Assembly (NCBI RefSeq): GCF_023278365.1
Contig: NZ_CP075338.1
Coordinates: 1,674,001-1,738,000 of the forward strand
Direction of reading: 5' to 3'
From: Epilithonimonas zeae
GTDB taxonomy: Bacteria; Bacteroidota; Bacteroidia; Flavobacteriales; Weeksellaceae
Length of the DNA: 64,000 nucleotides
A program made the position numbers and the translations under genes. Positions within the stretch are counted from its first letter, which is position 1, and the number at the start of each line of letters is the position of its first letter. Positions 1-64,000 of this stretch are shown here, piece by piece. Below the pieces are notes generated by a model. It ran no database searches. It saw only the letters and a list, made by a program, of their open reading frames with translations, and had not been told where the DNA came from.

Positions 1-542
1 TTTTTGAAAACGAACAATTTTCTCTCAAAATCTTTATCAGTTTCTATATCAAAAGGGCGCTCTACAAAAAGCATTTCCATCACAGGTTCTACGCTTTTTG
101 CCAAATCTCCTAAATCTATATTGCTAACAGGAACAGGACGATAACCCAAAATTTTGAGTCCTAACTTTTCCGCCGATTGCTCAATAATCTCTTTACATTC
201 TTGCCTGATGAAATTATTCTGAGGAAAGAAAAGCATCCCAACACCATATTGCCCAGGCTCAGCAATATCAATTCCGTATTTTAAAGCTTCATCAAAAAGT
301 AATTCGTGTGGTAGTTGGATTTGAATTCCCGCGCCATCACCTGTATTACTTTCGTAACCTGTAGCACCACGATGTTCCATATTTTCGAGCATCGTAATTG
401 CATCGCTGACAATTTTGAAACTTTTGAGTCCTTTTATATTAGCCACAAAACCAACACCGCAGGAATCGAATTCTGTTTCTGGTAAATAAAGTCCTTGATT
501 TTTGGGAATGGATTTTCGGGAAGTTTTCTTTGCTCTTTTCAT
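1..542 (-). CDS. gltB: Glutamate synthase large subunit, N-terminal part (cut by window edge)
   Basis: This is the first 180 residues of the large subunit of glutamate synthase, which makes glutamate from glutamine and 2-oxoglutarate in the cytoplasm. Only the class II glutaminase domain is visible. The catalytic Cys lies in FDSCGVGF at residue 28, so a 27-residue propeptide would have to be removed to expose it, as in other GltB proteins. The motifs HRGA (57-60) and DGAG (69-72) follow. The start was chosen at the ATG ending at 542 because the basic MKRAKK start fits the usual propeptide and stop codons lie upstream. The FMN and Fe-S domains lie outside the window. A TAnnTTTG box sits about 25 bp upstream. 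The family assignment is secure, but completeness cannot be judged. Confidence 0.93.
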   Translation of the reverse strand, partial: MKRAKKTSRKSIPKNQGLYLPETEFDSCGVGFVANIKGLKSFKIVSDAITMLENMEHRGATGYESNTGDGAGIQIQLPHELLFDEALKYGIDIAEPGQYGVGMLFFPQNNFIRQECKEIIEQSAEKLGLKILGYRPVPVSNIDLGDLAKSVEPVMEMLFVERPFDIETDKDFERKLFVFK

Positions 543-564
543 CTACATCAATTTTGGATATTAA

Positions 565-572
565 CAAACTTA
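565..572 (-). promoter_or_regulatory. Possible -7 box for gltB
   Basis: TAAGTTTG read on the minus strand matches the Bacteroidota -7 consensus TAnnTTTG and ends 23 bp before the gltB ATG. No TTG at the right spacing was found for the -33 element, so the call is weak. Confidence 0.35.
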
Positions 573-856
573 ATGAAAAAAAAATCAAAAATGATTTTAA
601 ATTACTGAATCAGCAATTATAAAAACTACAAATAAGATTCAAAACAAATAAAACATCTTTTATTTGATAAAAATTTACATTAATTTAATATTGGATAAAA
701 AGTTGTTAAAACTGAATTAACATATAAAATAATCAATGTATTAACAATCAGACAATTAATCAAAATGATCATTTCAATAAATCTTGAAAAAACGTAGAAT
801 TAAACCTAATTTTTGTAAAAATATGATATTGAGTTAAAATCTGATATAAAACAAAA

Positions 857-880
857 ACACCCCTGAAAAATTAGGGGTGT
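857..880 (-). terminator. Intrinsic terminator downstream of lysS
   Basis: Perfect 8-bp arms, ACACCCCT and AGGGGTGT, enclose an 8-nt loop. On the minus strand the stem is followed by TTTTTGTTTT. It lies about 200 bp beyond the lysS stop with no gene between, so the lysS transcript probably ends here. Confidence 0.7.
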
Positions 881-1085
881 AATATTTTAAAATTCAATTT
901 CAAACCAAAACAATATTATATTTTGATAAAGTTATTTATTTAAAAGGATTTTTAATTATTTAGAAATTAAAAAACGAAAAGTAAATTTAATTTTAACAAT
1001 TTACCATAATTAATTAAATTTATTTAAATAATTAATAAACTAAACCTCATTATAAATGATTTTCAACAACAAATCCAGGAAAACC

Positions 1086-2786
1086 TTAAACCAACTTCAT
1101 CAACAAAATATCATCAATTTTCTCAACTTTCACCAAATTATTTTTAGTTAAAGTTTTAGATGCTTTGTCCCATTTTTTACCAGAAAGTTGGGAGCGGATT
1201 TTTACTTCATTCAATTCCAATGCATCTTCCTGAGAATTAAGAATTTCAAGGATTACTTTTTCATCTTCACCTAATTCAACAGCTGGTGCTTTTTTCTCAG
1301 GTCTCATTTGCGGGAAGAATAGAACCTCCTGGATGCTCGGATTATTCGTTAAGAACATAATCAAACGGTCCATCCCGATTCCAAGACCAGACGTTGGCGG
1401 CATTCCGTATTCTAAAGCTCTAAGGAAGTCTTCGTCAATAAATTGGCCTGCTTCATCATCCCCTTTTTCTGACAATAATAATTGATGCTCAAAACGCTGC
1501 CTCTGGTCAATCGGGTCATTTAACTCCGAATAAGCATTCGCAATTTCTTTTCCGCAAACCATTAATTCGAAACGCTCTGTCAAACCTTCCTGGCTTCTGT
1601 GTTTTTTGGTCAAAGGTGACATCTCCACAGGATAATCTGTGATGAAAGTCGGCTGAATAAAGTTTCCTTCGCATTTTTCTCCAAAAATCTCATCAATCAA
1701 TTTCCCTTTACCCATCGTTTCATCCACTTCGATTCCTATAGATTTTGCAAAATCGAATAATTCCTGCTCAGATTTTCCAGTGATGTTGAAACCTGTGTAT
1801 TTCAGAATCGCTTCTGTCATAGATACTCTTGGATAAGGTGCTTTCCAGCTGATTTTATGTTCTCCGAAAGTTGATTCCGAAGAGCCATTCACTGAAGTTG
1901 CACAGAATTCCAGCAATTTTTCCGTAAAATCCATCATCCAGTTGTAATCTTTGTAAGCTACATAGATTTCCATTGCCGTGAATTCGGGATTGTGCGTTCT
2001 GTCCATTCCTTCATTTCTGAAGTTTTTTGAGAATTCATAAACGCCGTCGAATCCACCAACAATCAATCTTTTCAGATATAATTCGTTGGCAATTCTAAGA
2101 TATAAAGGAATATCCAAAGCATTGTGATGGGTAATAAATGGTCTCGCAGCCGCTCCACCAGGAATGGATTGCAAGATTGGCGTTTCAACTTCAAAATATC
2201 CAGCATCATTAAAGAACGTCCTCATTGCATTGAACAATTTTGTTCTTTTAACGAAGATTTCCTTCACGTGAGGATTTACAACCAAATCCGCATAACGCTG
2301 TCTATAACGCAATTCCGCATCTGTAAAACCATCAAAAACGTTTCCTTCAGCATCTACTTTTGGAAGCGGAAGCGGACGAAGAGATTTGGTCAACAATGTG
2401 AAATTCTTCACCATTACCGTCATCTCTCCAACCTGAGTTTTGAACAATTCACCTTCAATTCCGATGATGTCACCGATATCTAAAAGATGCTTGTAAACCT
2501 CATTATATAAAGTTTTGTCTTCACCAGTACAAATCTCATCACGGTTAAAATAAACCTGAATCCTTCCTTCGGAATCCTGCAATTCTGCAAAACTTGCCTT
2601 CCCCTGGATTCTTCTGGACATCAAACGTCCGGCAATCACCACCTTTTTCCCTTCTTCGAAATCCTGTTTTATAGATTTTGTGGAATCAGTGATTTTGTAT
2701 TCAGCGGCCGGGAATGCATCGATTCCCAAATCGGTCAATTTCTGTAGTTTTTCGCGACGGATAATTTCCTGTTCTGATAATGACAT
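1086..2786 (-). CDS. lysS: Lysyl-tRNA synthetase, class II
   Basis: Charges tRNA-Lys with lysine in the cytoplasm. The 566-residue protein has the N-terminal OB-fold anticodon-binding domain (about 45-150) and then the class II catalytic core. Motif 2 is FRNEGMDRTHNPEF near 256 and motif 3 is GLGIGMDRL near 467. The usual bacterial enzyme is about 500 residues long. This one carries roughly 65 extra C-terminal residues, rich in Lys and Leu, after the catalytic core. They could form a small helical or winged-helix extension, but that is inference. A TATTTTTG -7 box at 2810-2817 on the minus strand lies 23 bp before the ATG. The gene appears to be a single unit ending at the hairpin near 860. 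Confidence 0.97.
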   Translation of the reverse strand: MSLSEQEIIRREKLQKLTDLGIDAFPAAEYKITDSTKSIKQDFEEGKKVVIAGRLMSRRIQGKASFAELQDSEGRIQVYFNRDEICTGEDKTLYNEVYKHLLDIGDIIGIEGELFKTQVGEMTVMVKNFTLLTKSLRPLPLPKVDAEGNVFDGFTDAELRYRQRYADLVVNPHVKEIFVKRTKLFNAMRTFFNDAGYFEVETPILQSIPGGAAARPFITHHNALDIPLYLRIANELYLKRLIVGGFDGVYEFSKNFRNEGMDRTHNPEFTAMEIYVAYKDYNWMMDFTEKLLEFCATSVNGSSESTFGEHKISWKAPYPRVSMTEAILKYTGFNITGKSEQELFDFAKSIGIEVDETMGKGKLIDEIFGEKCEGNFIQPTFITDYPVEMSPLTKKHRSQEGLTERFELMVCGKEIANAYSELNDPIDQRQRFEHQLLLSEKGDDEAGQFIDEDFLRALEYGMPPTSGLGIGMDRLIMFLTNNPSIQEVLFFPQMRPEKKAPAVELGEDEKVILEILNSQEDALELNEVKIRSQLSGKKWDKASKTLTKNNLVKVEKIDDILLMKLV

Positions 2787-2886
2787 TTTAATTCAATTTT
2801 TTCGAACTGCAAAAATAGTGATTTTTAAATGGTTGTGGAAGTTAAATTTTGGATGAGGCACAAAAGAAAACTTATTGAATTTTTTT

Positions 2887-2959
2887 GAACGCAAAGTCCG
2901 CTAAGTTTTTTTGAAAATATTGAAAATATTTTTAAGGTTCACAAAGGCGTAAAACTCAT
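2887..2959. repeat. Family D repeat (partial copy)
   Basis: This is a decayed copy of a dispersed repeat built on 'gaacacaaagt...aaggttcacaaaggcgtaaaact'. The last 23 bases (2934-2956) are identical to 31750-31772 in front of the GH13 gene. It is intergenic and no reading frame is conserved. Confidence 0.6.
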
Positions 2960-2981
2960 CAAAGATTTTTTTAACAGAAAT

Positions 2982-3032
2982 TTTGTCATTCCGGAGGAAT
3001 CTCAACAGTCTGGATTCCTCCGGAATGACAAA
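2982..3032. repeat. Palindromic element E, copy 1
   Basis: Perfect 20-bp inverted repeat: TTTGTCATTCCGGAGGAATC at 2982-3001 and its complement at 3013-3032, with an 11-nt loop. A diverged copy with the same tttgtc...gaatct arm design lies at 19539-19607. No U-run follows on either strand, so it is a REP-like palindrome rather than a plain terminator. Confidence 0.8.
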
Positions 3033-3072
3033 TCGTGAAAATTATACTAACTTTTGATTATATGTTGAATCT

Positions 3073-3147
3073 GCAGCCCGACTTGAGCGGACACTTCGAG
3101 AGCCTTAGTGTGACAAGCGGGAGCGGAAGGCGAATTAAACTGCCCAA
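3073..3147 (+). repeat. Element B, copy 1 (short form)
   Basis: It starts GCAGCCCGacTTGAgCGG and ends AAGCGGGAGcGGAAGgCG...aaaCTGCCC. The outer ends GCAG and CTGC are complementary. The centre, cacttcgagagccttagtgtgaca, is related to the palindrome at 13763-13840. It lies 40 bp beyond the rlmF stop codon and shares both ends with the copies at 19626-19746 and 24041-24146. Confidence 0.75.
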
Positions 3148-3187
3148 ACCTAACAAAGTGGTGATACTTAGTCAAATAATTATTATT

Positions 3188-4111
3188 TTAAAACCAATCT
3201 TTCCTCCTCTCTTTGGGAATAAGTGTCCAAGCCAAAATTCTGCTGATTTTCTGACCTTGCGCCATATCAATAATTTTGAATTCGGGTACGTTGAGATTTT
3301 TAAGAAGTGTAGTCAACTGATGCAGATTATCCTTTTTGGAAACCAAACTTGTGAACCAAAGAACGTTTGAGGAAAATTCTACACTTTCATTAATCATTTT
3401 TTTGATGAAAGCCATTTCGCCACCTTCGCACCACAATTCGGATTGTTGCCCGCTGAAATTGAGGTTTGTCTTTTGGTTATTCGATTTTCTGAGATTATTA
3501 TTTTTTCGTCTATTCCCTTGTAATGCAGATTCTTCGGAATCGTGGAACGGCGGATTGCACATCGAGAAAGTGAATCTATCTTCGGGTAATAAAATATTTT
3601 TAAAAATCAAATCAGTTTCAGGTTGAAGTTTCAGTTTTATATTTTCTTTTAAATCCGTATTGCTTTCTAAAATCTTTTGAGCATTTTCGAGAGAATCTTG
3701 ATTAATATCAGTTCCAATCATTTCCCAACCGTAAGAACTGTTGGCAATCAGCGGATAAACGAGATTGGCTCCCGTTCCGATATCCAGACCTTTGACCAAA
3801 CTTCCAGTTGGAATTTCGCCATTTTCTTCCGCTAACAAATCCGCTAAATAATGGACGTAATCTGCACGACCAGGAATCGGTGGACAAAGATTACCTTCCG
3901 GAATATCCCATTCTTTGACTTGATAATATTTCAGAAGCAAAGCTTTATTAAGCAACCTAACCGCTTTCGGAATGCTGAAATTAATCGTGGATGTGTCGTA
4001 ATCATTTTTAAAAACGTAATGCTTCAACTCTGGAACAACAGAAATTAATTCTTCAAAATCATAAGAGTTACGATGAAGATTTCTTGGGTGTAAGCTGGAT
4101 TTTTCGTTCAT
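3188..4111 (-). CDS. rlmF: 23S rRNA (adenine-1618-N6)-methyltransferase
   Basis: Methylates A1618 of 23S rRNA using S-adenosylmethionine. The 307-residue protein has the SAM-binding motif GLDIGTGAN (108-116) and the amino-methyltransferase catalytic motif NPPFH (186-190), set as MCNPPFH as in the YbiN/RlmF family. The N-terminal HPRNLHR segment is also typical. Its ATG follows the stop codon of the upstream beta-glucanase gene with no gap (TAAATG), so the two are probably translated from one mRNA despite having no evident functional link. An Asn/Lys-rich linker (about 197-215) follows the catalytic motif. Confidence is high from motif order and length. Confidence 0.93.
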   Translation of the reverse strand: MNEKSSLHPRNLHRNSYDFEELISVVPELKHYVFKNDYDTSTINFSIPKAVRLLNKALLLKYYQVKEWDIPEGNLCPPIPGRADYVHYLADLLAEENGEIPTGSLVKGLDIGTGANLVYPLIANSSYGWEMIGTDINQDSLENAQKILESNTDLKENIKLKLQPETDLIFKNILLPEDRFTFSMCNPPFHDSEESALQGNRRKNNNLRKSNNQKTNLNFSGQQSELWCEGGEMAFIKKMINESVEFSSNVLWFTSLVSKKDNLHQLTTLLKNLNVPEFKIIDMAQGQKISRILAWTLIPKERRKDWF

Positions 4112-6250
4112 TTATTTTTCTTTCTCTAATTTTTGAATTCCAGCTTTCACATCGGGATGGCTCATAAAAAGATTCCAGATTAACCCTGTTCTGTGATTTT
4201 CCATCATTACAGTCATTGGAGCCTGATTCAATCCCATAAAAATCGGTGAGCACCAATTGTTATTTAAGTCAAATGAATCCCGGAAACCATATTCTCCCCA
4301 AAGAAAATCGCCGTAATTAAGATAGAAATTTTTCAAAACAGCCATAGATTCTTTTGGTGTATAAGGAAAAGACGCAATCGCACCAGTTGGTGTCAATTTT
4401 CCTGTATCTTCTCTTTCCACAGGCTCATCAGGATTGTAACCATTTGGTCCATCGGAAGCCGTTAAACCCCAACCGTCTTTACCATAACCTTTTTGTTTTT
4501 TCGGATTTTCGACACAATACAGGTAATTGATTTTAGCAATATTCTGATTATTTTTGAAATAATTGGTGTATCGGTCCGTCAATCCGTGCGGGTCATATCC
4601 CATAAATGAATAATGTGCGAAAAAGAGCGGACCGCCTTTGTTGACGCCAACATCCAGTTTGATTCCGTAATAAGTATTTCCGTTTGTGTACATTGCACCT
4701 TCATCAGAATTACCCCAATCTTTTCTATAGTCTTGCGCTCGTTTTTCCTGACTTGCCCAGCCCGAATAATACATACTTGCCGGAACGGAATGTGTCGGCG
4801 AAGCAATTGCCATCAGATAAGTAACCATCGTCTCGTTCCAGCCAATCAGATTATGATTGATAACCCAGCCTTGGTCAGGCGACCAATGCCAATACAAATA
4901 TTTACTGTCTGGTTTTTGGCGAAACCAATCCCATTCAATGCCTTTCCAGAATTTGTCAATTTTTTGTCTGATATTTTTCTCTTCAGCATTGTCTTTATTA
5001 AAATATTGATGGGCTGCCAACAATCCCTGAACGAAAAACGATGTTTCCACCAAATCTGCTCCGTTGTCTTTTTTTCCAAAAAAAGGTTCGGTTTTCCCTG
5101 TTTTTCCGTCAATAAAGTGAGCAACAGCGCCGTGATATTTGTCGGCTTTTTCAATAAAATTAACAATCTTGGTAAACCTTTCGACAGATTCTTTTCTTGA
5201 GATAAAACCTCTTTCAGTTCCCGCAATCAGAGCCATAATTCCGAAACCAGAAGCGCCCGTTGCAATCATATTCTGTCTTCCGTTGGTATTTTCTTTTGAC
5301 AAACCACTTTCCGGTTCCGCACCATCCCAATAATAATTAAATGAGGCTTCCTGGACCATTGTCATCAACTCTTCATCCGACATATTTCTGGTTTCAGAAG
5401 AAACGATTTCTGATAATTTTGATTCATTGAAAAGCTTATCCAGGAAACTGATTTTATAAGAATATTTCTTTCCTGTTTCATTAGTAAAATCAGCAAATCT
5501 ATCGATATAAGCATCCTGAATTCCGACCGGTTTGAAGTCTTTTCCATTGTCGGAGCGGTAGATTTTAACATACCTGATATTATTATCTGTGATGGGATTC
5601 CATTTCAAATCGACGTGTTTCATATAACCTTTAGCAAAAGAAATTTTTGGAATTGAAGAAATTATTTTCTTTTCTTTTGAATCGATGAAAGCAATATCAT
5701 CTAACCAAATTTTATTGTTAGAATCAGAATTTTCCGGTTGAGAAAAAACAATAGCTTTGACTGATTTTGGATTATCTTTAATTGAAGTATCCAAACTAGA
5801 AATATCAATCAGAACATTTTCCCATTGATTCTTTTTCGTCAGCTTAAGTGTTACTGGTTTTGAAAAACTTCCGTCTGTTTTTTGAATTTTTACAGTTGGT
5901 AAAATATTGGAATCGTTTTTCTCAGATTTGATCCAAAAACTTAGAAAATTGGATTTGGTAAAAAAATCTTTTCCTCTCACATCTTCATATTCTATTGATG
6001 CTTCCCATTTTCCGTCTTTTGCATTTTTATAATCCAGCAAAAGAGAATTTCCAGGCGAGTGAAACTCATTTTTATCAACCAATAATTTATTATTCTGATT
6101 TTTCACAGAAGCTGAACCTGAAGATTTCACATTTCCATAAAAGAAATTATCTTTCATCAAACTGTTAGTGAAAAAAGTATAATCATATTGATACTCCTGC
6201 GCATATAACGATGCGGAAAGAAATAAAGCTGAATAGAATATAGACTTCAT
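4112..6250 (-). CDS. Secreted GH144-type glucoamylase-like glycosidase (probable beta-1,2-glucanase)
   Basis: An exported glycosidase of the 'glycoamylase-like' fold. The C-terminal catalytic half (about 300-710) has YYWDGAEPESGL, TGASGFGIMAL and the DPHGLTDRY segment seen in GH144 proteins, a family whose characterised members include endo-beta-1,2-glucanases. In front lie a beta-rich ligand-binding region (about 20-205) and a fibronectin-III-like domain (about 210-290). An open frame extends to 6295, but the ATG at 6250 is preferred because it opens directly into a signal peptide ending SLYAQ. The longer start would lie in the U-run of the upstream terminator. The stop abuts rlmF. The substrate is an inference from the family; GH144-like proteins of other specificity are possible. 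Confidence 0.85.
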   Translation of the reverse strand: MKSIFYSALFLSASLYAQEYQYDYTFFTNSLMKDNFFYGNVKSSGSASVKNQNNKLLVDKNEFHSPGNSLLLDYKNAKDGKWEASIEYEDVRGKDFFTKSNFLSFWIKSEKNDSNILPTVKIQKTDGSFSKPVTLKLTKKNQWENVLIDISSLDTSIKDNPKSVKAIVFSQPENSDSNNKIWLDDIAFIDSKEKKIISSIPKISFAKGYMKHVDLKWNPITDNNIRYVKIYRSDNGKDFKPVGIQDAYIDRFADFTNETGKKYSYKISFLDKLFNESKLSEIVSSETRNMSDEELMTMVQEASFNYYWDGAEPESGLSKENTNGRQNMIATGASGFGIMALIAGTERGFISRKESVERFTKIVNFIEKADKYHGAVAHFIDGKTGKTEPFFGKKDNGADLVETSFFVQGLLAAHQYFNKDNAEEKNIRQKIDKFWKGIEWDWFRQKPDSKYLYWHWSPDQGWVINHNLIGWNETMVTYLMAIASPTHSVPASMYYSGWASQEKRAQDYRKDWGNSDEGAMYTNGNTYYGIKLDVGVNKGGPLFFAHYSFMGYDPHGLTDRYTNYFKNNQNIAKINYLYCVENPKKQKGYGKDGWGLTASDGPNGYNPDEPVEREDTGKLTPTGAIASFPYTPKESMAVLKNFYLNYGDFLWGEYGFRDSFDLNNNWCSPIFMGLNQAPMTVMMENHRTGLIWNLFMSHPDVKAGIQKLEKEK

Positions 6251-6298
6251 AGATTTTGTTTTTGAAAAGATACTCATTTTCTCCAAAAGAAGCATAAA

Positions 6299-6324
6299 CG
6301 AAAAAAAGACAGTTCAAAACTGCC
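6299..6324 (-). terminator. Terminator after the cytochrome c gene
   Basis: On the minus strand GGCAGTT-TTG-AACTGTC is followed by TTTTTTT. The stem contains one G-U pair. It separates the cytochrome gene from the glycosidase gene and supports the later start (6250) for the latter. Confidence 0.65.
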
Positions 6325-6347
6325 TTTCATTCATATTTCAAAAATGT

Positions 6348-6725
6348 TTATTTTGACGATAAAATATATTGCGCCATAAATTTCGCATTTTCTTTACTGA
6401 AGCCGTGCGCCGGCATTGGAACATCGCCCCAAACGCCAGAACTTCCTTTAAGGATTTTCTCTGCCAGCATTTCTACATTTTCCGGTGTATTGTCATATTT
6501 TGCTGCAACTTCTTTATAAGATGGACCAATCATTTTTTCATCCAATTTGTGACAACCTAAACAATCTGAGCCTTCAATTAAAGATTTCCCCTCTGCGATT
6601 GGGTCAATTACAACTTTTGGCGTTGGTTCTGGTTCAGCAGCAATTACATCCTTATTACCAGAAATCTCACTTTTGGAACAAGAAAATATTCCCACTAAGA
6701 CGGCTGCTACAAATATTCTTTTCAT
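6348..6725 (-). CDS. Cytochrome c lipoprotein, class I, small
   Basis: A 125-residue electron carrier in the envelope. The lipobox GIFSC puts the lipidated Cys at residue 16. The haem c site CLGCH is at 54-58, and MPAH gives a likely axial Met at 104. The spacing is that of c-551/c-552 type monohaem cytochromes. The linker between anchor and domain is rich in Pro, Glu and acidic residues. It lies between a terminator and a divergent dus gene, so it is probably a single-gene unit. Its redox partner cannot be told from context. Confidence 0.9.
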   Translation of the reverse strand: MKRIFVAAVLVGIFSCSKSEISGNKDVIAAEPEPTPKVVIDPIAEGKSLIEGSDCLGCHKLDEKMIGPSYKEVAAKYDNTPENVEMLAEKILKGSSGVWGDVPMPAHGFSKENAKFMAQYILSSK

Positions 6726-6798
6726 ATTGATTATTATATCACAAATTTATTAAATAAGGAATTAAGACTGATTTTAAATTAGTCCGAACAGGAATTAT

Positions 6799-6806
6799 TA
6801 TCTTTG
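6799..6806 (+). promoter_or_regulatory. -7 box for dus, giving an almost leaderless mRNA
   Basis: TATCTTTG fits TAnnTTTG and ends only 4 bp before the dus ATG at 6811. A start site 5-7 bp after the box would fall on or beside the start codon. No clear -33 TTG was found. Confidence 0.45.
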
Positions 6807-6810
6807 CAGA

Positions 6811-7800
6811 ATGGTAAAAATTGGCAACATAGAACTTCCTGACTTTCCGCTTTTGCTGGCACCAATGGAAGATGTAAGTGACCCACCTTTTAGAAAGCTT
6901 TGCAAAATGCACGGCGCAGACTTGATGTATTCTGAGTTTATTTCTTCGGAAGGCTTGATTCGTGATGCAATTAAAAGTCGTAAAAAGCTCGATATTTTCG
7001 ATTACGAAAGACCTGTTGGAATCCAGATTTTTGGTGGCGATGAGGAAGCAATGGCAATGTCAGCACGGATTGTGGAGACTGTAGAACCAGATTTGGTTGA
7101 TATCAATTTTGGTTGTCCTGTAAAAAAAGTGGTTTGCAAAGGAGCCGGAGCTGGTGTTTTGAAAGACATCGATTTGATGGTTCGATTAACTAAAGCCGTT
7201 GTGAGTTCTACCCATTTGCCTGTTACTGTAAAAACCAGATTGGGCTGGGATAATGATTCTATTAATATCGATGAAGTTGCCGAAAGATTGCAGGATGTTG
7301 GAATCAAAGCATTAACAATCCACGCCAGAACACGTGCTCAAATGTACAAAGGTGAAGCAGATTGGGAACATATCTCAAGAATTAAAAATAATCCAAATAT
7401 CGAAATTCCTATTTTTGGAAACGGTGATGTCGATTCTCCTGAAAAAGCTTTGGAATATAAAAACAAATACAACTGCGACGGAATAATGATTGGTCGTGGT
7501 GCGATTGGTTATCCTTGGATTTTCAATGAAATCAAACATTTTTTTGAGACCGGAGAAATTCTTCCTGAGCAAACTATCGCAGAAAGATTAGAAGCTGTGA
7601 AAAACCACGCACTTTGGTCTGTGGAATGGAAAGGCGAACGTCCCGGAATTGTGGAAATGAGACAACATTACAGCAATTACTTCCGCGGAATTCCACATTT
7701 TAAAGAATTTAAGACTAAGTTTCTTCAGGCTTTAACCCTTGAACAAATTGATGAAATCATCGAAGAGACGAAGCATTTTTATCAGGAAAATGTGATTTAA
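6811..7800 (+). CDS. dusB: tRNA-dihydrouridine synthase (DusB-like)
   Basis: An FMN enzyme that reduces specific uridines in tRNA to dihydrouridine. The TIM barrel opens with LLLAPMEDVSDPPFR (14-28). The catalytic Cys is C102 in INFGCP, followed by KGAGAG. FGNGDVDSPEKA and GVMIGRGAIGYPW-type phosphate-binding motifs (here GIMIGRGAIGYPW) come near 205-235. At 329 residues it matches the DusB/NifR3 family, but a DusA/C subtype cannot be ruled out by eye. Transcription seems to begin at or near the start codon (-7 box at 6799-6806). A long hairpin at 7822-7883 probably ends it. Confidence 0.94.
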   Translation: MVKIGNIELPDFPLLLAPMEDVSDPPFRKLCKMHGADLMYSEFISSEGLIRDAIKSRKKLDIFDYERPVGIQIFGGDEEAMAMSARIVETVEPDLVDINFGCPVKKVVCKGAGAGVLKDIDLMVRLTKAVVSSTHLPVTVKTRLGWDNDSINIDEVAERLQDVGIKALTIHARTRAQMYKGEADWEHISRIKNNPNIEIPIFGNGDVDSPEKALEYKNKYNCDGIMIGRGAIGYPWIFNEIKHFFETGEILPEQTIAERLEAVKNHALWSVEWKGERPGIVEMRQHYSNYFRGIPHFKEFKTKFLQALTLEQIDEIIEETKHFYQENVI

Positions 7801-7821
7801 TCAAATATAAAAAAATACACT

Positions 7822-7883
7822 AACCTTTTCAGAGTTTGAAATTGGCCAAGCCAAATCTTCGATTTCTGAAAGGGTTTTTATTT
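7822..7883 (+). terminator. Probable terminator after dus (long hairpin)
   Basis: AACCTTTTCAGA (7822-7833) pairs with TCTGAAAGGGTT (7865-7876), with an inner TTGGC/GCCAA stem and a T-rich tail. Read on the other strand it also lies directly to the left of element A copy 1, as hairpins do for every A copy in this window. Confidence 0.5.
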
Positions 7884-7922
7884 TATATCTAAGTACCAAA
7901 TTTGATTGACCGACAAAATCCA

Positions 7923-8036
7923 TAGCCCCGATAGTAACGGCATCCTTTTTTGTCATTGCGGTGAAAAGTTCTGAAGATTGCTTCACTTCGTTCGCAATGA
8001 CAAAAAAGATATAGTGGATAGCGGGATTAAGCTCCT
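7923..8036 (+). repeat. Element A, copy 1
   Basis: Begins TAGCCCCGATAGTAACGGCA and ends GGATAGCGGGATTAAGCTCCT. The interior is a long palindrome, CTTTTTTGTCATTGCG...CGCAATGACAAAAAAG. It shares both ends with copies at 13887, 32928, 49492 and 54752. A 61-codon frame runs through it on the minus strand but is not conserved in the other copies, so it is treated as non-coding. Confidence 0.85.
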
Positions 8037-8046
8037 AATGATGATT

Positions 8047-8072
8047 TTGTAAAATACTTTTATTTAATTTTG
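8047..8072 (+). promoter_or_regulatory. Possible promoter of the M1 aminopeptidase
   Basis: TAATTTTG (8065-8072) matches TAnnTTTG. A TTG lies 15 bp upstream (8047-8049), shorter than the usual spacing. The leader would be about 42 nt. Confidence 0.35.
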
Positions 8073-8119
8073 TAACGTTTTGTTTCCAAAATGAAACTAA
8101 TTCAAAAGAAAAAATTAAA

Positions 8120-9748
8120 ATGAAAAAAGCCTTACTGCTCACTATATTGGTTTCCGGCGTTTGTCAAGCACAGATGTTTGAAGACCCAAAACCGACCAAA
8201 ATTGACACTTTAAAAGGTTCTAATACAGAGTTCAGGAACTTTTGGGATGTTAAAAAATATGATATAGTTTTGGAACCTAATTTTGAAGCCAAAAGTATTA
8301 AAGGAAGTAATAAAATCAGTTTGACGATTGAGAAAGATGTTGTGAATCCGGTTTTTCAAATCGACCTTCAAAGTCCGATGAAAGCAGATAAAATCACAGC
8401 AAGTTTTCCAATTGCCGAGAAAAAAATTGACGGAGATTTCATTTTCTTAACTACAAAAAAGAAATTCAAAAAAGGAGAAAAATATACGATTGCTATTGAT
8501 TATTCCGGAAATCCGCTGATTGCAAAACACGCGCCCTGGGACGGCGGCTGGATTTTCACAAAGGATAAAAACGGAAATCCTTGGATGACTGCTGCTGATG
8601 AAGGAATCGGTGCGAGCATTTGGCTTCCTGTAAAAGACATTTGGAGTGATGAGCCTGATAACGGAATTACTTTCAAAATCATAACGCCAAAAGATTTGGT
8701 TGGTGTTGGCAACGGAAAATTAATCAAAGAAGAAAATCTGGGTGATAAAAAGTCCTGGCTTTGGGAAGTGAAAAGTCCGATTAATGATTATTCCATCATC
8801 CCATCAATTGGAAAATATGTGAATTTCAAAGATACTTTTGAAGGCGAAAAAGGAAAATTAGATTTAGATTATTGGGTTTTAGATTATAATCTTGACAAAG
8901 CTAAAAAACAATTTGAGCAAGTAAAACCAATGATGAAAGCCTTTGAACATTGGTTTGGTCCTTATCCTTTTTACGAAGATTCTTACAAATTGGTAGAATC
9001 GCCACACCTTGGAATGGAACACCAAAGCAACGTTGCTTACGGAAACAAATATCAAAATGGGTATCTTGGAAGGGACCTTTCCGGAACTGGAATTGGTCTG
9101 AAGTGGGACTACATCATCATCCACGAAACCGGACACGAGTGGTTTGCGAACAACATTACGGCAAAAGACCAAGCTGATATGTGGATTCACGAGAGTTTCA
9201 CAACCTATTCCGAAACCTTGTTTGTGGACTATGTTTTTGGGAAAGCTGACGGCAACAATTATCTGCAAGGATTAAGAGGAAATATCCAAAATGACAAACC
9301 AATTATCGGGATATACGGCATCCGAAATGAAGGCAGCGGCGATATGTATCCAAAAGGTGCGAATATGATTCACACAATTCGTCAGGTGATTAATAATGAT
9401 GAGAAATTTCGTCAGATCTTAAGAGGTTTGAATAAAGATTTTTATCATCAGACCGTAACTTCTGCACAAATTCAGAATTACTTTTCTGAAAAATCAGGCA
9501 TTGATTTAAAGTCGATTTTTGACCAATATCTGACAACCATCAAAATCCCTACTTTGGAATATAAGCAGAATGGCAATCAACTGACTTACAAATGGACAAA
9601 TGTGGTTCCGAATTTGAAACTTCCAATCAGACTAGCAGATGGACAGGAATTGAAACCAACGGAACAGAATCAGACAACTACTTTGAAATCTGACAAACCA
9701 GTTGAGTTTGATAAAAATTATTACATCCAAGTGAAGCCTGTTAATTAA
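8120..9748 (+). CDS. Secreted M1-family aminopeptidase
   Basis: A zinc metallopeptidase that removes N-terminal residues from peptides, probably in the periplasm. A signal peptide ends at about residue 19 (VCQAQ). The zinc site is HETGH (335-339) with the third ligand E358 in HESFTTYSE, the HExxH-X18-E spacing of M1. HLGMEHQS near 300 replaces the GAMEN exopeptidase motif. At 542 residues it lacks the long C-terminal helical domain of classic M1 enzymes (about 850 residues), which is common in short Bacteroidota members. It lies between element A copy 1 and a terminator, so it is a single-gene unit. Confidence 0.93.
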   Translation: MKKALLLTILVSGVCQAQMFEDPKPTKIDTLKGSNTEFRNFWDVKKYDIVLEPNFEAKSIKGSNKISLTIEKDVVNPVFQIDLQSPMKADKITASFPIAEKKIDGDFIFLTTKKKFKKGEKYTIAIDYSGNPLIAKHAPWDGGWIFTKDKNGNPWMTAADEGIGASIWLPVKDIWSDEPDNGITFKIITPKDLVGVGNGKLIKEENLGDKKSWLWEVKSPINDYSIIPSIGKYVNFKDTFEGEKGKLDLDYWVLDYNLDKAKKQFEQVKPMMKAFEHWFGPYPFYEDSYKLVESPHLGMEHQSNVAYGNKYQNGYLGRDLSGTGIGLKWDYIIIHETGHEWFANNITAKDQADMWIHESFTTYSETLFVDYVFGKADGNNYLQGLRGNIQNDKPIIGIYGIRNEGSGDMYPKGANMIHTIRQVINNDEKFRQILRGLNKDFYHQTVTSAQIQNYFSEKSGIDLKSIFDQYLTTIKIPTLEYKQNGNQLTYKWTNVVPNLKLPIRLADGQELKPTEQNQTTTLKSDKPVEFDKNYYIQVKPVN

Positions 9749-9776
9749 TATTTCAGTATCTTTAATACACATAAAA

Positions 9777-9812
9777 AAACCATTTCAAATTCATCTTTGA
9801 AATGGTTTTATA
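9777..9812 (+). terminator. Terminator after the M1 aminopeptidase
   Basis: AAACCATTTCAAA and TTTGAAATGGTTT form a 13-bp stem with a 7-nt loop and a T-rich tail, 28 bp beyond the stop. Confidence 0.8.
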
Positions 9813-9837
9813 TTTAACATAAATTCAAAAACATATT

Positions 9838-11346
9838 ATGAGAAACAAATTCATACTCTGGGGAATTGTTGTATTAATCGTGACTTGGACGACAGCTTTG
9901 TTAATAAAAGCCCATTATTGGATCCCGATTTTCCTGACCTTTCTTTATATTTTAGGGATTTACAACACGTATCAAACGAAACATGCAATTCTTAGAAACT
10001 TCCCTGTTCTTGGTTATTTCCGTTATATTTTTGAGGAAATTTCTCCGGAGATTCAACAATATTTTATTGAAAGAGAGACAGACGGAAAACCATTCCCGAG
10101 ACATCAAAGGTCAGCTGTGTACAGAAGGTCAAAAAACCTGAGTGATACAGTACCATTCGGAACACAACTGGAAATCAATCATCGGAAATATGAAGGCATC
10201 AAACATTCTATCTACGCCAAACATCCAAAAGAAGAACTGCCAAGAGTAACTATTGGAGGCAAAGATTGTAAGCAACCTTATAACGCATCACTTTTTAACA
10301 TTTCTGCAATGAGTTTTGGAGCGTTGAGTGACCGTGCTCAGATGGCTTTGAACCGAGGTGCAAAAAAAGGGAACTTTTACCACAACACCGGCGAAGGCGG
10401 TATTTCTCCCCATCATTTGGAAGGCGGCGACCTTTGCTGGCAGATTGGAACAGGTTATTTCGGATGCAGAAATGAAGAAGGGAAATTCGATGCCGAATTG
10501 TTTACAAAATACTCGAATCTGGATAATGTGAAAATGATTGAAATCAAATTGTCTCAAGGTGCAAAACCAGGTCACGGCGGTGTTTTACCAGCTGTAAAAA
10601 ATACGCCGGAGATTGCCAAAATCCGACACGTCCCACCTGGCGTTACGATTCTTTCGCCACCATCACATAGTGCTTTTTCTGACGCGGAAGGTTTGTTGAG
10701 ATTTGTGCAGCAATTGCGTGAGCTTTCTGGCGGAAAGCCAGTTGGCTTCAAGCTTTGTATCGGCGACACGAAAGAGTTTGAAGACATCTGCGAACAGATG
10801 AATATCCTGAACATCTATCCTGATTTTATTACCATAGATGGCGCAGAAGGTGGAACGGGCGCAGCGCCACCAGAGTTCTCAGACGGTGTTGGGATGCCAT
10901 TGGAACCTGCATTGATTTTCGTGAATAAGACTTTGATTAATTATGAATTAAGAGATAAATTGAGAATCATTGCCAGCGGAAAAGTTTTGACTTCCTTGGA
11001 TATTCTAAGAGCTGTTGCAATGGGCGCTGACCTTTGTAACAATGCCAGAGGATTTATGTTTTCACTAGGCTGTATCCAGGCGTTGAGATGCAACACCAAC
11101 ACTTGCCCAACCGGTGTTGCGACGCAAGATAAAATGCTGATCAAAGGACTGGACACCAATGATAAAACCGAACGTGTTTATCAGTTTCATAAAAATACTT
11201 TACATACGTGTAATGAGTTAATTGCCGCAGCAGGAAGAGAGTCTTACGACCAAGTTGATGCTTCTATGTTTATGCGAGGTGATGAGTTTGAACATCTTTC
11301 TGACACTTACTTCCCAGATATTTTGGAGAATGTGAGGAGAAAATAA
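9838..11346 (+). CDS. Membrane-anchored FMN-binding glutamate-synthase-family protein
   Basis: A 502-residue protein with the FMN/synthase domain of GltB but no glutaminase or NADPH domain. Two hydrophobic segments at the N-terminus (about 6-25 and 27-44) should anchor it in the inner membrane. The catalytic part has the FMN-site sequences MSFGALSDRA and GAEGGTGAAP. The Fe-S motif is C412-x5-C418-x4-C423 (CIQALRCNTNTC), the 3Fe-4S pattern of glutamate synthase. Such stand-alone domains occur widely in Bacteroidota. Whether they make glutamate or act on another substrate is not known from sequence. It is not next to gltB. Confidence 0.88.
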   Translation: MRNKFILWGIVVLIVTWTTALLIKAHYWIPIFLTFLYILGIYNTYQTKHAILRNFPVLGYFRYIFEEISPEIQQYFIERETDGKPFPRHQRSAVYRRSKNLSDTVPFGTQLEINHRKYEGIKHSIYAKHPKEELPRVTIGGKDCKQPYNASLFNISAMSFGALSDRAQMALNRGAKKGNFYHNTGEGGISPHHLEGGDLCWQIGTGYFGCRNEEGKFDAELFTKYSNLDNVKMIEIKLSQGAKPGHGGVLPAVKNTPEIAKIRHVPPGVTILSPPSHSAFSDAEGLLRFVQQLRELSGGKPVGFKLCIGDTKEFEDICEQMNILNIYPDFITIDGAEGGTGAAPPEFSDGVGMPLEPALIFVNKTLINYELRDKLRIIASGKVLTSLDILRAVAMGADLCNNARGFMFSLGCIQALRCNTNTCPTGVATQDKMLIKGLDTNDKTERVYQFHKNTLHTCNELIAAAGRESYDQVDASMFMRGDEFEHLSDTYFPDILENVRRK

Positions 11347-11358
11347 TCAATTGATAAA

Positions 11359-11388
11359 AAAAACGTCTGGAGTTTTCCAGACGTTTTT
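11359..11388. terminator. Bidirectional terminator between convergent genes
   Basis: A-run, AACGTCTGG, loop AGTTTT, CCAGACGTT, T-run. It serves the plus-strand synthase-like gene and the minus-strand guaA, whose stop codons flank it. Confidence 0.85.
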
Positions 11389-11406
11389 ATTTTGAATATA
11401 CAATTC

Positions 11407-12936
11407 TTATTCCCACTCAATCGTTGCTGGTGGTTTCGAACTGATGTCGTAAGCTACTCTGTTGATTCCTCTCACTTCATTAATAATTCTACTTGAAACG
11501 GTGTCCAAAAACTCATACGGTAGTCTGCTCCAAGTCGCCGTCATAAAGTCAATGGTATTGGCAGAACGGACAACGGCTGTATATTCATAAGTTCTTTCAT
11601 CACCCATTACACCAACGGATTTTACCGGAAGAAGAACCACGAATGCCTGAGAAACTTTCTCATACAAATCATTTTTATATAATTCCTCGATGAAAATATC
11701 GTCAGCTTCTTGCAAGATTCTTACTTTTTCAGCATCAACTTCTCCCAAAACTCTGATTCCTAAACCTGGACCTGGAAACGGATGTCTGTAAACCAACTCG
11801 TGCGGAATTCCCAATTCCTCGCCTACTTTTCTCACCTCATCTTTGAACAATTCTCTTAAAGGTTCCAACAGTTGGAATTCCATTTCTTCCGGAAGTCCAC
11901 CTACGTTGTGGTGTGATTTGATAACTGCAGAAGGCCCATTTACGGATTGAGATTCGATGACATCCGGATAGATTGTTCCTTGCGCTAAGAATGTTGCACC
12001 TTCGATTTGTTTTGATTCTTCATCGAAAACGTGAACAAACTCGTTACCGATGATTTTTCTTTTTTCTTCCGGGTCACCGATGCCGGCTAATTTGGATAGA
12101 AATCTCTTGGAAGAATCTACCATTTTGATATTCATATCGAAGTGCTTTCCGTAATTTTCCATTACTTTTTTGCCTTCGTCTTTTCTCAAAAGTCCTGTAT
12201 CTACAAAAATACAATTCAGTTGATCGCCAATTGCTTTATGGATTAAAACCGCAGCAACAGAAGAATCCACGCCGCCGGACAATCCAAGAATCACTTTTTG
12301 GCCACCCACTTTTTCTTTGATTTCTGCAACGGTTTTCTCGATATAATTGGTCAGTTTCCAGTTTTTGTCTGCTTTACAAATTCCGAATACGAAGTTCTCC
12401 AGCATCTTTCCACCTTCTTCGGAATGCGAAACTTCCGGATGAAATTGTACTGCATAAATCTTCTTTTCAGGATTTGAAATCGAAGCGATAACACCCGACT
12501 TGGCATTGAGTTCAAAACCTTGTGGTAACTCTGCAACCTCATCGAAATGGCTCATCCAAACGACTGAATTTTGATAAACACCTTTCAGCAATTCGTTTTC
12601 TTTAACGATGTCTAAGTGTGCTTTTCCATATTCGCCTTTTTCTCCTTTGGCAACTTTGCCACCCAAAAGATGAGCTGTTAATTGCATTCCGTAGCAGATT
12701 CCTAAAACCGGAATTCCTTGTTCATACAATTCTTTTTCTACAAGGTGCGCATTTTCTGCATTCACAGAACTTGGCCCTCCGGAAAGGATGATTCCTCTTG
12801 GTTTTTTCTCAAGAATTTCTGATAATGGTGTGTTGAATGGTACTATTTCCGAATAGACTTCCATTTCACGGATTCTTCTTCCAATCAATTGGTTGTACTG
12901 TGAACCGAAGTCTAAAATGATAATTCCGTTTTGCAT
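11407..12936 (-). CDS. guaA: GMP synthase (glutamine-hydrolysing)
   Basis: Converts XMP to GMP with ATP and glutamine, the last step of guanine nucleotide synthesis. The N-terminal class I amidotransferase has the nucleophile C81 in GICYGMQL and the His/Glu pair in FHPEVSHS near 168. The ATP pyrophosphatase P-loop GLSGGVDSS comes near 219. The C-terminal dimerisation domain ends in the conserved KPPATIEWE. At 509 residues it is full length. A Tam-like methyltransferase gene lies 19 bp upstream on the same strand, so both are probably on one mRNA ending at the hairpin at 11359-11388. Confidence 0.98.
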   Translation of the reverse strand: MQNGIIILDFGSQYNQLIGRRIREMEVYSEIVPFNTPLSEILEKKPRGIILSGGPSSVNAENAHLVEKELYEQGIPVLGICYGMQLTAHLLGGKVAKGEKGEYGKAHLDIVKENELLKGVYQNSVVWMSHFDEVAELPQGFELNAKSGVIASISNPEKKIYAVQFHPEVSHSEEGGKMLENFVFGICKADKNWKLTNYIEKTVAEIKEKVGGQKVILGLSGGVDSSVAAVLIHKAIGDQLNCIFVDTGLLRKDEGKKVMENYGKHFDMNIKMVDSSKRFLSKLAGIGDPEEKRKIIGNEFVHVFDEESKQIEGATFLAQGTIYPDVIESQSVNGPSAVIKSHHNVGGLPEEMEFQLLEPLRELFKDEVRKVGEELGIPHELVYRHPFPGPGLGIRVLGEVDAEKVRILQEADDIFIEELYKNDLYEKVSQAFVVLLPVKSVGVMGDERTYEYTAVVRSANTIDFMTATWSRLPYEFLDTVSSRIINEVRGINRVAYDISSKPPATIEWE

Positions 12937-12955
12937 ATAATGTTGTAATATTTTT

Positions 12956-13720
12956 TTAAAATTGTGCGTAAATAAAGGTTCTTTTGAACGGGTAAAATAC
13001 CGGCGAACCTGTGAAAACTTTTCTCAGTTCTTTTTTATAATCCTGTTTGTATTGCTCTTTCAATTCTTGCGGAAGTTTCTCTACGAAAGGAATCATTGCT
13101 GTTCCTGATGCCCAGTCATAAACCGCATCTGCATCTTTCATAATGTGAGGATACACTTTTTCGAAAACATTGATTTTTTTGCCTTCGTTGTCTGACAAAA
13201 TCTTGGCGTAATCTTCTATATTAAGAACCGAATATTCTCTTTTCCAACCATTGAAATGTTTCTGATAAACCTCGTGTTCCGCAACGACAGACAATAACTG
13301 ATGAACTATGAAATTATGATTCGATGGAACCTGAACGGCTAATTGTCCTTCCTGATTCACTTTTGAAATGAGTTTTGGAAACAAGTCGTAATGATTTTTG
13401 CACCATTGCAAAGAGGCGTTGGCGACAATCAAATCAAATTTATCGTCCAATTCTACTTGCTCTTCTACGCTTCTTTGGAAGAATTGTAATCTTTTGGTTT
13501 TGTATTGTTCAGCTTTCTGAAGCATCTCTGCGGAAGAATCTATGCCGATAATCTGCGAATTTGGAATAAAATCCAGAAGTCCGGACGTTAGTTCACCAGT
13601 TCCGCAACCCAAATCGATAACGGACATATTGGATTTTATTTCCACCAATTTGATCAAATCAAAATAAGGTGCTGAACGTTCTTGTTTGAACTGGTCGTAA
13701 ACATCAGGATTCCAAGGCAT
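12956..13720 (-). CDS. tam: Trans-aconitate 2-methyltransferase-like protein
   Basis: A 254-residue class I SAM-dependent methyltransferase that resembles Tam, which methylates trans-aconitate, a by-product inhibitor of the citric acid cycle. It begins with the family-typical MPWNPDVYDQFKQERSAPYFDL-type N-terminus, shown here only in part. The SAM motif I is VIDLGCGTGEL (34-44), the acidic residue after strand 2 lies in IGIDSS, and ANASLQW comes near 114. The length matches Tam (about 252). It precedes guaA by 19 bp. The family call is good; the substrate is inferred. Confidence 0.85.
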   Translation of the reverse strand: MPWNPDVYDQFKQERSAPYFDLIKLVEIKSNMSVIDLGCGTGELTSGLLDFIPNSQIIGIDSSAEMLQKAEQYKTKRLQFFQRSVEEQVELDDKFDLIVANASLQWCKNHYDLFPKLISKVNQEGQLAVQVPSNHNFIVHQLLSVVAEHEVYQKHFNGWKREYSVLNIEDYAKILSDNEGKKINVFEKVYPHIMKDADAVYDWASGTAMIPFVEKLPQELKEQYKQDYKKELRKVFTGSPVFYPFKRTFIYAQF

Positions 13721-13762
13721 TTTTTTTAATTATTAATTATGAGTTATTAATTATAAGTTGGG

Positions 13763-13840
13763 TACTTCGACAAACTTAGTGTGACAAATCTAATAGCAAA
13801 AATTTTATTTTCAGTGATGTCAGGCTGAGGCTCTCGAAGC
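13763..13840. repeat. Palindromic element C
   Basis: The left arm tacttcgacaaacttagtg (from 13763) and the right arm tgtcaggctgaggctctcg (from 13818) are imperfect inverted repeats. The same motif forms the core of element B copy 1 (3092-3115). It is directly left of element A copy 2. Confidence 0.65.
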
Positions 13841-13886
13841 TTTTATATTAAATACACTTCCATATCTAAGTTTCCGAATTGCAAAC

Positions 13887-13975
13887 TAGCCCCGATTGTA
13901 ACGGATACCCCACAGCAAGCGTTGGCAAATTGCGGCTGCGCGAGGAGTATGAGTGGAAAGCGGGATTAAGCTCCT
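13887..13975 (+). repeat. Element A, copy 2 (subtype with CCCCACAGC core)
   Basis: It begins TAGCCCCGATTGTAACGGAT and ends AAGCGGGATTAAGCTCCT. The core CCCCACAGCAAGC...GCGCGAGGAGT is shared with copy 3 at 32928 but not with copies 1, 4 and 5. Its right end touches the purD terminator. Confidence 0.85.
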
Positions 13976-14008
13976 AAAAAAAAGAGACATTGGTCGCCCA
14001 ACATCTCT
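13976..14008 (-). terminator. Terminator after purD
   Basis: On the minus strand AGAGATGTTGG pairs with CCAATGTCTCT through a short loop (with G-U pairs), followed by eight T. It starts 7 bp beyond the purD stop. Confidence 0.8.
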
Positions 14009-14015
14009 GTATATT

Positions 14016-15254
14016 TTAGAATTTCGCAATATCTTCTCGGTAAAATCCGTAGTCAAAATCTACAGCCACCGCATCTTCGTAAACTTTTTTGCGAGCTTCT
14101 TCGAAAGTGTCTCCTAGCGCTACCAAGTTCAAAACTCTACCGCCTGTGGAAACCACCCTGTCGCCTCTGTAATCTGCGCCAGCGTAAAGCAACTTGCTCC
14201 CTTTCACTTTTTCTGCTCCAGTAATCTCGTAGCCAGTCTCGTGATTCTGAGGGTAACCTCCTGAACAAACCACTAAACAAACAGCTTTTTTATTTTTAAA
14301 TTTCAAATCCAAATCTTTGCCATGAAGACAATCCTCGATAACATCTACCAAATTGTTCTCTAACAATGGTAAAAGCACCTGAGTTTCCGGGTCGCCCAAT
14401 CTCATATTATATTCTAGAAGATAAGTTCCGTTTTTGGTAATCATCAATCCGAAGAAAATAAATCCTTTGAAGCTAAGACCTTCTTTTTTAAGACCTTCTA
14501 CGGTTGGATTCATAATATGTTCTACGAAATCCTGATGATGTGCTTCTGTAAATTCTGGGCTTGGTGCCGCAGAACCCATTCCGCCAGTATTTGGACCTTT
14601 GTCGCCGTTTCCTACTTTTTTGTAATCTTTTGCAGGAACAAAAGGGAAGATTTTTTCACCATTGGAAACTCCAATAATTGAAGCTTCGAAACCTTGAAGA
14701 AACTCTTCTATAATCACCTGAATCCCAGAATCTCCAAAGATTCTTTTAATCATAAAATCGTGAATTGTACCCTCTGCTTCTTCCAAATCTTCAGCAATCA
14801 CCACACCTTTTCCGCCAGCTAAACCACTAGCTTTGATTACTAATGGAAACTCTTGTTTTTGAAGATATTCTCTAGCCTCAATATAAGAATCAAATGTCAC
14901 AGATTGTGCCGTTTTGATTCCGTAAGTTTTCATAAACTTTTTAGAAAATGCTTTGCTACCTTCTAGTGAAGCCGCTTTTTTTGATGGACCGAAAACTTTC
15001 AAATCCACTTTTTTGAACTCGTCCACAATCCCTTCTACAAGAGGTGCTTCCGGACCAACGATTGTCAAATCGACTTTGTTTTTAATTGCAAAATCTCTAA
15101 GCGCAATGATATCTGATTCGTTTATATTTTCTCCTAATTTTTCTGTCGTGGCGTTGCCAGGCGCGAAAAACATTTTTGTAATCCTGTTATCCTCGCTCAA
15201 TTTAGTTGCCAAAGCCGAAGCACGGCCGCCATTTCCAACAATAAGTAATCTCAT
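14016..15254 (-). CDS. purD: Phosphoribosylamine-glycine ligase
   Basis: Joins glycine to 5-phosphoribosylamine with ATP, the second step of purine synthesis. The 412-residue protein has the N-terminal dinucleotide-like fold (MRLLIVGNGGRASAL), the ATP-grasp loop PLVIKASGLAGGKGVV near 137 and the metal-binding LEYNMRLGDPETQ near 280. The GlyGAR-synthase signature RLGDPET is intact. It is about 15 residues shorter than E. coli PurD, normal for Bacteroidota. It is the only purine ring-synthesis gene here besides guaA. Its upstream gap (15255-15694) has no clear promoter. Confidence 0.97.
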   Translation of the reverse strand: MRLLIVGNGGRASALATKLSEDNRITKMFFAPGNATTEKLGENINESDIIALRDFAIKNKVDLTIVGPEAPLVEGIVDEFKKVDLKVFGPSKKAASLEGSKAFSKKFMKTYGIKTAQSVTFDSYIEAREYLQKQEFPLVIKASGLAGGKGVVIAEDLEEAEGTIHDFMIKRIFGDSGIQVIIEEFLQGFEASIIGVSNGEKIFPFVPAKDYKKVGNGDKGPNTGGMGSAAPSPEFTEAHHQDFVEHIMNPTVEGLKKEGLSFKGFIFFGLMITKNGTYLLEYNMRLGDPETQVLLPLLENNLVDVIEDCLHGKDLDLKFKNKKAVCLVVCSGGYPQNHETGYEITGAEKVKGSKLLYAGADYRGDRVVSTGGRVLNLVALGDTFEEARKKVYEDAVAVDFDYGFYREDIAKF

Positions 15255-15694
15255 CTGTAAATATTAATGTTTTTGTGGATAAAACGCTTGAAATCTTTCT
15301 ATTTCCGGAGAACTTTCGTTTGTAGCGTTTCGTCTGTTTTCAGTTTCACTTTTTAAAGTGCCAAATTTAAGATTTTTCAATGACAATTCTCATACCGAGA
15401 TGAGTGTAATTTTCTTAAAAAAATATTAAAATGATAATACTGAATAAATGCCTGATAAAATCTGTAAAAATTATCTCTAGTAGATTTCACGAATTCAGGA
15501 AATAAAACTAATAGAAATAGATTAGCCAAATTTGCTTGATTTGCGAGAGATATAATGATTCATTAAACTACAACATAGACACATAGTTTTTGTATGGATT
15601 TGAGGTAAAATAGTTGTTGAATTACTTCTCTTTTATCTTTGTACATAAAGATTGCGCATTGCTATGTGCCTATGTGGTTTGATTAAATTTATAA
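15255..15694. other. Gene-free gap between purD and the pirin gene
   Basis: This 440-bp gap is AT-rich. Its right half holds the family D palindrome at 15571-15677. A TATCTTTG box on the plus strand (15634-15641), with a TTG 17 bp upstream, lies inside that palindrome but points to no plus-strand gene. Nothing else was recognised. Confidence 0.5.
15571..15677. repeat. Family D palindrome
   Basis: The outer arms caacatagacacatag (15571-15586) and ctatgtgcctatgtgg (15662-15677) are imperfect inverted repeats. This is the 'accaca-aggcacaaag' design seen at 17885-17986 and 47812-47939. Confidence 0.65.
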
Positions 15695-16411
15695 TTATAT
15701 AGGCAATTCCATTGGAACTTCTATCAATAATATTTCTGAGTTTTCCCGTGCTTCTAAAGTGAAACTGTCTGTATCCCAAATTCCGAAACCGTCTCTTTCA
15801 TCCAGAATTTGGTCTCCGATTTTAGCTTTTCCTTTGATGACAAAAACGTAAACACCGTTGCTAGATTTATTGATTTTATAGTCTTTGGAAAAACCTTTGT
15901 CAAATTTGGCCAAATTGAACCAAGCATCCTGATGAATCCAAACGCCGGCGTCATCTGCATTAGGCGAAAGAATTTGCTGAAAATCATTCTGAACCGAATT
16001 TTCCTCGATGTTGATTTGGTCGTATCTTGGTTTTACATCTGTTTTGTTGGGAATAATCCAAATTTGTAGAAATTTCACTGGTTGCTCAGTTGCATTTTCT
16101 TCGCTGTGCATAATTCCGGTTCCTGCTGACATCACTTGAATATCGCCTTTTTTGATGATTCCGGAATTGCCCATATTATCACCGTGACGCAAATCGCCTT
16201 CCAAAGGAATAGAAATAATCTCCATATCGCGGTGCGGATGTCTCCCGAATCCCATTCCGCCTTCTACAAAATCATCATTCAAAACTCTCAAAACTCCGAA
16301 ATGGGTTCTTTCCTGGTTGTGATAATTGGCAAAGCTAAACGTGTGATGACTTTTCAACCAACCGTGATTGGCGTAACCTCTACTATCTGCACTGTGATAT
16401 ACTGTTTTCAT
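15695..16411 (-). CDS. Pirin-family bicupin protein (YhhW-like)
   Basis: A 238-residue double cupin. The N-terminal metal site is complete: two His in GRHPHRDMEI, a third His and a Glu in GIMHSEEN, as in the quercetinase-like YhhW. The segment SFANYHNQERTHFGVLRVLNDD is typical of this family (given here in part). Members can cleave quercetin in vitro, but the natural substrate is usually unknown. The gene stands alone between a D palindrome and the ilvA terminator. A role in oxidative or aromatic stress is only an inference from relatives. Confidence 0.92.
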   Translation of the reverse strand: MKTVYHSADSRGYANHGWLKSHHTFSFANYHNQERTHFGVLRVLNDDFVEGGMGFGRHPHRDMEIISIPLEGDLRHGDNMGNSGIIKKGDIQVMSAGTGIMHSEENATEQPVKFLQIWIIPNKTDVKPRYDQINIEENSVQNDFQQILSPNADDAGVWIHQDAWFNLAKFDKGFSKDYKINKSSNGVYVFVIKGKAKIGDQILDERDGFGIWDTDSFTLEARENSEILLIEVPMELPI

Positions 16412-16495
16412 TTTAAATTGATTAATTTTTAGGCTTTTGTTGATACAAATTTCCTTCTTTGAAAACTTCTACACATTGACGTAGGATAAGAACGG

Positions 16496-16523
16496 AAAAA
16501 CTCCAACGATGGTTGGAGTTTTT
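16496..16523 (-). terminator. Terminator after ilvA
   Basis: AAAAACTCCAAC-GATG-GTTGGAGTTTTT, a perfect stem with a T-run on either strand. It lies 81 bp beyond the ilvA stop and closes the ilv cluster. Confidence 0.85.
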
Positions 16524-16603
16524 ATTATTAACACAAAGGCGGAAAGTTTTTATTGTATAAGCGCTATGCTTTTAGGGCACAAATATTTTTAACTTCATTA
16601 AAA

Positions 16604-17866
16604 TCAAACAAGCATATTCAACACATCAGGATTATCATTCAAATAAGATTCGAAATAACCAAGATCTTTCATTCTCTGTTTCAAGCCATTAAAATCAGAA
16701 ATATTGGAAAGTTCGATTCCTACAATCGCCAAAGCAGTTTCCCTTGAATTTTTTTTGGTATATTCGAAATGGGTGATATCGTCATTTGAACCGAGAACAT
16801 TCAGCACAAAATCTTTCAGAGAACCTGGACGTTGTGGGAATTTGACCATAAAATAATGCTTCAACCCATTGTAAAGCAAAGCGCGTTCTTTGATTTCCTC
16901 CATTCTGGTAATATCATTGTTGCTTCCGCTGACGATGCAAACTACATTTTTACCCTTAATCTGATTTCGATATTGTTCCAAAGCTGAAATAGAAAGCGCT
17001 CCGGCCGGTTCCAAAACAATTGCATCTTTGTTATAAAGTTGAAGAATCGTATCACAAATCATCCCTTCATCCACAGGAATGCAATCTGCAAGCGCATTTT
17101 TGCAAATCTCAAAAGTCAAATCCCCTACTCTTTTAACCGCTGCTCCATCTACAAAACCATCAACTTCCAATAATTCTGTATTGAGATTATTATTGATAGA
17201 AGTTCTCATAGAAGGCGCACCTTTTGGTTCAACGCCGATTAACTGAGTTTCTTTTGACAGCTCTTTAAAAACGGTAGAAATTCCGGAAGCTAAACCGCCA
17301 CCACCAATCGGAATGAAAACAAAATCAATATTTTCTTTTTGTTGCTCTAATATTTCCAATGCCAAAGTTGCCTGTCCTTCGATAATCTGAACATCATCAA
17401 AAGGATGAATAAAAGCTGCTCCCGACGTTTGCGCAAATTCCAAGGCTGCATTTTTTGAAGCATCAAAAGTATCGCCGACTAATTTGATTTTGGCAAAGTT
17501 TCCGCCGAACATTTCGACTTGTTCCAGCTTTTGTTTCGGAGTTGTCACGGGCATAAAAATCGTTCCTTTAATCTGAAGCTGTTTACAGGAAAAAGCTACT
17601 CCCTGGGCGTGATTTCCGGCGCTTGCACAGACTATTCCGTCCGAAGTTTTGCCTTCATTGTAAAGACTTTTGATTTTATTGTAGGCCCCACGTAATTTAT
17701 ACGACCTCACAGGTTGCAGGTCTTCTCTTTTGAGAAAAATATTGGCTCCAAATTTATCTGACAAGCGGGCATTGTATTGCAATGGTGTATAATTCACAAC
17801 ATTTTCTATACTTTTTCGGGTTTCTTTTACCGTTTCCAAGGTTGGAAATATCATCGTTTCATTCAT
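16604..17866 (-). CDS. ilvA: Threonine ammonia-lyase (threonine dehydratase)
   Basis: Turns threonine into 2-oxobutanoate and ammonia, the entry to isoleucine. The PLP lysine is K57 in VRSYKLRGAYNKI, counting from the start chosen here. The glycine-rich phosphate loop is PIGGGGLASG. A C-terminal ACT-like region (KHYFMVKFPQRPGSLKDF) should sense isoleucine. It has one such subdomain, unlike the 514-residue E. coli enzyme. An open frame extends to 17920, but its first 18 codons come from the inserted D palindrome. The ATG at 17866 (MNETMIFPTLE) is therefore the likely start. It is the last gene of the ilv cluster, after the ABC gene. Confidence 0.95.
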   Translation of the reverse strand: MNETMIFPTLETVKETRKSIENVVNYTPLQYNARLSDKFGANIFLKREDLQPVRSYKLRGAYNKIKSLYNEGKTSDGIVCASAGNHAQGVAFSCKQLQIKGTIFMPVTTPKQKLEQVEMFGGNFAKIKLVGDTFDASKNAALEFAQTSGAAFIHPFDDVQIIEGQATLALEILEQQKENIDFVFIPIGGGGLASGISTVFKELSKETQLIGVEPKGAPSMRTSINNNLNTELLEVDGFVDGAAVKRVGDLTFEICKNALADCIPVDEGMICDTILQLYNKDAIVLEPAGALSISALEQYRNQIKGKNVVCIVSGSNNDITRMEEIKERALLYNGLKHYFMVKFPQRPGSLKDFVLNVLGSNDDITHFEYTKKNSRETALAIVGIELSNISDFNGLKQRMKDLGYFESYLNDNPDVLNMLV

Positions 17867-17884
17867 TTTTAATTTTATTTTTTT

Positions 17885-17986
17885 AACCACTATGAGCACA
17901 AAGATTTTCACAAGGAGCACAAATTTTAAAATTATTCGTACACATTTTTATGGTCTTTGTGAAAATCTTTGTGTTTCTTGTGGTTT
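17885..17986. repeat. Family D palindrome overlapping the 3' end of the ABC gene
   Basis: The left arm starts aaccactatgagcacaaag and the right arm ends aatctttgtgtttcttgtgg plus ttt; the arms pair over about 35 bp. The right arm encodes the last residues of the ABC protein (HKKHKDFHKDHK), and its stop codon lies in the loop. The left arm lies just upstream of the ilvA ATG. Confidence 0.75.
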
Positions 17987-19428
17987 AAATCATTTTTGCT
18001 CATTCCGTTTTCCAAGACGAGTTTGTGACTGAGTTTTTTTGGTAATTGAGATTCAAAATGCCCAACATAAATCAACGATTGTCCTTGACCTGCCAAATCA
18101 TCAATTACCTGATTGAAATATTGCGTCTGTTCGCTGTCCATTCCCTGACAAGGTTCGTCCAGAATTAAAAGTTTTGGTTTTTTAATCAATGTTCTTGCGA
18201 GCAAAGCCAGGCGCTGTTTTCCAAGTGATAAAGTACTTAATTTTTTATTCTTATCTTCCTTCAAATCGAAGAAATGCAGCATCTGCTCCAATTGTTGTTG
18301 CTGACTAAAACTCAATTTCTGAAACAAGGACATCGAGTCAAAAAAACCGGAAGCAATGGTTTGTCCGACATTCGCATTCATATCGAAATACCAATGTAAC
18401 TCAGGCGAAATCATTCCGATTTTTTCTTTGATGTCCCAGATACTTTCACCGCTTCCCCGCTTTTGCCCGAAAAGATAAATCTCATTAGCATAAGCCTGCG
18501 GATGGTCACCATTCAACAAACTGAGCAATGTTGATTTTCCCGAGCCATTGTGACCCTGCAACAGCCATTGCTCACCGGAATTGACTTCCCAATCGATATT
18601 TCTCAGTACTTGTTTTTCACCATAAGAAATATTGATATTTTCCAGTTTGATGAGATTTTCCTGTTCGTTTTCCTGATTATTTTGTAAGAAAAAAGGAAGC
18701 GATTTTGGCGTTCTTTCTTCTCCTTTGGAAAAGTCTTTTGGAGAATTCTTATGAACTAATTTTCCGTTCTCTATTTCTACAAAATACTGAACATTTTCAG
18801 GATATTCGTCATCGTTATTTATCAAAATCAATGTGACATTTTCCTGAATTAAATTATCAAAAGCCTGATTCAAAAACTGTCTTGATTTGGTATCCAATCC
18901 TGTGTAAGGCTGGTCGATAATCATAACCTGAGGTTTTAGCCAAAGTGCTTTCAGTAATTGTAATTTCTTGTGTTCGCCGCTTGACAATTCTATCAATTGC
19001 TGATTTTTAAAATTTTCAAATCCAAACGGTTCTAAATAGGATTCCAAAATTTCAAAATCCAGATTTTCTTCTTTCCCGAAATGATTGAGTTCTGCAAAAA
19101 CGGTTAGGGTATCATTTTTAGCAAATTGATTATATCGCTGTTGATAATAAAAATTGCGGTCGCCTTCCAGATTAGTGAACTGAAACCAATTTGAAACGTA
19201 CAGAACTTTCCTCTTCAAGTTTAAATTTTCATTAAAATTGACCTCAACTTTTCCTTCAAAATTTTTGATTTCTCCGGAAATGATTTTGGCTAAGGTTGTT
19301 TTCCCGCTTCCGCTTAATCCGCCCAACATCCAGCATTCTCCGGAAGATATTTCCCAGTTTAAATTTTCCAATATGGGTTTATTATATTGGAAGTTTAGGT
19401 TTGAAATGTGGATGATTGGGGTTGACAT
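17932..19428 (-). CDS. Double ABC ATPase (ModF/PhrA-like)
   Basis: A 498-residue soluble protein with two ABC ATPase domains and no membrane segment. Domain 1 has Walker A GGLSGSGKT (37-45), signature LSSGEHKKL and Walker B MIIDQPYTGLD. Domain 2 has GHNGSGKST near 290, LSLGKQRLA and LLILDEPCQGMD. The arrangement resembles ModF (PhrA), a duplicated ATPase of uncertain role. A translation- or repair-linked function is as likely as transport, since no permease gene is near. The last 16-18 residues, rich in His, Lys and Asp, are encoded by a D palindrome and are probably not native. It sits between ilvC and ilvA on the same strand. Confidence 0.85.
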   Translation of the reverse strand: MSTPIIHISNLNFQYNKPILENLNWEISSGECWMLGGLSGSGKTTLAKIISGEIKNFEGKVEVNFNENLNLKRKVLYVSNWFQFTNLEGDRNFYYQQRYNQFAKNDTLTVFAELNHFGKEENLDFEILESYLEPFGFENFKNQQLIELSSGEHKKLQLLKALWLKPQVMIIDQPYTGLDTKSRQFLNQAFDNLIQENVTLILINNDDEYPENVQYFVEIENGKLVHKNSPKDFSKGEERTPKSLPFFLQNNQENEQENLIKLENINISYGEKQVLRNIDWEVNSGEQWLLQGHNGSGKSTLLSLLNGDHPQAYANEIYLFGQKRGSGESIWDIKEKIGMISPELHWYFDMNANVGQTIASGFFDSMSLFQKLSFSQQQQLEQMLHFFDLKEDKNKKLSTLSLGKQRLALLARTLIKKPKLLILDEPCQGMDSEQTQYFNQVIDDLAGQGQSLIYVGHFESQLPKKLSHKLVLENGMSKNDLNHKKHKDFHKDHKNVYE

Positions 19429-19452
19429 TATTTAAGTTTTTTGAATCAATTT

Positions 19453-19530
19453 TGAACACAAAGTGCACAAAGATTTTTTATTAACTAACTGCTTTAAGTT
19501 CACAAAGCCGCTTCGCTTATAAAAGGTTTT
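19453..19530. repeat. Family D repeat (partial copy)
   Basis: Begins gaacacaaagtgcacaaag and continues to aagttcacaaagccgcttcg. It resembles the copies at 2887 and 31706 and stands just upstream of the ABC gene. Confidence 0.5.
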
Positions 19531-19538
19531 GCATATAA

Positions 19539-19607
19539 TTTGTCTTTCCGTAGGAATCTAGACTTAGTATTTTAAAATTATTGCTGAGATTTCTACGAAA
19601 TGACAAA
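19539..19607. repeat. Palindromic element E, copy 2
   Basis: The arms TTTGTCTTTCCGTAGGAATC (from 19539) and GATTTCTACGAAATGACAAA (to 19607) pair with three mismatches. The arm design is the same as copy 1 at 2982-3032 but the loop is longer. Confidence 0.7.
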
Positions 19608-19625
19608 AATGCTGTTGGTTTTAAC

Positions 19626-19746
19626 GCGCCCTGGCTTGAACGGAGCTCTTTTTCTGTCGTTGCGATTGACCAATAGTTCAACAGATTGCTTCACTTTGTT
19701 CGCAATGACAGAAAAAAGCGGGAGTGGAAGACGGATAAAGGCGCCC
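19626..19746 (+). repeat. Element B, copy 2
   Basis: The outer ends GCGCC and GGCGC pair. The left conserved part is CCCTGGCTTGAACGGAGCTC and the right part is AGCGGGAGTGGAAGACGG. The centre is a palindrome containing tgtcgttgcga...cgcaatgaca, the same type of insert as element A copy 1. It ends 12 bp beyond the ilvC stop codon. Confidence 0.85.
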
Positions 19747-19757
19747 AAATAAATATT

Positions 19758-21239
19758 TTATACTGTTTTGATAGACTTCATCGCCGTCATTGCCTGACGC
19801 AGTTTTCTGCCGACAATTTCTACCGGATGATTTCTCAAAACATCGTTCACATAAACCAATTGAGCGTTGTCAACCGAAGTTTTTTTGCCTTCGTTGAAGT
19901 CTTTTCCAACCAAATCCGTATCCACCGACTTCATAAAATCTGCCAGCAAAGGTTTGCAAGCCTGGTCGAACAGGTAACAGCCGTATTCTGCAGTGTCGGA
20001 AATCACACGATTCATCTCGAACAGTTTTTTTCGTGCGATGGTATTGGCAATCAAAGGGGTTTCGTGAAGCGATTCGTAATAAGCGGATTCCGGCTTGATT
20101 CCGGCTTCAACCATCGTTTCAAACGCTAATTCAACACCCGCTCTGATGAAGGCCGACATCAAAAGATAATTGTCAAAATATTCCTGCTCCTCGATTTTCA
20201 CATCCCCTGCCGGTGTTTTTTCAAAAGCTGTTTCTCCTGTTTCTGCACGCCATTTCAAAAGGTTGGCATCGCCGTTTGCCCAGTCTTCCATCATTGTTTT
20301 GGAAAATTCACCGGAGATGATATCGTCCTGGTGCTTTTGGAAAAGCGGACGCATAATATCTTTCAGTTCTTCTGACAATTCAAAGGCTTTTAGTTTTGCA
20401 GGGTTAGAAAGTCTGTCCAGCATTCCGCTTACACCGCCGTGTTTCAAGGCTTCTGTAATAACCTCAACACCATATTGAACCAATTTGGAAGCGTAACCTG
20501 CATCAATTCCTTTTTCGACCATTTTGTCAAACGAAAGAATAGAACCTGTCTGCAAAAGTCCGCACAAAATCGTCTGTTCTCCCATCAAATCGGACTTCAC
20601 TTCTGCCACGAAAGAGGATTTCAAAACACCGGCTTTGTGACCGCCTGTTCCTACACAATATGCTTTTGCTTCTGCCCAACCTTTTCCCTGAGGGTCATTT
20701 TCAGGATGAACAGCAATCAGCGTCGGAACACCGAAACCTCGCAGATATTCGGCACGAACTTCGGAACCCGGACATTTTGGAGCGACCATAATCACCGTCA
20801 AATCTTTACGAATCTGCATCCCTTCTTCCACGATATTGAACCCGTGTGAATAGGACAAAGTCGCACCCTGTTTCATCAAAGGCTGAACCGAAGTGATTAC
20901 CGAAGTGTGTTGCTTGTCAGGCGTTAAATTGATGACCAAATCCGCAGTGGGAATCAGTTCTTCGTAAGTTCCGACTTTGAAATTATTTTCGGTTGCGTTT
21001 TTCCACGAATCTCTCTTTTGGTCGATAGCTTCCTGACGCAATGCGTAAGAAACGTCCAGTCCGCTGTCTCTGAGATTCAGACCTTGATTCAGCCCCTGAG
21101 CGCCGCAGCCAACCACTACGATTTTCTTTCCTTTCAATGCAGAAACGCCATCAGAAAACTCTGAACTGTCCATAAATTCCGCCTGTCCTAACTGATGCAA
21201 CTGATCTCTGAGTGATAAGGTATTGAAATAATTTGCCAT
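19758..21239 (-). CDS. ilvC: Ketol-acid reductoisomerase, class II
   Basis: Rearranges and reduces acetolactate and acetohydroxybutyrate with NADPH, the second common step of valine and isoleucine synthesis. At 493 residues it is the long class II form like E. coli IlvC. The nucleotide loop is [12 protein letters not shown] near 42, and the catalytic acidic residues lie in [13 protein letters not shown] near 215. The C-terminal knotted domain is duplicated as in the class. It is preceded by ilvN (101-bp gap) and followed by element B copy 2. It is probably part of the ilvE-D-B-N-C mRNA. Confidence 0.97.
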
Positions 21240-21340
21240 ATTTTTAAGTAAAAAGTAAAAAGTATCAAGTAAAAAGATTACCGTAACTACTTTTTAGGAT
21301 TAATATTTTTTTGATTTTTAAATTTTAATTTTTTGAAAAA

Positions 21341-21946
21341 TTACATTGTGAAAACATCGTCTCTTTTATCGAGATATTCGTTTTCAATAAGTTCGGGAGA
21401 TGGTTCTCTTTTTTCAAACTCGAGGACTTTTTCGTGGATTCCTGCGCTGTTTTTGATGATTGCGATTCTTGCTCCACGCACGAATTCGATGAGCCCGTAT
21501 TTGTTGAGCTCTTCAGTTAACCGGTCGATTTCTTCCCGATGTCCTGCCGTTTCAAAAACGATGTAATCCTGACGAATCACAACTGTAGATGCGCCATACT
21601 GACGAAGCAATCGTTCTACATAGACCTTTTCTGTCACCACATTTGCGGGGACTTTGTAAAGTGCCTGTTCCTGCCAGACAATTTCATCATCTGTATTGAA
21701 ATAAGCTTTCAGAATGTCGATTTGTTTTTCCAGCTGACGGCAAAGTTTTCTTACGACTTCTTCGGTTTCATTAATGAGAATTGTGAATCTGTGAATGCCT
21801 TCCACCTCGGAAGGAGATGTATTCAAACTCTCGATATTGATTTTTCTTCGTGAAAAAATCCCTGAAATTCTGCCAATTAATCCAACAGAATTTTCGGTGT
21901 ATAATGTGATGGTAAATTCTTGTTTTTCCATTGTTTTGTTTTTCAA
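21341..21946 (-). CDS. ilvN: Acetolactate synthase regulatory (small) subunit
   Basis: Activates the IlvB catalytic subunit and gives it feedback control by branched-chain amino acids. The 201-residue protein has an N-terminal ACT domain (about 9-85; NSVGLIGRISGIFSRRKINI) and a C-terminal half typical of IlvH-type subunits. The gene may start at 21946 or at the second ATG at 21931 (MEKQEFT), since Met-Glu-Lys there directly precedes the ACT domain. It is separated from ilvB by hairpin series G copy 1 (164-bp gap). Confidence 0.95.
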   Translation of the reverse strand: MKNKTMEKQEFTITLYTENSVGLIGRISGIFSRRKINIESLNTSPSEVEGIHRFTILINETEEVVRKLCRQLEKQIDILKAYFNTDDEIVWQEQALYKVPANVVTEKVYVERLLRQYGASTVVIRQDYIVFETAGHREEIDRLTEELNKYGLIEFVRGARIAIIKNSAGIHEKVLEFEKREPSPELIENEYLDKRDDVFTM

Positions 21947-21970
21947 AATTCCCGTTATTGGAATGATATT

Positions 21971-22100
21971 GAACCCTTCGGGTTTCGTGGGATGTTGATC
22001 TTATATTCCATAGGTTGCACCTACGGCTATTCATATTAAACCCTTCGGGTTTTGATGGGATTTTCATCCTATCCTTTATTAAGTCGTCCTTTCGGGACTT
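21971..22100. repeat. Hairpin series G, copy 1 (ilvN-ilvB gap)
   Basis: Four small hairpins in a row: AACCCTTCGGGTT, CCATAGGTTGCACCTACGG, AACCCTTCGGGTT again, then a GATGGGATTTTCATCC stem and GTCCTTTCGGGAC. The same units occur at 23880-23980 and 25868-25971, only in gaps of the ilv cluster. Confidence 0.8.
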
Positions 22101-22110
22101 TGTTGAAAAT

Positions 22111-23853
22111 TTATTTTAAACGAATTTCTGAAACCGAAGTTCCTTGGGCTACCATTGGGAAAACGTTATTTTCTTTTCCCACCATTACTTCCAAAAGATA
22201 TGCGCCATCGTGATTGAGCATTGTTTCCAAAGCTGTTTTTAGGTCTTTCCTTTCTGATATTTTTTGTCCATCGATGTAATATCCTTTTGCAACGGCTACG
22301 AAATCTGGGCTCGTGATATTTACAAAAGAGTAACGCCTGTCGTGGAAAAGCTGTTGCCATTGTCTTACCATTCCGAGGAATTCATTGTTTAGAATCAGGA
22401 TTTTGACCTTCGCTCCGAACTGCATAATGGTTCCTAATTCCTGCAACGTCATCTGGAATCCGCCATCTCCAATGATTGCAACCACTGTTTTTTCTGGTGC
22501 GCCATACCAAGCGCCGATTGCGGCCGGCAAACCAAATCCCATTGTTCCCAATCCGCCTGAGGTTACGCTGGATTTAGAATTATTGAATTGAGCATATCTG
22601 CAAGCAACCATCTGATGCTGACCAACATCGGTTGTGATTATTGCATCGCCATTTGTAAGCTCATTAAGAACTTTGATGACTTCTCCCATTGTCATTACAT
22701 CGGTTGTGGGATTCAGTTCTTCTGTAATTACTTCTTTGATTTCTTCTTTTTCCAACTCACGGAATTTTTCCAACCATTCTGAATGGTCATTGTTTTTTAG
22801 AAGCGCTGTCAGCATCGGAAGTGTCTTTTTACAATTCCCCCAAACCGGAACGGTGGTCTTCACATTTTTATCAATTTCGGCCGGGTCAATATCGAGATGA
22901 ATTACTTTCGCCTGTTTTGCATATTTATCCAAACGACCCGTAACCCTATCATCGAAACGCATTCCGACCGCAATCAGAACATCACATTCGTTGGTCATTA
23001 CATTGGGTGCGTAATTGCCGTGCATTCCCAGCATTCCGACGTGTAGTTTGTGGCTGGTTGGAAGCGCACTCAATCCCATTACAGTTGCTGCTGCAGGAAG
23101 ATTAACTTTCTCAATAAATGTTTTGAATTCTTCTTCGGCTTTTCCCAAAATCACCCCTTGTCCAAACAAAATAAATGGCTTTTTTGCCTGATTAATCAAT
23201 TCTGCGGCCTGTTCGATATATTCATTTCTGATTTCCGGCTCCGGGCAGTAACTTCTGATATGATTGCATTTTTTATACCCCGAATATTCGAATAATTGCA
23301 ACTGGGCATTTTTGGTAATATCAATCAAAACCGGACCTGGTCGACCCGTACTTGCGATATGAAAAGCTTTCGCAATCGCTTCCGGAATTTCGGTTGCATC
23401 GGTTACCTGATAATTCCATTTTGTAACCGGCGTTGTGATATTGATGACATCGGTTTCCTGAAAAGCATCCGTTCCCAAAAGTGATGCAAAAACCTGACCT
23501 GTAATACAAACAATCGGATTGCTGTCTATCATTGCATCCGCTAAACCTGTCACCAGATTGGTTGCACCGGGACCACTGGTTGCAAATACAACCCCCGTTT
23601 TTCCGGAAGTTCTTGCAAATCCCTGTGCAGCGTGAATGGCACCTTGCTCGTGACGAACCAAAATATGTTTTAGTTTTTCGGAATAGTCGTACAAAGCATC
23701 ATAAATCGGCATAATTGCGCCACCGGGATAACCGAAAACTGTATGTACATTTTCCTGCAACAGAGCTTCTAAAACGGCTTTGGAACCGGATATTTCTACC
23801 GGTTTTGGCTGTTCTAATTCTATATTTTCTATTTGTGAAATGGTATTGTTCAT
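22111..23853 (-). CDS. ilvB: Acetolactate synthase catalytic (large) subunit
   Basis: Condenses pyruvate with pyruvate or 2-oxobutanoate, using thiamine diphosphate, FAD and Mg2+; it is the first common step to valine, leucine and isoleucine. The 580-residue protein has the catalytic Glu in HEQGAIHAAQGFAR near 68, the FAD-domain MLGMHG, and the ThDP/Mg motif GDGGFQMT...NNEFLGMVRQWQ near 455-485. The N-terminal 20 residues, rich in Glu and Pro, precede the domain and may be flexible. It lies between hairpin series G copies 1 and 2, in the order ilvD-ilvB-ilvN. Confidence 0.97.
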   Translation of the reverse strand: MNNTISQIENIELEQPKPVEISGSKAVLEALLQENVHTVFGYPGGAIMPIYDALYDYSEKLKHILVRHEQGAIHAAQGFARTSGKTGVVFATSGPGATNLVTGLADAMIDSNPIVCITGQVFASLLGTDAFQETDVINITTPVTKWNYQVTDATEIPEAIAKAFHIASTGRPGPVLIDITKNAQLQLFEYSGYKKCNHIRSYCPEPEIRNEYIEQAAELINQAKKPFILFGQGVILGKAEEEFKTFIEKVNLPAAATVMGLSALPTSHKLHVGMLGMHGNYAPNVMTNECDVLIAVGMRFDDRVTGRLDKYAKQAKVIHLDIDPAEIDKNVKTTVPVWGNCKKTLPMLTALLKNNDHSEWLEKFRELEKEEIKEVITEELNPTTDVMTMGEVIKVLNELTNGDAIITTDVGQHQMVACRYAQFNNSKSSVTSGGLGTMGFGLPAAIGAWYGAPEKTVVAIIGDGGFQMTLQELGTIMQFGAKVKILILNNEFLGMVRQWQQLFHDRRYSFVNITSPDFVAVAKGYYIDGQKISERKDLKTALETMLNHDGAYLLEVMVGKENNVFPMVAQGTSVSEIRLK

Positions 23854-23879
23854 TTTTAATATTTTTTCCGTTTAAGATT

Positions 23880-23980
23880 GAACCCTTCGGGTTCTGATTT
23901 GTTTGGGTTTATATCCATTCCATAGGTTTCACCTACGACTACTGATATTGAATCCTTCGGATTCGTTTTGAATTTATATC
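23880..23980. repeat. Hairpin series G, copy 2 (ilvB-ilvD gap)
   Basis: AACCCTTCGGGTT, then CCATAGGTTTCACCTACG, then AATCCTTCGGATT. The third hairpin differs from copy 1 by paired changes (C to T with G to A), keeping the stem. Element B copy 3 follows at 24041. Confidence 0.8.
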
Positions 23981-24040
23981 CTGTTTTCAAATTTCACCTC
24001 CAGATTTTTTTAAAACATTATTTTGAAACGCAATACGATT

Positions 24041-24146
24041 GCAGCCCGGCTTGAACGGAGCTCTTTTTGCGATGACCAAATAGTTCAACTTATTGCTTCA
24101 TTTTGTTCGCAAAAAAGCGGGAGTGGAAGACGGAAATAGCTGCCCC
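24041..24146 (+). repeat. Element B, copy 3
   Basis: The outer ends GCAGC and GCTGC pair. The left part is CCCGGCTTGAACGGAGCTC and the right part is AGCGGGAGTGGAAGACGG. The central palindrome is CTTTTTGCGA...TTCGCAAAAAAG. It ends 26 bp beyond the ilvD stop codon. Confidence 0.85.
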
Positions 24147-24171
24147 AAATAATATCTTACTCATTATTATC

Positions 24172-25854
24172 TTATAAATCGGTGACACAGCCTTGTGAGG
24201 CATCTGCTACAGATTTGGCATATTTGTACAACACCCCGCTTTTTACTTTGTATTCAGGTTGCTGGAATTCGGCTTTTCTTTTGGCAATTTCTTCATCCGA
24301 CAACAATGCGTTGATGGTATTTTTTTCAGCATCCAATTCAATCACATCTCCATCTTTAATCAAGCCAATCAATCCTCCGGCAAAACCTTCCGGCGTGATA
24401 TGACCAACAACGAAGCCGTGCGTTCCTCCGGAAAATCTTCCGTCGGTAATCAGTGCGACATTTTTACCTAAGCCTGAACCCATCAAAGCGGAAGTCGGTT
24501 TGAGCATTTCCGGCATTCCGGGTGCGCCTTTTGGGCCTTCATTTTTGATTACAACTACATTTCCTTCCTGAATTTTTTTATCTTCGATACCTTTGATGAA
24601 TTCTTTTTCGCCATCAAAAACTATTGCTGTTCCTTTGAAATAAGCACCTTCTTTTCCTGTAATTTTCGCAACAGAACCTTTCTCAGCAAGATTTCCATAC
24701 ATAATTCTAATGTGGCCAGTTTCTTTGATTGGATTTTTGATATCGTGAATGATATTCTGCTGTCTGTTTATAATTGAAGTCACGTGTTCCAAATTTTCAG
24801 CAATGGTTTTTCCCGTAACCGTTAAACAATCGCCGTGAAGTAAGCCTAAATCCAATAGATACTTCATCACTGCAGGAACGCCGCCGACTTTATGAAGGTC
24901 TTCCATCAAGTATTTACCACTTGGTTTAAGGTCTGCTAAGAATGGAGTTTCATCACTGATTTTTTGAAAATCATCCAAAGTCAAATCGTATCCTATGGAT
25001 TTTGCAATGGCGATAAAATGGAGAACTGCATTGGTACTTCCTCCCAGAATCATAATTAACCTCAACGCATTTTCGAAAGCTTTTGGTGTCATTATATCGG
25101 ATGGTTTGATATCTTTTTCAAGAAGAATTTTAACATAATGTCCGGCAAACTGACATTCTTCTTTTTTCTCTTTACTAAGTGCGGGATAAGAAGAAGAATA
25201 AGGTAAACTCATTCCGAGAGCTTCAATTGCTGAAGCCATTGTATTAGCTGTGTACATTCCACCACAAGCTCCTGCACTTGGGCAGGAATTCTGAATCACA
25301 CCCTGAAAATCTTCTTCGGAAATTTTACCTGCAATTTTATTTCCCAACGCTTCAAAAGCTGAAACGATGTTCAAATCTTCGCCTTTGTAATGTCCCGGCG
25401 CAATACTTCCGCCATAAACCATTATCGAAGGGCGGTCGAGACGAGCCATCGCCATCAGAGAACCCGGCATATTTTTGTCGCAACCCGGAACAGTAATCAA
25501 TCCGTCGTAATATTGTCCGGCGCAAACTGCTTCGATAGAATCTGCAATGATGTCTCGACTTACGAGGGAATAACGCATTCCATCGGTTCCGTTGGTCATT
25601 CCGTCACTGATTCCGATGGTGTGGAACATTAATCCAACTAGATTCTGTTCTTTAACCCCTTTTTTTACAATCTCAGCCAAACCATTCAGGTGCATATTAC
25701 AAGTATTGCCGTCGTAACCCATACTTGCAATTCCGATCTGTGCTTTGTCAAAATCTTCTTTTTGAAATCCAATCCCATAAAACATCGCCTGAGTTGCGGG
25801 TTGAGTTGGGTCTTTCGTGAGTGTTTTGGAATATTTGTTTAAATTTTCAGACAT
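24172..25854 (-). CDS. ilvD: Dihydroxy-acid dehydratase
   Basis: Dehydrates dihydroxy acids to 2-oxoisovalerate and 2-oxo-3-methylvalerate, the third common step. The 560-residue protein has the Fe-S cysteines in [10 protein letters not shown] near 125 and [16 protein letters not shown] near 195, the signature [10 protein letters not shown] near 276, and the C-terminal [10 protein letters not shown] near 470. The number and placing of cysteines fit a Fe-S enzyme of this family, but the 2Fe-2S versus 4Fe-4S type was not determined. It is the second gene of the cluster, after ilvE, with hairpin series G copy 3 in the gap. Confidence 0.97.
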
Positions 25855-25867
25855 ATTTTATTTTTTT

Positions 25868-25971
25868 GACAGGTTGTTTCTGTCGTATTTTTTTGATGGA
25901 TTACCATCGAATATTTTTATTGATTTGATAGGATTTTATCCTATCCTTTAATAGACCGTCACTTCGGGACT
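25868..25971. repeat. Hairpin series G, copy 3 (ilvD-ilvE gap)
   Basis: Hairpins GACAG-GTTGTTT-CTGTC, GATGG-ATTA-CCATC, ATAGGAT-TTT-ATCCTAT and GTCACTTCGGGAC. The right half aligns with the right half of copy 1 (22052-22100); the left half is different. Confidence 0.75.
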
Positions 25972-25976
25972 CGTAT

Positions 25977-26885
25977 TTATTTTTCTAAGATTAAATTTTC
26001 GGATTTCAGATATGAATAATCTTCTTCTAACACCAAATGACGATAAGCCATTTGAATTTTTGATGATAAACTGTCTTCCCAATTCAGTTTGAAAGGAACG
26101 TTATCCAGAGAATCTAAGGCTACAATTTCAGCCGCAGTTCCACAGAAAAATCCGGCATCTGTACCTTGCATTTCTTCCGGTTTGAAAAACTTTTCTTCTG
26201 TAGGAATTCCGAATTCTTCACAAAGCTTTAAAGCTGTTGCACGAGTAATTCCCGGAAGAATGCTTCCTTTTGCTGGTGTAAATAATTTTCCGTCTTTTTC
26301 GAAGAAAATATTTGCTCCCGAACTTTCAGCTACATTTCCGTCAGCATCAAGGACCAACGCTTCATCATAACCTTTATCCTTAGCTTCCTGACAAGCTAAA
26401 ATCGAGTTCACATAATGACCGCTGACTTTTGCTTCCACTTTGAAAGCTTTTGGATTCGGACGTTCAAAAGAAGACGTCATAATTCTCATTTTGTTGGCGA
26501 GATAACCGTTGTCCCAATTCCAAACTTCGATTACGAGATAACTTTTTTGTCCTTTTGATAATGACATATTCGGAGAACAAATGACAATCGGACGGATATA
26601 TGCATTACTCAGATTATTAATTTCCAACAATTTGTAAGTTGCTTCTACCATTTCTTCGGTAGAATAATCGAAAGGAATCAGCATAGTTTCTGCTGATTTA
26701 CGAAGTCTGTCGTAATGTTCCTCTGCTTTGAAAATTTTGGTTCCGTTGACTGTTTTATAAGATTTAATTCCTTCGAAAACGGCATATCCGTAGTGTAAAG
26801 ATTGGCCGTACAAGTCGGTCTTGGCTTCTTTTGCTTTCACATATGCCCCATCAAAGAAGAGAACACTGTCGTCATTGTAATACAT
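25977..26885 (-). CDS. ilvE: Branched-chain amino acid aminotransferase
   Basis: Transfers the amino group from glutamate to the 2-oxo acids, the last step for valine, leucine and isoleucine. The 302-residue class IV PLP enzyme has the PLP lysine K153 in KVSGHYVNS, the signature ALVLDADGNVAESSGANIFF near 176, and the phosphate-binding LPGITRATAL near 212. It is the first large gene of the cluster, 112 bp downstream of the leader peptide stop and directly downstream of the attenuator-like terminator. All ilv genes behind it should share that control. Confidence 0.97.
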   Translation of the reverse strand: MYYNDDSVLFFDGAYVKAKEAKTDLYGQSLHYGYAVFEGIKSYKTVNGTKIFKAEEHYDRLRKSAETMLIPFDYSTEEMVEATYKLLEINNLSNAYIRPIVICSPNMSLSKGQKSYLVIEVWNWDNGYLANKMRIMTSSFERPNPKAFKVEAKVSGHYVNSILACQEAKDKGYDEALVLDADGNVAESSGANIFFEKDGKLFTPAKGSILPGITRATALKLCEEFGIPTEEKFFKPEEMQGTDAGFFCGTAAEIVALDSLDNVPFKLNWEDSLSSKIQMAYRHLVLEEDYSYLKSENLILEK

Positions 26886-26924
26886 TTTGTGCTGATTTTT
26901 TATGTTTGTTATTTGTCTGTTTTA

Positions 26925-26956
26925 AATAAAAAAACCACTCTCGTGATGAGAGTGGT
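26925..26956 (-). terminator. Attenuator terminator of the ilv operon
   Basis: On the minus strand ACCACTCTC-ATCAC-GAGAGTGGT is followed by seven T. It lies in the leader, 41 nt after the leader peptide stop and about 40 nt before ilvE, where a plain terminator would switch the operon off. GGTGGT at the end of the leader peptide (27005-27000) can pair with ACCACT of its left arm (26956-26951; the first G makes a G-U pair), which would prevent the terminator. Confidence 0.85.
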
Positions 26957-26997
26957 CTGTATTAATTTCAATTTCAAAAATTATCACAAGCCATCCC

Positions 26998-27054
26998 TCA
27001 CCACCGGAATCCGATAATGCTAATAATGACAATAATAATTACTGAATAACTCAT
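26998..27054 (-). CDS. ilvL: ilv operon leader peptide (18 residues)
   Basis: A short frame on the minus strand reads MSYSVIIIVIISIIGFRW and stops with TGA. It has seven Ile and two Val, nine of ten consecutive residues from Val5 to Ile14 being Ile or Val, the two main products of the operon below. It begins about 14 nt after the predicted start of transcription and ends 41 nt before an intrinsic terminator. This is the layout of leader peptides that control ilv operons by ribosome stalling, such as E. coli ilvL, with which it shares no obvious sequence. Low charged Ile- or Val-tRNA should stall the ribosome and allow read-through. The reading frame and arrangement are seen; the mechanism is inferred. 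Confidence 0.85.
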   Translation of the reverse strand: MSYSVIIIVIISIIGFRW

Positions 27055-27073
27055 CTTTTTGTTTTGAACGGTA

Positions 27074-27102
27074 CAAATGTATAAACTTTATTGAATTTTC
27101 AA
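27074..27102 (-). promoter_or_regulatory. ilvLp: Promoter of the ilv operon
   Basis: On the minus strand TTG (27102-27100), an 18-bp spacer and TACATTTG (27081-27074) match the Bacteroidota consensus TTG-N17-20-TAnnTTTG. Transcription should begin near 27068, about 14 nt before the leader peptide ATG. Confidence 0.75.
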
Positions 27103-27303
27103 TACAAAAATCAAATTATAAATATCAAAAACTCACAAAATATTTATTTTAATACGATATTCATCAAATCAAAAACAGTCTATAAAGTTCTGATTTTCAG
27201 TTGATGGAAGTTGTAGGAATTACGACGTCTAAAATTTTACTTAGAATATGAGGTTTTGTTTTTTAATTTTAATTTTTGATCTGATTTTTTCTAAGAAAAA
27301 CGA

Positions 27304-27327
27304 AAAATCCACCGATTGGTGGATTTT
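27304..27327 (-). terminator. Terminator after the MFS sugar transporter
   Basis: AAAATCCACC-GATT-GGTGGATTTT, 10-bp perfect arms. On the minus strand it is followed by TTTCGTTTTTC. It lies 25 bp beyond the stop at 27353 and ends the glucan cluster. Confidence 0.8.
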
Positions 27328-27352
27328 GTATTTAGAATAAAACATTATTAAA

Positions 27353-28762
27353 TTAAAAATGAACCTGCTGGATTTCTTCTTCAATTTCTTTTGGTGTTTC
27401 GTCTTGAGACTTAATGAAAATCATTGTAATCAAAGCACCCAACAACATACAAACGCCACCAACTATAACATAGTCAATCGCCATTTTTCCGAATAGATTG
27501 GAAACAATTGGTCCTCCAAAAATACCATTAATGATTTGAGGAACTACGATAAAAAAATTGAAAATCCCCATATAAACGCCCATTTTTCTTTGTGGAATTG
27601 CATCGATTAACATTGCATAAGGCATTGCTAAAATACTAGCCCAAGCAAATCCCAAACCTATCATCGAAATCCAAAGCATTGATGTGTCTTTGATAAAATA
27701 CATAGAAATCAATCCTAAACCACCACTCGCCAAAGCCAATGCATGGGTTTGCTTTTTCCCGATGATTTTTGCAATAGGCGTCAACAAGAACGCAAAAGGG
27801 ATTGCAAAAAGATTATATAATCCAAATAAATGTCCTGTTAAATCTCCAGCTCTATTGAAATCGACTGATTTTGTATCTTCCGGTGACAATCCGAAATGAT
27901 GTGTCGCCAAAGCACTTGTTGTGAAAACCCACATGGTAAATAATGCAAACCAAGAAAAGAATTGAACGATTCCTAATTTCTTCATCAAGCTTGGAATATT
28001 CGCAAAATCCTTGAACATATCTGAGAATTTTGAAGGTTCTTCCACGGTTTCTTTTCCGCCTTCAAATTCAGCAAATTCTTGTGGAGAGTATTCTTTGGTT
28101 GTGAAAATCGTGTAGAGAATTGAAATAATAAGAACCGTAGCTCCAATGTAGAAAGCATAAATTACATTATCTGCAACATAACCTTCTGGTGCAGCATTTG
28201 AGATTCCTAGCTTCGTCAACCAGTTCGGCATTTCTGAGCCAATTACCGCTCCGATTCCAATCAAAATAGTTTGGATAGAAAACCCTAAAGTTCCCTGATG
28301 TTTTGGCAACATATCTCCGACCAAAGCCCGGAAAGGTTCCATTGCAATGTTTACGGAAAAGTCCATCATCGCCAGGAAAATTACAGCAAGTAATAAAACA
28401 TTCGCTGCAATCATGTGCGTTACCGAAGCCGCATTTGGAAGCAAAACCAATCCTATTGCACATAAAACTGCACCAATCAAGAAATAAGGTTTTCTTCTTC
28501 CCAACGGACTCCAAGTGTTATCCCCCATATGTCCAATAATTGGCTGGACGATTAAACCTGTAACTGGCGCCACCAGCCAAAACCAGGATAATTCGTGAAC
28601 GTCTGCTCCAAGATTTGCTAAAATTCTACTGGCATTTCCGTTCTGTAAGCCAAATGCCATCTGGATTCCCAAAAATCCCATACTCATATTGATAATCTGA
28701 GCGATGGAAAGATTTGGTTTTATTCTCTTTGTAAAAATTGTATCTGTTTGTTTTGCTCTCAT
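27353..28762 (-). CDS. MFS sugar transporter, SLC45-like (probable maltose/maltodextrin carrier)
   Basis: A 469-residue inner-membrane carrier with about 12 hydrophobic helices. It contains GLIVQPIIGHMGDNTWSPLGRRKPY-type loop 2-3 sequence (RRKPYFLIGA) and a central cytoplasmic loop, both typical of SLC45/sucrose-type MFS proteins. Such carriers are found in Bacteroidota maltose clusters and bring glucose or maltose into the cell. Its ATG shares a base with the stop codon of the upstream gene (TAATG), so translation is probably coupled. As the last gene of the glucan cluster it would take up the sugars released by the GH13 and GH97 enzymes. The exact substrate is inferred. Confidence 0.87.
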   Translation of the reverse strand: MRAKQTDTIFTKRIKPNLSIAQIINMSMGFLGIQMAFGLQNGNASRILANLGADVHELSWFWLVAPVTGLIVQPIIGHMGDNTWSPLGRRKPYFLIGAVLCAIGLVLLPNAASVTHMIAANVLLLAVIFLAMMDFSVNIAMEPFRALVGDMLPKHQGTLGFSIQTILIGIGAVIGSEMPNWLTKLGISNAAPEGYVADNVIYAFYIGATVLIISILYTIFTTKEYSPQEFAEFEGGKETVEEPSKFSDMFKDFANIPSLMKKLGIVQFFSWFALFTMWVFTTSALATHHFGLSPEDTKSVDFNRAGDLTGHLFGLYNLFAIPFAFLLTPIAKIIGKKQTHALALASGGLGLISMYFIKDTSMLWISMIGLGFAWASILAMPYAMLIDAIPQRKMGVYMGIFNFFIVVPQIINGIFGGPIVSNLFGKMAIDYVIVGGVCMLLGALITMIFIKSQDETPKEIEEEIQQVHF

Positions 28763-29277
28763 TATTTTAATTTTAGAATTAATGCATCTTCGATAGGTGC
28801 TTTAATTTTTGTTACTTCATCCACCAATTCATTAGGAACTGTAACGGACAGAACATATTGTTTCACTTTCCATTTTCCACCGATTTTTTCAACAACGCCA
28901 GAACCTCTGCAGATTTTCATTTGTGTATCCAAAATTTCATCAAACCAAGCGTAATTTCCGTCTTTGCTGAAATAAATATTTCGTTTTAGAGATTTGAAAT
29001 TCCAAGTTGTTTTCTTATCAAAAAATGGTTTTGCCCAATCTTTGAATTCTTTTTTGTTCCAAACTTCCGTTGCATCTGTCCCAATAAAAGTTGATTGTTC
29101 TGCAAAACAGTCAAAGTATTTATCAAAATCTGCATTGGCTGCAAACGTATTGAAATCATCCAGTAATTTGTTGATATTCTTTTTCTGAACGTTTTCGTAA
29201 AATCCTTTTTTCTGAGCAGAAACAGGAATCGAAAATATCAAAAAAGATAATATGAAAATGGAAATTATTCTTTTCAC
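28762..29277 (-). CDS. Secreted NTF2-like (SnoaL-type) protein of unknown function
   Basis: A 171-residue exported protein with a signal peptide ending PVSAQ at residue 22. The rest is a single NTF2-like cone fold of the SnoaL/DUF4440 type, with LLDDFNTFAANADFDKYFDCF and a VVEKIGGKWKVKQY strand pair near the end. No catalytic residues can be named by eye. It is 7 bp after the DinB-like gene and overlaps the MFS start by one base, so it is cotranscribed with the transporter, but no metabolic link is evident. Confidence 0.75.
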   Translation of the reverse strand: MKRIISIFILSFLIFSIPVSAQKKGFYENVQKKNINKLLDDFNTFAANADFDKYFDCFAEQSTFIGTDATEVWNKKEFKDWAKPFFDKKTTWNFKSLKRNIYFSKDGNYAWFDEILDTQMKICRGSGVVEKIGGKWKVKQYVLSVTVPNELVDEVTKIKAPIEDALILKLK

Positions 29278-29284
29278 TTCAAGT

Positions 29285-29764
29285 TTATTTTTGAGTTTCT
29301 ATTATTTTTCTTATTAATACAATTTGCCCTAGATGATAATAGTTGTGTTCTATCATACCGTCAAGATTTCTGATGTATGTTCCGTATTTTTCATTGACAA
29401 AATCCGCATTGAGTTTTTCTTCAGGTAAATTTTCTATCAATTTTGCAAATTCCTCAGAATCTTTCCAGAAATCATCAAGAAAATTCTCCCATTGTTGCTG
29501 AGATTCTACAGGTGGAAAATCGAAACTGAATTTATCTCTGATTTCCAAATCGCCACCAAGCAAAACATTTTTAATTCCTTTAATATAATAATGAATATGT
29601 TGTGCAAGAACAGCAATAGTATTCAAATTCTGAAACTTAACCGTAGCCAATTTATAATCCAAATTTTCCAGCTGGTCCTTGAAGTTGGTGTTTGCAATCC
29701 AGGTTCCATTCAGGATTACTTCACGAAAACGGCTAGCTAATTGTGATTGAGTTTTCATATTCAA
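29285..29764 (-). CDS. DinB-superfamily protein
   Basis: A 159-residue cytoplasmic four-helix bundle protein. Possible metal-binding His occur in AQHIHYYIKG (near 55) and EHNYYHLGQ (near 143), matching the DinB/YfiT type pattern of dispersed His. Members often act as thiol-dependent transferases, but most are uncharacterised. It lies between the GH13 gene (31 bp) and the NTF2-like gene (7 bp) on the same strand. No role in glucan use can be inferred. Confidence 0.75.
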   Translation of the reverse strand: MNMKTQSQLASRFREVILNGTWIANTNFKDQLENLDYKLATVKFQNLNTIAVLAQHIHYYIKGIKNVLLGGDLEIRDKFSFDFPPVESQQQWENFLDDFWKDSEEFAKLIENLPEEKLNADFVNEKYGTYIRNLDGMIEHNYYHLGQIVLIRKIIETQK

Positions 29765-29795
29765 AATATTACATTTTTCCGGTTTTAAATTTCAA

Positions 29796-31643
29796 TTATT
29801 TCAATTCTAAAATTAATGAAGATTTTGCAGGAATAGATAAATTAGTTTTTAAATCAAAATCTTTGTCAGAAATGATATCTTTTCCTTTTGTGAAATTCTT
29901 CAGACCTTCAGAAAAACGTTTCAAATCTAAGTTTTGATTTTCCTTATTGTTATTGATAACGACCATTACCCTTTTGTTATCCGTATATCGGAAATAAACG
30001 TAAACGTTGTTGTTGGGGATATAATGCAAAGTTTTCCCTGTATGAACCGCTTCGTTTGTTTTTCTCCAATTAAGAAGTTTTTTGGTGTAATCAAAATATT
30101 CGTTTTGAGATGCTGTTCTTCCGGATTTTGTGAAAGCATTATTGGCATCATCAGCCCAGCCTCCTGGAAAATCTTTACGGATCTCGCCGTCACCACCTTT
30201 GTTTTTGTCGCCAGCCATTCCGATTTCGGAACCGTAATATAGTTGCGGAATTCCACGAATGGTCAAAATCAAACTCATTGCTAATTTGTAATCTTCAACT
30301 TTTGGAAAAATTTGATTGAATCTGTTCGTATCGTGATTCTCGGCAAAAACCAGAAGATTGTTGATATTCGGATAAAGGAAATCATTCGCCAGATTATCAT
30401 AAACTCTCTGCATCCCGGAATCCCGGCCAGAATCTTCACGAAAAACCTGACCAAGGGCGTCGTGCAACGTAAAATCCATCACAGAAGGCAGATAAGAATT
30501 ATAACCTTCTATCGCAGCGATTTTAGAATCCTTTTGCCAATAAGACATTTGCGCCTGATCGTGCATCCAGACCTCTCCGACAATGTTGAATTTTGGATAT
30601 TCGTCTGTGATTTTTTTTGTCCAATCCGCAATTCCTTTTTTGTCGTTATAAGAATAAGTGTCCACACGGAAACCGTCCAAACCTGCATATTCTATCCACC
30701 AGATGGCGTTCTGCGCCATATAAGTCACCACCATTGGATTGCTTTGGTTCATATCAGGCATTGTGGTATCAAACCAGCCGTCCATACAAGCGGCTTCATC
30801 TACTTTTGCTGCGTTGCTATCAAACTGGGTTGTCATTCTGTAATTACTTCTCTGGAAGCCATTTTCCTGTCCGTTCCAGTAATGAATCCAGTCTTTTGAA
30901 GGCAAATCTTTGATAATCCAACTTTTCGAACCCCAATGATTTGTGACATAATCCATCACGAGTTTCATTTTTCTTTTATGAAGTTCGTCCGCCAGATTTT
31001 TATAATCTTCATTAGTTCCATAGCGCGGGTCGATTTTGTAGTAATCACTTTGCGCGTAGCCGTGGTAAGAATATGAAGGTTCATTATCCTCCAACAAAGG
31101 TGTGTTCCAAATCGTGGTAACGCCTAATTCCTGAAGGTAATCCAGGTTCTTTACAATACCGGCAATATCTCCACCGTGGCGACCACCTGTTTTGCTTCGG
31201 TCTGCTTTTTCAGCCGTGTCTGGCGTATTGTCGTTTTTCGGATTTCCGTTGGCAAAACGGTCTGGCATTATGAGATACATTACATCCGAAGACGTGTAAG
31301 AATCTCTATTTGCTGAGTTTTGTAGTCTTTGTTTGAATTCGTAATCGATGGTTTTAACGGTTTTGTTTCCGTTTTTGAAATTCAATTTTGTTTTTCCGGG
31401 TTGAACGTCGTTGGTGTCGATTGTTACGAAAAGGTAGTTTGGATTTTCAACTTTTTTGACTTCTTTGATTTTGATTCCAGTCGAAAATTCTGGTTGAAGA
31501 TTTTGGATATCTTTTCCGTAAACCAATAATTGCAGTTCAGGATTTTTCATCCCGCTCCACCAGAATGCCGGCTCTACTTTCTGTACCTGGGAATAGAAAA
31601 TAGAAGAAAATACTATGGCAGAAATCGTTAATATTTTTTTCAT
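29796..31643 (-). CDS. GH13 alpha-amylase family enzyme (SusA-like neopullulanase/cyclomaltodextrinase)
   Basis: A 615-residue exported glycoside hydrolase that cuts alpha-1,4-glucans. A signal peptide ends IFYSQ at residue 19, then an N-terminal beta domain (about 20-120) and the GH13 barrel. The catalytic triad is visible: Asp in GFRVDT (near 325), Glu in VGEVWMHD (near 355) and Asp in ENHDTNRF (near 436). The length equals SusA of Bacteroides (about 617), a periplasmic neopullulanase. It is in the same strand as the sus genes, separated from the BASS gene by a D repeat (213-bp gap). It should shorten maltodextrins brought in by SusC/SusD. Confidence 0.93.
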   Translation of the reverse strand: MKKILTISAIVFSSIFYSQVQKVEPAFWWSGMKNPELQLLVYGKDIQNLQPEFSTGIKIKEVKKVENPNYLFVTIDTNDVQPGKTKLNFKNGNKTVKTIDYEFKQRLQNSANRDSYTSSDVMYLIMPDRFANGNPKNDNTPDTAEKADRSKTGGRHGGDIAGIVKNLDYLQELGVTTIWNTPLLEDNEPSYSYHGYAQSDYYKIDPRYGTNEDYKNLADELHKRKMKLVMDYVTNHWGSKSWIIKDLPSKDWIHYWNGQENGFQRSNYRMTTQFDSNAAKVDEAACMDGWFDTTMPDMNQSNPMVVTYMAQNAIWWIEYAGLDGFRVDTYSYNDKKGIADWTKKITDEYPKFNIVGEVWMHDQAQMSYWQKDSKIAAIEGYNSYLPSVMDFTLHDALGQVFREDSGRDSGMQRVYDNLANDFLYPNINNLLVFAENHDTNRFNQIFPKVEDYKLAMSLILTIRGIPQLYYGSEIGMAGDKNKGGDGEIRKDFPGGWADDANNAFTKSGRTASQNEYFDYTKKLLNWRKTNEAVHTGKTLHYIPNNNVYVYFRYTDNKRVMVVINNNKENQNLDLKRFSEGLKNFTKGKDIISDKDFDLKTNLSIPAKSSLILELK

Positions 31644-31705
31644 AAGGTTAATTTTTAAGGTCTATTTAAAATTAAGATTTATATTTTATTGTTGATGATT
31701 TTTTT

Positions 31706-31775
31706 GAACACAAAGTTCACGAAGATTTTCTTGACCAATTTTGCGTTTTAAGGTTCACAAAGGCGTAAAACTTAT
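31706..31775. repeat. Family D repeat, upstream of the GH13 gene
   Basis: Begins gaacacaaagttcacgaag and ends with the 23-bp stretch at 31750-31772 that is identical to 2934-2956. It lies in the only gap inside the BASS-GH13 pair. Confidence 0.6.
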
Positions 31776-31855
31776 AAGAGGTAAACGTTGAGAAATTAAA
31801 TTATTAAATTTTGAATCGTGAAATTATTAAACTGCTAGATTGTTAAATTGTTACA

Positions 31856-32842
31856 TTAAATTTCGGTTCTTTTGGCGATTTTGTTGGCGAGCCAACTTAC
31901 GTAGAATAATTGAAAACTGTGGTAAATCATTACTGGTAACAAAAACAAAACTTTCTGATCATCCGGAATTCCTAAAACCAGGAGAAACAAACTTCCGTGA
32001 ACTAAGGATTTTTTTGAACCACAGAAGGTTGTTGTGATAACGTCTTTTGGTTTGAAGTTCAGTTTTTCCGCAACAAATTTTAGAATGTGGTAAGTGGCAA
32101 AGAACAGAAACACAACACTAAAAGCCAACGCAACAAAGACAAGATCCGGAACAGCCACAAAAATTTCATCTATGAAAGCATGCGAGAAACTCTCGTAAAC
32201 TATGAGCAAAATAATCAGTCTGTCGAATTCTGAAATAATATTGGCATATTTTGTCACCCATTTTTTTAATATTGGATTGAGCAAAATTCCTAAAATAATC
32301 GGTAACAAAACTTTCAATAACAACTGCTGAATGATTTCAGATTGATTACCAGATTCTGCATTAGCCGTGAGGAAAAAACTCATCCATAATGGCGTCATTA
32401 CAATTCCGATAATTCCGGAAATGGAAGCGTTGAAAATGGCTGAAGTGACATTCCCTTTTGCAATGGAGACCATTACGACAGATGATGAAACCGTAGAAGG
32501 TAAACTCGCTAAAAAGAAAACTGAAAGCCAAATATTGTAATACGGTGTGTCTTTCAGGAATGGATAAAACATCAACGCCAGCAAAGGAAAAATAATAAAT
32601 GTTCCCGACTGAATCAGCAAATGCAGTTTCCAGTTGGAGACATCTTTTATGACTTCTTTGAGATTGAGTTTCAGTCCATACAACAGAAAAATTCCCGCAA
32701 TGCCCCAATCTATGAATCCCGCCAAATTAAAATACTGATTATAAGCCTCGTGGAAAGGAATGACTTTCGCCAAGATGACCATTCCTATCAGCAGGAACAG
32801 AAAGATATTTTGTTTGTTGAAAATCTTGGAAATCCAATTCAT
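31856..32842 (-). CDS. BASS-family (bile acid:Na+ symporter-like) transporter
   Basis: A 328-residue membrane protein with nine to ten hydrophobic helices and the 'SBF-like' arrangement (YfeH type). The motif PSTVSSSVVMVSIAKGN near 115 lies in the crossover region, and KDVITTTFCGSKKSLVHG near 265 repeats it in the second half. Members export or import organic anions with Na+, but the substrate is usually unknown. It lies between GH97 and GH13, separated from GH97 by element A copy 3 and hairpins. It is not a normal part of a starch locus and may be a passenger. Confidence 0.85.
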   Translation of the reverse strand: MNWISKIFNKQNIFLFLLIGMVILAKVIPFHEAYNQYFNLAGFIDWGIAGIFLLYGLKLNLKEVIKDVSNWKLHLLIQSGTFIIFPLLALMFYPFLKDTPYYNIWLSVFFLASLPSTVSSSVVMVSIAKGNVTSAIFNASISGIIGIVMTPLWMSFFLTANAESGNQSEIIQQLLLKVLLPIILGILLNPILKKWVTKYANIISEFDRLIILLIVYESFSHAFIDEIFVAVPDLVFVALAFSVVFLFFATYHILKFVAEKLNFKPKDVITTTFCGSKKSLVHGSLFLLVLGIPDDQKVLFLLPVMIYHSFQLFYVSWLANKIAKRTEI

Positions 32843-32873
32843 TTAGTAGGATTTTTGAGAAAAAAAATTAAGA

Positions 32874-32910
32874 AAAACTTTGTCAAAGGTTGAACTTTGA
32901 CAAAGTTTTA
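32874..32910 (-). terminator. Probable terminator between GH97 and BASS genes
   Basis: AAACTTTGTCAAAG and CTTTGACAAAGTTT form a 14-bp stem with a 6-nt loop; T-rich flanks lie on both sides. On the minus strand it follows GH97 and element A copy 3. Confidence 0.65.
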
Positions 32911-32927
32911 TTTGGAGTTAAATGCCA

Positions 32928-33015
32928 TAGCCCCGATAGTAGCGGCTACCCCACAGCAAGCCTTGGGAAAAGCTTTAGCGCGAGGAGTAATAGCGAATAG
33001 CGGGATTAAGCTCCT
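32928..33015 (+). repeat. Element A, copy 3 (subtype with CCCCACAGC core)
   Basis: Begins TAGCCCCGATAGTAGCGGCT and ends ATAGCGGGATTAAGCTCCT. The core CCCCACAGCAAGCcTTGG...GCGCGAGGAGT matches copy 2. A hairpin stands 18 bp to its left. Confidence 0.85.
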
Positions 33016-33034
33016 TGATAATTAATTACCCCGT

Positions 33035-33054
33035 CTTCCGAACAAGTTCGGAAG
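33035..33054. repeat. Short inverted repeat near the GH97 stop codon
   Basis: CTTCCGAAC-AA-GTTCGGAAG, perfect 9-bp arms. No T-run follows on the minus strand, so it is not a typical terminator. Confidence 0.5.
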
Positions 33055-33079
33055 CCATCTCTTCGAGAAAACGGAATTT

Positions 33080-35236
33080 CTATTTCACTGGCTTCACAGA
33101 AATGGCATAACCACCACTTCTTACCAAATGAACCGGCAATTTTGTCTTGCTATCAACGGTCTTTTTGTAAATATGATAACTCTGTGGATTGTTGATGTAA
33201 TCTGCATCTTTTCCATCTTCGTAAATAGTCGCTTCGTACTTTTTACCTTTGTCAAGGAATGAGAAATCTACTGTAAAATCTCTTGGATTTTCGTCGGTAA
33301 CGCCACCTACGAACCAATTGTCGGCACCTTTCGCTTTACGAGCTGTATGGATGTAATCTCCAGGTTCCGCCGAAAGGATTTTGGTGTCGTCCCAATCCGC
33401 CGCAACATCTTTGATGAACTGGAAAGCGTCCATATGTTTTGCGTAATTCTCCGGTAAATCAGCCGCCATTTGCAAAGGCATATACATCACGACATAAAGC
33501 GCCAATTGTTTAGCTAAAGTCGTCTGAACAAAACGTTTGTCGCCTGGGAAATAGTAATCTAACTTAGTCTGGAAGATCCCAGGCGTGTAGTCCATAGAAC
33601 CGCCCATCCAACGTGTGAAAGGAAGAATCGTCTGATGGTCTGGTTTGTTTCCACCGAAAGCTTCGTACTCTGTTCCTCGTGCTGCTTCTGCAGAAATCCA
33701 GTTTGGATATGTTCTGCTTTCTCCACCTGGACGAACCGCTTCGTGAGAATTGACCATTAATTTATAATCATTAGCCTTTTCTGCAATTCTGTAGTAATGA
33801 TTAATTGTCCATTGGGAATAATGATGTTCACCCCTTGGAATTATGTCACCTACATAACCTGTTTTTACAGATTTGTAACCGTATTTGTTCATCAATTTGA
33901 ATGCATCATCTGCCCATCTTTCGTAGTTGGTTGCAGAACCAGAAGTCTCGTGGTGCATAATCAAACTGATACCTTTTGAGTGTGCATAATCATTCAGCAT
34001 TTTGATATCAAAATCTGGGTAAGGCGTGATAAAATCGAAGACGAATTCTTTGGAATGCCCGAACCAATCTTCCCAACCTGTGTTCCAGCCTTCTATTAAT
34101 AATCCTTGGAAGCCATTAGCTGCAGCAAAGTCGATGTATTCTTTAACCTTAGTATTGTTGGCAGCGTGTTTTCCGTTGGGCGTCAATTTAGAAAAATCTG
34201 TTTTTCCGATGTGTACATTTTCTGCGGTTGAGTATGCCCATTGTGATTTCCCGATAATCATTTCCCACCAAACGCCCATATATTTGGTTGGTTTGATGTA
34301 TGAAGTGTCTTTATATTTGGTAGGTTCGTTGAGATTGAACATCATTTTCGAATCCATTACATCTTCTGCTTTCGGTGCAACGATAATGGTTCTCCAAGGC
34401 GTCACAGTAGGCGTTTGAATATAACCTTTCGCACCCTGCCTGTCAGCTGTTAAATGGGTTTTGAATTTGAAATTCTGAGCATCCACTTCCAAATGTGAAG
34501 CCGGATAATCTAAAACTGCAGCTTCTCCAACATTGATATACAACTGGTCTTTTCCTTCCTTTTTCAACATCAAAGGTGACTGAACTGCATTCTTGATCAA
34601 AGTTTGGGAAGCATTTGAGTCATAAGCTTTTGGCCATTGAGCTGGGATTTCGGAAATTTTAGTAGTCTGATATTGATATTCCTGAGAATCGTAGTCCGCG
34701 ACAATCCACCAAGCCTTCATATCGGTTGGAAAATCGATTTCAGAATCTTCTTCTCTGATTACGAAATAATTCAGATTTTTTTGTTGAGGGAATTCATACC
34801 TAAAACCTAATCCGTCATTGAATAATCTGAATTTTACAACAATACTTCTATCGGAAGAAGTTTGATTCAGAGTCAATGCTAACTCGTTGTAATTGTTGAT
34901 GTAGTTTTTCTTTTCTCCAAGAATCGGCTGCCAAGTTTCATTTTTAGAATCTCTTTTCTCCGCTGTTTTTGTGAAACCGTTATTGAGGTCAAAACTTGCA
35001 TCTTCTGGTTTTGCAATCTCGGAAGCAAACTTGATAGAAGAATCTTTGAACAGTCTTAATCCTAATTTAGAATCTTCTACAACTACGTTTCCGTTATATT
35101 TCAGATTATAAACTGGAACGCCGTTTTTCAATTGGAAATTCATCTCAAATTTTCCGTCCGGAGACTTTAGACTTTGAGCATAAACTCCGTTAAACATCAT
35201 AGTAAGCAAAGCTGCTCCAATGGTGATTTTTTTCAT
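33080..35236 (-). CDS. susB: GH97 alpha-glucosidase (SusB-like, probably inverting)
   Basis: A 718-residue exported enzyme that removes glucose from alpha-glucans in the periplasm. A signal peptide ends VYAQ at residue 21. The three glutamates of the inverting SusB group can be placed: HHETSG near 429, VNSHEAV near 498 and GTEYEAFGG near 521. Their spacing matches E439, E508 and E532 of SusB as known from the family. This argues for an inverting alpha-glucosidase rather than the retaining alpha-galactosidase subgroup. A terminator at 35296-35330 separates it from the susE genes, so it may have its own start or depend on read-through. Confidence 0.93.
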   Translation of the reverse strand: MKKITIGAALLTMMFNGVYAQSLKSPDGKFEMNFQLKNGVPVYNLKYNGNVVVEDSKLGLRLFKDSSIKFASEIAKPEDASFDLNNGFTKTAEKRDSKNETWQPILGEKKNYINNYNELALTLNQTSSDRSIVVKFRLFNDGLGFRYEFPQQKNLNYFVIREEDSEIDFPTDMKAWWIVADYDSQEYQYQTTKISEIPAQWPKAYDSNASQTLIKNAVQSPLMLKKEGKDQLYINVGEAAVLDYPASHLEVDAQNFKFKTHLTADRQGAKGYIQTPTVTPWRTIIVAPKAEDVMDSKMMFNLNEPTKYKDTSYIKPTKYMGVWWEMIIGKSQWAYSTAENVHIGKTDFSKLTPNGKHAANNTKVKEYIDFAAANGFQGLLIEGWNTGWEDWFGHSKEFVFDFITPYPDFDIKMLNDYAHSKGISLIMHHETSGSATNYERWADDAFKLMNKYGYKSVKTGYVGDIIPRGEHHYSQWTINHYYRIAEKANDYKLMVNSHEAVRPGGESRTYPNWISAEAARGTEYEAFGGNKPDHQTILPFTRWMGGSMDYTPGIFQTKLDYYFPGDKRFVQTTLAKQLALYVVMYMPLQMAADLPENYAKHMDAFQFIKDVAADWDDTKILSAEPGDYIHTARKAKGADNWFVGGVTDENPRDFTVDFSFLDKGKKYEATIYEDGKDADYINNPQSYHIYKKTVDSKTKLPVHLVRSGGYAISVKPVK

Positions 35237-35295
35237 TTTTTTCTAAGGTTTATATATGTGTTACAAGATACCAAAAGTATTGATAAGGCACAATA

Positions 35296-35330
35296 AAAAA
35301 ATAACCGATTTTAGCAATCGGTTATTTTTT
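35296..35330 (-). terminator. Terminator after the second susE gene
   Basis: AAAAAATAACCGAT and ATCGGTTATTTTTT form a 14-bp stem with a 7-nt loop, 12 bp beyond the stop. It probably sets the end of the susCDEE' message. Confidence 0.85.
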
Positions 35331-35342
35331 TAGTAAAATAAA

Positions 35343-36749
35343 TTATTGTTTTATTATTGAGAAAGCGCCAGAACTGTCATTAAAATAGATATTGTAAGTT
35401 CCTGCTTTCACTGTAATATCAGAACCACCTTGTGTACCTATACCAAAATCTTCGTCATCGCTTCCCCAGTTTACATCCCAAGCGTTATTAGCTCTAAATT
35501 TTAACTTCCCATTGGTAAGCGTTACGTTTGTAAGATACCAAATGTGAGGATCTGTAGAAGACTGTGTCATCGCTGTACTAGCATCCCAAGCATTAGGTGT
35601 AGCATCTCCAATAATTCCTATCGTAGAATATGTTGTTGTAGGAGGTGTTACTGCTTCCAAAGTGTATGTCATTGTAGCAACATTAGCACTGAATTTGTAA
35701 TAACCTGCTGTAGCAACAGTTATATTACCCGAGCCTCCATCTGAACTTAAAGTACCTGCTGAAGAACCCGCACCATACTGTGCATCCCAGCTCCCTTTTA
35801 TTTTGATCAACTTGAAGCCGCCTGCTTTGAAATATCCTGTGTAAGTATAAGCTGCATTTACAGAATGACTTCCTAAAAGAGGATACATATTAGCATTACT
35901 TGCACTGTTATCCCATCCCGCAGCTGTAGCATCTCCTACTAAATATAAATTGATAAACTCAACTTTGTAAGGTGTCATCTTAGCAGTAGAAACTGCAGAT
36001 TTCAATTCAATCGAAGGTGTTGAAAAATTGGTTATTGCAGTTACTCTAAAATCAAACTCTCCTTCTTGATTGGCCATACCTCCAGCATTTAATGCTGCTG
36101 TGTTAAGGTCTTTATTGGTTACATCTAAAGACAGAGCATTGGTTACTTGTCCTAATGTAAGAAAAGTAGTATCACCTTTTTTAGCAACTTCTACTTTGTA
36201 AACCACATCAGCAGTTCCATAACTGGAATAATCTGTCCAAGTGATTTTGGTAGCAATAGCAGATTGATCCGCAGAGCTTAGGACAATTGTACTTCCAGCA
36301 GTTGGAGCAGTAATAACTGGTCCATTAACAGGATAAACTGTAACACCAAAACTAATAGCATTAGAAACCTCTGACCCTTTTTCTATTCTTATATAAACTG
36401 TTTTAGACGTAAAAGGAGAATAACCAGCTTGTAATAATTTGGTATTAAGGTTTCCAATAGTTGTAGTAAATGTATTTGAGTTTGATTTACCCAATTCTGT
36501 CTTAGCTGCGAAATCTTCTGTTGTAGACAAAACCACCGAATACTCTCCACTTCCAGCAGATTCCCAAGTCAAGGTAAATGGGTTATTCTTCATAGTTTCA
36601 TACAACACATTGTTAGCTCCTAAGGATGTATCATTCAATTTGAAACTAGCTTCTGGTGTTGTCCAGTCTCTGTCAGCATCGTTATCACAAGCCACGAAAA
36701 TTATCGAAACTAACAATGATGCAAGAAAAAATTTAAATATATTTTTCAT
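35343..36749 (-). CDS. SusE/SusF-like outer-membrane glucan-binding lipoprotein (longer paralogue)
   Basis: A 468-residue cell-surface lipoprotein. The lipobox IIFVAC puts the lipidated Cys near residue 21. Two Ig-like domains occupy about 30-255, and two carbohydrate-binding domains follow: one with GDATAAGWDN and KGSWDAQYG, one with GDATPNAWDAS and FRANNAWDVNWG. Both C-terminal domains match those of the upstream gene closely, so the pair arose by duplication and then gained or lost an Ig-like domain. It should hold starch or maltodextrin at the surface beside SusC/SusD. SusE versus SusF cannot be decided. Confidence 0.88.
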   Translation of the reverse strand: MKNIFKFFLASLLVSIIFVACDNDADRDWTTPEASFKLNDTSLGANNVLYETMKNNPFTLTWESAGSGEYSVVLSTTEDFAAKTELGKSNSNTFTTTIGNLNTKLLQAGYSPFTSKTVYIRIEKGSEVSNAISFGVTVYPVNGPVITAPTAGSTIVLSSADQSAIATKITWTDYSSYGTADVVYKVEVAKKGDTTFLTLGQVTNALSLDVTNKDLNTAALNAGGMANQEGEFDFRVTAITNFSTPSIELKSAVSTAKMTPYKVEFINLYLVGDATAAGWDNSASNANMYPLLGSHSVNAAYTYTGYFKAGGFKLIKIKGSWDAQYGAGSSAGTLSSDGGSGNITVATAGYYKFSANVATMTYTLEAVTPPTTTYSTIGIIGDATPNAWDASTAMTQSSTDPHIWYLTNVTLTNGKLKFRANNAWDVNWGSDDEDFGIGTQGGSDITVKAGTYNIYFNDSSGAFSIIKQ

Positions 36750-36782
36750 AAATTTTTTAATTAACGATTAAGAGTATTTAAA

Positions 36783-37874
36783 TTACTCTGTAGGAATTAA
36801 AGTATAATGACCTGTAGAATCATTAAAATAAACATCATAAGTCCATTCTGCTGATACCGGAATATCCGCTCCATTAGCTGTTCCTACTCCAAAATATTCA
36901 GAATTAGTACCCCAATTTAAATCCCAAGCATTATTAGCACGGAATTTTACTACACCAGTTTTTAAACTTACAGCTGTAGCAGACTTCCATAAATGAGGAT
37001 CAAAAGTAGATTTTGTTAATTGAACATCTGTATTTTCAGTCGCAGTTCCATATAGAGAAACTGAGTCATAAGTCGTAACAGGACTGTCAATTTTTGTCAA
37101 AGAATATGTTAAATCAGCTGTATTAACTGACAATTTGTAATATCCTTCTGTAGCTACCGCGATATCACTTGATCCTCCATCTGTACTTAATTGTCCATCT
37201 GCAGAACCCTTTCCAAACTGAGCATCCCAAGAACCTTTAACCTTAATCATTTTAAAACCTCCAACTTTGAATAGCCCTACGAACTCATAAACAGAAGAGT
37301 TAGATGTTTTTAACATTGGTAACAAATTGGCATTCGTACTTAAATTATCCCAACCTGCAGCAGTTGCATTTCCAATAAGATATAAGTCTGTGTAATTGTA
37401 AGTTGGTCTTGCAAGGTAAGGTGTGATGTTCAGTGAAGTGATATTTGAAATCTGAGACAAATCTTTATTAGGCCCTACATAAGATAATACTCTTACGTAC
37501 ATTTTTTGAGCAACATCAGGAACAAACCCTATTGATTTTGCTGCATTATTCATTTCCAAAGTCGTAAATGTTGAATAATATTGGGAAGGCACAGTTGGTC
37601 CTAAATTTTTTGGATTTTCAAACCCCTCTGTTGCACTTATTTCCAATTGATAAACCACTTGTACTGGCACCGTCAATTCTGCTGATTTCCATGTAACCGT
37701 CAATGCTGGATTTGCAGGAAAGTTGGAATCTAAAATTAAATCATTTTTAGACAAATCCATCACAATGGGTGCGGATTGGGTTTCTATATTAATAATCTCA
37801 CGATCCTCACACGAAATCATACCTAAGATTAATCCTGCCGCAAGAAAAAAGTGTTTGAATATATTATTTTTCAT
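36783..37874 (-). CDS. susE: SusE-like outer-membrane glucan-binding lipoprotein (shorter paralogue)
   Basis: A 363-residue lipoprotein with its Cys in GMISCEDRE near residue 22. It has one SusE N-terminal Ig-like domain (about 35-150) and two C-terminal binding domains with GNATAAGWDN/KGSWDAQFG and FRANNAWDLNWG. The Trp-rich motifs are likely contact residues for the glucan. It lies 19 bp downstream of susD and 33 bp upstream of its paralogue, in the same message. Binding of an alpha-glucan is inferred from the GH97 and GH13 neighbours. Confidence 0.9.
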   Translation of the reverse strand: MKNNIFKHFFLAAGLILGMISCEDREIINIETQSAPIVMDLSKNDLILDSNFPANPALTVTWKSAELTVPVQVVYQLEISATEGFENPKNLGPTVPSQYYSTFTTLEMNNAAKSIGFVPDVAQKMYVRVLSYVGPNKDLSQISNITSLNITPYLARPTYNYTDLYLIGNATAAGWDNLSTNANLLPMLKTSNSSVYEFVGLFKVGGFKMIKVKGSWDAQFGKGSADGQLSTDGGSSDIAVATEGYYKLSVNTADLTYSLTKIDSPVTTYDSVSLYGTATENTDVQLTKSTFDPHLWKSATAVSLKTGVVKFRANNAWDLNWGTNSEYFGVGTANGADIPVSAEWTYDVYFNDSTGHYTLIPTE

Positions 37875-37893
37875 TGTTGTTAAAATTAATGGA

Positions 37894-39453
37894 TTAATAA
37901 CCAGGATTCTGTTTAAGATTTGGGTTTACCGCCAAATCATTATTAGGAATTGGGAAAAGATTACGATATTCTCCTACAGCAACACCTTCTTTTACATTTC
38001 CTTTCCAAGGCCACAGATAAGCTGAAGATGTAAATTTACCGTAACGGATAAGATCTGTTCTCCTTGTCATTTCCCAAGATAGTTCTCTAGATCTCTCATC
38101 AAGAATAAAATCTAAATTAATGACAGAGATTGTAGAAGCATTTGCTCTAGTTCTAAGTGCATTAACATAACTTACAGCAGTACTCATACTTCCGCCTCCG
38201 CCACGCAAAACTGCTTCAGCATACATCAAATAGATATCCGCTAATCTATACATTGGTAAATCCGTATCCACCCATTGTACATCTTGTCCTGGAGAGCCGT
38301 CGCTTTTCAAATTCTTATATTTAATGAAAGCATAACCATCATTAAAATTTCCTAAATCATTGATTTCCAAAGTCTGTCCATCTTTATAAAAACGCCCTCT
38401 TAAATCATTTGGTTCAAATTTATTTACAAAAGCTTTAGTGGTTCTAAGTCCACCCCAGCCACCGTTAACTCCAAATTGAGCAGGATCCATAGACCCTCCA
38501 ATTGCTGCATGAACTAGATAAGTTGTTCCTCCATTTGTTTGAGTTCTTACGCCATCATAAACGACAGAAAAAATATTTTCGAGATTGTTTACATTATTAT
38601 CTGCTAGGAAAAGATTTTCATACTTTGGATTTAATCCATATCCCGCAGCAATCACTTTATCACAGTTTGCAATTACATCAGAATACCTCTCGGTTCCGTT
38701 ATAAACTTTTGCATTAAGATACAATCTTGCCAAAAGAGACCAAGCAGCTGCTTTATCTAACCTTCCATATTCATTTGTTTTAGGAGCTTTTAAACCTGCT
38801 TCAGCTTCTTTTAATTGGGCTTCAACGTAAGTAAAAAGATCAGCTCTTTTAATTTGTTGTGGTACAGTACCTAATGTTGTTTCATCTACAAAAGGTACAT
38901 TTCCATACATATCCAGCAAATGGTAATACGATTGAGCTCTCAAAAACTTAGCTTCAGCTCTCATTATTCTCGCCTCATCAGCATTTGCACCAGTAATTCC
39001 ATTAAGACTAAGCTTTTCATCAGTTGTATTTCTAATAAATTCATTACAATATGCAATTTCAGTATAGAGTCTATAATACATTGCGTTGTTAAATTCATTA
39101 GCAGGTGTCCAAATCATTTTATGAAACTCATGTAGGGTCCCATCATTCCACCCTATTACAGCTTCATCCGTTGTAATCACCTGCATCGTATAAAGTAAAC
39201 GTGTGTAGATAGAAAAACCGCCATCAATATCTGCAATATCTCCTCCTCCGTCGCCACCTTCTTGTCCGCCGACAGCTAATCCACCATATAATTTTGCTAA
39301 AATACTCTTGTAATTGCTAAAATCTTTATACAAACTTGCAGCGGTTACGTCAGTAATTGGTTCTTGTTTTAAGTCATCAATACAAGAACTTAGAGCCAAC
39401 GTCAATGATAATACAGATGCTGCTATTATTCCTTTTATTTTAAATTTTTTCAT
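37894..39453 (-). CDS. susD: SusD/RagB-family nutrient-binding outer-membrane lipoprotein
   Basis: The lid protein that sits on SusC and captures oligosaccharides at the cell surface. The 519-residue protein has a lipobox (ALSSC, Cys near 24), TPR-like helices in the first half (for example RAEAKFLRAQSYYHLLDMYGNVP), and the C-terminal RRTDLIRYGKF and YRNLFPIPNNDLAVNPNLKQNPGY-type ending common to the family (given in part). The stop lies 10 bp upstream of nothing but the susE gap; susC precedes it by 10 bp. Confidence 0.96.
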   Translation of the reverse strand: MKKFKIKGIIAASVLSLTLALSSCIDDLKQEPITDVTAASLYKDFSNYKSILAKLYGGLAVGGQEGGDGGGDIADIDGGFSIYTRLLYTMQVITTDEAVIGWNDGTLHEFHKMIWTPANEFNNAMYYRLYTEIAYCNEFIRNTTDEKLSLNGITGANADEARIMRAEAKFLRAQSYYHLLDMYGNVPFVDETTLGTVPQQIKRADLFTYVEAQLKEAEAGLKAPKTNEYGRLDKAAAWSLLARLYLNAKVYNGTERYSDVIANCDKVIAAGYGLNPKYENLFLADNNVNNLENIFSVVYDGVRTQTNGGTTYLVHAAIGGSMDPAQFGVNGGWGGLRTTKAFVNKFEPNDLRGRFYKDGQTLEINDLGNFNDGYAFIKYKNLKSDGSPGQDVQWVDTDLPMYRLADIYLMYAEAVLRGGGGSMSTAVSYVNALRTRANASTISVINLDFILDERSRELSWEMTRRTDLIRYGKFTSSAYLWPWKGNVKEGVAVGEYRNLFPIPNNDLAVNPNLKQNPGY

Positions 39454-39463
39454 TTTTTAATTA

Positions 39464-42232
39464 TTAAAATTGAAAGTTTAACCCTAATGAATAAATCTTA
39501 GGTCTCTGATAAAATCCATTGTCTATATTTCCAAATATTTCGGGATCAACACCCTTGTAATCTGTGATTACGAATACGTTCTGTGCCATACCAAAAACTC
39601 TCAAATTACTTCCTTTGTTGAAAACATCTCCAAAGTTATAGCCTAAAGTCAAATTATCCATTCTTATGAATGATGCATCTTCCACAAAAATATCACTCCA
39701 AAATTGTGGCGTCTTAAAGCCATAATCGACAGCTGTACTTGAAATATTTTGCATAAAATCGTTAGTAGTAATACTTTGAACATTCGATTGAGAAGCAAAA
39801 TTATTATAAACATAATTTCCTACTACTGCTCTAAGAGCTGTTGATAAATCCCAGTTCTTATATTTGAATTTTGTAGAGAAACCAAAAGTTGCATCTGGTG
39901 TTGTAGATTTATAAAAATATTTATCATCTGTGGTTATTTTTCCGTCACCATTTCTATCTACATAAACGCCTTCTAACGGTTTTCCATTTGCACCATAAGC
40001 CTGTTGATATACATAGAAACTGTTTGGTGTATAATTTACAGCATTAGCTTGAACTTGATTTCCAATTCCCCCAGAAATTGCACTTCCTGCAGGCATAATT
40101 GTTCCTGGCGCTATATCGTTAAATTCTGTAATTTCAGGATTATAATGTGCCACGTTAAAACTAAAATCCCAAGTAAAATCCTGTGTTTTAATTGGACTCA
40201 CATTAATTAAAAATTCAATTCCATCAGTGTCTAATTTTCCTATATTCTTAATATTTCTATTTGAAAATTCTCCGGCAGGAACAAAGATACTAGCTTGCAA
40301 ATCTTTCGTTTTCTTTTTGAACCAATCGATTGAACCTGTAATTCTATTGTTCCAAAATCCAAAGTCTAAACCGGCATTTGTTGTTTCTGTTGTCTCCCAA
40401 GTAAGCAATGGATTAAATTGTCCTGGACGATACATCTGATAATATTGCTCTGCAAAACCATATGAAGCAGAAATTTGGGAATAGTTGTATGCAGGAAAAG
40501 AGTTGTACCAACCTCCTACTTCAGCATTTCCAGTTTGCCCCCAACCTGCTCTCAATTTCAAATCTGAGAACAGATTAGAATCTTTTAAGAAGTTTTCATT
40601 CTTAATTTTCCAAGCTCCAGAAGCAGCTATGAAAGTACCCCACATATTATCAAGATCTTCAGTTCCATTATAGAATCTTGAGGTTGCATCTCTTCTTACT
40701 GATCCAGTTAGGATGTACTTATCCGCAATTGTAAAAATACCTCTACCGTAGAAACTAAGCATCACCAATTTTCTTTCAACATCATTTGATGGCAATGCAG
40801 GTTTATCCAAGTTACCATAATAGGTTGTAGCTGCTGGAGTTTTTTCACCGAATTTCTGATAAGAATAGCCTCCCATTATATCTACTTTAGTATTAATTGC
40901 AGATATTTCTTTTACATAATTTAAATAAGTTTCTAATAGTTGATTTGATTTTTCTTGAGAATAATCTCTTCTACTACTTAAATTTTGTGATCTAACAACA
41001 CCTCCATAATTAGGAAATTCAGTAACAGCTCCAGTTCCTTTTTGATAATCATATCCACCATTAACATTAAAATGTAGATCTGGTAAAAAATGGAACTTGT
41101 AGTCCAATTGTAATCCTCCAATTCCCCTAAAGATTGTAGAAACATCTCTTCTACCATACAGAGAACCTAAAGGATTTAAAGTTCCATTAACATTCATTGC
41201 ATCTGTAAAAACACCATCAGATGTAGGTAAATACCACTCCCAGTAATTATTTACTTTATTTCCTTTTGCTGAATAATCGTAAATAGACTGTGTAGGATCC
41301 ATTTGTTGAGCTGCTCCAATTACACCTGCATTAAATCGATTTTCCGTCATTGATCCTTTAAGTGATGCATTCACACTTAAATGATTATCGAAAAATTTTG
41401 GTGTTAAATTTAACCCGACCGAAGTTCTCCTGAATTCATTAGTTTTTACAATACCATTTTGCTCTGTATAACCGATAGACAATCTATAGGGTAGTTTTTT
41501 AATCCCACCAGAAAGCGATATATTATTATCTGAACCAAAAGCAGCTTGATAAATCTGATCTTGCCAATTAGTATTGGATGTCCCCAACATATTAATATAT
41601 TTCTGTTGGGTTGCATTTTCATTTACATATTTTCTAAATTCATCAGCTGTCAAAACATCTTGATTTCCCATTTTTGTAGAAACAGATGCTGTAGTTGAAA
41701 AATTAACTTTCAGTTTTCCAGCAGAACCTTTTTTTGTAGTAATTAAAATAACACCATTGGAAGCTCTATTACCATAAATAGCTGCTGCTGACGCATCCTT
41801 AAGAATATCGAACGACTCAATATCATTAGGATTAATTAGCGCCAAAGGATTTGCAGCTCCTGAAAGCCCCCCGTAATCCATTGGAATTCCATCTATTACA
41901 ATCAATGGATCATTAGTTGCATTCAAAGATGCTCCACCTCTAATTCTAATAGTAGAACCAGCTCCTGGATTACCACCATTACCTGTAACAGTTACACCCG
42001 GCGCTTTCCCCTGAATTAATTGATCTGGTGATGTTGAACCTCCGTTGAAATCTTTCGAAGTGATGGAAGCAATCGATCCTGTAAGGTCTTCTTTCTTCTG
42101 CTTACCATAACCAATCAACACAACTTGTTCGATCTCGGTTTCTTTTTTGGCCGAATCAGTTTGTTGTGCATGTAGCATTGTTCCAAGCAAGAGAAATGCA
42201 GGAGCAATTTTTAATACATTATAGTTTCTCAC
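39464..42232 (-). CDS. susC: SusC/RagA-family TonB-dependent outer-membrane transporter
   Basis: A 922-residue beta-barrel that takes oligosaccharides, probably maltodextrins, across the outer membrane with energy from TonB. The signal peptide ends MLHAQ. The plug follows almost at once, with VVLIGYGKQKKEDLTGSI and YGNRASNGVILITTKKG near 150. The usual N-terminal carboxypeptidase-regulatory-like domain (about 80 residues) is absent, which explains the shorter length. The C-terminus ends in an aromatic residue (LGLNFQF), as needed for barrel assembly. It is the first gene of the sus operon, with a 702-bp gap upstream. No SusR- or LacI-type regulator is in the window. Confidence 0.96.
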   Translation of the reverse strand: MRNYNVLKIAPAFLLLGTMLHAQQTDSAKKETEIEQVVLIGYGKQKKEDLTGSIASITSKDFNGGSTSPDQLIQGKAPGVTVTGNGGNPGAGSTIRIRGGASLNATNDPLIVIDGIPMDYGGLSGAANPLALINPNDIESFDILKDASAAAIYGNRASNGVILITTKKGSAGKLKVNFSTTASVSTKMGNQDVLTADEFRKYVNENATQQKYINMLGTSNTNWQDQIYQAAFGSDNNISLSGGIKKLPYRLSIGYTEQNGIVKTNEFRRTSVGLNLTPKFFDNHLSVNASLKGSMTENRFNAGVIGAAQQMDPTQSIYDYSAKGNKVNNYWEWYLPTSDGVFTDAMNVNGTLNPLGSLYGRRDVSTIFRGIGGLQLDYKFHFLPDLHFNVNGGYDYQKGTGAVTEFPNYGGVVRSQNLSSRRDYSQEKSNQLLETYLNYVKEISAINTKVDIMGGYSYQKFGEKTPAATTYYGNLDKPALPSNDVERKLVMLSFYGRGIFTIADKYILTGSVRRDATSRFYNGTEDLDNMWGTFIAASGAWKIKNENFLKDSNLFSDLKLRAGWGQTGNAEVGGWYNSFPAYNYSQISASYGFAEQYYQMYRPGQFNPLLTWETTETTNAGLDFGFWNNRITGSIDWFKKKTKDLQASIFVPAGEFSNRNIKNIGKLDTDGIEFLINVSPIKTQDFTWDFSFNVAHYNPEITEFNDIAPGTIMPAGSAISGGIGNQVQANAVNYTPNSFYVYQQAYGANGKPLEGVYVDRNGDGKITTDDKYFYKSTTPDATFGFSTKFKYKNWDLSTALRAVVGNYVYNNFASQSNVQSITTNDFMQNISSTAVDYGFKTPQFWSDIFVEDASFIRMDNLTLGYNFGDVFNKGSNLRVFGMAQNVFVITDYKGVDPEIFGNIDNGFYQRPKIYSLGLNFQF

Positions 42233-42934
42233 AAAAAATAAATTTTTAAGGTTTATATTATTTTCTTATTTGTTTCCAGATTACACTTAATCTAGTTTTG
42301 CAATTTATAAAAAAAACGACATTGTGTTAAAATATTTTTAAAATCGGTGAATTTAGCACATCATTTTAATTAAAAAACCACCCTAATTAAATTTAAATAA
42401 TTAAATATCAACTACTTAAATCAATGTTAATTTTATTAACAAATATTGATTTTTAACAATTTTTTCGATTTTTAAGCCTGTTTTTCTTCTTCTAAATTAA
42501 CCAATATTAATCCTATATTAATCAAAAATGAAACAAATCATAATTTTTAGAATATCTCAAATCGTTGAAAACATCAATAAATTCGTGACTTTAATAAAAA
42601 TTAAAATATTCAATAAAAATCAATTTCACATTAAATTAATAAATCTAAAATCATTAAAAAATTAAATTTAAACAAACACATCAACAACGAACAAAGGACG
42701 AACATAGGATATAGAAAGGACTTACAAAGACAAGTGAAAAATTTTCGTCTTCATAAATTTAGTTCCTCAATAATAATTTTAAAACTGAAGCAGATCAGAA
42801 ATCAAGTCACACACCTTTTATAAATCAATTAACTAAAAAACAAATCTAATTTCAGCTTTTTATAATAATAGATGTACCTGTCTGATTTTAAAAATGAAAA
42901 TCGTATTTTTGCAACTCAAAATTTCAATTAAAAA
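42233..42934. other. Long divergent gap between susC and metG
   Basis: At 702 bp this is the longest gene-free stretch. It is very AT-rich and without palindromic elements. It must hold the susC promoter (minus) and the metG promoter (plus, -7 box at 42904-42911). No susC promoter with both boxes was found, and no operator-like repeat was recognised. Confidence 0.5.
42904..42911 (+). promoter_or_regulatory. -7 box for metG
   Basis: TATTTTTG fits TAnnTTTG and ends 23 bp before the metG ATG. No clear -33 TTG lies at the right distance. Confidence 0.45.
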
Positions 42935-44971
42935 ATGTCAAACAGAAAGATGATTACGGCAGCTTTGCCTTATGCAAACGGACCGGTTCATATTGGGCAT
43001 TTGGCGGGAGTTTATATTCCAGCAGATGTTTATGCTAGATTTCAAAGAAGATTAGGAAAAGATGTTGCGTTTATCTGCGGTAGCGATGAGCATGGGATTC
43101 CTATCACTATAAGAGCTAAAAAAGAAGGTGTTACACCACAAGATATCGTTGATAAATACCACGAAATTATTAAGAAATCGTTTTTGGATCTGGGAATTTC
43201 TTTTGATGAATATTCAAGAACGACCTCGCCGAATCACCGTGAAACAAGTCAGGATTTTTTCAAAGTTCTTTATGAAAAAGGGAAATTTACGGAAGAAATG
43301 TCTGAGCAGTATTTTGATGAGCAGGCTGGAGAATTCTTAGCAGACCGATATATTGTAGGAACTTGCCCGAATTGTGGCAACGAAAATGCTTATGGTGACC
43401 AATGTGAAAGATGTGGTACTACCCTTTCACCATCGGAGCTAATCAACCCAAAATCGATGTTGAGCGGAAATGTTCCTATTTTAAAAGAAACAAAAAACTG
43501 GTATTTACCATTAAATGAATACGAAGATTTTCTGAACGAATGGATTATCGAAGGTCACAAAGATGACTGGAAACCGAATGTTTACGGACAGGTTAAATCC
43601 TGGTTAAATGATGGTTTGAAACCTCGTGCGATGACCAGAGATTTGAACTGGGGTGTTCCCGTTCCACTTCCGAATGCTGAAGGAAAAGTACTTTACGTAT
43701 GGTTTGATGCACCGATTGGATATATTTCTTTCACCAAAGAATGGGCTGCGAAAAATGGAAAAGACTGGAAAGATTACTGGCAAAATGAAGGAAGTGATTT
43801 AGTTCATTTCATTGGAAAAGATAATATTGTATTTCACTGTATTATTTTCCCTGCAATGATGAAAGCTCACGGCGATTTTATTATGCCGAAAAACGTGCCT
43901 GCTTTTGAATTTTTGAATCTTGAAAATGATAAAATTTCAACCTCAAGAAACTGGGCGGTTTGGGCTCACGAATATATGGAAGATTTCCCTGGACAACAGG
44001 ATGTTTTAAGATATGCTCTACTTTCATCTGCTCCGGAAACGAAGGACAATAATTTTACCTGGAAAGATTTTCAGACGAAGAATAATTCTGAGTTAGTTGG
44101 AATTTTTGGAAACTTTATCAACAGAGTTGCTGTTTTGATTCATAAATATTATAATGGTGTTGTTCCTGAAGGTGATGTAAATGCGCCTGAATTAGCTGAA
44201 ATAAACAAAGCTGCAAAAGAAATTTCAGGCTTCTTAGAAAACTATGAATTTAGAAATTCGTTAACAGCTTTAATGAATTTAGCTCGTTTTGGAAACCAGT
44301 ATCTTCAGACAGAAGAGCCTTGGAAAACTATTAAAGATAATCCTGAAAAGGCCGCACATTCTTTATTTGTAGGCGCTCAGATTGCTGTGGCTTTGGCTCA
44401 GCTGTGTGAACCGTTTATGCCTTTCAGTTCTGAGAAATTATTGGATATGTTTAATGTTCAAAAATCAGACTGGAATGATGTTGAGACTAAATCCGTTTTA
44501 ATTGAAACTGGTCACAAAATCAACGAAGCTTCTCTTTTGTTCTCAAAAATCGAAGACGATGTGATCAAAGCTCAAATCAAGAAACTGGAAGATACCAAAC
44601 AAAACAATAAGAAAACAAATCCTAACGCCAACCCTATGAAAGACGAAATTCAATTTGATGATTTTGCTAAAATCGACTTGAGAACTGCAACAATTCTTGA
44701 AGCTGAAAAAGTAGAGAAAGCAGACAAATTATTGAAGTTCAAAGTGGATACTGGAGTTGATATCAGAACGGTTGTTTCTGGTGTCGCAGAAAGCTTTTCT
44801 CCTGAAGAATTGATTGGAAAACAAGTAATGATTCTATTGAATCTTGCGCCAAGAAAAATCCGAGGAATAGAATCTCAAGGAATGTTTTTATTAACTACAA
44901 AACCAGACGGAAAATTATCTTTCGTAACACCAGACAACAGCAATGTTGAAAACGGGATAGAAATCGGATAA
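42935..44971 (+). CDS. metG: Methionyl-tRNA synthetase with C-terminal tRNA-binding domain
   Basis: Charges tRNA-Met. The 678-residue class I enzyme has the HIGH motif (PVHIGHLAG, 17-25), a zinc knuckle CPNCGNENAYGDQCERCG near 147, and a KISTS version of the KMSKS loop (ENDKISTSRNWAVW) near 332. The C-terminal 105 residues form the EMAPII/Trbp111-like tRNA-binding domain (DFAKIDLRTATILEAEKV onward), joined by a Lys/Asn-rich linker. The form is that of long bacterial MetRS dimers. A lipoprotein gene lies 30 bp downstream on the same strand and may share the message. Confidence 0.98.
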   Translation: MSNRKMITAALPYANGPVHIGHLAGVYIPADVYARFQRRLGKDVAFICGSDEHGIPITIRAKKEGVTPQDIVDKYHEIIKKSFLDLGISFDEYSRTTSPNHRETSQDFFKVLYEKGKFTEEMSEQYFDEQAGEFLADRYIVGTCPNCGNENAYGDQCERCGTTLSPSELINPKSMLSGNVPILKETKNWYLPLNEYEDFLNEWIIEGHKDDWKPNVYGQVKSWLNDGLKPRAMTRDLNWGVPVPLPNAEGKVLYVWFDAPIGYISFTKEWAAKNGKDWKDYWQNEGSDLVHFIGKDNIVFHCIIFPAMMKAHGDFIMPKNVPAFEFLNLENDKISTSRNWAVWAHEYMEDFPGQQDVLRYALLSSAPETKDNNFTWKDFQTKNNSELVGIFGNFINRVAVLIHKYYNGVVPEGDVNAPELAEINKAAKEISGFLENYEFRNSLTALMNLARFGNQYLQTEEPWKTIKDNPEKAAHSLFVGAQIAVALAQLCEPFMPFSSEKLLDMFNVQKSDWNDVETKSVLIETGHKINEASLLFSKIEDDVIKAQIKKLEDTKQNNKKTNPNANPMKDEIQFDDFAKIDLRTATILEAEKVEKADKLLKFKVDTGVDIRTVVSGVAESFSPEELIGKQVMILLNLAPRKIRGIESQGMFLLTTKPDGKLSFVTPDNSNVENGIEIG

Positions 44972-45001
44972 AATAAATAATAGCAAAAAAAAACATTAAC
45001 C

Positions 45002-45448
45002 ATGAAAAAGATATTAGCCCTAGCAACGTTAGCATTATGTTTTTCTTCTTGTCATTCAGATAATGACGAAATCCCACACACTGATCCACCAAATATTATT
45101 GTTGGAAAGTGGAAAATGAAGACTAGCATCGTAATTTCGGGTACTGACAAAACTACTGTTATACAAGAATATTTACCAGACGATTGTAAAAGAAAAGGGA
45201 CTTACGAATTTACTTTTGATGGAAAATACATCATTGATGATTACAATAGCATTGGAAGCAATTGCATTCAAAGTTCCATAACTCGTGATTACGATTATAA
45301 TACGAGCGATAAAACACTTAAAATAGGTAATCAAACAGCAGATGTGCTGGAACTCACTCCAGACTTTTTAACAGTACTAGTTTTTGATGACTACGACCAC
45401 AATAATGACGGCGTAAAAGATTACCTAAAATATATTTATTACAGATAA
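45002..45448 (+). CDS. Lipocalin-like lipoprotein
   Basis: A 148-residue lipoprotein with its Cys in FSSCHSD at residue 17. The mature part has the GKWKMKTS...TYEFTFDGKY pattern of the Bacteroidota 'lipocalin-like' family, an eight-stranded barrel that binds small hydrophobic ligands in some members. Two more Cys (near 61 and 89) could form a disulphide. It is 30 bp downstream of metG and followed by a strong terminator. The ligand is unknown. Confidence 0.8.
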   Translation: MKKILALATLALCFSSCHSDNDEIPHTDPPNIIVGKWKMKTSIVISGTDKTTVIQEYLPDDCKRKGTYEFTFDGKYIIDDYNSIGSNCIQSSITRDYDYNTSDKTLKIGNQTADVLELTPDFLTVLVFDDYDHNNDGVKDYLKYIYYR

Positions 45449-45472
45449 AATATTATCTATTTATAATCTAAT

Positions 45473-45503
45473 AAAAAAGCTGTCTAAAATTAGACAGCTT
45501 TTT
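45473..45503. terminator. Bidirectional terminator
   Basis: A-run, AGCTGTCTA, loop AAAT, TAGACAGCT, T-run. It stops the metG-lipoprotein message and, in the other direction, the methyltransferase, whose stop codon overlaps the edge of the stem. Confidence 0.85.
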
Positions 45504-46206
45504 ATTTCTTAGTTAATCTCGCCAGATAAGAATCTTCATCTTGCAAAACTTTTTCAATTTTAAAACCATTATTTTCGGCTGCATTTTTCAACGTATCAAA
45601 GTCGAGATATAACCATTTTATAGGTTCTTCAGATTCGCCTTTGTAATGAACGGTGTAATCTAGTTCACCATAATAACCATCTGCCGGAATATAAAAACCA
45701 CCGTCTTCATCTTCGTCAAACATATAAAGAATATCGGTGCTGTCAATCAGAATTTGACCTTTTGAACTCAATAAGGAATGGAGTTTTTCGAGGTAAATAT
45801 CGATGACATTCAGGCTTTGGAAAATCCCAGTTCCGTTCATCAATAAAAGAATTGTATCGAATGTTCCTTCTGAAAAATGCAGCATATTTTCTGCAACCGC
45901 ACTCTTGACTCCTCTTAGTTTACAAACTTCAATCGACTTTGGAGAAATATCCAATGCTGTAACTTCAAGATTGCTTTCATTCTGAAGATAAAGAGAATGC
46001 GAACCAGCTCCAGCTCCGATATCCAAAACTTTTCCGTTGGCTAATTTCAAAGCTTTTTGTTCGATTTTATTCATCTCCTTAAAATCTCGAAAAAGATAAT
46101 CAACAGGAAGTTCATCCAATTCAGAAATCGAAGTTTCGGTTTGCAAATCCTTTGGATTATTATTGTGGTAGTAATCCCAGATAGCGCGTCCCATTAGGTC
46201 TTTCAT
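45502..46206 (-). CDS. Class I SAM-dependent methyltransferase
   Basis: A 234-residue methyltransferase with motif I VLDIGAGAGSHSL near 59 and the acidic motif II ALDISPKS near 84. The region NGTGIFQS replaces the usual post-I catalytic motif, and an acidic insertion (YMFDEDEDGGFY near 157) is unusual. Relatives are unspecific small-molecule methyltransferases of the Methyltransf_25 type. It stands alone on the minus strand, with its start beside the 42-bp tandem array. The substrate is unknown. Confidence 0.85.
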   Translation of the reverse strand: MKDLMGRAIWDYYHNNNPKDLQTETSISELDELPVDYLFRDFKEMNKIEQKALKLANGKVLDIGAGAGSHSLYLQNESNLEVTALDISPKSIEVCKLRGVKSAVAENMLHFSEGTFDTILLLMNGTGIFQSLNVIDIYLEKLHSLLSSKGQILIDSTDILYMFDEDEDGGFYIPADGYYGELDYTVHYKGESEEPIKWLYLDFDTLKNAAENNGFKIEKVLQDEDSYLARLTKK

Positions 46207-46266
46207 AGCGGTAATTGTGGATACAAAGATAAAATTTTTGAGACAATACTGTTTTCATTTTACATT

Positions 46267-46518
46267 AGTTACAAACAAGCTTGTTTTAAATAAAATACAA
46301 TTGCATTTAGTTACAATCAACCCTGTTTTAAACCAAATACAATTGCAGGAAGTCACAAACACTATTGTTTTTAACTAAATGCAACTGCAGGAAGTCACAA
46401 ACAACACTGTTTTAAACAAAATACGTTCTCCGGAAGTTACAAACAACATTGTTTTAAGCTAAAGAAGTTGTCCGTTGGTCGCAAACACTATTACTTTGAA
46501 TCAAATACTTTTTTTTTA
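46267..46518. repeat. Tandem array, six units of exactly 42 bp
   Basis: Units begin at 46267, 46309, 46351, 46393, 46435 and 46477. The consensus is roughly AGTYACAAACAacattGTTT, then TAAACtAAATaCAattGCagGA. Units 2-4 are most alike, and the outer ones have drifted. Stops occur in every frame when the units are joined, so it is not a coding repeat. There are no spacers as in CRISPR. It fills the gap between the divergent methyltransferase and VWA genes. Confidence 0.9.
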
Positions 46519-46618
46519 AGTCTAATTTGATTATTACAATTATTACTTTTTTCTATTTCCTTACGGTTCAGATTTTGCTAATAATGCCTAAATTGTATCT
46601 CAAATTTGAAATCAATCT

Positions 46619-47761
46619 ATGACAGATAAAAATAAAAACTTCCACACGGGATTCACTTTCAGCAAGCATATTCCGGAAGAGGTTTCGCATTTTGACAGGG
46701 TTTTTGGCGTCTTCAAAGACTTGCTCATCCACACTTCCGGAGATTTGGACGAGGCTTTTGACTGGCTCGATATGCTCGATAAAGAATACGATATTTTCAA
46801 TGAAGAATATGGTTTGGACGACTTTATTGAAGACCTTAAAAAACGAGGTTACATCAAAGAAGAAGTTAAAACCGAAGATGGTGGCTCAGGAACCGGAGAA
46901 GGTAAAAATATACTGACAGCTAAACTGGAAGCAGCTTTAAGAGATTATGCACTTGACCAGATTTTTGGAAAGCTAAGAAAAAGCGGTGTCGGAAATCACA
47001 GGACCAACAAAAGCGGTGTTGGCGACGAGAAAGATGGAGAAAACCGAAATTTCCAATTTGGCGATGACCTTGCGATGGTCAATCTAACGGAAAGTATCAA
47101 GAATGCACAAATCAACAACGGAATTTCGGATTTGAGGTTAACGGAAAATGACCTCATCGTAGAAGAAACAAAACACAAAGCACAGATGAGCACGGTTTTG
47201 ATGATTGACATCAGCCACTCGATGATTTTATATGGCGAAGACCGGATCACCCCTGCCAAAAAAGTAGCGATGGCTTTGGTGGAACTTATCAAAAGAAAAT
47301 ATCCAAAAGATTCCATCGACATTATTGTTTTCGGGAATGATGCGTGGCCTATTCAGATCAAAGATTTGCCTTATCTGCAAGTAGGACCTTATCACACCAA
47401 TACTGTTGCAGGACTGGAATTGGCAATGGATATCCTCCGAAGAAAAAGAAATACCAACAAGCAAATTTTTATGATAACAGATGGGAAGCCAAGCTGCCTA
47501 AAACTTCCAACCGGCGAATATTATATGAACAGTGTTGGTCTGGATGAAAAAATTGTTTCGGAATGTCTTAACAGAGCAGCACAAGCCAGAAAACTGAAAA
47601 TCCCCATCACAACTTTTATGATTGCACAAGACCCTTATCTGAGACAATTCGTGAAAGCCTTCACAGCCCAAAACAAGGGAAAAGCTTTTCTGACAGGGCT
47701 TTCAGGTTTGGGGCAAATGATTTTTGAGGATTACGAAAAAAATAGAATTAAAAGAATTTAG
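46619..47761 (+). CDS. VWA-domain protein, partner of the downstream MoxR-like ATPase
   Basis: A 380-residue cytoplasmic protein. The N-terminal 160 residues are helical and acidic, followed by a von Willebrand A domain with a complete metal site: DISHS near 199, Thr in HTNTVAG near 263, and Asp in ITDGKPS near 288. Such proteins work with MoxR/ChlI-type AAA+ ATPases, as the BchD subunit does with BchI. The AAA+ gene follows on the same strand, parted by a 214-bp D palindrome. What the pair acts on, perhaps metal insertion or protein remodelling, is not visible here. Confidence 0.87.
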   Translation: MTDKNKNFHTGFTFSKHIPEEVSHFDRVFGVFKDLLIHTSGDLDEAFDWLDMLDKEYDIFNEEYGLDDFIEDLKKRGYIKEEVKTEDGGSGTGEGKNILTAKLEAALRDYALDQIFGKLRKSGVGNHRTNKSGVGDEKDGENRNFQFGDDLAMVNLTESIKNAQINNGISDLRLTENDLIVEETKHKAQMSTVLMIDISHSMILYGEDRITPAKKVAMALVELIKRKYPKDSIDIIVFGNDAWPIQIKDLPYLQVGPYHTNTVAGLELAMDILRRKRNTNKQIFMITDGKPSCLKLPTGEYYMNSVGLDEKIVSECLNRAAQARKLKIPITTFMIAQDPYLRQFVKAFTAQNKGKAFLTGLSGLGQMIFEDYEKNRIKRI

Positions 47762-47811
47762 AAAGAGACAAGTTAAAAGGCAAAAGTAAAAAGTTTTCAA
47801 TTTGAAAATTT

Positions 47812-47939
47812 AACCACAAAAGGCACAAAAGTTTTTTTTACTATAAAAGAATAAAAAGCTTTTATCAGAAGTTATGTTCAGTTTTTTTGGACTTTTGATA
47901 AGCTAAATTTTCAAATATTTCTTTTGTGACTTTTGTGGT
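47812..47939. repeat. Family D palindrome between the VWA and AAA+ genes
   Basis: The outer arms aaccacaaaaggcacaaaag and cttttgtgacttttgtggt pair with one gap. An inner stem agcttttatcagaag/cttttgataagct lies near 47860-47903. The design is the same as 17885-17986. Confidence 0.7.
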
Positions 47940-47975
47940 AAAAAAAATATAAAACAAAATAATATCATTTACAAA

Positions 47976-49430
47976 ATGAAGAACGATACGACATTCAAAG
48001 AATTAAAAAAATCGGGATACACAGATAAAACAATCAATCAGGAAATCCAAGCGAACCTGATTGCAAAAATCAAAGCTAAAGAACCAGTTTTCGAAGGACT
48101 TTGGGGTTACGAAGACACCGTGATCCCGCAATTGAAAAAGGCGATTTTAGCCGGACATCACATCAATCTTTTAGGGTTGCGCGGACAGGCAAAAACCAGA
48201 ATTGCCAGAAGTATTGTCAATCTTCTGGATGAATATATGCCGATTGTGAAAGGCTCCGAAATCAATGACAATCCGTTTCAGCCGATATCGAAATTCGCAA
48301 GAGATTTGATTACTGAGTTGGGAGATGAAACACCAATTTCTTGGGTTCATCGTTCAGAAAGATTCTTTGAAAAACTGGCAACACCAGACGTGAATGTCGC
48401 AGATCTGATTGGCGATATCGACCCAATTAAAGCAGCGACTTTGAAATTACCATATTCAGACGAACGAGTTTTACATTACGGAATGATTCCAAGAGCTAAC
48501 CGTTCCATTTTTGTTTTGAATGAATTGCCGGATCTACAAGCGAGAATTCAGGTTTCTTTGTTTAATATTTTGCAGGAAGGCGATGTTCAAATCCGAGGTT
48601 TCCAGTTGAGAATGCCTTTGGATATTCAGTTTGTGTTTACAGCAAATCCCGAAGATTATACCAACAGAGGAAGTATCGTAACCCCATTGAAAGATAGAAT
48701 CGGTTCTCAGATTTTCACACATTATCCGAAAACCGTTGCATTAGCGAGACAAATCACGGAGCAAGAAGCTTTGATCTCTGAAGATGATAAAGCTAAAATA
48801 CAAGTTCCTGATTTAGCAAGAAATCTTTTGGAAGAAGTGGCTTTTGCAGCCAGAGAAAGCGAATATGTTGATGCAAAGAGCGGCGTGAGTGCGAGATTAA
48901 CGATCAGCGCAATGGAAAATTTGATTGCTGCAGCAAAATTGAGACTTTTGGAATCTGATTCTGATAAAACGCAGGTTCGTTTGTTGGATTTTATGTCAAT
49001 TATTCCATCCATTACAGGTAAGATTGAATTGGTTTATGAAGGTGAACAGGAAGGCGCAGATTATGTTGCAAAAATCCTGATTGATGATGCCATTATGGTC
49101 CAGTTCGAAAGTCTTTTCCCACGAATTTCCAAATTGGAAAAAGAAGGCTTGAAAACACCTTACACCGATATCATCCAGTGGTTCAACAATAATCATCTGG
49201 AATTAAATTACTCCGATACAGATAAAGAATTCTATAGCAAATTGGACAGCATAAAACCTTTAACAACTTTGATTGAAGAAAATGTTCCTGAATTGGACGA
49301 CAACGATAAAAAATTCTGCAAAGAGTTAGTTCTTTGGGCTTTAACCATCAGCAAAAAGTTGGATAAGTCAGAAAATGCTTCCACTTTTAACTTTGAATCG
49401 GCTGGTATTGGGCAGTTTTTTAGGAGTTAA
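47976..49430 (+). CDS. AAA+ ATPase of the MoxR/Mg-chelatase I type
   Basis: A 484-residue AAA+ protein. Walker A is GLRGQAKT (67-74). In Walker B the usual Asp-Glu pair is Asn-Glu (FVLNELPDL near 180). The sensor region is FTANPEDYTNRG near 228, and PLKDRIGSQ carries the arginine finger. The Asn for Asp change is known from relatives of this group but may lower ATP turnover. It pairs with the VWA protein just upstream. Magnesium chelation proper is unlikely, since no tetrapyrrole genes are near. The message ends at the perfect palindrome at 49451-49488. Confidence 0.88.
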   Translation: MKNDTTFKELKKSGYTDKTINQEIQANLIAKIKAKEPVFEGLWGYEDTVIPQLKKAILAGHHINLLGLRGQAKTRIARSIVNLLDEYMPIVKGSEINDNPFQPISKFARDLITELGDETPISWVHRSERFFEKLATPDVNVADLIGDIDPIKAATLKLPYSDERVLHYGMIPRANRSIFVLNELPDLQARIQVSLFNILQEGDVQIRGFQLRMPLDIQFVFTANPEDYTNRGSIVTPLKDRIGSQIFTHYPKTVALARQITEQEALISEDDKAKIQVPDLARNLLEEVAFAARESEYVDAKSGVSARLTISAMENLIAAAKLRLLESDSDKTQVRLLDFMSIIPSITGKIELVYEGEQEGADYVAKILIDDAIMVQFESLFPRISKLEKEGLKTPYTDIIQWFNNNHLELNYSDTDKEFYSKLDSIKPLTTLIEENVPELDDNDKKFCKELVLWALTISKKLDKSENASTFNFESAGIGQFFRS

Positions 49431-49450
49431 GTATTAAGAATAAATTTTAA

Positions 49451-49490
49451 AATAACAACCTCAAAGAAATTTCTTTGAGGTTGTTATTTT
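49451..49490 (+). terminator. Terminator after the AAA+ gene; left hairpin of element A copy 4
   Basis: Perfect 19-bp arms meet without a spacer: AATAACAACCTCAAAGAAA and its complement (49451-49469, 49470-49488), with T after it. The same hairpin with paired base changes stands in front of copy 5 (54711-54748). Confidence 0.85.
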
Positions 49491-49491
49491 C

Positions 49492-49571
49492 TAGCCCCGA
49501 TAGTAGCGGCATCCTTTTTCTTTTTTTGCTAAAAAAGAAAAAGATATAGTGGATAGCGGGATTAAGCTCCT
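49492..49571 (+). repeat. Element A, copy 4
   Basis: Begins TAGCCCCGATAGTAGCGGCA and ends GGATAGCGGGATTAAGCTCCT. The centre is a 13-bp palindrome CTTTTTCTTTTTT-TGCT-AAAAAAGAAAAAG. It differs from copy 5 by one base inside the element (T for C before GGATAG). Confidence 0.9.
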
Positions 49572-49582
49572 GAAAATTATTT

Positions 49583-49619
49583 GTAAAAAAGCAAAGCCCC
49601 GCTCAGGAACGAAACGGGA
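49583..49619 (-). terminator. Probable terminator after the MFS exporter gene
   Basis: On the minus strand CCCGTTTC...GAGCGGGG followed by CTTTGCTTTTTT, 27 bp beyond the stop at 49646. Confidence 0.55.
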
Positions 49620-49645
49620 CCTTACAAGTGAAAACAAGGTATTTT

Positions 49646-51235
49646 CTATATCGCAGAACCTACACCGTCTTTCAGGCTTTCTGCTAATTTTTTTCTTTCT
49701 CTTAAGCGTCTTCGGGCAACGACGGATTTACCGCCGAAGAGTCTTACGAGCTTATTTAAAGTAAATTTAGGATATCCGAAATGATGGGTCATTACGAAAA
49801 TTAAAATCCCGAAACCGGCAAGTACAATATATCCGAATAGTTTTTTGTTGGCTACAATCATTGCGTTGAGCTGAATGGTTTTCAGGCTGAGATTGGGCTG
49901 GGCGTTGAGCGTCATTCCGTCCATATAGACTGCTAAATCTCCAAGGCTTTCAATCTGAAATTGATATTGAGTCCACGAAAATAGAGCGGAGAAAAGTCCG
50001 ACTGTGACGAAAGAACGCCAAAGCAAAAACAACCCGATTGCCGGCAACATATCGTTGATTTCGAGCTTATCTAAAGCGTAATACCAAACGGATATGTACA
50101 GCGAACACATCCCGAATCCTTTTAAAAACATCGGCAGATACCAGCTTTCATAACTGAACTCGAGTACCATCGAGAAATACATTATGATGCAATACGCTAC
50201 CATCGACGAAAAACCTGCAAAGATGAAAAACTTGAGCTTTTTTTCTTTTTTAAACCAATACACGGCTAAAATTCCTGCCAGCAACATTCCCGGAATCATC
50301 ATCATATTCAGTTTCGCATTCGTCAACTGGTCGTATCCTAAAACTCCGACTGAAAAGATGTTCTGAAGTGAAGTGGTTGCGAGAAACATCCCAAGACACA
50401 GCAAAAGAAATAACCCGACCTGCACATTGTTTCGTGTGAATATTTTAAATGATAAATACGGTCGTTTTAACGTCGCCTGACGAATGACCATTAAAGCAAA
50501 ACTCACAAATGCAGCAATACTTGCATTGATAATATTCTGAGAATTGAGCCAATCCTGTTGCTTCCCAAATGAAAAAACATACGCCGAAAACATAAATGTG
50601 GAAATAAACAGAAGAATACTCAGCCAGTCGATATAATGCAAAGGCATTTTAAGCGCAAAATATTTATCGTGCATCAATACCCAGCAAATCAGTGCTACAA
50701 TGAAACAGAGAATCGCTACAAAAATGAGGAACTGTCGCCAATTGTGAATGATAGAAAATTCTACGGCGTAATAATTGGCAACCTGAGTTATCACGAGAAT
50801 AAAAGTGTAAAAAACACCATAAAATATTCCCCTTCCGCCCATCAGCATCATCAACGGGAGAAAAACTTCAATTGTAATAAATGTTTTGAAGAACCCTAAA
50901 ATCAATGATACAAAAACAATTACCATCGGATTGGAAGTTGTAGCATTGATGAAACTTAAAACACCCATCAATACGAGTAAAGCCACGACTTTATCTCGCA
51001 CTTTGAAACGCATTTTAGCTCTCAAAACGATAGGCATTGCAGCGCCCATCCCTACTGTTGTGGCATAATTTGCCCACATATAATATTCGCTCAGTGCTCC
51101 CGTATCGCCCACCATATAGCTTAAACTTCCCGTATACACTCCACTCACCGGCATTGCGACAAGCGTGATCAGGAACAGCATAAATAGCTGAAGCGGTTTC
51201 GGAACCCAATTGCTGAAAAGACCTTGATTGTACAT
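49646..51235 (-). CDS. MFS multidrug exporter, DHA2/EmrB-like
   Basis: A 529-residue inner-membrane protein with about 14 hydrophobic helices, the DHA2 arrangement of EmrB. The N-terminal loop VAMPVSGVYTGSL and the VLRAKMRFKVRDK cytoplasmic segment between helices 2 and 3 fit this group. The C-terminus is basic (ARRRLRERKKLAESL). It is the last gene after TolC and EmrA genes, so the three make a pump that expels small toxic compounds through both membranes. The substrates are not known. Confidence 0.88.
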   Translation of the reverse strand: MYNQGLFSNWVPKPLQLFMLFLITLVAMPVSGVYTGSLSYMVGDTGALSEYYMWANYATTVGMGAAMPIVLRAKMRFKVRDKVVALLVLMGVLSFINATTSNPMVIVFVSLILGFFKTFITIEVFLPLMMLMGGRGIFYGVFYTFILVITQVANYYAVEFSIIHNWRQFLIFVAILCFIVALICWVLMHDKYFALKMPLHYIDWLSILLFISTFMFSAYVFSFGKQQDWLNSQNIINASIAAFVSFALMVIRQATLKRPYLSFKIFTRNNVQVGLFLLLCLGMFLATTSLQNIFSVGVLGYDQLTNAKLNMMMIPGMLLAGILAVYWFKKEKKLKFFIFAGFSSMVAYCIIMYFSMVLEFSYESWYLPMFLKGFGMCSLYISVWYYALDKLEINDMLPAIGLFLLWRSFVTVGLFSALFSWTQYQFQIESLGDLAVYMDGMTLNAQPNLSLKTIQLNAMIVANKKLFGYIVLAGFGILIFVMTHHFGYPKFTLNKLVRLFGGKSVVARRRLRERKKLAESLKDGVGSAI

Positions 51236-51248
51236 ATATTTTGTTTGA

Positions 51249-51300
51249 TGCGGGATGTTGGGTGCGGGATGTTATCTTTCAGCATCCATCACCCAGCTTC
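51249..51300. repeat. Palindromic element F in the emrA-MFS gap
   Basis: TGCGGGATGTT occurs twice (51249-51259, 51263-51273), and the pair forms an imperfect inverted repeat with agcatccatcacccagcttc (51281-51300). It fills most of the 72-bp gap inside the operon. Confidence 0.55.
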
Positions 51301-51307
51301 CAGCCTT

Positions 51308-52414
51308 TTATTTTATAGAAACATTCATATTCATTCCCGCGCTCAGTTTCGCAACATCTTCTTTTTTATTGGAAGCTGTAAACTCGATTCTTACGGGAAT
51401 CCTTTGCTGAACTTTAATGAAATTACCAGTTGAATTGTCTGTTGGAACGCTAGAGTATCTTGAACCTGTTGCTGCTGAAACGGCAGTCACCACTCCTTCA
51501 AACTGTTTTCCGCCCAATGCATCGGCAGTCATCATTATCTTTTGTCCGATTTTGATATTCGGCATTTGACTTTCCAAAAAGTTGGCGGTTACCCATTTCT
51601 GATTATTCAAAACGATGGTTCCAACCTGCTGTCCCGGCTGAATCAACTGACCTTCAGAAATCAGTCTTCGTCCCATTACACCATCGTAAGGTGCCGTAAT
51701 TACGGTGTAAGAAAGATTGATTTTCGCCATATCCAATGCAGATTTTGTTCTTTTGATTTCTGCATCGTTAATTCCTAATTTAGATTTCACTTCAGTGGTT
51801 GAAAGATTTGCCGATTGCTTTTGATTAACCAACGTTTCATAGGCTGCTTTTTGGGCGTCATATTCGGTTTTCATCTGATCGTATTGCTGTCTTGTTACCG
51901 CTTCCGAAGCCAATAAGTTTTTGTATCGGTTTAAATTCTGTTCGGCATTCCAAAGTCTGGCTTTTGCTCCGGCGATATTAGATTCCATCACGCTTACGTT
52001 GTTGGAAACTGTGTTGACAGAAGAACTTGTTGCTGATCTTTGAGCCAATGCATTTTGATACGCCGCTTCTGCCTGACCGAGCTGTGTAAGAATTTCTCGG
52101 TCATCCAGAATGACCAAAGTATCGCCTTTTTTCACCTGCTGATGTTCTATAAATTTAATTTCTTTAATATAAGCCGAAACTCTAGTGTTAATCGGATTAA
52201 TAAATTCCTCCACCTGAGCGGCTTCTGTATAAGTTTTGTCGCCGATGTGAAAGTACTGACGAACCAGCCAATACAATCCGAAACCAATCACCGCAAAAAC
52301 GATGATGTTTGAAATGATGGCTCTGATTTTATTTTTCTTATTTTCTTTCTTCTTCGCTACGGCAGAATTAGCCGCCGGTTTTGTATCTTGAGTATTTTGT
52401 TCCTTGTTTTCCAT
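51308..52414 (-). CDS. HlyD/EmrA-family membrane fusion protein
   Basis: The periplasmic adaptor of the MFS pump. The 368-residue protein has a Lys/Asn-rich cytoplasmic tail, one membrane helix (about 31-52), a long coiled coil (about 95-215), a lipoyl-like half motif (VITAPYDGVMGRRLISEGQ near 235) and a beta-barrel domain. It links the MFS carrier to the TolC protein, whose gene lies 23 bp upstream. The EmrA assignment fits because the partner is DHA2-type. Confidence 0.92.
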   Translation of the reverse strand: MENKEQNTQDTKPAANSAVAKKKENKKNKIRAIISNIIVFAVIGFGLYWLVRQYFHIGDKTYTEAAQVEEFINPINTRVSAYIKEIKFIEHQQVKKGDTLVILDDREILTQLGQAEAAYQNALAQRSATSSSVNTVSNNVSVMESNIAGAKARLWNAEQNLNRYKNLLASEAVTRQQYDQMKTEYDAQKAAYETLVNQKQSANLSTTEVKSKLGINDAEIKRTKSALDMAKINLSYTVITAPYDGVMGRRLISEGQLIQPGQQVGTIVLNNQKWVTANFLESQMPNIKIGQKIMMTADALGGKQFEGVVTAVSAATGSRYSSVPTDNSTGNFIKVQQRIPVRIEFTASNKKEDVAKLSAGMNMNVSIK

Positions 52415-52437
52415 TATCTTGATTTTCAGTTTTAAAA

Positions 52438-53748
52438 TTAAAGTGTTCCGGTAGATTTCAACAGATTGTAATATTGATACAGCACATTGATTTCCGCATT
52501 GGCAAAATCTAATTCCGACTGCAGTTTTTGGTTTTGTGCATCCAGCATTTCTGCCTGTACAGCCAATTGGTTCAGATATTTAGCTTCTGTAATCTTATAG
52601 TTTTCATCGGCTAAATTTTTAGCATCATTCAGAATTTCTGCTTGTTGAATGGCTTCCTGATATTTTGTATAAGCCGCATTCACAGCCATATCCAGATTTT
52701 GCTGTACCAAAGTCATCGCATCATTCGCCTGATTTTTCTGGATTTCCCCAAGCTTCACTCTTTCTTTGGTTTTGTATAAATTATCAATATTATAGCTCAA
52801 AGAAATTCCGCCCTGCCAACCGCCGGAGTACATATCCAAAACAGGATTTCTCGTCGTAATCGGTCTTTGTAAAGTGTAACCTCCAAAACCTGAAAGCGTC
52901 GGCATTTTATCGGTTTTAATGATTTCGATATTTTTATCGGCAACTTCGATATTGGTTTTTGCCGATTTCATCTGAGGATTGCTGTCGTGAGCGAGATTCA
53001 GATAATAATCCATTCCGATTCCGGTTTCTTTGTTACCCAAATCTTCCACAGGAACAATCTGCGTTTCAGAATTTAAACCTAAAGCAATATTCAGATTATA
53101 ATTAAGAATTTTTCTGTTATTGACTAAAGTTAAAATTCCCTGGTCGAGATTTTTGATATTCAATTCTCCACGAATGACTTCATTCCTTGTAATCATTCCT
53201 TGTTTGTAGAAATCGTTGATGTTTTTTAATCTTTCCTGAGCCAGTTTTTTGTTGTTTTGAAAAACCTTTTCCTGATTGATGATTTTATAAATGTCCAAAT
53301 AATTTGAAATCACCAAAAACTTAACGTCTTGTTTATTTTTTTCTAAATCCAATTCAGAAAGCTGCTCACGAAGTCCGGCCAATTCAATTGACTTATTCAC
53401 CAATCCACCCTTGAAGATGAGTTGAGTCGCCTGAACCGCATACGAACTCCCATAATGCGGCATCGGAATCGTTGTTGAATTAGAAAAATCTTTGTCGATA
53501 GCTATCGCGTTTCCCAAGTAAAACTGACTTGTAGAAGCGGTGATCGTTGGAAGTTTCTGAAGTTTTGTAATATCGGTCTGCTGTTTTGCGATGTCGATAT
53601 TCTGAGCAGAAACTTTTAGTTGCTGATGGTTCTGAATTGCCAGTGCGGCAACTTCATCTGCGGTCATCTGTTTTATTTCTTGTGAAAAAAACAGCGCAGG
53701 AAAGAGACCTATCAAAACTGAGACTGCTGTTTTTATGTTCTTAACCAT
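52438..53748 (-). CDS. TolC-family outer-membrane efflux protein
   Basis: A 436-residue outer-membrane channel. A signal peptide ends LFFSQ near residue 22. The two repeated TolC halves are visible as coiled-coil blocks (about 35-230 and 240-430), with YNLNIALGL and the GGISLSYNIDNLYK barrel strand. It is the first structural gene of the exporter operon. The promoter (TTG-N19-TAACTTTG) is just upstream, overlapped by the 16-bp operator-like palindrome at 53791-53806. Confidence 0.93.
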   Translation of the reverse strand: MVKNIKTAVSVLIGLFPALFFSQEIKQMTADEVAALAIQNHQQLKVSAQNIDIAKQQTDITKLQKLPTITASTSQFYLGNAIAIDKDFSNSTTIPMPHYGSSYAVQATQLIFKGGLVNKSIELAGLREQLSELDLEKNKQDVKFLVISNYLDIYKIINQEKVFQNNKKLAQERLKNINDFYKQGMITRNEVIRGELNIKNLDQGILTLVNNRKILNYNLNIALGLNSETQIVPVEDLGNKETGIGMDYYLNLAHDSNPQMKSAKTNIEVADKNIEIIKTDKMPTLSGFGGYTLQRPITTRNPVLDMYSGGWQGGISLSYNIDNLYKTKERVKLGEIQKNQANDAMTLVQQNLDMAVNAAYTKYQEAIQQAEILNDAKNLADENYKITEAKYLNQLAVQAEMLDAQNQKLQSELDFANAEINVLYQYYNLLKSTGTL

Positions 53749-53768
53749 TTTACCTTATTTTACAGATG

Positions 53769-53798
53769 CAAAGTTAGGTTGGTTAAAGATTCAAACAA
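53769..53798 (-). promoter_or_regulatory. Promoter of the tolC-emrA-MFS operon
   Basis: On the minus strand TTG (53798-53796), a 19-bp spacer and TAACTTTG (53776-53769) match the Bacteroidota consensus. The TTG lies inside the palindrome at 53791-53806, so a protein bound there would compete with or recruit RNA polymerase. Confidence 0.6.
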
Positions 53799-53806
53799 AT
53801 GTTTGA
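53791..53806. promoter_or_regulatory. Operator-like palindrome O1, upstream of tolC
   Basis: TCAAACAAATGTTTGA. Its exact reverse complement stands upstream of the RND pump operon at 61641-61656. It overlaps the -33 element of the tolC promoter. Confidence 0.6.
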
Positions 53807-53840
53807 TTTTTGGAAAAAGATGTTCAAATGTAGGATTCGA

Positions 53841-54683
53841 TTATTGAAATTGCTGTCTGTACTGACTAGGACTCATCCCCAAATGCTTCTTAAAAAAGTG
53901 AGAAAACGAGTATTGGTCGCTAAAGCCAAGAACGGAGGAAATCTCTGAAACAGGCATATTAGAAGAGTTTAAATATACTTTTGCTTCATTAATTACAATA
54001 GAAGCAATAATCTGGCTTGCCGATCTTCCCGTAATCGACTTCACCACCGACGAAAGATGTCTGGTTGTAATGGATTGTCGCTCCGCATAGAACTCAACAT
54101 TGCGGTTATTCAAATGATGATTTGACAAATCATTAAGGAATAAAAAAACAATCTCTTCCTGTCTCGACATCTGATTCATAGAGCTGTTGTCTTCATTGGC
54201 AATAATTCCTGCCATCTGATAACAGAAAACCGAGAAAAGATGTTCCACAATTTCTTTTTTGTAGATCATTTCAGTGTCAGAATCGAGAATATATTTTAAA
54301 AAATTGACGCTTTTCCAAACCACTTCCAGGTCATCCGGTGAAAACGGAACACCGACGTTCATCTGCTGACGGAAATACCGATAGGTAATTAACCTGTTAA
54401 ATTTCAATGACAATGTAGAAATAAATTCGCGCTTATAAGAGACCATCCTCGACTGAAAATCATCGCTGAAAGAAATCAGTTCATAGACGCTTTGCGGATC
54501 TGTAACAATAAAAGTATTGGCCGAAAGCTCCAGATCACTCAGGTGCTGCCTGAGTTTTATCGTTCCGCTTTTTATAAACAAAAACGCAGGATTCTCCGGA
54601 CGAAAAGGTTTGTCCACCGTAATTCTCTGATGAATCGTGTCCTGAGTAAAAATCTCAACCCCGAATTTTTCTAAAGCTGTCAT
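53841..54683 (-). CDS. AraC-family transcriptional regulator
   Basis: A 280-residue regulator with an N-terminal cupin-like sensor region (about 15-150) and a C-terminal double helix-turn-helix (about 180-278; ISSVLGFSDQYSFSHFFKKHLGMSPSQYRQQF, here quoted only in part as GFSDQYSFSHFFKK). It lies 92 bp upstream of tolC on the same strand and probably controls the exporter operon, perhaps through the palindrome at 53791-53806. The inducer is unknown. A hairpin and element A copy 5 lie upstream. Confidence 0.9.
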   Translation of the reverse strand: MTALEKFGVEIFTQDTIHQRITVDKPFRPENPAFLFIKSGTIKLRQHLSDLELSANTFIVTDPQSVYELISFSDDFQSRMVSYKREFISTLSLKFNRLITYRYFRQQMNVGVPFSPDDLEVVWKSVNFLKYILDSDTEMIYKKEIVEHLFSVFCYQMAGIIANEDNSSMNQMSRQEEIVFLFLNDLSNHHLNNRNVEFYAERQSITTRHLSSVVKSITGRSASQIIASIVINEAKVYLNSSNMPVSEISSVLGFSDQYSFSHFFKKHLGMSPSQYRQQFQ

Positions 54684-54710
54684 TTGGTAAATTTAAGGAA
54701 TCTATTTTCA

Positions 54711-54748
54711 AATAAAAACCTCAGAGAAATTTCTCTGAGGTTTTTATT
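54711..54748 (-). terminator. Palindrome left of element A copy 5; probable terminator of the AIM24 gene
   Basis: Arms AATAAAAACCTCAGAGAAA and complement, 19 bp, no loop. Compared with 49451-49488 it has two paired changes that keep both base pairs (C-G to A-T, A-T to G-C). On the minus strand it follows AIM24 and element A. Confidence 0.75.
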
Positions 54749-54751
54749 TTT

Positions 54752-54831
54752 TAGCCCCGATAGTAGCGGCATCCTTTTTCTTTTTTTGCTAAAAAAGAAA
54801 AAGATATAGCGGATAGCGGGATTAAGCTCCT
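54752..54831 (+). repeat. Element A, copy 5
   Basis: Begins TAGCCCCGATAGTAGCGGCA and ends GGATAGCGGGATTAAGCTCCT. It is nearly identical to copy 4, including the flanking hairpin. Its right end is 6 bp from the AIM24 stop codon. Confidence 0.9.
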
Positions 54832-54837
54832 AAAAAT

Positions 54838-55530
54838 TTATTTGGTTATAACGTAAACTTCCTCGTAAGGTTGGATGAGCACCCAGCCGTTTCCGGAGAA
54901 CTTCATCTGGAATTCTTCGCCACTTCCCCTGCCAATAAGACTTTTCAGAGAGACGTTGGTTTTGAGCTCAGGCGTTAGGTTTCCTGACCAAGCAACGGTC
55001 GCATTAGGATCTGTGAAAACGGGATTTTCCGGTGTCACCAAAAGCGTCAGAGGATGTCCGTGAGTCGTGATTGCGATGTGACCTGTTCCGCTCAGTTTGA
55101 CCTGGAAAAGTCCGCCTGCCATAACACCTGCGATGCTTTTCAGCATTTTGATATCGCTTTTGATGCTTTGGTCGTGCGCAAGAACGTCGTTTCCGTTGAC
55201 CGAAATAGACTCATTGTTCAAGTGCAGGATTCTTACTTTTTTACCGTTATCCGCAACGTATAATCTGCCGGAACCTTCGGCTTTCATTAGTTTCGTCCCT
55301 TCACCAGAAATGGCTTTTTTCAGAAGATTTCCCAATCCGCCAGACAACATCCCCTGTCTTTCGAAATTGATATTGCCAACATAGCCAACCATACTTCCGG
55401 CTTTGGTCCAAACGGCTTGATTATTTAAATTGATTTCCAGAAGTTCTGGTTTTTCCAGTTCGAAATAGTCTTTTTCTTGTGGGTTTTCTTTTGTTTCGTT
55501 TACGAAAGCTTCGATTGAAAATTTGCTCAT
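54838..55530 (-). CDS. AIM24-family protein (TIGR00266-like)
   Basis: A 230-residue cytoplasmic protein of the AIM24 family, all-beta trefoil-like. Typical segments are SMVGYVGNINFERQ near 47, the glycine-rich GLFQVKLSGTGHIAITTHG near 144, and the repeated-like FQMKFSGNGWVLIQPYEEV at the end. Homologues in yeast affect mitochondrial inner-membrane structure; the bacterial function is unknown. It is a single-gene unit between the two efflux operons and need not be linked to them. Confidence 0.87.
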   Translation of the reverse strand: MSKFSIEAFVNETKENPQEKDYFELEKPELLEINLNNQAVWTKAGSMVGYVGNINFERQGMLSGGLGNLLKKAISGEGTKLMKAEGSGRLYVADNGKKVRILHLNNESISVNGNDVLAHDQSIKSDIKMLKSIAGVMAGGLFQVKLSGTGHIAITTHGHPLTLLVTPENPVFTDPNATVAWSGNLTPELKTNVSLKSLIGRGSGEEFQMKFSGNGWVLIQPYEEVYVITK

Positions 55531-55602
55531 AATTTTTATTTTTTTTGATAACCTAAAATAAGAATTTTTATTAATCGAAAGATTAAATTTTCAAACTAAT
55601 AA

Positions 55603-55629
55603 AGAAAAAACCCAACAAAATTGCCGGGT
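55603..55629 (-). terminator. Terminator after the RND pump operon
   Basis: On the minus strand ACCCGGCAA pairs with TTGTTGGGT (two G-U pairs), followed by TTTTTTC. It lies 29 bp beyond the oprM-like stop. Confidence 0.75.
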
Positions 55630-55657
55630 TTTCAAGTATAGTAAAAAAATTTAGTGT

Positions 55658-57064
55658 TTAAAATTGTCCGCCTCCAAGTGCTCTGTAGAATTCGGTTACA
55701 GCTTGTAACTGTTGAAGTTTGTCATTTACACCAGCTAATTTTGCAGCTAATAATGATTGTTCAGACGTTAAAACATTCACATAATTCACATTAGATGAAT
55801 AGGTTAACAATTCCTTATTAAACTCAACGGCTTTTTCCAAAGACTGGATTTGAAGTTGTCTTGTATCTTCTTTTTCTTTGGCTTTCTGATAAGATAATAA
55901 TGAGTTAGAAACTTCGGAACCAGCAGTCAGCAAAGCTTTTTCGAAAGTATAATAAGCCTGCATCTTACGAGCTTCCATTATTCTAACCTGCGCTTTTCTA
56001 GTACCCATTTGGAAGATATTCTGAGTTACTGTTCCCCCAAGCGTGTAGAACAAAGAATTACTGAAAAAACTTTCCAAAGTTCTGGATGACAAACCTAAAG
56101 TTCCAGTGATGCTAATCGTTGGATAAACCTGCGCCATCGCCATATTTTTGTTCTCGAATGCCTGACGGAAAGTTAATTCAGCAGACTGAACGTCTGGACG
56201 ATTTTTCAGTAACGAAGCGGGAACTCCGGTTTTCAAATCCGTGTAAATCACCTGTGAATCTATGGAATTTCTATCAATCGGTTGAGGATTATCATTCATC
56301 AAAATATTCAAAGAATTCTCGGTTTGCTGGATTTGCAATTCCAAATCCGGAACCGATAACTGAGCAGAGTAAAGATTAGCTTTGCTTTGTTCCACATCAG
56401 CACCAGTAAGATAAGCAGCATCCATCAGCGCTTCCACAGTTTCCACATCTTTTTTTCTTAATTCAATCGTCTGCTTTGTAATCTCCAGTTGCTTATCAAG
56501 CGAAATCAATTGGTAATATAACGTCGCCGCCTGCGCTACCATTTGTGTCTGAATCGCACGTTTTGCTGCATCTGTCTGGAGAAATCCTGCATAAGCCGAG
56601 TTTTTAAGGGCTTTGATCCTTCCCCAAACATCGATTTCCCAACCTGTAGAAATTCCTAATCTGTAGACTAATAAATCGGGCATTACAAAGTTCCCACCTT
56701 GTGCTGCTGCACTATTTTTAGTTTCTGTAACAGAAGCAACACCGTCCAGACTTGGAAGATTCTGCAATTTAGATTGTTTAAAAACGGCACTCGCTTCCTG
56801 GATTCTCGCAACTGCTACTTTTAAATCCAGATTATTCTGAATGGTTTTATTAATGATATTCTGAAGCTTGGCATCTGTGAAAATTTGATTCCACGCTACG
56901 TTGGCTATAGAAGTACTGTCGTTACTGGTTTTTTGTCGAAAGAGATTATCCTGACGACTTTGCTCGATGTGCGGACTCTTGTAAGTATCCGTGACTTTAC
57001 ACGAATAAAAGAGACCCGCGACACCTGCTAATATGATTAGATTTCTTAGTTTCATTTTTCTCAA
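55658..57064 (-). CDS. OprM/NodT-type outer-membrane efflux lipoprotein
   Basis: The outer-membrane channel of the RND pump. The 468-residue lipoprotein has its Cys in GLFYSCKV at residue 22. Two TolC-like halves follow, with the family segment VARIQEASAVFKQSKLQNLPSLDG near 80-105 (motif in part: FKQSKLQNLPSLDG) and RPDVQSAELTFRQAF near 300. The start could also be the Met at residue 4. It lies 7 bp after the RND gene, so the two are clearly cotranscribed. Confidence 0.92.
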   Translation of the reverse strand: MRKMKLRNLIILAGVAGLFYSCKVTDTYKSPHIEQSRQDNLFRQKTSNDSTSIANVAWNQIFTDAKLQNIINKTIQNNLDLKVAVARIQEASAVFKQSKLQNLPSLDGVASVTETKNSAAAQGGNFVMPDLLVYRLGISTGWEIDVWGRIKALKNSAYAGFLQTDAAKRAIQTQMVAQAATLYYQLISLDKQLEITKQTIELRKKDVETVEALMDAAYLTGADVEQSKANLYSAQLSVPDLELQIQQTENSLNILMNDNPQPIDRNSIDSQVIYTDLKTGVPASLLKNRPDVQSAELTFRQAFENKNMAMAQVYPTISITGTLGLSSRTLESFFSNSLFYTLGGTVTQNIFQMGTRKAQVRIMEARKMQAYYTFEKALLTAGSEVSNSLLSYQKAKEKEDTRQLQIQSLEKAVEFNKELLTYSSNVNYVNVLTSEQSLLAAKLAGVNDKLQQLQAVTEFYRALGGGQF

Positions 57065-57071
57065 ATTTTGG

Positions 57072-60000
57072 TTATTCGCTCAGTTCTCCTTCGTATTTAT
57101 CAGACACTTTTTTACTGCTCACTTTTTCCTGCAAGTACATAAAGACTGCAAACAAAATCGGAATAAAAAAGACTCCGAAAATAGTTCCGAATAACATTCC
57201 TCCAATGGCACCAATACCAATCGATTGGTTACCTACTGCTCCTGCTCCGGTAGAAATCGCTAATGGAATCAAACCGAAAATGAAGGCAAAAGATGTCATC
57301 AAAATCGGACGTAGTCTTTGTTTCGCACCACTAATTGCGGCGTGCGCAATGCTGTAACCTTTCTTCCTAGCATCAAGCGCAAATTCTACAATCAAAATCG
57401 CATTCTTCGCCAATAGACCAATCAACATAATGAGTGAAATCTGAGTATAAATATTATTAGAACCTCCAATCCACGCACTGAACATCATTACACCAGCCAA
57501 ACCAACAGGCAATGATAACATCACAGCAAATGGTAAAATATAACTTTCATACTGCGCTGCCAAAAGGAAATAAACAAATACACAACATAAAATAAAGATA
57601 TAAACTGTTTGCCCTCCCGCTGTAACTTCTTCTCTTGTTAATCCAGAGAATTCGTAACCATAACCTTGTGGTAAAGTTTCCTTAGCTACTCTTTCTACTG
57701 TGTTAATTGCATCTCCGGATGAGAAACCTGGATTAGGTGTTCCGTTCAGAGAGATGGCCGTAAATAAGTTGAAACGTCCAATTGCCTGAGGTCCGTAAAC
57801 TCTTTTTGCTGTGATAAATCTATTCAATGGTGCCATTTCACCACTAGAATTTCTAATCTGAATCATATTAAAGCTTTCCAGATTTTCTCTGTTCTCAAAA
57901 GGCGCTTGATAAATCACACGGTATTGTTTTCCGAACAAATTGACATTGGAAGAATAAACGCCTCCATAGTAACCTTGCATTGTTCCCAAAATATCTGAAA
58001 CCGAGAATCCAGCCGCTTTTGCAGCAGGAATATCAATATCAATCATATATTGAGGATAGTTCGGGTTAAATGATGTGAATGTTCTTTGGATATCCGGCTG
58101 TTGATTCATTTTATCAATGAAATCATTGGTAACCTTGGTTAAGTCAGCAATACTTCCACCTTTCTGGTCCTGAATCTGCATCTCGAAACCTGCTGCATTA
58201 CCAAAACCTTGCAAAGTCGGTCTTCCGAAAAATGTCATTTTTGCATCTTTGATTCCGGCTGTTTCTTTATACATTTTTGCAACAAAAGATTGTAGATCTT
58301 CCCCTTTTTTAGTTCTGTCTTTCCAATCCTTCAATTTTACGATAAGCATCCCATTATTAGAACCACTTCCTGAAATCATTCCTCTTCCCGAAACTTTGAA
58401 GATGTGAAGAACCTCTGGTTGTTTTTCAACAATTTTCTCAACTTTGGCGAGAACTTCTCTCGTTCTGTTTTCGTTGGAACCAATCGGAAGCGAGATATCC
58501 ATAAAAATCCCTCCCATATCTTCACTTGGAACGAAGGATTTCGGTGTGGTGTTCATCAACCAAACAAAGATTCCAGCGAACAAAGCAAGACCAGCAAATG
58601 CCATCCATTTTTTTCTTAATAAAAACAAAATCCCTCTCGAGTAACGTTTTATCATCGCATCGAAAATGATATTGAAATTGGTAAAAAATCTCTGTAAGAA
58701 ATTCTTTTTCTTTTCTTCGTGAGAATGTGGTTTAAGGAAAATCGCACACAAAGCAGGACTTAATGTCAATGCATTTACAGCGGATAATATAATCGAAATC
58801 GCTAATGTTAAACCAAATTGTTTGTAAAATACACCAGCTGAACCAGAGATAAAACTTACAGGAATAAAAACCGCTGCCATTACCAAAGTAATACTGATAA
58901 TCGCACTACTGATTTCGTCCATCGCATTCACAGAAGCTCTAAGTGGAGATTTCTCTCCTTGTTCCAATTTGGTATGGACAGCTTCAACAACAACGATTGC
59001 GTCATCGACCACAATTCCTACTGCTAAAATCAATGCGAACAGCGTCAATAAATTAATCGTAAATCCGAAAATACTCAGGAAGAAAAATGTACCAACAATC
59101 GCTACCGGAACCGAAATCGCCGGAATCATTGTCGAACGCCAATCCTGTAAGAACAAGAAAACTACGATGAATACAAGAATAAATGCCTCGAACAAAGTAT
59201 GAATTACTTTCTCAATCGATGCATCCAAAAAATCATTGGCATTAACCAAAGCTACATATTTGACACCTTTCGGGAAAGATTCCTGAGCCTTATCCAAAAC
59301 CGCAATAGATTGATTAATTACATCTTGTGCATTGGATCCTGCAGTTTGTGCGACCGCCATACCAATGGAAGGATGACCGTCTGTAACACTGGTTCCGGTA
59401 TAATCCTGTGCTCCCAATTCTACTCTGGCAACATCTTTCAGTTTCAATGTTTGTCCGTTCGCAGTAGCTTTTATGATGATATTATCGAATTCGGGGATTT
59501 CTGTTAATCTTCCTTTATATTTTAAAGTATACCGGAAGCTTTCGTTACTTTCATCGCCCAAACTTCCTGGCGCAGCTTCGATATTTTGTTCCGCTAAAAC
59601 GGTGTTGATATCTGAAGGAACTAAGCCATAAGACGCCATTTTATTAGGATCCAACCAAATTCTTATCGAGTAATCTTTTGTACCAAAAACCGTCACATCT
59701 CCAACTCCTGTTACCCTTTTGATTTGAGGAACGATATTGATATTAGTATAGTTTTGGAGGAAAGTCATATCGTAATTGGGATTCTCACTGTAAAGCGAGA
59801 AAATCAACACGTTGGAACTTTGCCTCTTGGTTGTGGTAACTCCGGCTCTGGTAACTTCCGCAGGCAACAAAGGCGTCGCTCTGGAAACCCTGTTTTGTAC
59901 ATTTACCGCAGCAATATCTGGATCTACGCCTTGCTTGAAATAAATCGTTACCGAACCAGAACCATCGTTGGTCGCCGTAGAAGTCATATAAGTCATCCCT

Positions 60001-60218
60001 TCTACCCCATTGATTTGTTCTTCCAGCGGGACGATGACACTTTTAAGAATTACATCGGCATTGGCACCTTGGTAACTTGCACTTACAACTACCGTTGGCG
60101 GGGCAATATCCGGATATTGTGAAATCGGTAAAGTCACAATTCCCAGGACACCGAGGATCACGATGATAATGGAAATTACGGTAGACAATACCGGACGTTC
60201 TATAAATTTTTTAAACAT
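57072..60218 (-). CDS. RND multidrug efflux transporter, AcrB/HAE1-type
   Basis: A 1048-residue inner-membrane proton antiporter that expels drugs and other amphiphiles. Twelve helices and two large periplasmic loops are present. The proton relay is intact: the Asp pair in LAVGIVVDDAIVVVEA near 407 and the Lys in LIGLLAKNAILIVEFA near 945. The N-terminus FFIERPVLSTVISI-like segment is the standard one (here FKKFIERPVLSTVIS). The order on the minus strand is adaptor, pump, channel. Confidence 0.96.
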   Translation of the reverse strand: MFKKFIERPVLSTVISIIIVILGVLGIVTLPISQYPDIAPPTVVVSASYQGANADVILKSVIVPLEEQINGVEGMTYMTSTATNDGSGSVTIYFKQGVDPDIAAVNVQNRVSRATPLLPAEVTRAGVTTTKRQSSNVLIFSLYSENPNYDMTFLQNYTNINIVPQIKRVTGVGDVTVFGTKDYSIRIWLDPNKMASYGLVPSDINTVLAEQNIEAAPGSLGDESNESFRYTLKYKGRLTEIPEFDNIIIKATANGQTLKLKDVARVELGAQDYTGTSVTDGHPSIGMAVAQTAGSNAQDVINQSIAVLDKAQESFPKGVKYVALVNANDFLDASIEKVIHTLFEAFILVFIVVFLFLQDWRSTMIPAISVPVAIVGTFFFLSIFGFTINLLTLFALILAVGIVVDDAIVVVEAVHTKLEQGEKSPLRASVNAMDEISSAIISITLVMAAVFIPVSFISGSAGVFYKQFGLTLAISIILSAVNALTLSPALCAIFLKPHSHEEKKKNFLQRFFTNFNIIFDAMIKRYSRGILFLLRKKWMAFAGLALFAGIFVWLMNTTPKSFVPSEDMGGIFMDISLPIGSNENRTREVLAKVEKIVEKQPEVLHIFKVSGRGMISGSGSNNGMLIVKLKDWKDRTKKGEDLQSFVAKMYKETAGIKDAKMTFFGRPTLQGFGNAAGFEMQIQDQKGGSIADLTKVTNDFIDKMNQQPDIQRTFTSFNPNYPQYMIDIDIPAAKAAGFSVSDILGTMQGYYGGVYSSNVNLFGKQYRVIYQAPFENRENLESFNMIQIRNSSGEMAPLNRFITAKRVYGPQAIGRFNLFTAISLNGTPNPGFSSGDAINTVERVAKETLPQGYGYEFSGLTREEVTAGGQTVYIFILCCVFVYFLLAAQYESYILPFAVMLSLPVGLAGVMMFSAWIGGSNNIYTQISLIMLIGLLAKNAILIVEFALDARKKGYSIAHAAISGAKQRLRPILMTSFAFIFGLIPLAISTGAGAVGNQSIGIGAIGGMLFGTIFGVFFIPILFAVFMYLQEKVSSKKVSDKYEGELSE

Positions 60219-60317
60219 ATTTTTCAGACTAAAAGAAAAAAAGATGAAAGATAAAAGACTCTCAAAATCGAAAGTTTCAAATTCTCACTTTTGACATTAA
60301 TATAATAATTGGGGAAA

Positions 60318-61466
60318 CTATTTTCTATCGATGACGTTTTGCAGAGTCGTTTCTTTTGGAACCACCTGCGTATCATCTTTCAGAAGTCCTATGCCTTCTA
60401 CTATGACTTTATCACCTGCTTTCAATCCAGATGTCACTGCGTAAGTCACTCCATCCGGAAGGCTTTCAACTTTGATTTCCGTAGACTTCACTTTGTTATC
60501 AGCGCCGATTAGATAGACCAAAACTTTGCCCTGCATCTCATAAGTCGCCGCTTGAGGAATTACAATTACACTTTCCAGACTATTTGGCATCTGAACTGTT
60601 GCACTATAACCACTTCTCAAAAGACCTTTGCTGTTTGGGAAAGTCGCTCTCATAGAAAATGAACCTGTGTTTGGATCAACCAATCCACTGATGGATTCTA
60701 TTTTTCCTTTTTCATCGTATTTGCTTCCATCAGAAAGAATCAATTCTACCAAAGGAGAATTCTTGATTTTTTCCTGAATTGTAGAACCAGTCGAATGTTT
60801 GAAAAAATCCAACTGTTGTTTTTCATTAATGGAAAAATAAGCGAATATCTTTGAAACATTAGAAACTGTAGTCAAAGGTTGTGCAGTAGCTGTACTTATG
60901 TAACTTCCAGCTTTATAGGGCAAAGTTCCAACAACACCACTCACGGGGCTATACAACTTTGTGTAACCTTGATTTACTTGTGCATTAGTTAGTTGAGCCT
61001 GAGTTTCTGCCAAAGCCGCTTTTGCAGATTTTAGCGCCAATTCTGCAGCCTGAAGCTCGTAAGCAGAAATAATTTTTTTATCAACCAAAGGTTTGGTTTT
61101 TGTGACTTGCATCTGAGCAGTAGCCACTTGTGCTCTTGCACTATTCACAGTAGCCTGTGCTGCTAAAACAGATTGTTCGTATTGTGGATTTCTTATAAGG
61201 AATAAAAGCTGACCTTTGCTTACCTGACTTCCTTCATCAATGTAAATCTTCTCCACAAATCCATCAATTTTTGGACGAATTTCTACATTTTCGATGCCTT
61301 CCAGTCGGGCAGGATATTGTGTCAGATTTTCAGCTGGTCCACTTTTCGCAACAATATACTCATATGGTTGTGGTGGCAATTCTTTTTTATCATCTTTATT
61401 TTCTGACTTTGAACAGGATGTCAAAAGACCTAAAATAACAAAAAAGCTAATCGCGATATTCCTCAT
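60318..61466 (-). CDS. RND pump membrane fusion lipoprotein, AcrA-like
   Basis: Adaptor between the RND pump and its outer-membrane channel. The chosen start at 61466 opens with MRNIAISFF and a lipobox LLTSC; an open frame up to 61529 would add 21 residues with no signal. Domains in order: lipoyl (VEKIYIDEGSQVSKGQLLF near 75), coiled coil (about 95-150), lipoyl return (YSPVSGVVG), beta-barrel and membrane-proximal. The gene is 99 bp upstream of the RND gene. No TetR-type regulator is next to it, but operator-like sites lie at 61492-61507 and 61641-61656. Confidence 0.94.
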   Translation of the reverse strand: MRNIAISFFVILGLLTSCSKSENKDDKKELPPQPYEYIVAKSGPAENLTQYPARLEGIENVEIRPKIDGFVEKIYIDEGSQVSKGQLLFLIRNPQYEQSVLAAQATVNSARAQVATAQMQVTKTKPLVDKKIISAYELQAAELALKSAKAALAETQAQLTNAQVNQGYTKLYSPVSGVVGTLPYKAGSYISTATAQPLTTVSNVSKIFAYFSINEKQQLDFFKHSTGSTIQEKIKNSPLVELILSDGSKYDEKGKIESISGLVDPNTGSFSMRATFPNSKGLLRSGYSATVQMPNSLESVIVIPQAATYEMQGKVLVYLIGADNKVKSTEIKVESLPDGVTYAVTSGLKAGDKVIVEGIGLLKDDTQVVPKETTLQNVIDRK

Positions 61467-61491
61467 AAATACTAATTTTTTAGATGTGTTT

Positions 61492-61507
61492 TCAAACAAA
61501 CGTTCAA
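61492..61507. promoter_or_regulatory. Operator-like site O3, imperfect, in the acrA leader
   Basis: TCAAACAAACGTTCAA matches 13 of 16 bases of O1. It lies 26 bp before the acrA ATG, downstream of the probable start of transcription. Confidence 0.4.
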
Positions 61508-61559
61508 ATTTATTGATTATATACAACACTTATGTTATGTAATTAATAATAATATCTAT

Positions 61560-61567
61560 CAAAGATA
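61560..61567 (-). promoter_or_regulatory. Possible -7 box for the RND operon
   Basis: TATCTTTG on the minus strand fits TAnnTTTG. No TTG lies at the usual distance, which could mean dependence on an activator. Confidence 0.4.
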
Positions 61568-61640
61568 ATCAACAAAAACTATTATTATTGATGTTCAATA
61601 ACTTAAAAAATAATTTTAAAGAATATTTAACACAATTTCA

Positions 61641-61656
61641 TCAAACATTTGTTTGA
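61641..61656. promoter_or_regulatory. Operator-like palindrome O2, upstream of the RND operon
   Basis: TCAAACATTTGTTTGA, the exact reverse complement of O1 at 53791-53806. It lies 175 bp before the acrA ATG and about 75 bp upstream of the possible -7 box. Confidence 0.6.
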
Positions 61657-61912
61657 ACAGGAAGCTTAAAAGCTGTTTATTATTGAGATTTTTAAAAGCT
61701 TTTCATTGCTAATTTTTCACAATTATTCTTAATGAAGCAAAGCTACTTTTGTATTAGCAAGAAAACATTAGCTGAATTACGGAATAACTTATCAATTTTA
61801 CTTTTGACAGAATACTCTTCTACAAGATTTTATAAAATGGAAATTTGAATTAATTGATTATGAAAAATGTAATATTTTTTGATGTAAAATTGTCATTAAT
61901 AAAAATGGAAAT
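61657..61912. other. Gap between the RND operon and the DUF6624 gene
   Basis: The divergent gap spans 61467-61912. Its left part holds the operator-like sites and the -7 box. This right part is AT-rich, with no clear promoter for the plus-strand gene and no palindromic element. Confidence 0.45.
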
Positions 61913-63187
61913 ATGAAATCAATTAAACTTATTTTTTTCTGCACTTTAGTTTACATTTCTTCGAATGCGCAGTCCGATAATACTTATCAAAGTTTAGTTG
62001 CTCAGGCAAGTTTATTTCATCTTCAAAAAAATCCAAAAAAAGCGGCTCAACTTTACGAAAAAGCTTTCGAGATACAACAACCCGATGCGCTTACCGCATA
62101 TAAAGCAGCCGGAATATATTCTTTAAATCAAGATTCGGAAAAAGCTTTCAAATATTTGAAAATATCTTTATCTGCCGGTTGGAATGAATCCAATTGGTTA
62201 TTATTCGACCCTTATTTTGATTATCTAAAAACTAATAATTCTGAAAAATGGAGAGAAATTGAAACGCTTGCAATTTCTCAGCAAAAACAATATGAAAAGA
62301 CTTTGAAACTTCCCGCTTTGAGAAAAGAAATCAATCTAATGTGCCTGAATGACCAAAAACTAAGATATAAAAAATCGCAAAATAAAGATGAAAACTTAAT
62401 TAAAATAATTGATCAGCAAATCAATGAGGCCGATTCGTTTAATTTAATCCAAGCAAGAAAAATCGTTAAAAAATATGGTTGGCCAAAATTATCTGACATT
62501 GGTAAAGGTGGGCAAAATAATCTTTGGTTGATTGTTCAGCACGCAGACCAAGACGTTCTATTTCAAAAAAAAGCTTTAACCGAAATGGAGAAGTTAATCG
62601 ATATAAAAGAATTGAATATGGACAATTACGCCTTCTTATATGATAGAGTCCAATGCAACTTGAATTACAAACAATTATATGGAACGCAAGTCAATTGGTC
62701 TGGTAACGGAGAAGCATCTGGCTTTAGACCAATGATACGAGAGGATTCAGCAAATGAAAGAAGAGAAAAAATGGGACTTGAACCATTGGAAATATACTCT
62801 TTAGTCTATGGATTTTCTTATCAACCTCTCGATTCGAAAGAGTCTGCAAAAAGAGAATCAATTTACAATTCTCAAGTTAAAGAATTGTTGGATAATGCTA
62901 AGAGAGCTTACAGTGTAAAGGAGTTCCAAAAAACATATAATAATTACAATACAGCTTCAACTTTTCTTGGAGGAATGAGCAATAATGACAATTTTGAAGC
63001 TGCAATTTTGTTTTCTAAAATCGCGAAAGTTGATAAAGATGAAAAATATAAAGGAATTGCTTTGGATTTTTTGGATTTGTTATATCTACGAGGAAAATTG
63101 AAAAAAAATCAGCTACTAAAACAATCTGATTTCAAGATATTATATCAGGAACAAAGGTGGATTGATTTGTTGAAGAGATTGGATTAA
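61913..63187 (+). CDS. Secreted DUF6624-type protein with TPR-like ends
   Basis: A 424-residue exported protein of unknown function. A signal peptide ends ISSNAQ at residue 20. Residues 25-125 look like TPR helices (LYEKAFEIQQPDALTAYKAAG). The middle has the DUF6624 pattern: LRKEINLMCLNDQKLR near 138, KKYGWPKLSDIGKGGQNN near 188, IVQHADQDVLFQKKAL near 209, and YDRVQCNLNYKQLYGTQ near 240. The end (about 325-420) is helical again. HADQD and YGTQ could be active or binding residues, but no activity is known to me. A barstar-domain gene follows 83 bp downstream on the same strand. Confidence 0.8.
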   Translation: MKSIKLIFFCTLVYISSNAQSDNTYQSLVAQASLFHLQKNPKKAAQLYEKAFEIQQPDALTAYKAAGIYSLNQDSEKAFKYLKISLSAGWNESNWLLFDPYFDYLKTNNSEKWREIETLAISQQKQYEKTLKLPALRKEINLMCLNDQKLRYKKSQNKDENLIKIIDQQINEADSFNLIQARKIVKKYGWPKLSDIGKGGQNNLWLIVQHADQDVLFQKKALTEMEKLIDIKELNMDNYAFLYDRVQCNLNYKQLYGTQVNWSGNGEASGFRPMIREDSANERREKMGLEPLEIYSLVYGFSYQPLDSKESAKRESIYNSQVKELLDNAKRAYSVKEFQKTYNNYNTASTFLGGMSNNDNFEAAILFSKIAKVDKDEKYKGIALDFLDLLYLRGKLKKNQLLKQSDFKILYQEQRWIDLLKRLD

Positions 63188-63270
63188 TTCTATATTTGAT
63201 AGTTTCCGAAAGTTTTTGAAAAATGAATATTAATTTAGATATTTGAGAACATAAATATTAAGAATCCCAA

Positions 63271-63984
63271 ATGTTATCAATAGGAATAATTTATCCAGAA
63301 CTTAAAATTTTATCAAAAATTGATAACATAAAAGGACTTGAAAATAAAGCTAAAAAATTAGATTACAACACAATTCTGGCTTTAGAAAACGTAGAGAATA
63401 TTACATCTTTAATATCAGCTATTGAAAGCAATTGGAATACTGATGAAAATGATTTCGGAATTATTTTTAAAGATAGCAACAACAATCATAAATGTTATCA
63501 CATCAATATTCACGAGATAATAAGTATTGAGGACAAGAATATACTTCTAAAAGCATTCACATTTGGCGCATCAAAAGGTGTAATGAAAGCTTGGAAAAAT
63601 TATTTTTCAAAAGGAATTGAAGAAGCAAATCTGTGGACAAATCTAAAACAATCTGAAAGACAAGGCTGGCTAGAACTTGCAATGGCTTTTCAAAATGTAG
63701 AAAACTCAGTTTCTAAATCCGAAGCTATAATTGATGGAAAATATATCAAATCAGTTGAAGACTTTTATTGTTCGCTTGGAGAAGCAATCAATGGTTCAGG
63801 TGGTTATTTTGGGCGAAACTACAATGCATTAATCGATTGTATTAGAAGTCTCGAATTTGGAGGTAATGATATTAAAAAAATCTATTGGAAAAATTCCAAG
63901 AAGAGCAGATGGAAGTTGAAAAATCATTTTAAAATCATTTTAGAAGTTTTCAATGATTATGGTATAGAAATTATTTTAGAATAG
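63271..63984 (+). CDS. Two-part protein with C-terminal barstar-like domain
   Basis: A 237-residue cytoplasmic protein. Residues 1-150 are of an unknown type (mixed alpha/beta; LWTNLKQSERQGWLELAMAF is a likely helix pair). Residues 152-237 align with barstar, the inhibitor of the RNase barnase: IIDGKYIKSVEDFYCSLGEA, then GYFGRNYNALIDCI. Barstar D39 matches D189, but the key D35 is N185 and W38 is I188. Inhibition of a barnase-type RNase is therefore uncertain. It could be an immunity protein for another toxin or an RNase regulator. No toxin gene is present in the last 60 kb shown; the window ends 16 bp after the stop. Confidence 0.8.
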   Translation: MLSIGIIYPELKILSKIDNIKGLENKAKKLDYNTILALENVENITSLISAIESNWNTDENDFGIIFKDSNNNHKCYHINIHEIISIEDKNILLKAFTFGASKGVMKAWKNYFSKGIEEANLWTNLKQSERQGWLELAMAFQNVENSVSKSEAIIDGKYIKSVEDFYCSLGEAINGSGGYFGRNYNALIDCIRSLEFGGNDIKKIYWKNSKKSRWKLKNHFKIILEVFNDYGIEIILE

Positions 63985-64000
63985 TTATATTCATCAAATT

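Follow-up and report, generated by a model that had tools for sequence, protein, structure and literature searches.

A probable leader-peptide attenuator before the ilv operon of Epilithonimonas zeae, and tandem modules before ilvE in its relatives

The ilv operon of Epilithonimonas zeae is very probably controlled by a classical transcription attenuator that works through a ribosome translating a leader peptide and is located upstream of the first gene, ilvE. In the window, i.e. the whole stretch of 64,000 nt that was analysed (positions 1674001-1738000 of a single-contig genome of 3.94 Mb), we observed the anatomy of such an attenuator, its conservation, its mutually exclusive folds and its geometry under an assumed ribosome footprint. 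The leader most likely switches the ilv genes on only when Ile/Val are short. As a regulator it is of an ordinary kind and is new as a member of that kind; the unexpected part is the tandem architecture seen in relatives. We consider it likely that the window leader represents the single-module variant of a class of Bacteroidota attenuators that, in the family, more often takes the form of a two-stage series switch behind one promoter.

The features of the locus are the following.
27102-27074, minus strand: putative Bacteroidota-type promoter read from the sequence, TTG at 27102-27100, 18 nt, then TACATTTG at 27081-27074
27054-26998, minus strand: leader ORF of 18 codons, MSYSVIIIVIISIIGFRW, with ATG at 27054 and TGA at 27000-26998
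27042-27013, minus strand: control codons 5-14, V I I I V I I S I I, read from the sequence
27040-26979, minus strand: hairpin 1:2 (protector or anti-antiterminator), from fold prediction
27004-26991, minus strand: segment 2, GTGGTGAGGGATGG, which includes the stop codon and can pair with segment 3
26958-26928, minus strand: intrinsic terminator (segments 3:4), stem 26958-26932, seven T at 26934-26928
26955-26943, minus strand: segment 3, CCACTCTCATCAC, the antiterminator 3' side and the terminator 5' arm and loop, from pair counts
26885-25977, minus strand: ilvE, branched-chain aminotransferase, first gene of the operon (TIGR01122 ilvE_I, 250.1 bits, cut-off 245.55)
25854-24172, minus strand: ilvD (TIGR00110, above cut-off)
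23853-22111, minus strand: ilvB (TIGR00118, above cut-off)
21946-21341, minus strand: ilvH, start uncertain (TIGR00119, above cut-off)
21239-19758, minus strand: ilvC (TIGR00465, above cut-off)

The initial annotation of this DNA had placed a promoter, an 18-codon frame and a terminator before ilvE on the minus strand, and all of them were found there. The run of nine Ile/Val codons among ten consecutive ones that it described is codons 5-14 of the leader ORF, and its terminator with seven T was likewise recovered. Gene order and strand suggest that ilvE-D-B-H-C are co-transcribed. The window holds a single module (L074).

The TACATTTG box lies 19 nt 5' of the leader ATG and fits TAnnTTTG, the promoter box of Bacteroidota; from its position a transcription start at about 27069 is expected. 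Among the single-module upstreams of the family (described below), TAnnTTTG was found within 45 nt 5' of the leader ATG in all 33, compared to 111 of 1,188 background tiles. The matches of a sigma-70-like site scan did not include the putative promoter of the leader. No Shine-Dalgarno-like box was seen in the window sequence 5' of the leader ATG; ribosomes of Bacteroidota start mostly without Shine-Dalgarno pairing. Separately, Flavo-1 RNA (RF01705) has four matches in the window at gathering score, at 54749-54827, 49489-49567, 7920-8032 and 32925-33011 (+).

The proposed mechanism is as follows. With transcription begun near 27069, a ribosome would start the 18-codon leader. Given ample charged tRNA-Ile and tRNA-Val, it would reach the stop codon and cover segment 2; segment 3 would then be free to form the terminator with segment 4, and the polymerase would halt before ilvE. 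If Ile or Val were short, the ribosome would stall at codons 5-14 and open hairpin 1:2, and the free segment 2 would capture segment 3, so that no terminator would form and ilvE-D-B-H-C would be transcribed. With no translation, hairpin 1:2 would form and the terminator would win. We infer that the leader ORF is translated and that read-through at the terminator depends on Ile/Val. The parts that such a mechanism uses were found: consecutive control codons that match the end product of the operon, a predicted intrinsic terminator between the ORF and ilvE, an exclusive antiterminator that uses the terminator 5' arm and, in the assumed-footprint model only, a segment 2 that is freed by a stall at the control codons and masked by arrival at the stop.

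Segment 2 can pair either with the upstream codons or with the left arm of the terminator, and these folds are mutually exclusive. In the predicted hairpin 1:2 the Ile/Val codons are paired with segment 2 and with bases 3' of the stop by way of an inner helix (27019-27011/27007-26999), a middle helix (27030-27025/26995-26990) and an outer helix (27040-27032/26987-26979). The antiterminator is formed by GTGGTGAG-g-GATGG (27004-26991) and CCACTCTCATCAC (26955-26943) and extends beyond the stop codon; in the window species it has 12 standard pairs, one A-C mismatch and one bulge. A simple scan of both strands of the 1-kb region gave four terminator-like sites, compared to 0.4 (sd 0.7) in shuffles.

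We counted helix pairs over the 29 distinct rows of an alignment (A1) of 30 leaders. The terminator was paired in 98.7% of cells (at most 67.1% in slid controls), with compensating changes on both sides in three pairs, the kind of change in its arms that had been suggested as a check. The antiterminator 2:3 was paired in 95.7% of cells, with at most 61.0% for slid registers. The GGTGGT pairing named in the initial annotation lies within this antiterminator and is only a part of it: GGTGGT:ACCACT counted alone was paired in 91.4%, with one pair failing in 11 of the 29 distinct sequences and with no double change. Hairpin 1:2 was paired in 86.4% as a whole, with 99.6% in the inner helix and 86.1% in the middle and outer helices; an extra outermost helix beyond 26979-27040 was poorly kept (57.1%). 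Covariation was nearly absent in the antiterminator (one double-change pair, a number reached by 412 of 500 shuffles) and weak in hairpin 1:2 (four such pairs, reached by 44 of 500), where the A1 rows are related sequences and the shuffle counts are not to be read as probabilities. By eye, segment 2 and the terminator appear to have changed together in the diverged loci L026, L028, L030, L031, L033 and L042; for example, GCGAGGTGG goes with CCATCCTCGC in L028, and GTGAGAAGG with CCCTCTCAC in L033, where eight of nine pairs form.

The leaders of the relatives also keep their frame. The upstream alignment that had been suggested as a check showed that the 30 leaders retain the Ile/Val run in its frame, together with the antiterminator and both terminator arms. 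In all 30, the distance from the ATG to the last Ile codon is divisible by three, and the short frame is thus kept to that codon in every one of them; the control-codon cells held I, L or V in 279 of 300. The distance from the last Ile codon to segment 2 was 20 nt in 22 rows, 21 in six and 19 in one (one row was misread by the anchor). Together, the two distances indicate that the reading frame is preserved as far as the last Ile codon but no further. The absence of Leu codons, claimed earlier, holds in the window species, whereas many relatives have one or two.

These observations bear on the idea that the ORF encodes a small functional (membrane) peptide and is set apart from ilvE by a hairpin that acts as an ordinary terminator. 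The peptide is indeed hydrophobic and conserved over the genus, but past the last Ile codon its frame drifts, whereas the RNA pairing is retained: the C-termini vary (IIGFRW, IIGLPVMSNGS, IIGFSVMGNGL, IIGFR), and in L001 (2833-2958), the locus with the most similar IlvE (94%), the leader TGA has become TGG and the peptide is lengthened to 26 aa. In addition, the leaders of Chitinophaga share with the window leader, by eye, only the Ile/Val run, and all 16 strong matches in the genus precede ilvE (both described below). We therefore consider a functional peptide very unlikely.

Because the Ile/Val run doubles as the 5' arm of hairpin 1:2, it is also under constraint from RNA pairing, which may be why Val is coded as GTC in 51 of 61 cases in single-module leaders, compared to 30 of 202 in seven window ORFs. 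Both the composition of the arms and this GTC preference, which fits GUC:GGC pairing, would suit a switch made of RNA only, binding a protein or a metabolite, in which the Ile/Val codons would have arisen as a by-product of stem arms rich in AU (AUU, AUC, GUC). Against it stand the three-nucleotide spacing and the control-codon cells described above, the presence of the run in unrelated ilv leaders of Chitinophagaceae and other families, the His and Thr codons that take its place in the hisG and thrA leaders of the same genome, and the Rfam searches. In the leader, no Rfam family scored at or above its gathering threshold, and no T-box or metabolite riboswitch was among the eight Rfam matches at E <= 1; the best sub-threshold matches to leader families were Phe_leader (31.4 bits) and Thr_leader (19.4 bits), below the gathering score of 55. 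The 12 related loci likewise had no Rfam family at gathering score. We consider an RNA-only switch very unlikely; this reading and the functional peptide were both set aside on the frame evidence.

The hisG and thrA leaders count in favor of the attenuator reading of the ilv leader. Upstream of hisG we observed a His-run leader, MSIQLMHHHHHSHVQAGR, followed by a terminator (L255, reverse strand, ~G000:C1:3519550-3519660). A Thr/Ile-rich leader, MNFIITTTTISTTTTISSCRKVCL, with a terminator lies directly upstream of thrA, the aspartokinase-homoserine dehydrogenase gene.
L121 845-975, G000:C1:209345-209474, plus strand: thrA leader, with leader and terminator read
In the stretches scanned for pheA and a leuA-type gene of the same genome, no leader with a terminator was found; 142 nt upstream of the leuA-type gene (L257, reverse strand) there is an Ile/Leu-rich short frame, MMGFNLLIIKRLLFVLIKSNIVFI, without a terminator-like hairpin. 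In another genome (G077, locus L134), an Ile/Leu leader, MSLFTNIISIILILGQTQGE, and a terminator precede a leuA-type gene.

Searching with IlvE, we obtained 73 loci. The Weeksellaceae set comprised L001-L034 and L042; 34 of these 35 loci had valid upstream sequence (L032 was left out), and 31 of the 34 showed a leader with at least six of eight consecutive Ile/Leu/Val codons. The three loci without one (L027, L029, L034) may resemble the genomes G174, G210 and G221, where a match to the covariance model described below lies 480-572 nt 5' of ilvE and additional sequence separates the two. In genus g20, an insertion-like stretch of ~0.5 kb stands between the ilv leader and ilvE in some genomes (L131, L153, L154, L158), which the same three loci may resemble.

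Among the 38 loci outside this set, mostly from Chitinophaga and kin, 34 were validly examined (L062, L065, L066 and L068 were left out), and 28 of these had a short frame with at least seven of eight consecutive Ile/Leu/Val codons, sitting in unrelated sequence. The Chitinophaga leaders, 37-38 codons long, keep an N-terminal part MWVNKDN..HIVPQLNWAIT (or close to it) before the Val/Ile run (seen in L035, L037-L040, L043-L056 and L069, upstream of 3001). In five of six inspected, CCTCC stands right before the ATG and could pair with GGAGG near the stop.

The presence of the leader follows ilvE, which together with the comparison of the 30 leaders supports the ribosome-stalling attenuator that had been proposed from the sequence. 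With a covariance model built from A1 (R1), scores of at least 130 bits were reached in 16 of the 23 genomes of the genus. These are exactly the genomes in which ilvE is found at E <= 1e-60, and in each of them the match ends 33-45 nt 5' of ilvE. The next best genus match (45.7 bits) was a Thr-rich leader before a thrA-like gene, and the seven genus genomes without ilvE had no match above 37.1 bits. We also looked at low-scoring matches in 20 places (the matches of 18 genomes, one place in the source genome and a second place in G136). Some were other leaders: before thrA (L121), 258 nt before a thrA-like gene (L122), before a leuA-type gene (L134) and before ilvD (L137). After the matches in L138 (42.4 bits) and L139 (45.3 bits), no ORF of at least 100 codons followed within the stretch. 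Since matches below ~50 bits are mixed, the tallies at E <= 0.1 (22 of 23 and 208 of 246 genomes) are not leader counts.

For the family (246 genomes, 104 with ilvE), we used a detector that looks for an Ile/Leu/Val-rich short ORF and a terminator. It found at least one module in 94 of the 99 ilvE upstreams counted (G040 was left out), with none in 990 dinucleotide shuffles and none on the 99 reverse strands. A stricter version matched 53 of 64 ilvE starts, compared to one of 402 other ORF starts, and that single match was an in-frame upstream ATG of ilvE itself (L060).

The geometry of the modules was examined with an assumed footprint, which takes the base 16 nt from the start of the P-site codon as the first free one. 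In this model, all 14 nt of segment 2 are free when any of codons 5-13 is in the A site and 12 of 14 are free for codon 14, with 9, 6 and 3 nt free for codons 15, 16 and 17 and none for codon 18 and the stop. Every one of the 155 modules in the 99 family upstreams has at least four Ile/Val/Leu codons at which a stall would leave segment 2 free, and in 154 of them a ribosome sitting on the stop codon would mask half of it or more. Full masking at the stop was found for 149 of 155 modules, compared to 73% of shuffled regions; part of this score is expected, because it is built into the search region. The antiterminator score was reached by at most 5% of region shuffles in 135 of 155 modules.

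The last result, along with the empty shuffles and reverse strands, speaks against a hairpin that serves chiefly to end an upstream or antisense transcript, with alternative pairings due to chance. The region is AT-rich, and short helices are common there, but for the gene upstream (27353-28762) there is a separate terminator-like site, at 27327-27304, and we find such an explanation scarcely credible. The attenuator mechanism needs a ribosome close behind the RNA polymerase; the conservation of this geometry is therefore evidence, at the level of sequence, for transcription and translation moving in step in Bacteroidota leaders.

Fold energies were also computed. In the full leader without a ribosome, the terminator (-42.2 kcal/mol) was favored over the antiterminator (-36.2 kcal/mol). 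When only the RNA from leader nt 31 onward was left free, constrained energies of the two tied at -30.8 each, and for early stalls the modelled energies do not separate the terminator from the antiterminator fold. With the RNA free from nt 37 and from nt 43, the terminator had -27.6 and -26.0 kcal/mol, respectively, compared to -30.8 for the antiterminator in both cases. At equilibrium, the pre-terminator transcript without a ribosome preferred 2:3 (10.7 expected pairs) over 1:2 (1.9); termination without translation would thus rest on 1:2 forming first or on the completed terminator.

The 99 family upstreams differed in the number of modules: 61 had two, 33 had one and five had none, where the genomes are related and the counts are not counts of independent events. 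The tandem upstreams are L123-L128, L135, L136, L140, L160-L202, L204-L206, L208, L209 and L211-L214; L210 was counted as single, though a second terminator is present. Four of the five upstreams with no module have an R1 match nearby (L146, L153, L154, L158), and L207 has none. Beyond the 99, four more family upstreams had one module (L231, L232) or two (L233, L234). Typically, the order is MNFTNQKNIIVISIIAVVINNSKETAF, terminator, MYQLLSVIIIVIIIPLRL, terminator, ilvE; a second type, with MYNSIIISSIIITG... and MNLYNNNIIISIIISSPP, goes with a more distant ilvE. Alignments A2 and A3 hold 26 of 51 and 26 of 49 distinct tandem modules, respectively.

The promoter box was found within 45 nt 5' of the first tandem leader in 57 of 61 cases and of the second in none of 61, against the same background of 111 in 1,188 tiles. 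In 40 of the 61 tandems the end of the box is 4 nt 5' of the leader 1 ATG; a box so close to the ATG would place leader 1 on a leaderless mRNA, from which it may be read. Were the series switch to work as proposed, the polymerase would pass two ribosome-sensing gates before ilvE, and read-through would be the product of two probabilities, which would give a lower leak and a steeper response to Ile/Val. The Leu codons of leader 2 would possibly add a response to Leu.

Tandems before ilvE were also seen in Winogradskyella (L057) and in other families, namely in L215 and L222 (f3), in L242 (f36) and in L254 (f31); the second modules of L215, L242 and L254 were found by the detector without the terminator demand and then read in the sequence. 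Beyond the family, the leader appears to be patchy and not universal. In an order sample (34 of 119 genomes with ilvD, 16 of these 34 examined), an Ile/Val/Leu leader was found in seven of 16 ilvD upstreams (L215, L217, L218, L220, L222, L223, L228) and was absent from nine (L216, L219, L221, L224-L227, L229, L230). In a class sample of 29 places in 28 genomes, 20 were examined, covering ilvD upstreams only, so that operons starting elsewhere are missed; ~5 of 20 were convincing by eye (L239, L242, L248, L253, L254), a count that excludes four more flagged by the detector (L235, L236, L243, L245).

Comparative surveys of attenuators were reportedly given by Vitreschak et al. 2004 (FEMS Microbiol Lett 234:357) and Lopatovskaya et al. 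2010, and the abstract of the former is said to mention candidate attenuators in Bacteroidetes/Chlorobi. In the segment model of enteric attenuators, segment 2 pairs with the control-codon region or with the terminator 5' arm. The window locus resembles the ilvGMEDA and ilvBN attenuators of E. coli and Salmonella (as well as those of trp, his, thr, leu and phe) in having a short ORF with control codons and an intrinsic terminator, and it resembles the two ilv systems in that a branched-chain amino acid operon would be controlled. It differs from these ilv systems in its Bacteroidota promoter box, in that no Shine-Dalgarno-like box was seen, and in having no Leu codon in the window species. The operons attenuated by leader peptides and the race mechanism are listed in a part of PMC1183508.

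In Bacteroidota, the section of PMC9723704 on structured 5' elements of Flavobacterium psychrophilum includes pheA and hisG and gives clues for leader-peptide attenuation in amino-acid operons; that section presents neither a segment model nor tandem modules, and "ilv" is absent from the main text. For B. thetaiotaomicron, a passage of PMC7366714 describes sORFs reminiscent of leader peptides. In the openly licensed PMC literature we found no ilv attenuator for the genus Epilithonimonas and no tandem leader-peptide modules with two intrinsic terminators; the window locus adds a well-supported amino-acid attenuator to a phylum for which few are described in that literature. Two cis-regulatory candidates are comparable: the Bacteroid-trp motif (RF01692), found before amino-acid genes in the same phylum according to a part of PMC2864571, and the Corynebacterium ilvB-II/ilvBNC uORF before ilvB, from a part of PMC10272879. 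Neither matched the window leader or the 12 related loci in Rfam at gathering score.

The tandem form in relatives would be a natural series-gated sensor with many variants to compare. It is like the mgtCBR leader of Salmonella, where one leader holds two short ORFs that act as successive attenuators. There, however, the signals are ATP and proline and the stem-loops are unlike intrinsic terminators, whereas in the tandem relatives each module has its own intrinsic terminator, both carry Ile/Val codons, and the two precede one biosynthetic operon.
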